From the NCBI GenBank assembly GCA_017548245.1, contig JAFYMU010000105.1:1-19008 (forward strand): 19,008 nucleotides of DNA. The letters run 5' to 3'. Positions 1 through 19,008 of this stretch are shown here, one piece after another. This stretch comes from Kiritimatiellia bacterium (GTDB taxonomy: Bacteria; Verrucomicrobiota; Kiritimatiellia; RFP12; DVOR01). Made by a program: the position numbers and the translations under genes. The number at the start of each line of letters is the position of its first letter. Position 1 is the stretch's first letter. Below the pieces are notes generated by a model. That model was given only the letters and a program-made list of their open reading frames with translations, did not search any database and was not told where the DNA came from.

Positions 1-1
1 C

Positions 2-1444
2 CTCTTCCGCGCAACCGTAAAGCACCCTAATGGTGAGGAAACGTCACACCGGGAGGTCTTTTATGTCCAATCATGTGGCTATCGTCTCACGTGCAGCCCT
101 GCGGAACCCTTGTGGTGTTTTGACAACCGCCCCTTTGAAGTCCTGCTCACAAGTGACGAACGCACCGACCTCAGTGGCGAAATCGAAGTCTATCCGCTAG
201 CCGCAGACGCTATTCCGCGATCCGATTTTGCCCCCACCACACCTCCTGTACACACCTTCCCCTTCGCCAAAACAGGGACGCTGCCCATCACCTTGCCTGC
301 AGGACACTACATGCTGCGTGCCAAGACGGCAGACACAACCTCTACGTTCGCCCCCGTCCGTGTACTCCCAACAGATGCTCCTGCAGCGGCCTCCGCAATA
401 TCTTCGGACGAAGACGGCATCTTACGTTTTCAGTGGCCTGAAAAGGAAGACCCGCATTTCATGCAGGGATGCGTGACCCTCTCGGGATACGACACCATCC
501 ATTACGAACCCGTTCCTGCTGGCACCACACTCAAAGGATTCGCCACACTTAAAGGGCATGCGCCGACCTTTATCACGATTTCCTCCAATCAAGGCATTCA
601 AGTTCCCCAACGCCTCACCTCCCCCTTCTTTGAATTGCCAATTCCACAAGATGCGCGTGGTAGCCTTGACGTCTTCCTCTTCGCCTTTGACCGCGGCCAA
701 TGGTACAAAGTTGTGCAAACAATAGCGATCCAGAAACCCCAAACCTTGCACCTTGAAGCAACGCAAATCGCGAACACAGTCGCCCCCAATACCGAAACCT
801 CCTGGCGTCTGACCGTCAACGACCCCACCGCTAATGTCGCCATTGTCTGTTACAACGCCGCGTGGGAATCCGACATCGAATACGCGTTGCGCGAGTTTGA
901 TTTTGGCGCCTTCGTCACCCCTACGCGTTACACTTACCCTAAGCATGGCCTCAACTCCCCCTACGACCTCCTCGACGCCACCATCGAAATCGCCGAACAC
1001 GCGCCAGTTGACATCTGCAACCCCGACCTCTACGCTCGCGCTCAAGACCGCTACCGCGATGAAGTCTTCCGCTCCGCATTCTGGGGACATACACCCTATG
1101 AAGGGGACCCCTTCACACAGTGGAGCTTAGGCCATCGCGTCAAAATGAAGGGCCCTAGCCTGCGAGGACACGTCTTACGTCGTTCACCAAAGCCGCCCAC
1201 ACGCAACTTCCCTGCCGCGCCCACCTCGGCAAAAGCCCTCGCCGCCCTCGCCCAAAGCGATCACAAGACGCACCACACCATCCTCTGGTTGCCTAAGGCC
1301 CAGCTTGATAACGGGGAAATCCGCTTCACCCTGCCCATTCCTAACGCTATTACCTCCTGGCGACTCGTGGCATACGCCTTTACCCCGGACGGCCGAACCG
1401 CAACGTTTACCCATCTCTTTAATTCACTCCCGCTCGAAGAATAA
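2..1444 (+). CDS. Alpha-2-macroglobulin-like protein, C-terminal part (5' end outside window)
   Basis: The frame is open from base 2 to the TAA at 1442-1444, giving 480 visible residues with no need for a start inside the window. The C-terminal section reads WLP, then NGEIRF, TLP, and ITSWRLVAYAFTPDG, which matches the A2M domain signature of alpha-2-macroglobulins (W-L-P, G-x-x-x-x-x-F-x-x-P, T-S-W-R). Upstream residues are beta-rich, as in macroglobulin (MG) domains. Bacterial A2Ms are large periplasmic or surface proteins that trap proteases, often through a CxEQ thioester in a later alpha-helical domain. That domain is absent here: the protein stops about 30 residues after TSWR, and no continuation was seen in the other frames after 1444. 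It is therefore either a naturally short thioester-less form or a truncated gene. The family call is fairly sure and the function is inferred. Confidence 0.6.
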   Translation, partial: LFRATVKHPNGEETSHREVFYVQSCGYRLTCSPAEPLWCFDNRPFEVLLTSDERTDLSGEIEVYPLAADAIPRSDFAPTTPPVHTFPFAKTGTLPITLPAGHYMLRAKTADTTSTFAPVRVLPTDAPAAASAISSDEDGILRFQWPEKEDPHFMQGCVTLSGYDTIHYEPVPAGTTLKGFATLKGHAPTFITISSNQGIQVPQRLTSPFFELPIPQDARGSLDVFLFAFDRGQWYKVVQTIAIQKPQTLHLEATQIANTVAPNTETSWRLTVNDPTANVAIVCYNAAWESDIEYALREFDFGAFVTPTRYTYPKHGLNSPYDLLDATIEIAEHAPVDICNPDLYARAQDRYRDEVFRSAFWGHTPYEGDPFTQWSLGHRVKMKGPSLRGHVLRRSPKPPTRNFPAAPTSAKALAALAQSDHKTHHTILWLPKAQLDNGEIRFTLPIPNAITSWRLVAYAFTPDGRTATFTHLFNSLPLEE

Positions 1445-1698
1445 CCGCGCACGGCACGTCATTTCGCATTCGCACCTGCTCCGCATAAACACACACGTGA
1501 CGTTTTCATGAATTCGCTATGTAACCTGTGCGAAGCAGCTTTTGCCGTTGACACGTTGCCTCACCACACGCTTGTATCCGCCACGCTTCAGCAATGTGAA
1601 GCGTAGTGGAATGATGAAATTGCACGATCGAATAGGCACAGGGGTGTTATTCTATGGTATAATGCGCGCATTTATTAGCCATTTTTGAGGATATGTTC
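1445..1698. other. Intergenic region with an inverted repeat, upstream of ilvD
   Basis: This is 254 bases without a gene. It holds a perfect 8-bp inverted repeat, ACGCTTCA (1583-1590) and TGAAGCGT (1597-1604), with a 6-base loop. No T-run follows, so it does not look like an intrinsic terminator. It lies about 55 bases upstream of the ilvD -10 box and could be an operator or simply a hairpin. I see no leader-peptide attenuator with a run of branched-chain codons. Confidence 0.4.
1655..1663 (+). promoter_or_regulatory. Extended -10 promoter of ilvD
   Basis: TGG followed by a perfect TATAAT (1658-1663) forms an extended -10 element (TGnTATAAT). The -35 region at the usual spacing (GGCACA, 1635-1640) is poor, as is common for extended -10 promoters. 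Transcription would start near 1670, giving a leader of about 29 bases. Confidence 0.6.
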
Positions 1699-3369
1699 AT
1701 GAATAGCGATACTATCAAAGCCGGTTATCAGCGCGCACCGCACCGTTCGCTCATCCGCGCCACTGGCGTTCAGCAGGAAGATTTTGGCAAACCCTTCATC
1801 GCCGTTTGCTCCTCGTACACCGATATTGTGCCGGGCCACTGCCATTTGCGCAAGGTCAATGAAATTATCAAGGCCGAAATTCGCGCTGCGGGTGGCGTTC
1901 CCTTTGAATTTGACACGATTGCTGTTTGCGATGGTATCGCCATGGGTCACCAGGGCATGAAGATGAGCTTGCCGAGCCGCGAACTCATCGCTGACACCGT
2001 AGAAACGATGCTTCGCGCACACTGCTTTGACGCAATGGTCTGCATCCCGAACTGCGATAAGATTGTGCCGGGCATGATTTTGGCTTCGTTGCGCGTGAAT
2101 ATCCCGACGGTCTTCGCTTCGGGTGGTCCGATGTTGCCGGGTAAGCACCCAATCACGGGTAAGGATTCTGACCTCAACACGGTCTTCGAAGCCGTTGCAG
2201 AATACAAGAACGGCAAGATTACCGAAGAACAGTTGAACGAAATTGAAGCAACCTCCTGCCCTGGTTGCGGTTCGTGCTCGGGTATGTTCACCGCCAACTC
2301 GATGAACTGCCTCTGCGAAGTGTTGGGCCTCGCCTTGCCGGGCAATGGCACCATTCCTGCCGTGGATCCGCGTCGTGAAGACCTTTGGAAGACTGCGGCT
2401 CGTCGCGCTGTTGAAATGGCAAAGGCTGGCGGCCCCTTGCCGCGCGAACTCATTGACCGCACTGCGATTGACAACGCTTTTGCGTTGGATATGGCAATGG
2501 GTGGCAGCTCGAACACCGTGTTGCACACCTTGGCGTTCGCACACGAAGCAGGGATTGACTACGATTTGCGTCGCATCGACATGATTTCCAAGCGCACCCC
2601 GCACGTCTGCAAGGTGGCTCCGAGCTGCGCTTACCACATGGTTGACGTGGACCGCGCTGGCGGTATCTCGGGTATCTTGAAGCGTTTGAGCGAACGTGAG
2701 GGGTTGATTGACTTCACCAAGGTGACGGTCAGCGGTCAGTCGCTCGGTGACATCGCCGCCGCGGCGTCCATCACCGACACTGATGTCATCCGCACGATGG
2801 AGAACGCCTACTCGCAGGATGGCGGTCTCTCGGTGCTCCATGGTAACATTGCCGCACAGGGTGCTATCGTGAAGCGCGCGGGTGTGTATGCTTCCATGCT
2901 CAAGTTCTCGGGCGAAGCCATCTGCTTCAACTCGCAGGAAGAGGCTTGCGAAGGCATCCTCGCAGGTAAGGTTCGCGCGGGTCACGTGGTCGTCATCCGT
3001 GGCGAAGGCCCGAAGGGTGGCCCTGGCATGCAGGAAATGTTGGCCCCCACCGCCTACATCATTGGCGCGGGTCTCGGCGAAAAGGTGGCTCTCATCACCG
3101 ACGGTCGCTTCTCGGGCGCAACCCATGGTGCTTGCATCGGTCACGTCTCCCCGGAAGCGGCTGAAGGCGGTTTGATTGGCCTCGTGAAGGATGGCGACAC
3201 CATCAACATCGACATCCCGAACAACCTCTTGGAAGTGGCACTCACGGAAGAAGAGATTGCCGCTCGCCGTGCAGTGGCTCAGCCGTGGCCGGAACGCCAA
3301 GTGACGGGTTGGCTCAAGCGTTATGCCAAGCTCGTGGGCAACGCTTCCACGGGTGCAACTCTCGCCTAA
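1699..3369 (+). CDS. ilvD: Dihydroxy-acid dehydratase
   Basis: IlvD dehydrates 2,3-dihydroxy-isovalerate and 2,3-dihydroxy-3-methylvalerate to the 2-keto acids of valine and isoleucine synthesis, using an Fe-S cluster and Mg2+ in the cytoplasm. The protein has 556 residues, normal for the family. Visible signatures are [16 protein letters not shown] at the N-terminus, the candidate cluster cysteines C48, C119 (NCDKIVPGM) and C193 ([17 protein letters not shown]), and [20 protein letters not shown] near the C-terminus, where the family's catalytic serine lies. I chose the ATG at 1699 rather than the in-frame ATG at 1693. GAGG (1687-1690) lies 8 bases before 1699 but only 2 before 1693, and the family usually begins M-x-S-D-T-I-K. 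The gene has its own promoter and terminator, with no other ilv gene nearby. Its codon use (AAG, GGT, CCG, TTG rich) suggests high expression. Confidence 0.97.
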
Positions 3370-3389
3370 GGAAGGCCCTTACCTAAACA

Positions 3390-3430
3390 AAAACGCCACG
3401 GTCTCAGCTGAAGCCGTGGCGTTTTGTTTT
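3390..3430 (+). terminator. Intrinsic terminator after ilvD
   Basis: A 12-bp perfect stem, AAAACGCCACGG (3390-3401) and CCGTGGCGTTTT (3414-3425), encloses a 12-base loop that is itself partly palindromic (TCAGCTGA). The stem runs into GTTTT. The A-rich 5' arm means it could also stop transcription from the opposite strand. It lies 20 bases after the ilvD stop. Confidence 0.9.
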
Positions 3431-3529
3431 AGACGAGCCTCCACAACCTTCACCCGAAGGGTGCATCATCAAGAGCACAAGCAACGATTTTATCTCACAA
3501 AGAGGTGTGCAAAACGAGGAAAAAAAGCC

Positions 3530-3535
3530 TATAAT
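3530..3535 (+). promoter_or_regulatory. Promoter -10 box of the DUF3472-to-pyrC operon
   Basis: This is a perfect TATAAT after an A-rich stretch. The -35 region at 17-18 bases spacing is weak (about 3 of 6 matches). The start would be near 3542, leaving a leader of about 43 bases. That leader contains a small hairpin, GCTTGC (3547-3552) and GCAAGC (3560-3565), before the GGAGG ribosome site at 3574-3578. Confidence 0.5.
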
Positions 3536-3584
3536 ATGGGTAATTCGCTTGCGAGTACTGCAAGCATTTGATTGGAGGCAACCA

Positions 3585-4490
3585 ATGAAGCGTATTTTGA
3601 TGACGTTGGGGTTCGTATTTTGCGCCGCATTCGCAATGGCACAAAGTGGCGAAGAACAAGCCGCACGCCAAGCGCGCAGTGTCCACTTACAGTTCCGCAA
3701 GTGGAAGGGCCCTGCCTCCGTTTTCTATGTAGAAACCACGCCCACACAGGTCTATCCCGGCACCTATTTCTGTTCGCTCGGATTTAATGGCGGCTACAGC
3801 GGCATTCAAGAACTCCCTGACGGACGTCGCGTTGCCATCTTTTCCGTTTGGGAACCGAGTGATCCCTTCAACTACGAAGCCCACCCCGATGCCGTGGAAG
3901 AGAACAAGCGCACCAAAGATCTCTATGCAGGTGAAGGTGTGGAAGTCACCCGTTTTGGTGGCGAAGGCACGGGCGGCAAGTCGATGATGCTCTACAATTG
4001 GGAACTCGGCAAACCGGTCTGCATGGCCATCTCGGTGGCCAACGATGGCAAATACCGCACCGCTTACACCTGTTGGATTTGGGATGCCCAGAAGCAAGAT
4101 TGGTTCCGCATGGCGACCTTCACGACCTTGGTCAACGATGGCCATGCCGAACTCGACATGCCCTACGCCTTCGTCGAAGACTTCTGGCGCAATGGTGAAA
4201 GCCGCAACCACGTTCGCAGTGCTTCGTTCAGCCGTCTCTGGGCGTGGAATAATGCGCAGTGGACCGCCTCTGAAGAAGCCGCCTTCACCGCCGATAATAA
4301 CACCCTCACGACCGTTGATGCAGGCCCCTCGGCCAATGGCTTCTGGCTTGCCACGGGCGGCACTACCAGCAATGTCTCGATTCCGCTTTGGAACCGTTTT
4401 AAACCCGGTGGCGCTCCAGATGACTCTGCGGCACGTCGCGTTCGCCTCCTTGAAGTGATCAAGGCGGCCGAAGAGACGCCCACCCCTTAA
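3585..4490 (+). CDS. Secreted DUF3472 domain protein
   Basis: This is a 301-residue protein with a clear signal peptide: KR, then a hydrophobic stretch, with likely cleavage after A19 (AMA|QS). The segment TYFCSLGFNGGYSGIQ, followed by RRVAIFSVWEPSDPFN (about residues 60-96), is the hallmark of the DUF3472 family. The family has no proven reaction, and it often occurs beside carbohydrate-active enzymes in Bacteroidota and PVC bacteria. The start at ATG 3585 is set by GGAGG (3574-3578) six bases upstream and by the signal peptide. The reading frame extends further upstream, but an earlier start would bury the signal peptide. It is the first gene of a five-gene run, with the next start 12 bases after its stop. 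A role in extracellular glycan binding or breakdown is inferred from context only. Confidence 0.8.
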   Translation: MKRILMTLGFVFCAAFAMAQSGEEQAARQARSVHLQFRKWKGPASVFYVETTPTQVYPGTYFCSLGFNGGYSGIQELPDGRRVAIFSVWEPSDPFNYEAHPDAVEENKRTKDLYAGEGVEVTRFGGEGTGGKSMMLYNWELGKPVCMAISVANDGKYRTAYTCWIWDAQKQDWFRMATFTTLVNDGHAELDMPYAFVEDFWRNGESRNHVRSASFSRLWAWNNAQWTASEEAAFTADNNTLTTVDAGPSANGFWLATGGTTSNVSIPLWNRFKPGGAPDDSAARRVRLLEVIKAAEETPTP

Positions 4491-4502
4491 GGTTATTCAT
4501 TC

Positions 4503-5864
4503 ATGCGCATTGCCTTTATTGCAGACGTTCACGCCAACCTCCCCGCACTCGAAGCTGTTATCGCTGACGCACGGGAACATGGCGCGACGCATCTCATCTG
4601 CTTAGGCGATGTCGTGGGCTATGGTCCGCAACCGATTGAAACGCTCGCGCGCATTCGTAAGGTGGCCTCTGGTGTGTTGCTCGGCAACCATGATGCCGCC
4701 GCCGCAGAATTATTAGATCTCAATCTCTTCAATCCCTTTGCGAAGGAAACGGCAGAGCGCGCCATTCTCGCCCTTGATGACGAGGCTAAAAGTTATCTGC
4801 GCGGCTTGCCCAATATGCTTGAAATCAAGAATATTGCCTGCTCGCATAGTTGCTTTGACGCGCCCGAAACCTTCCGTTACCTAGAGACCAAAGAAGATGC
4901 CGCACGCAGTTTAGATGCGATGCCCAACTTCACCTTGCTGGTCGTCGGTCACACCCATGTGCCGTGTCTCTTTGTGCGTGAAGCACCGAACGAACCGGTT
5001 CGCAAACTGCCGCCTGAAAGCACGCAACTCCGCCCAGGACACCGTTATGTAGTGAATCCGGGCAGCGTCGGCTTCCCTCGAACCGATGGGTTAACGGCAG
5101 ACTACCTGATTTACGACACCTTGATGCGGCGCCTCATCTTCCGTTCGGTCGCCTATGACTTGGCGCCCTACCGTCTCGCCTTGGTGCGAAATGGTTACAA
5201 TCCGCTCAACTATTGGTTCTTGAGCCCCTCGGCCCGCAAACGTCAAACCGAATTGGCGCTCTGCAATCCTGCACCGCCGAAGCGTGACGCCATTAGCGCC
5301 GACTCCCCCTTCCGACCGGTCCGCAAACGCCGTTCGACCAATACGCTGTTCTTTGCAATTTGTGCCGCGCTCTTTGTGATTCTCTTGGGCTTAACCACGA
5401 TGGTGCTCTTGCAGCCCGCCGCCGAGAGTGCCACGCCCCCAGCGGCGGCCTATGTCAATCCCCGCAACTGCTTACCCGCGTTGACGCAGTGGACGCTCTC
5501 CAATCCGAACCACACCACGCAAAAGCCCGAACAGAATGCGGTGGTATTGATGCCCGTTGCCGACGTGTCCCATCACCTCCACTCACCGTTGATTCCCCTG
5601 CCGCCCCAGACCAAGAAGTTGCGTCTCTCCTTCCACGTTGCCGCAGAGATTAAGAAGGCGGGCAATTACGCGGTCTACGCAGAATTTATTGACGCCCATG
5701 GAAAACGGAAACGCGACCGCGCACACACCTATTCCAAAATGGATCATCAAGCCTTTAATATCAAGATTCCTAAAGAGGCCAAGGGCTTGCGTATCCTCTT
5801 CGAATTCTCACCGCGCATGCCCATTACCTTGACCAATCCCGAACTCGAACCCGTGAAGGAGTAA
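4503..5864 (+). CDS. Membrane-anchored metallophosphoesterase with C-terminal beta domain
   Basis: This 453-residue protein has an N-terminal calcineurin-like phosphoesterase domain of the YfcE/MJ0936 type. All metal-binding motifs are present: D8-x-H10, G35-D36 in GDVVGYGP, G61-N62-H63-D64, H114 and G148-H149-T150-H151, followed by the family motif NPGSVGFPR. The domain ends near residue 265. A basic stretch (RKRR) then precedes a transmembrane helix at about 282-304, and about 150 residues follow. By the positive-inside rule the phosphoesterase faces the cytoplasm and the tail faces the periplasm. The tail looks beta-rich (LRLSFHVAAEIKKAGNYAVY...LRILFEFSPR) and resembles a carbohydrate-binding-like sandwich, but I cannot name a family. 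The substrate is unknown (phosphodiester or phosphomonoester). The ATG lies 12 bases after the previous stop. Confidence 0.85.
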   Translation: MRIAFIADVHANLPALEAVIADAREHGATHLICLGDVVGYGPQPIETLARIRKVASGVLLGNHDAAAAELLDLNLFNPFAKETAERAILALDDEAKSYLRGLPNMLEIKNIACSHSCFDAPETFRYLETKEDAARSLDAMPNFTLLVVGHTHVPCLFVREAPNEPVRKLPPESTQLRPGHRYVVNPGSVGFPRTDGLTADYLIYDTLMRRLIFRSVAYDLAPYRLALVRNGYNPLNYWFLSPSARKRQTELALCNPAPPKRDAISADSPFRPVRKRRSTNTLFFAICAALFVILLGLTTMVLLQPAAESATPPAAAYVNPRNCLPALTQWTLSNPNHTTQKPEQNAVVLMPVADVSHHLHSPLIPLPPQTKKLRLSFHVAAEIKKAGNYAVYAEFIDAHGKRKRDRAHTYSKMDHQAFNIKIPKEAKGLRILFEFSPRMPITLTNPELEPVKE

Positions 5865-5866
5865 TC

Positions 5867-6637
5867 ATGGATTCGCCCGCATCCCCACTTCACCGCCTCG
5901 AGTACCCCATCGATGTCACCACGCATGATTGCCAGGCCGCTTTCACAGCGTGTTTGCCAGCCCTTCTGCGTTGGTTGCAAGAGGCCGCAGGACGCCATGC
6001 CGAACAACTCGGCGTGGGCATTCAAGCCTTGCAACAACAAGGGCTCACGTGGATGTTGGGGCGGCTGAGCCTCACGCTCTTCCGTTCGCCCACGTGGAAG
6101 GAATCGCTCCGCCTCATCACTTGGCCCAGCGGCATCAAAGGACGCCTCGTTGCCGAACGTCAATTTGTGCTCGAAACCACCGCAGGCGAAACCCTCCTCA
6201 AAGCCTCAAGCGAATGGCTCTGCGTCAATCTCGAATTGGGCAAACTCGCGCCGTTACCCGAAGGCGTGAAGGCGCTCGCCCTTCCCAATACCGAAGCCTT
6301 TCACCTCTGCAACGGTAAACTGGCCACCCCAACCGCCGATCAAACACCCGTGGCAACGGCCACCTTTAGGGTTCGCCGGCAGGAGATTGATGCCAATCGT
6401 CACGTCAACAACGTGCACTACGCCGAGTGGATGCAAGAGACCTTACCCGAGTCCGTCTTCTTTAATCAGACCCCCACTGCCTTTGACATTGAGTTCAAAC
6501 GCGCCGCAAAGTTGGGCGATGACGTAGTGTCAACCACCACGCCGTTGGACAAACACACCTTTTACCATGCGATTCAGTTGCCCGACGGCACCCTCTTAGC
6601 CCGCGCAACCTCCCATTATCCGAACCCGAAAGCCTGA
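5867..6637 (+). CDS. Acyl-ACP thioesterase
   Basis: This is a 256-residue double-hotdog protein of the acyl-ACP thioesterase family (PF01643), which releases fatty acids from acyl carrier protein in the cytoplasm. The first hotdog carries WMLGRLSLTLFRSPTWKE, then ITWPSG and RLVAERQF, as in the family. The second carries the catalytic signature D175-x-N177-x-H179-V-N181-N182-x-x-Y185. A strong AAGGAG (5856-5861) lies 5 bases before the ATG, inside the end of the preceding gene, whose stop is 2 bases away, so the two are probably co-translated. Its place between a phosphoesterase and a secreted glycoside-hydrolase-like gene gives no clear pathway. It may serve general lipid turnover. Confidence 0.88.
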   Translation: MDSPASPLHRLEYPIDVTTHDCQAAFTACLPALLRWLQEAAGRHAEQLGVGIQALQQQGLTWMLGRLSLTLFRSPTWKESLRLITWPSGIKGRLVAERQFVLETTAGETLLKASSEWLCVNLELGKLAPLPEGVKALALPNTEAFHLCNGKLATPTADQTPVATATFRVRRQEIDANRHVNNVHYAEWMQETLPESVFFNQTPTAFDIEFKRAAKLGDDVVSTTTPLDKHTFYHAIQLPDGTLLARATSHYPNPKA

Positions 6638-6640
6638 GTT

Positions 6641-8335
6641 ATGAACCGTTTTTCCCTGCTTCTCCTCACCCTTTGCGCCCCCGCACTCACCGTGTTAGCA
6701 GACCCTGGGCATCATCCCCCCTTCGAACCCAATGGCAAGCCCCTCCCGCAAGCCATTACCAATCCTGCCGATTACGGCACGCGCCTCATTCCCGTTTCCC
6801 TGCGCCAACGCTTCAATCGCGATCTCCTCTCGGGCATTCAGGACGCGCCCACCGAGGTGGTCTTGCACGGTTGGCGCGGCGAAACCGTTCAGGCGCAGCT
6901 CTTGGTGGAGTCGCCTAAGGGGTTTCAAAACCTCATTGGCGGAACCGCCTCAGGTAAGGGTTCGCTCAAATTAATCCGCTACACCACTGGCAAGGGCGTC
7001 TTATTGCCCGATATCGTTGACGACTTCCAGACCTTCCCCTTGCCAGGCGTGGTGCGTCCACTCTTGCTCACCTACCAGATTCCCGCCACAGCACAGGGCG
7101 TCATCAAGGACACCGTCAACGTCTTTGTGAATGGCACCCATCTCCAATTACCCGTCACCATCCATGTTGAAGAGGCCACCTTGCCCACACCTGCGAACTG
7201 GGCCTTCCACCTCGACCTGTGGCAACACCCCGATGCTGTAGCGCGTTGGCACGATGTGCCATTGTGGTCGCCCGAACACCTGATGCTCTTGCGTCCGCAG
7301 ATGCGTTATCTCGCCGACATGGGGCAAAAGACCATCACCTGCACGCTCATCAACGAAGCGTGGCAGGAACAGACTCACGACTACTTCCATCAGATGGTCT
7401 TGGTCTTCAAGAACCCCGATGGTTCGTGGCAATACAATTACGCTCCCTTTGATGCGTGGGTCACCTTTGCCCGTGAAACGATTGGGATGCGCAATGCCAC
7501 CATCAACTGTTACACCATGATTCCGTGGTCGCTCACCTTCGCCTACACCGACCTTGCCACGCACACCGTCCACAAACCCAAGTTGGTGCCGGGCACGCCG
7601 GAGTACGAAGCCTTCTGGGGGCCCTTCCTCACGGACTTCGTTCGCCACCTCAAAGAAAAGGGTTGGCTCGCCCAGACGCGTTTGGCCATGGACGAACGCC
7701 CCGACCACCTCTTGCGCCCTGCCCTTGAAGTGGCGCGTCGTTACGCTCCCGAACTGCAAATCGTGGCCGCCTGTGACCGTCCGAGTGCCATCAACCGTGA
7801 CTTCGCCGACGTCTCCTACGCCTACGACCATTGCGAACAACTCATTGCCGAATTGCCCGAACGTAAGGAGCAGGGCAAAACCACCACCTTCTACACCTGC
7901 CTCCACCCCGTGCGCCCCAATACGTTGATGTACTCCGACCTCGCAGAATCGGAATGGTTGATTCCCATGGCCGCGCACTATGGTTTGGACGGCATGTTGC
8001 GTTGGGCCTTCCATTCGTGGGAAGCCAACCCCTTCATGTCCATGGACCACGTGCGCTTCCCCTCGGGTGACACCGCCTTGATGTACCCGGGCAACCGTCC
8101 GTCATTGCGTTTGGTCGTGATGCGCAATGGCATTGAATCCTTTGAAAAGATCCGTCTCTTGAAGGAAGAAGCCACGCGCCTGCAACGTCAAGACGTACTC
8201 AATTTACTCAATCAAGCCCTTGCCCAATTTACCGTTTCCCGTGGCAAACAGCAGGGCATCCATGAAGCCGACCTTGTACAGTTGGACAAGGTCTTATTCC
8301 AAGCCACCTCCGCCCTCACCACGCCCCTTCGTTAA
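6641..8335 (+). CDS. Secreted DUF4091 (glycoside hydrolase-like) protein
   Basis: This is a 564-residue protein. A signal peptide (MNRFSLLLLTLCAPALTVLA) has likely cleavage after A20, so it is exported. An N-terminal beta region (about 40-180) is followed by a barrel-like region. The C-terminal part matches DUF4091: YGLDGMLRWAFHSWEANPF, GDTALMYPG, then SLRLVVMRNGIESFEKIRLL (about residues 447-510). D351-E352 (MDERPDH) at the end of a predicted strand is a candidate acidic catalytic site, as in related TIM-barrel glycoside hydrolase-like proteins. The substrate is unknown. It starts 3 bases after the thioesterase stop, with only a weak ribosome site, so translational coupling is likely. The family is common in Lentisphaerota and Planctomycetota. 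Confidence 0.8.
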   Translation: MNRFSLLLLTLCAPALTVLADPGHHPPFEPNGKPLPQAITNPADYGTRLIPVSLRQRFNRDLLSGIQDAPTEVVLHGWRGETVQAQLLVESPKGFQNLIGGTASGKGSLKLIRYTTGKGVLLPDIVDDFQTFPLPGVVRPLLLTYQIPATAQGVIKDTVNVFVNGTHLQLPVTIHVEEATLPTPANWAFHLDLWQHPDAVARWHDVPLWSPEHLMLLRPQMRYLADMGQKTITCTLINEAWQEQTHDYFHQMVLVFKNPDGSWQYNYAPFDAWVTFARETIGMRNATINCYTMIPWSLTFAYTDLATHTVHKPKLVPGTPEYEAFWGPFLTDFVRHLKEKGWLAQTRLAMDERPDHLLRPALEVARRYAPELQIVAACDRPSAINRDFADVSYAYDHCEQLIAELPERKEQGKTTTFYTCLHPVRPNTLMYSDLAESEWLIPMAAHYGLDGMLRWAFHSWEANPFMSMDHVRFPSGDTALMYPGNRPSLRLVVMRNGIESFEKIRLLKEEATRLQRQDVLNLLNQALAQFTVSRGKQQGIHEADLVQLDKVLFQATSALTTPLR

Positions 8336-8361
8336 TAAACCCTTTCAAAAAGGAGGCCCCC

Positions 8362-9651
8362 ATGGCCAATATCACCCAAAAAGCTGTCTATATTCCCTCT
8401 GCACGTCTCTTGGATCCCACCACCCAACGCGATGAGATGGGATCCCTCTTCATCACCGCCGAAGGCGTGATTGCACCAGTTCCCGAAACCCTTCCTGCGG
8501 CAGATGAACTCATCATCATTGACCGCCCAGGCTTAACCATTACCCCTGGTCTCTGCGATGTGCACGTACACTTCCGCGAACCCGGCCTCACCGAAGCTGA
8601 AGATATCGCCAGTGGCAGTGCCGCTGCTGCCAATGGTGGTTTTACGCGCGTGGTGACGATGCCCAACACCTCGCCTGCCACCGATTCGCCCGCGCTCTTA
8701 CAGATGATTCTCTCCAAGCAGACCGATGTCACCATCTATCCCTCGGCCTGTTGCACCGCAAGCCGCGCAGGTGAATCTTGCGCGGACCTCGACCAATTGG
8801 CCGCCGCTGGTGCTAGTTGCTTTACCGACGATGGCGCCATGGTTGCCAAACCCGAAGTGATGCGCGAAGTCATGACGCGTGCCCGCACCCTCGGAAAGGT
8901 CGTCATGGACCATGCCGTTCGCCCCGACATCCAAAAGGGCGGCGTTATCCGTGATTGCCCCGTGGCACACCAATTTGACTTGCCCATCTTCCCCGCAGAA
9001 GCCGAAATTGAAGCCGTGCGAGACGACATCAACCGTTGCCGCGAAACCGGTTGCGCCGTGCACATCCAGCACCTCTCCTGCGCCGGTAGCGTGGCCTTGA
9101 TTCGTGAAGCCCAGAAGGAAGGCTTACCCGTTACCGCCGAAGTCACCCCGCACCACCTCGCCCTCGCGGCCGAAGACATCCCAGGCGATGACGGCAACTG
9201 GCGTATGAACCCGCCCCTCGGCACGCGTGAAGACGTCAAAGCCCTGCGCGAAGGCCTCTTGGATGGCACCCTCACCCTCTTTGCCACCGACCATGCACCG
9301 CACACCCGCGCCTCCAAATCCCGCGGCTTCGGCATGGCCCCCTTTGGCATTATCGGCTTGGAAACCGCTGTAGGCGTCTCATGGGACGTCATGGTGCGCA
9401 ACAACCAAATGTCCCCCTTGATGTGGGCCAAATACTGGATTACGAACCCCAACCGCCTCATTGGCTTGACGCCCCCCACCTTAGCGATTGGCCAACCCGC
9501 CGAACTCGCCATCCTCGCCCTTGACGACGAATGGACCGTTGATCCTGATGCCTTCGCCAGTAAATCGGCAGACACCCCCTGGGCTGGCGCCACCCTCCGC
9601 GGTAAAGCCATCGCCACCTACCGCAACACCACCCTCCGCTTCGCCCAATAA
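8362..9651 (+). CDS. pyrC: Dihydroorotase (class I)
   Basis: The enzyme interconverts N-carbamoyl-aspartate and dihydroorotate, the third step of pyrimidine synthesis, in the cytoplasm. It has 429 residues, typical of class I enzymes. Metal and substrate motifs are complete: H68-x-H70 in DVHVHFREPG, N102 in MPNTSPATDS, D156-D157 in FTDDGAM, H184, H234-x-x-H237 in VHIQHLSCAG, EVTPHHL (264-265), WRMNPPLGT, and D310-H311-x-x-H314 in ATDHAPH. The common HCED motif is replaced by MDHAVRP, with the ligand histidine kept. A strong AAGGAGG (8350-8356) lies 5 bases before the ATG. It sits 26 bases after the DUF4091 gene and is probably the last gene of that transcript. No pyrB is adjacent. Confidence 0.95.
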   Translation: MANITQKAVYIPSARLLDPTTQRDEMGSLFITAEGVIAPVPETLPAADELIIIDRPGLTITPGLCDVHVHFREPGLTEAEDIASGSAAAANGGFTRVVTMPNTSPATDSPALLQMILSKQTDVTIYPSACCTASRAGESCADLDQLAAAGASCFTDDGAMVAKPEVMREVMTRARTLGKVVMDHAVRPDIQKGGVIRDCPVAHQFDLPIFPAEAEIEAVRDDINRCRETGCAVHIQHLSCAGSVALIREAQKEGLPVTAEVTPHHLALAAEDIPGDDGNWRMNPPLGTREDVKALREGLLDGTLTLFATDHAPHTRASKSRGFGMAPFGIIGLETAVGVSWDVMVRNNQMSPLMWAKYWITNPNRLIGLTPPTLAIGQPAELAILALDDEWTVDPDAFASKSADTPWAGATLRGKAIATYRNTTLRFAQ

Positions 9652-9889
9652 TGACACGATGCAGGGTTCACGCCGCCCCGTGGGAGTCGCCCTCGTGCCT
9701 CCACAGGGCGAAGCCTTCTATTATAAAAAACGCAATGCAGCGCCTCGATTGGTTGTATTCATCCCTACCTGCTTGACAAGCAACGCGGGCATCAATCTCA
9801 AGCGAAGCGCGTCTACTCAGAACTAAATCATTGCGAAGTGGGATTTGAATGTGGTATCTTATTAGAGATTGATGGAATAAGGAGTCTTT
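9652..9889. other. Intergenic region between pyrC and mreB
   Basis: This is 238 bases without a gene. It holds a hairpin, TCGCCCT (9687-9693) and AGGGCGA (9705-9711), with an 11-base loop. No T-run follows, so at best it is a weak terminator of the pyrC transcript. The mreB promoter is at its 3' end. I see nothing else supportable. Confidence 0.45.
9831..9860 (+). promoter_or_regulatory. mreB promoter
   Basis: The -35 box TTGCGA (9831-9836; 4 of 6) and the extended -10 TGG-TATCTT (TG at 9852-9853, hexamer 9855-9860; 4 of 6) are 18 bases apart. Transcription would start near 9867. AAGGAG (9879-9884) is 5 bases before the ATG. Confidence 0.5.
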
Positions 9890-10933
9890 ATGCTCGGTAT
9901 TTTCAAACGTATAATGTGTGCTTTTTCGTGCGATATCGGTATCGACCTCGGTACCGCGAATACGCTGGTCTTTATTAAGGGCCAGGGTGTTGTTTTGCGC
10001 GAACCGTCTGTGGTGGCCGTTCAGAAGGGCACGAAGAAGATTTTGGCAGTCGGTGCTGAGGCAAAGCGCATGTTGGGTCGTACGCCTGGTAACATCGTGG
10101 CAGTGCGTCCGATGAAGTCAGGTGTGATTGCAGACTTTGATATTACCGAAGCGATGATTCGTTACTTCATCAAGAAGGCTCGTGGTAGCAAGGTGATGAA
10201 GTGGATTCGTCCGCGTGTGGTGATTGCAACGCCTTCGGAGATTAACGAAGTGGAACGTCGCGCCATCAAGGAAGCCGCAACGCATGCAGGCGCTCGCGAT
10301 GTGACGTTGATCGAAGAACCGATGGCTGCGGCAATTGGCGTAGGCATGCCGGTGGAAGACCCTGCAGGTAACTTGATTGTGGATATCGGTGGTGGTACGT
10401 GTGAAGTGGCGTTGATTTCGCTCGCAGGTATCGCTGAAGCGAAGAGCGTTCGCGTGGGTGGTGACACGATGGATGAGTGCATCATCAACTACATGCGCCG
10501 CGTTTACAACCTCCTCATCGGTGAACGTATGGCTGAAGACATCAAGGTGTCGATTGGCTCGGCTTATCCGTTGGAAGAAGAGATGAGCATGGAAGTGCGT
10601 GGCCGTGACTTGGTGGCAGGTTTGCCCAAGACCTTGTTGGTGGGTTCGGAAGAAATCCGTGAAGCACTCAAGGATCCGGTGACGACAATCGTGGATGCCG
10701 TGCGTAACATTTTGAATGAAGCAAAGCCTGAATTGGCAAGTGACCTTGTGGACCGCGGCATTGTGTTGTCGGGTGGCACGGCACTCTTGCGTGGTTTGGA
10801 TAGCTTGATTGCGGCTCAGACGGGCTTGCCGGTGACGGTGGCTGATGACCCGCTCTCGGGTGTGGCCAATGGTACGGGTCGCGTCTTGGACGAACTCGAC
10901 TTCTACAAGGCTCACGCTGTTCAGCCTGACTAA
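9890..10933 (+). CDS. mreB: Rod shape-determining protein MreB
   Basis: MreB is the bacterial actin that polymerises with ATP under the inner membrane and guides lateral wall synthesis. It has 347 residues, normal for the family. The sequence shows a short hydrophobic, membrane-binding N-terminus (MLGIFKRIMCAFSC), the phosphate-1 loop DIGIDLGTANTLVF (15-28), IEEPMAAAIGVGMPV, the phosphate-2 loop VDIGGGTCEVALISLAGI and the nucleotide motif LSGGTALLRGLD. A cysteine (GGGTCEV) stands where threonine is usual. The gene has a strong AAGGAG site, its own promoter and a terminator right after it, so it can be made in excess over mreCD. Proline codons are 9 CCG, 5 CCT and 1 CCC, unlike the CCC-rich pyrC next door. 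Confidence 0.97.
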   Translation: MLGIFKRIMCAFSCDIGIDLGTANTLVFIKGQGVVLREPSVVAVQKGTKKILAVGAEAKRMLGRTPGNIVAVRPMKSGVIADFDITEAMIRYFIKKARGSKVMKWIRPRVVIATPSEINEVERRAIKEAATHAGARDVTLIEEPMAAAIGVGMPVEDPAGNLIVDIGGGTCEVALISLAGIAEAKSVRVGGDTMDECIINYMRRVYNLLIGERMAEDIKVSIGSAYPLEEEMSMEVRGRDLVAGLPKTLLVGSEEIREALKDPVTTIVDAVRNILNEAKPELASDLVDRGIVLSGGTALLRGLDSLIAAQTGLPVTVADDPLSGVANGTGRVLDELDFYKAHAVQPD

Positions 10934-10951
10934 GGCGTTGGTTTTACCGAT

Positions 10952-10980
10952 AGCGACGGTTCAACAGCCGTCGCTCTTCT
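10952..10980 (+). terminator. Intrinsic terminator after mreB
   Basis: The stem AGCGACGG (10952-10959) and CCGTCGCT (10968-10975) has an 8-base loop and is followed by CTTCTTTCT. The U-tract is interrupted, so termination may be partial and allow readthrough into mreC. A long pyrimidine-rich stretch follows (to about 11017). Confidence 0.7.
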
Positions 10981-11028
10981 TTCTAACGCGCCCCTTCTCT
11001 TTCCCTCTTTCTCTTTGATCACGGACTC

Positions 11029-11050
11029 CTGCAGACCGTTCTGCAGTTTT
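11029..11050 (+). promoter_or_regulatory. Hairpin directly before the mreC start
   Basis: CTGCAGA (11029-11035), the loop CCGT and TCTGCAG (11040-11046) form a 7-bp stem followed by TTTT. It ends 9 bases before the mreC ATG, in the place of the ribosome binding site. It could be a second terminator or a translational control element. Confidence 0.45.
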
Positions 11051-11055
11051 AACTT

Positions 11056-11907
11056 ATGCGCAATCGCGTTCTTTGGTACACCCTTATCGCTTGTGGGATT
11101 ATTGCCTTCATTTGTTGGAATGCAACAATCCGTGCGGTGTGTAACGAAGCCGTCTACCCCTTTCAACGCGTCTCTACGTGGGCTAACTCGCACATCGCCA
11201 TGCGTTTTGCAGCGGCGTGGCGTGGTCTTTGCGATGGTCCCATGCGCGAAACAGCGGCGATTGAGATTGACCGTTTGCGCGTGATGCTCCAAGAGAGTGA
11301 AGTCGTTGTCCAGGAGAACCAACTCCTACGCGAAGCGCTCAATTGGCGCAGTCGCCAACGCTTCAACGTGGTGGCGGCTCCAGTTTGGTCGCATGGCGGT
11401 GGCCTCGGCGTGTGGCCTCGACTCCAACTCGCGATGGGTTCCAACAGTGGCATTGCGGCTGGCGACATCGTGGTGGTACCCGATGGGCTCGTGGGACGTA
11501 TTGCTGATTCGGTAACGCCGCACACGAGTGAGGTGATTTTGCTCTCAGACCCCGCGTGCCGTGTCGCGGTGGAAGTGCCAGGTGGCGTAAAGGGCATCCT
11601 TCAAGGTGCTGCAGGCCGCGATTTCGGTTCGCGCAAGGACGAACCCTTCTTGTACGCCATTGATCCGCTCCTCCTCAAATTTGTCTCGCGCAATGCGGTT
11701 GTCACCCCAGGCGCCACCCTCTACACCGAAGGTAGCGGCGGCCTCTTTATGCGTGGCATCAAAGTGGGTACCATTATCGAACGTGAAATTGTGCCTGAAG
11801 ATTGTTTGGCGAAGATTTTGGTGGAACCCGCAGTGGATTCCACCCTGTTGCGCATCGTCTTCGTCTTGACCAATACCCAATCCAATACGGAGCATTCCAC
11901 CCCATGA
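11056..11907 (+). CDS. mreC: Rod shape-determining protein MreC
   Basis: MreC is a periplasmic scaffold that links MreB and MreD to PBP2 and RodA in the elongasome and activates PBP2. It has 283 residues. An N-terminal membrane anchor (about 5-22, WYTLIACGIIAFICW) is followed by a helical, coiled-coil-like stretch (about 62-98, EIDRLRVMLQESEVVVQENQ) and the beta-barrel core with GSNSGIAAGDIVVVPDGLVGRI, a conserved MreC pattern. The start at 11056 preserves the anchor but has no recognisable Shine-Dalgarno sequence. A hairpin precedes it instead. The gene ends in ATGA shared with mreD. Confidence 0.93.
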   Translation: MRNRVLWYTLIACGIIAFICWNATIRAVCNEAVYPFQRVSTWANSHIAMRFAAAWRGLCDGPMRETAAIEIDRLRVMLQESEVVVQENQLLREALNWRSRQRFNVVAAPVWSHGGGLGVWPRLQLAMGSNSGIAAGDIVVVPDGLVGRIADSVTPHTSEVILLSDPACRVAVEVPGGVKGILQGAAGRDFGSRKDEPFLYAIDPLLLKFVSRNAVVTPGATLYTEGSGGLFMRGIKVGTIIEREIVPEDCLAKILVEPAVDSTLLRIVFVLTNTQSNTEHSTP

Positions 11908-12440
11908 GCTCAGAACGTTTCTGGAATCTCATGTGGCTCTTCGCCTTTCCCGTTTTACTGGCCGCCCTTAGTCGCGCATTCTTGCCCGAGACCTCCATCT
12001 TTCAATTTCTCGTCTTGCCCCTTTGGGCAATCTACTGGAATCTGACACGCCCAAGCAAACAGGCCCTTTGGGTCTCCTTGTGGCATGCGGTCTTATGTGA
12101 AGCACTCTGGTTGTTGCCCCCTGGCGCCTGTGTCACCTTTGCCTTAGTCGTTTGGTGGATTATTCGCACCTATCGCGACCTCTTGCCAATCCGTCCTGCA
12201 CCCTATCATGGCCTCTTGTGTGGTGTGATTGTCTTGCCGGTGTTGCGCTTGTGGATTTGGCTCTACGCCATCCTTTGGCCAACGGCCACGGCCTCCTATC
12301 TCTGCCCCACTTTCGCGGAATTCATCCTCATCCCAACGGTTGGGGCGCTCGGTGGTAGCGCCATCTTTGCCCTTGCGCAAAAGACCGAATTCCGTATTTT
12401 CATCCCTAAAGCTGATGCGTTGCGTAACGATGAAGATTGA
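11904..12440 (+). CDS. mreD: Probable rod shape-determining protein MreD
   Basis: This is a 178-residue, strongly hydrophobic protein with about five or six transmembrane segments (roughly 8-24, 30-46, 55-90, 103-125, 137-155). MreD sequences are poorly conserved, so the name rests on size, topology and position between mreC and mrdA. MreD is the inner-membrane partner of MreC in the elongation complex. The start at ATG 11904 overlaps the mreC stop by 4 bases (ATGA), implying translational coupling. An upstream in-frame extension would lie wholly inside mreC and was not used. The end overlaps the next gene by 11 bases. Confidence 0.8.
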   Translation: MSSERFWNLMWLFAFPVLLAALSRAFLPETSIFQFLVLPLWAIYWNLTRPSKQALWVSLWHAVLCEALWLLPPGACVTFALVVWWIIRTYRDLLPIRPAPYHGLLCGVIVLPVLRLWIWLYAILWPTATASYLCPTFAEFILIPTVGALGGSAIFALAQKTEFRIFIPKADALRNDED

Positions 12441-14253
12441 AGACTTTTCACCTCAAGAACTCATCTCTGGTTGGCGCTTCCTCACGTTAGCGGTAATCTT
12501 TGTTGTAGGCATTGCCATCTTGCTCTTGCGCCTTTGGAATGTGCAAGTATTGGATAGCCCACAATACGGCGCGGCACAATCGGCGCAAAGTTTCCGTTAC
12601 GTTGAAATTCCTGGCCTACGCGGACGCATCTTTGACCGCAATGGCGAAATCCTCGCTGACAATCGCCCCTCCTATTCGGTCGTGTTGTACTGCGAAGAAT
12701 TACGTTCCGCAGGACGTTACACCGCCGATGCCGCCGATGCACTCATTGACCAATTGGCCGAACGCCTCGGACTCTCGCGCACCGTCAAGCAACAGCAAGT
12801 GGTGACCCACGTTCGTACCAGCCTCCCCATGCCGCTTGTCCTTTGGCAAGATGTTGATTACCGTACCATCGCCTACCTCTCCGAGTGGGCCGAAGACCTT
12901 CCGGGGGTGGCCGTCTTAGCGCGTCCGCGCCGCATCTATCCCAATGGCGCCCTCGCGGCCCACACGATTGGTTATGTCGGTGCACCAGGTAAAGCCCTCT
13001 CGAACTATACCAATAGCGGTCGCAAGTGGAACTATCGCTTGCCCGAATTGCGTGGCCGCGCAGGGTTAGAGGCGCAGTATGACGAGTTTCTCTCCGGCAA
13101 GAGTGGTGAAGAAAACTTGCAAGTCGACTCGCGCGGTTACACCCGTGACCGTTACGTCTGCGAAGAGGCCTTCCCTGGCCATGACTTGACGACCACCCTT
13201 GACGTTCGCCTCCAACGCATTGCCGAACATGCCCTTGCGGGACGACCGGGCGCCGCCGTGGCACTTGACCCCCGCAATGGTGACGTGCTTGCCATCGCCT
13301 CAGCACCAGGGTATGACCTCAACGCCATGATTCCGCCCCATGCAGGGTCCACCTTGGCTCGCCTCAACACAACGCCAGGACTCCCCTTTATCCATCGCGC
13401 CATCCAAGCGCAGTACGCACCGGGTTCGGTCTTCAAACCCTTTGTTGCCATTGCCGCACAGGAATTCGCCAACTTCAATCCCGACACCCTCTGCGAGTGT
13501 ACAGGCATCTACACCGACTACAATTGCCGTTTGCGTTGTGCACAACGTTATGGACATGGCGAACTCGACTTGCGCCAAGCCATCATGCGTTCGTGCAACC
13601 CCTACTTCTGCACCATGGGCGTTTCTATCGGCATGGAGTTCATCTCCAAAATTGCCCAACAGGTCGGGTTCGGCAACGAGACAGGGATTGACTTGCCCGC
13701 AGAAGCCGATGGATTCCTTCCGTCCCCCGAATGGAAGTTGCGCCGGCACAAGATTAAATGGAATCCCGTGGACACCGCCCAGTGCGCCATTGGTCAAGGT
13801 GCTATCACCGCCACGCCTTTGCAAGTCGCCAATGCCACCGCCGCGATTGCGATGCGCGGCAAACGTTATCAGCCACGCCTCGTCTCAATGGATGCTCCCA
13901 ATGGGCGTTTGATTGAAACGTTGCCCTGGCGCAAAGCCTCGTTGGATGCCGTGATTGAAGGCATGCGCATGACCGTGCGTTCGGGTACGGGTCAAACAAT
14001 GCAAGTGGAAGGCGTGGATGTCGCAGGTAAAACAGGTACGGCAGAATACATGGACCGTGGCGTTCGCCGTAAGCACGTTTGGTGTACCGCCTTTGCACCT
14101 GCAGACAAACCTGAAATTGTCGTCTGTGTGATGTTGGATAATGGCACCGGCGGTGGTAAGGACGCGGGCCCTGTGGTGCAAAAGATCTTGGCCACCCACT
14201 TCAACACCAAGGCGACGCAAGTCTCCGCAGATGACGAAGCGCTAAACGACTAA
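12430..14253 (+). CDS. mrdA: Penicillin-binding protein 2 (cell-elongation transpeptidase)
   Basis: PBP2 cross-links peptidoglycan during elongation, with RodA as its polymerase partner. It has 607 residues. A membrane anchor lies at about 17-37 (FLTLAVIFVVGIAILLLRLW). The dimerisation/pedestal region carries GLRGRIFDRNGEILADNRPSY. The transpeptidase domain has catalytic S333-x-x-K336 (APGSVFKPF), S388-C-N390, and K534-T-G536 (AGKTGTAEY). I chose ATG 12430. ATG 12415 is in frame, adds five residues (MRCVT), and cannot be excluded because neither has a clear ribosome site. It overlaps mreD by 11 bases, so coupling is likely. rodA, the usual partner gene, does not follow. Confidence 0.95.
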   Translation: MKIEDFSPQELISGWRFLTLAVIFVVGIAILLLRLWNVQVLDSPQYGAAQSAQSFRYVEIPGLRGRIFDRNGEILADNRPSYSVVLYCEELRSAGRYTADAADALIDQLAERLGLSRTVKQQQVVTHVRTSLPMPLVLWQDVDYRTIAYLSEWAEDLPGVAVLARPRRIYPNGALAAHTIGYVGAPGKALSNYTNSGRKWNYRLPELRGRAGLEAQYDEFLSGKSGEENLQVDSRGYTRDRYVCEEAFPGHDLTTTLDVRLQRIAEHALAGRPGAAVALDPRNGDVLAIASAPGYDLNAMIPPHAGSTLARLNTTPGLPFIHRAIQAQYAPGSVFKPFVAIAAQEFANFNPDTLCECTGIYTDYNCRLRCAQRYGHGELDLRQAIMRSCNPYFCTMGVSIGMEFISKIAQQVGFGNETGIDLPAEADGFLPSPEWKLRRHKIKWNPVDTAQCAIGQGAITATPLQVANATAAIAMRGKRYQPRLVSMDAPNGRLIETLPWRKASLDAVIEGMRMTVRSGTGQTMQVEGVDVAGKTGTAEYMDRGVRRKHVWCTAFAPADKPEIVVCVMLDNGTGGGKDAGPVVQKILATHFNTKATQVSADDEALND

Positions 14254-14325
14254 GCGGCGCACCTGCGTTTCTCAAAAACACCCACGCTAACTGTGTGAAA
14301 AAGAACCACCCCCTCGGACGGTTTG

Positions 14326-14334
14326 TGTTATACT
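14326..14334 (+). promoter_or_regulatory. Extended -10 promoter of the tad operon, apparently leaderless
   Basis: TGT-TATACT (TG at 14326-14327, hexamer 14329-14334) is an extended -10 element with no credible -35 box. Transcription would start at about 14341, one base before the ATG at 14342, so the mRNA would have almost no leader. AAGG (14337-14340) is too close to the ATG to act as a normal ribosome site. Confidence 0.45.
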
Positions 14335-14341
14335 ATAAGGT

Positions 14342-14917
14342 ATGAAATTACCGAAGAATCCGCTTTTGCGTAAACTTATTCTCTTGCCCTTCTTGGCAAT
14401 TGCAGGTCTTCTGATTGGCGATGTCTACCAACGCTTTACGACCAAGACGCCAGAAGAGGTGTTGATGGCGCTCGGTGCCCAACAGGTCCTCACCCAAACG
14501 ATGACGGTCAATGGACGCAATGTCATTGCCGACATTTGGCGTTTACCCGACTTCGCGTCCTCGGCCTCGTTGCGCAAGCTCAATGCCAAGATTATCACCG
14601 TCGATCGCGAAGTGTACGTCTTCCATGATGACTTTTCCTCTATTCGCGGACAGTGCGCTTACCCCACCGATTTGCCCGCGTGGAATATCCTTTGCGACTA
14701 TGTGATTGATGCCACCCACTCCCGTTTTATCAGTGGTTCCTCGCCCCTCGCCCCTGAACAACTCCTCAATGCATTCGCCACCTCAGCCACAGCCGCAGGT
14801 TGGACGCCGCTCAATACCAATCTCTGGCAAAAAGGCCAGCACACTCTTTTCGTTCATGCGGTTGAAGGAAAGACCGCGACCCATGCTCTCTTGGCCGTCC
14901 AGAAGGAACTCCCATGA
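14342..14917 (+). CDS. Unknown membrane-anchored protein heading the tad operon
   Basis: This is a 191-residue protein I do not recognise. A basic N-terminus (MKLPKNPLLRK) precedes one hydrophobic segment (about 12-26, LILLPFLAIAGLLIG), then a soluble domain of about 160 residues, presumably periplasmic. The soluble part has two cysteines in RGQCAYP and WNILCDYV, about 14 residues apart, and no lipobox. It ends in ATGA shared with cpaB, so it is translated with the pilus genes and is likely a Tad-system accessory. The position would suit an assembly factor or a pilotin-like protein, but that is inference. The first ATG is kept because the membrane segment begins close to it. Confidence 0.75.
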   Translation: MKLPKNPLLRKLILLPFLAIAGLLIGDVYQRFTTKTPEEVLMALGAQQVLTQTMTVNGRNVIADIWRLPDFASSASLRKLNAKIITVDREVYVFHDDFSSIRGQCAYPTDLPAWNILCDYVIDATHSRFISGSSPLAPEQLLNAFATSATAAGWTPLNTNLWQKGQHTLFVHAVEGKTATHALLAVQKELP

Positions 14918-15720
14918 AACAGAAGATTATCCTCCTCCTCTCCGTTGCGACAGGTTTGATTGCCGCCTTCTTAACGGCCTCCTATGTGGCGGCCAAACAA
15001 GAGGCACTCAATCGTGAAAAGGCCGCCTTCCAAGCACGCAACAATAGCGTTGACGTTGTGGTCTTGGCCAAGTCGCTCCCAGCTGGCACAACCTTGACGA
15101 TGGATGACTTGGGCATTCTCTCCTTCCCCGAACGCGCCTTGCGCGAACAGACCATTCGTCCCGAAGGCAACATGGCATTGCGCCTCGTGGGACGCAAGCT
15201 CGCCGTGGGTGTGAGTGGCCGTCAACCCCTCTTGTGGAGCGACATTGAAGGTGGCGCACCGGGTGCAGGTGGGCTCTCCTCCTTGTTGCCGCCCAAAATG
15301 CGCGCCATTTCCATCTCGGTTTCGGCCGCTGCGAGCGTGAGCCAAATGGTTCGCCCCACCGACCACGTTGACGTTTTGGGCACCTTCACCTTGCCGAGCA
15401 AAGAGGTTCCGGGGACGACCGAACTCGTCACCATGACCATTTTGCAGGATGTGCTTGTCTTGGCCACAGGGCAAGAGACGGCCACCACCTATCGCGGCGG
15501 CGACCTCTCCTATTCGCTCGTCACATTACAAGTCACCCCGCACGAAGCAGAGGTGCTGACCTTTGCCGAACAAATGCGGGGTCGCTTAACCCTTTCGCTT
15601 CGCAATCCTGAAGATTTGCACTACGAAAAGCAACCGCAGCAGATTAACTTTGACCAGATTCGTTCCTCCTTGGAGGGGTTGAACGAACGCCGCCAAAAAG
15701 AGTTGTTGCGTAAAAAATAA
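14914..15720 (+). CDS. cpaB: Flp pilus assembly protein CpaB
   Basis: CpaB (RcpC) is a periplasmic, membrane-anchored assembly factor of Tad/Flp pili that works with the outer-membrane secretin. It has 268 residues. An N-terminal anchor (about 5-25, IILLLSVATGLIAAFLTASYVA) is followed by an SAF-type beta-clip domain (VVVLAKSLPAGTTLTMDDLG, about 48-67), then the CpaB core (MRAISISVSAAASVSQMVRPTDHVDVLG) and a C-terminal SLVTLQVTPHEAEVLTFAEQ stretch. It starts within the stop codon of the previous gene (4-base overlap). The FHA-cpaF gene follows after 14 bases, without a secretin gene between them. Confidence 0.93.
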   Translation: MKQKIILLLSVATGLIAAFLTASYVAAKQEALNREKAAFQARNNSVDVVVLAKSLPAGTTLTMDDLGILSFPERALREQTIRPEGNMALRLVGRKLAVGVSGRQPLLWSDIEGGAPGAGGLSSLLPPKMRAISISVSAAASVSQMVRPTDHVDVLGTFTLPSKEVPGTTELVTMTILQDVLVLATGQETATTYRGGDLSYSLVTLQVTPHEAEVLTFAEQMRGRLTLSLRNPEDLHYEKQPQQINFDQIRSSLEGLNERRQKELLRKK

Positions 15721-15734
15721 GGGGAGTAATGGCT

Positions 15735-17441
15735 ATGGACTACTTGATTACCATTGCATTACCTGGCCAATCGCCCCAGCAAATCTCAATGCCGTGTGGC
15801 GCCTATCTTGTGGGCCGCGGCACCGATTGCCCGATTCGTTTAGAAGATTCAAGCGTGAGTGAACTTCACGCGAAGTTGATTTTAACGCCGACCGAGGCGT
15901 GGATTGAAGACGTGGGTTAGTCGAATGGCACAATTGTCAACGCGACGCCTATCACGGGCACGGTTCGCCTGACCGACAAGACGATTGTTTCGGTCGGCAA
16001 CACCATCTTCCGTGTGCAACCCAAACAGGTGCAAAAGCCAACGCCGCCCGTTGAACAACCCCAACCACAGGTCACTGCAACCCCTACGCCAAGCGTTGTA
16101 CCGCAGCCACCATTGCCCCAGGCCGACCCCCTTCCGCAGGTCAACCATCAGGAACGTTCCTTGCGTCGCGACATTAAGGCGCAAATCCATGACGAACTCA
16201 TTCGCCGTTTGGACCTCAAACGCTTGGCCACGAGTTCGGTCTCGGCCGAAGAACTCGCCAAACGCGTTCGTGAAACCCTGCAGACCATTTTGCAAGAGGT
16301 CACGGCACGCAAAGCCTTGCCCGCACAGATTAATCCTGCCGAACTCCTTACGGAAATCTTTGACGAATCCATTCGCCTTGGGCCGGTGGAACGCTTCCTT
16401 GCCGATGACAGCGTAACCGAAGTCATGATTAATGGCCCCTCACAGGTCTATGTGGAACGCAATGGCCGCCTGACGCTCACCGATCAAACCTTCATGGATG
16501 ACGCCAGCGTCTTGGCCGTGATTGAACGCATTGTGGCTCCGTTGGGTCGTCGCATTGACGAAAGCCAACCTTATGTGGACGCCCGTTTGCCAGATGGTTC
16601 GCGTGTGAATGCGATTATTCCGCCGCTCTCGTTGATTGGTCCCTGTATCACAATCCGTAAGTTTGCCAAGCGCGTACTCACCACCGAGGACTTCGTTCGC
16701 TTCGGCACCTGGACACCCGCCATTGCGGCCTTCTTGGCCGTCTGCGTTCGCCTGCGTAAAAACATCATCGTTGCCGGCGGAACGGGTTCGGGTAAGACCA
16801 CCTTACTGAACGTGCTCTCGGGTTTTATTCCCTCCTCCGACCGCATCCTCACCATTGAAGACGCCGCAGAATTACGTCTCACGCAGCCCCATGTCGTGCG
16901 CTTAGAAGCCCGTCCGCCGAACATTGAAGGCAAGGGCGCCGTCACCATTCGTGACTTGGTGCGCAACGCCTTGCGTATGCGTCCCGATCGCATCATCGTA
17001 GGTGAATGTCGTGGCGGGGAAACGTTGGACATGTTGCAGGCAATGAATACGGGCCATGATGGTTCGCTCACCACCGTGCACGCCAATAGCCCGCGTGACG
17101 TCATTAGCCGTTTGGAAACGATGGTGCTGATGTCGGGCGTTGAATTGCCGAGTCGCGCAATTCGCGAACAGATTGCAAGCGCCGTGCAGATTATCGTTCA
17201 GGAATCGCGCCTCAGTGATGGTTCGCGCAAGATTACCGCCATTTCGGAAATTACGGGCATGGAAGGTCAGCAAATTGTGATGCAAGATCTCTTTGTCTTC
17301 CGTCAGACGGGTATTGACGAACAGGGTAAGATCCAAGGTCATCTGACTGCAACAGGCGCAATGCCGACCTTCTTTGACACCTTGGCCGCACGCGGCATCA
17401 ATCTCGACCCCGCCCTCTTCCGTCCCATGGAGGCACTATGA
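15735..17441 (+). CDS. cpaF: FHA-CpaF fusion ATPase of the Tad pilus, with an in-frame TAG
   Basis: CpaF (TadA) is the hexameric secretion ATPase that powers Tad pilus assembly at the inner membrane. Counting the TAG as one residue, the protein has 568 positions: an FHA domain (about 1-92), a proline/glutamine-rich linker (about 94-135) and a CpaF core. The FHA signature residues are G27-R28, S42-x-x-H45 and N64-G65-T66. The core has Walker A GGTGSGKTT (347-355; K354), GECRGGE with E424, TTVHANS with H449, and ITGMEGQQIVMQDLF. TAG (15918-15920) sits at position 62, where GSxNGT normally has serine. The same frame continues intact to 17441. If TAG terminates, a 61-residue FHA fragment results, and CpaF would have to restart, perhaps at GTG 16014, which lacks a ribosome site. 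I prefer ATG 15735 over 15729 because GGGGAG (15721-15726) is 8 bases from it. Confidence 0.85.
15918..15920 (+). other. In-frame TAG within the FHA domain
   Basis: The codons before it read I-E-D-V-G and those after it S-N-G-T-I-V-N, the expected FHA strand and loop. TAG differs by one base from TCG (Ser). It is the only TAG in any real gene frame of the window, and none of the 15 complete genes ends in TAG. Confidence 0.9.
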
Positions 17442-18322
17442 GTCTCTGGTTGATTGGCGCGATTGCTCTCTCTGGATGTGCCACCGCAGGCCTCTTCTGG
17501 TCCTTTGCGATGGCACTCTCGGAGAGTACCAAGACCGCAACGGGCGTCTATGAAGACGAAATGACGAATACCTTGGAGTCAATGTTTCTCTTCATTCCCG
17601 CCAAGAAGTTGGTCGACTTGAGTATTATGGCCGCGGCAACGGTCTTCTTGATTTCGATGCTGCCCTTCTGTCGTGTCACGCCGCTATGGTTGCCCTTCCT
17701 TGGCGGATTAATTGCGATTTTCCCTGCCATCATCGCCTTTCACACGCCCAAATTCATCGTTCGTTACCTCAAGGCGCGTCGTTTGGAACGCTTCAACCTC
17801 CAACTCCAAGAGGCGCTTCCGATGATGTCCAATGCCTTACGCGCAGGGTTTTCCATCAATCAGGCCTTTGAATCGGTTGCAGAGGGTTCGGATGTTCCGA
17901 TGAAACAGGAAATCTCCTTGCTCTTACAACAACTCCGCGTGGGGGTCTCCTTCTCCGATGCCTTAACCGCTTTGGAAGAACGCGTGGGCAGCGAAGACCT
18001 TACGCTCGTCTGCACAGCGATTGACATCGCCCGCAAGTCGGGTGGTAACCTCACCGAAATCTTTGACACCATTGCCGAGACCATCCGTGCACGTCTGCGG
18101 ATCCATCAGCATGTGAAGACCCTCACGGCTCAAGGACGTTTACAAGGCATCATCATCGGTGCGATGCCCTTCTTATTAGGGATTGGCATGATTATCTTTA
18201 AGCCGAGCTTAATGATGCCCTTTATTTGTTCGCTCATGGGCGGCATTACGCTCATTGCCGTGACGGCCCTCGTGGCCCTCGGCGGCCTCATGATTCGCAA
18301 AATTGTCACCATTGATGTGTGA
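17438..18322 (+). CDS. tadB: Tad pilus inner-membrane protein TadB
   Basis: TadB, with TadC, forms the inner-membrane platform on which the CpaF ATPase acts. It has 294 residues and belongs to the type II secretion system F superfamily. Membrane segments lie at about 5-27, 62-100 and near the C-terminus (about 225-290). The T2SSF domain between them shows LQEALPMMSNALRAGFSINQAFESVA (about 128-153) and DIARKSGGNLTEIFDTIAETIRAR (about 196-219), both typical. It starts in an ATGA overlap with cpaF. TadB and TadC are distinguished mainly by order and by similarity to each subfamily. Confidence 0.9.
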   Translation: MSLWLIGAIALSGCATAGLFWSFAMALSESTKTATGVYEDEMTNTLESMFLFIPAKKLVDLSIMAAATVFLISMLPFCRVTPLWLPFLGGLIAIFPAIIAFHTPKFIVRYLKARRLERFNLQLQEALPMMSNALRAGFSINQAFESVAEGSDVPMKQEISLLLQQLRVGVSFSDALTALEERVGSEDLTLVCTAIDIARKSGGNLTEIFDTIAETIRARLRIHQHVKTLTAQGRLQGIIIGAMPFLLGIGMIIFKPSLMMPFICSLMGGITLIAVTALVALGGLMIRKIVTIDV

Positions 18323-18330
18323 GACACCCT

Positions 18331-19008
18331 ATGCAACTGCTCTACTGGCTTTCGCTTCTCTTTTGGGCTGTCGCCATCGGCCTGTTGACATGGTACGTGT
18401 TGAGCTTTGCCACACAGATTACCTATGTCACCTTGGCAGACGGCCGCCAACAAGAACGTTCGCTGCCGCTTCTCTTCCGTCTCCTCCTTCCGCTTGCGCC
18501 GAATCTTGACCCGATTGTGCGCAAACCCACCTTCTTACCCTCGGTCAATATGGCCGCGTGGCAACTCACCGCCGCAGGTTACGAAGGCCTCCTCACAGGA
18601 CGTGAATTCACGGCTTTGCGCATCCTCTTACCAACCCTTGTGGCGCTCTTTCTCTTGCTCTTCTTTATTCCCCTCGGTAAGACCGCCCTTCCGATTTGGT
18701 TAATGGGCACGCTCTTAGCGTGGTGTTGGCCCTTGCAATGGTTGCGCCGCGCACGTGAAACCCGCGCGCGCAAGATTCTGCGTGCGTTGCCCTTTGTCTT
18801 GGATTTGCTCACCCTCTCGGTGGAAGCAGGAATGGACTTTATGGGCGCGGTTCGTCGTAATTGCGAGAAGCGCACCATGGATCCGCTCAATGAGGAACTC
18901 TTACGGATGCAACGCGAAATTCAAATCGGCACCACGCGTAAGGTAGCCTTCCGCAATCTCGCGGATCGTGTGCGGATTCCGCAACTCAAAACCCTCTGCG
19001 CCGCGCTC
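18331..19008 (+). CDS. tadC: Tad pilus inner-membrane protein TadC (3' end outside window)
   Basis: The frame is open from ATG 18331 to the last base, giving 226 residues. It begins 8 bases after tadB. Membrane segments lie at about 4-26 and 92-136 (LLPTLVALFLLLFFIPLG, then LPIWLMGTLLAWCWPL). They are followed by a T2SSF-type segment, KILRALPFVLDLLTLSVEAG (about 149-168) and MDFMGAVRR, characteristic of TadC. The C-terminal half of that domain and the final membrane segments lie beyond the window. Confidence 0.9.
   Translation, partial: MQLLYWLSLLFWAVAIGLLTWYVLSFATQITYVTLADGRQQERSLPLLFRLLLPLAPNLDPIVRKPTFLPSVNMAAWQLTAAGYEGLLTGREFTALRILLPTLVALFLLLFFIPLGKTALPIWLMGTLLAWCWPLQWLRRARETRARKILRALPFVLDLLTLSVEAGMDFMGAVRRNCEKRTMDPLNEELLRMQREIQIGTTRKVAFRNLADRVRIPQLKTLCAAL

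Follow-up and report, generated by a model that had tools for sequence, protein, structure and literature searches.

The window, a stretch of 19,008 nucleotides from a Kiritimatiellia bacterium, is contig 156 of a draft assembly that comprises 243 contigs with 1,390,891 bases and has a completeness of 75%. It carries a gene for a TadA-type CpaF ATPase with an N-terminal FHA domain (FHA-CpaF), and the frame of this gene holds a single TAG inside the FHA motif (Table 1). Counted from ATG 15735, the TAG is codon 62 and the surrounding reading is E-D-V-G-(stop)-S-N-G-T. The frame is open for 61 codons before the TAG and for 506 codons after it, until a TGA at 17439-17441, and no frameshift or second lesion in the gene was seen on translation. 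The ATG lies 8 nt behind a likely ribosome-binding site, and P0001, a nearly identical database protein, begins at the equivalent methionine; ATG 15729 is an alternative in-frame start. An ORF of 191 residues (14342-14917) that has no Pfam match lies between cpaB and the gene of a penicillin-binding protein.

Table 1. Features at the interrupted FHA-CpaF gene (window coordinates)
Feature	Position	Strand	Evidence
CpaB/RcpC gene, open frame, just upstream of the FHA-CpaF gene	14914..15720	+	PF16976, 89.7 bits
GGGGAG, likely ribosome-binding site of ATG 15735	15721..15726	+	Sequence
FHA-CpaF gene (TadA-type, class III CpaF) with one in-frame TAG inside	15735..17441	+	Reading of the sequence; Pfam; P0001 99% identical over the whole length
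N-terminal FHA part, 61 codons	15735..15917	+	PF00498 (FHA), 27.6 bits, cut-off 20.7, scanned with the 63-codon piece from ATG 15729
In-frame TAG at the serine of the FHA motif G-S-x-N-G-T	15918..15920	+	Sequence; serine in relatives and P0001
Remaining FHA domain, proline-rich linker, and T2SSE/CpaF ATPase	15921..17441	+	PF00437 (T2SSE), 227.6 bits, for the 506-codon piece
TadB-like (T2SSF) gene, open frame, overlapping the CpaF stop	17438..18322	+	PF00482, 68.5 bits

FHA-CpaF as a class III CpaF

One study assigns FHA-bearing CpaF proteins to class III CpaF, with the architecture FHA-IDR-3HB-NTD-CAD (PMC12019362), and another describes KilF of Myxococcus xanthus as an FHA domain fused to a Tad-like, CpaF-type ATPase (PMC8460266). 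The window gene resembles these systems in its N-terminal FHA domain, its proline-rich linker, which can be read as the disordered region, its T2SSE/CpaF ATPase, and its place next to cpaB and tadB-like genes. The PF00498 match before the TAG recurs among the precomputed matches of P0001, and the Walker A motif after the TAG reads GGTGSGKTT. The FHA domain, the T2SSE domain with Walker A, and the Tad neighbourhood of a class III CpaF are thus all present, whereas the frame, read in the standard bacterial code, runs without a stop in all 15 relatives that cover the site but not in the window gene, which as deposited differs from class III CpaF and KilF by the one TAG at the FHA serine. The preliminary description had placed this TAG at the motif serine of an otherwise open gene with intact FHA and ATPase parts, and the sequence bears it out.

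Conservation of the serine

Sixteen genomes of the same genus were searched with a method that reads through stops and counts them, and which is free of the bias of standard-code gene prediction. A serine codon, and never TAG, occupies the site in all 15 orthologues that cover it. In the sixteenth genome (G002) the CpaF match spans residues 390-569 only and falls outside this count; the front part of the FHA-CpaF gene, used as a DNA query against G002, found nothing. A second or third CpaF copy was observed in seven of the 16 relatives (G001, G004, G007, G009, G011, G012, and G016).

The database homologues agree with this picture and with the earlier claim that the serine is conserved: all 109 of the 120 listed homologues that cover the site carry serine, the other 11 having no alignment over the FHA part, although gene prediction for these proteins presumably used the standard code, and stop-bearing copies would then be under-represented among them. 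P0001, which stands for a cluster of 51 members, is identical to the interrupted gene at 561 of 568 residues (99%) and has serine where the window gene has TAG. The six remaining differences all fall within its residues 54-131, in the variable part of the protein, and look like true strain variation. P0009, from a Kiritimatiellae bacterium, is 82% identical and also carries the serine; both proteins cover 99-100% of the query. Homologues with a named source are few (for example, P0009, P0095, and P0111) and come from Kiritimatiellae MAGs. A scan of named genomes contained no close relative among the best 80 loci, the top one reaching 72% identity over a part of the gene, with records of the own genome possibly excluded. 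Two homologues, P0110 and P0111, have M-GSSNGT, within the FHA motif, as their first residues and were considered as natural FHA-less forms. P0111, however, reads like the gene on G005:C19, whose frame extends upstream without a stop; the start of P0111 within the motif looks like a start choice of the gene caller.

Use of TAG as a terminator and the decoding machinery

It had been noted that no gene of the window ends in TAG. The count was reproduced (9 TAA and 6 TGA among the 15 listed gene ends, the TGA of the interrupted gene included), and it reflects a generally low share of TAG. In a sample consisting of the window and 100 further contigs (101 of 243 contigs; 575,713 bases, 41% of the assembly), the 412 ORFs with a stop end in TAA (320), TGA (74), and TAG (18), the last figure including in-gene TAGs and some doubtful ORFs that have no family and may be spurious (L219 and L227 were outside the family scan). 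The share is similar in the relative G004, where TAG ends 11 of 307 sampled ORFs. In the genes for RibE, FliR, a HAD hydrolase, and a flavodoxin-like protein, the terminal TAG follows domains that are complete or almost so; after the TAG of RibE the same frame continues into Pgi, and after that of FliR into FlhB. TAG works as a normal terminator in this genome.

The genome also keeps release factor RF1 (prfA), a search for which had been proposed as a check. The gene on C197 scores 390.8 bits over profile positions 88-356 of 361, which is below the family cut-off of 423 because the gene is cut by the contig start, and it carries the PVT and GGQ motifs. RF1-range matches occur in 15 of the 16 relatives, the exception being G003, which is 50% complete; PVT is present in 12 of the 13 RF1 loci inspected and replaced by PAT in one. 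The GGQ of RF1 usually stands in the form G-A-G-G-Q. All 13 inspected loci of the genus (L300, L302, and L303 not among them) read C-A-G-G-H-G-G-Q-G-V-N at this place. An RF2-range match (about 255 bits) is missing from the own assembly and present in all 16 relatives, with the SPF motif in the four that were inspected; the gap is probably due to incompleteness.

A suppressor tRNA was sought in two ways. All 28 tRNAs detected in the 75% complete assembly were examined with ARAGORN, and none has a CUA anticodon. A pattern search for CUA tRNAs matched the own genome at seven places, the known tRNA-Arg(UCU) being the single tRNA-like one among them, and in eight relatives it again found tRNA-Arg(UCU), in seven of them, and no clear CUA tRNA as judged by eye; two of the relatives' matches (G004:C18 and G009:C5) end in a tRNA-like stretch, likewise judged by eye. 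For pylS, with a cut-off of 178 bits, the best match in the partial genome reached 19.5 bits, and the use of pyrrolysine was rejected as no pylS lies above the cut-off in the assembly. These tRNA and pylS results are bounded by the completeness of 75%, many tRNAs and RF2 being missing likewise.

Other in-frame stops

An isolated in-frame TAG was found inside four genes of the 412-ORF sample: FHA-CpaF and the genes for a sodium:solute symporter, folylpolyglutamate synthase (folC), and an HU-like DNA-binding protein. The symporter gene (L143; G000:C6, 2531-4537, minus strand) has its TAG at codon 193 and is 99% identical to P0121 and P0122, which lack the stop and carry glutamine at the site. 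folC (L149; G000:C12, 2122-3507, minus strand), for which there is one match in the own assembly, has its TAG at codon 231, counted along the piece that was used, and P0241, 99% identical and without a stop, carries leucine there. Both genes have Pfam matches on either side of the TAG, as does FHA-CpaF. The HU-like gene (L139; G000:C2, 4125-4679, minus strand) is cut by the contig end and has a Pfam match upstream of its single in-frame TAG only; its relatives are full-length across the stop, and more distant ones vary at this site. Near-identical proteins were sought for the first three genes, and in each case they were found and lacked the stop.

No clear interior TAA or TGA was found in the sample under the same rule. 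Three candidates of this screen (L176 with TAA, L190 with TGA, and L208 with TAA) score weakly as coding sequence beyond the stop, and inspection by eye put them down as spurious or antisense. A homology screen yielded a pair at L189 with two in-frame stops just before the apparent start and a TAG directly before an ATG at L197, both of which were discarded, as well as a TGA in a poorly matching stretch at L219.

Among the relatives, the symporter gene of the fragmented genome G005 (about 330 contigs; L254, G005:C1) is interrupted by an in-frame TAA where the query has residue 84, so that in-gene stops are not confined to TAG across the draft genomes of the genus. The contiguous G004 (about 40 contigs) was put through the same screen (424,970 bases, 22 stretches, 307 ORFs) and showed no in-gene TAG; its three candidates, all TAA, were attributed by eye to a spurious ORF or to the next gene. 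Outside these stretches, the folC match of G004 (L262; G004:C35) contains one TAG; it precedes query residue 25, the point at which P0241 begins, and is probably upstream of the true start. The search reported one TGA in the match of G014 to the HU-like protein (L283; G014:C22), which a separate alignment did not show. Furthermore, a crude test for frameshifts in 99 gene pairs between the own genome and G004 (33,787 aligned residues) flagged none.

The finding of four in-gene TAGs led to the consideration of a reassigned UAG. From the codon use of the sampled ORFs, 54% of random single-base nonsense changes are expected to give TAG, and four of four arise by chance with p = 0.09, so that the run of TAGs is weak evidence for recoding. 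The residues at the TAG sites of the near-identical proteins differ (serine, glutamine, and leucine), which leaves a single new meaning of UAG unsupported, and independent single-base events suffice. Genomes that decode UAG include those of pyrrolysine users, suppressor strains, and TAG-recoded phages, and they likewise have in-frame TAG in conserved genes. The own genome is unlike them in that RF1 is kept, TAG still terminates genes, neither a CUA tRNA nor pylS was found in the assembly, and no single residue recurs at the TAG sites. On these features, together with the codon-use expectation, reassignment was rejected.

Origin of the TAG in FHA-CpaF

The best explanation is that the TAG arose from one miscalled base in the consensus of a fragmented draft, a reading to which we assign a probability of about 0.6, and we infer that the base call rather than the organism is at fault. 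The FHA-CpaF gene of the living organism is then likely intact and would belong to a known kind, ordinary apart from one suspect base. The serine in P0001 and in all 15 covering orthologues of the genus, the draft state of the assembly, the isolated TAGs inside other genes of the sample, and the stop-free near-identical proteins of the three genes searched count in favour of this reading. The strain would make a full-length FHA-CpaF, predicted to be a hexameric ATPase that drives the assembly of a Tad (Flp) pilus, with an FHA domain that may bind phosphothreonine partners. The clean screen of G004, the TAA in G005, and the lack of flagged frameshifts favour consensus errors, the difference between four of 412 and none of 307 ORFs being small. 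Substitution errors also fit the 99 gene pairs better than gene decay does, as far as the crude test goes, and folC is usually essential, so that with a single match in the assembly its real loss would be costly. Some observations count against an error. If all four nonsense changes were errors and none had been removed by selection, they would imply about 109 random substitutions, or 2.5e-4 per coding base, which is high for a well-covered short-read assembly and possible for a thinly covered draft. Moreover, all four in-gene stops are TAG, and the six other differences from P0001 resemble true strain variation.

The same six differences speak for the main rival, possible though doubtful, namely that the strain has suffered a real and recent nonsense mutation. 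Translation would then stop after a 61-residue FHA stub without a full CpaF, and the likely outcome would be loss of the Tad pilus or its reliance on weak internal initiation further down. RF1 is present and genes do end in TAG, the assembly yielded no further CpaF at E <= 1e-20, and by eye the in-frame starts after the TAG (GTG 16014 and later ones) lack a clear ribosome-binding site, for which reason reinitiation downstream was rejected. As P0001 matches the remainder of the gene at 99% identity, such a loss would have to be very recent. Against this stands that the same kind of recent loss would be required in three more genes, folC included, and that FHA-CpaF showed no frameshift or second lesion and the crude test of the 99 pairs flagged no frameshift. 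Error and fresh mutation were the part of the preliminary description that held, in view of the intact near-identical copies and the use of TAG as a stop. It had stated in advance that TCG in relatives of the same strain, combined with normal use of TAG elsewhere, would reduce the case to one of these two; near-identical copies without the stop and genes ending in TAG were both found. Its two other proposals, a read-through switch and a reassigned UAG, were not supported; the genome-wide count of TAG it had asked about, here covering 41% of the assembly, returned in-gene TAGs and genes ending in TAG alike.

Natural amber suppression, or partial decoding of UAG, would leave all four genes full-length with the help of a suppressor tRNA encoded in the missing part of the genome. 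It is in keeping with an assembly of 75% completeness that lacks many tRNAs, with a sample whose in-gene stops are all TAG, with the rarity of TAG as a terminator, and with the presence of folC among the four genes. We nevertheless regard it as quite improbable, since codon use gives a TAG-only run by chance with p = 0.09, RF1 retains PVT and GGQ, no CUA anticodon was found among the 28 tRNAs, the pattern search gave tRNA-Arg(UCU) as the one clear tRNA in the own genome and in seven of eight relatives, TAG stands between RibE and Pgi and between FliR and FlhB in frame, and the near-identical proteins carry three different residues at the TAG sites. In that improbable case the strain would be a rare natural suppressor that reads UAG in at least four conserved genes, with RF1 still terminating others at TAG, and would show a reassignment of the codon at its beginning, in a single strain. 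Stops inside the genes of draft metagenome assemblies can readily be mistaken for recoding, and the present case, in which TAG is the commonest product of random nonsense changes, is useful as a control. The least credible of the readings, very nearly discounted by us, is a switch in which programmed read-through of UAG decides between an FHA fragment and the full FHA-CpaF. The stop does fall exactly at a conserved FHA residue with the frame open on both sides, but a switch would be expected to be conserved, and the stop occurs in none of the 15 same-genus copies covering the site and is absent from P0001. The truncated FHA domain would, in addition, end inside the fold, the Pfam match of the piece before the TAG stopping at profile position 39 of 67.
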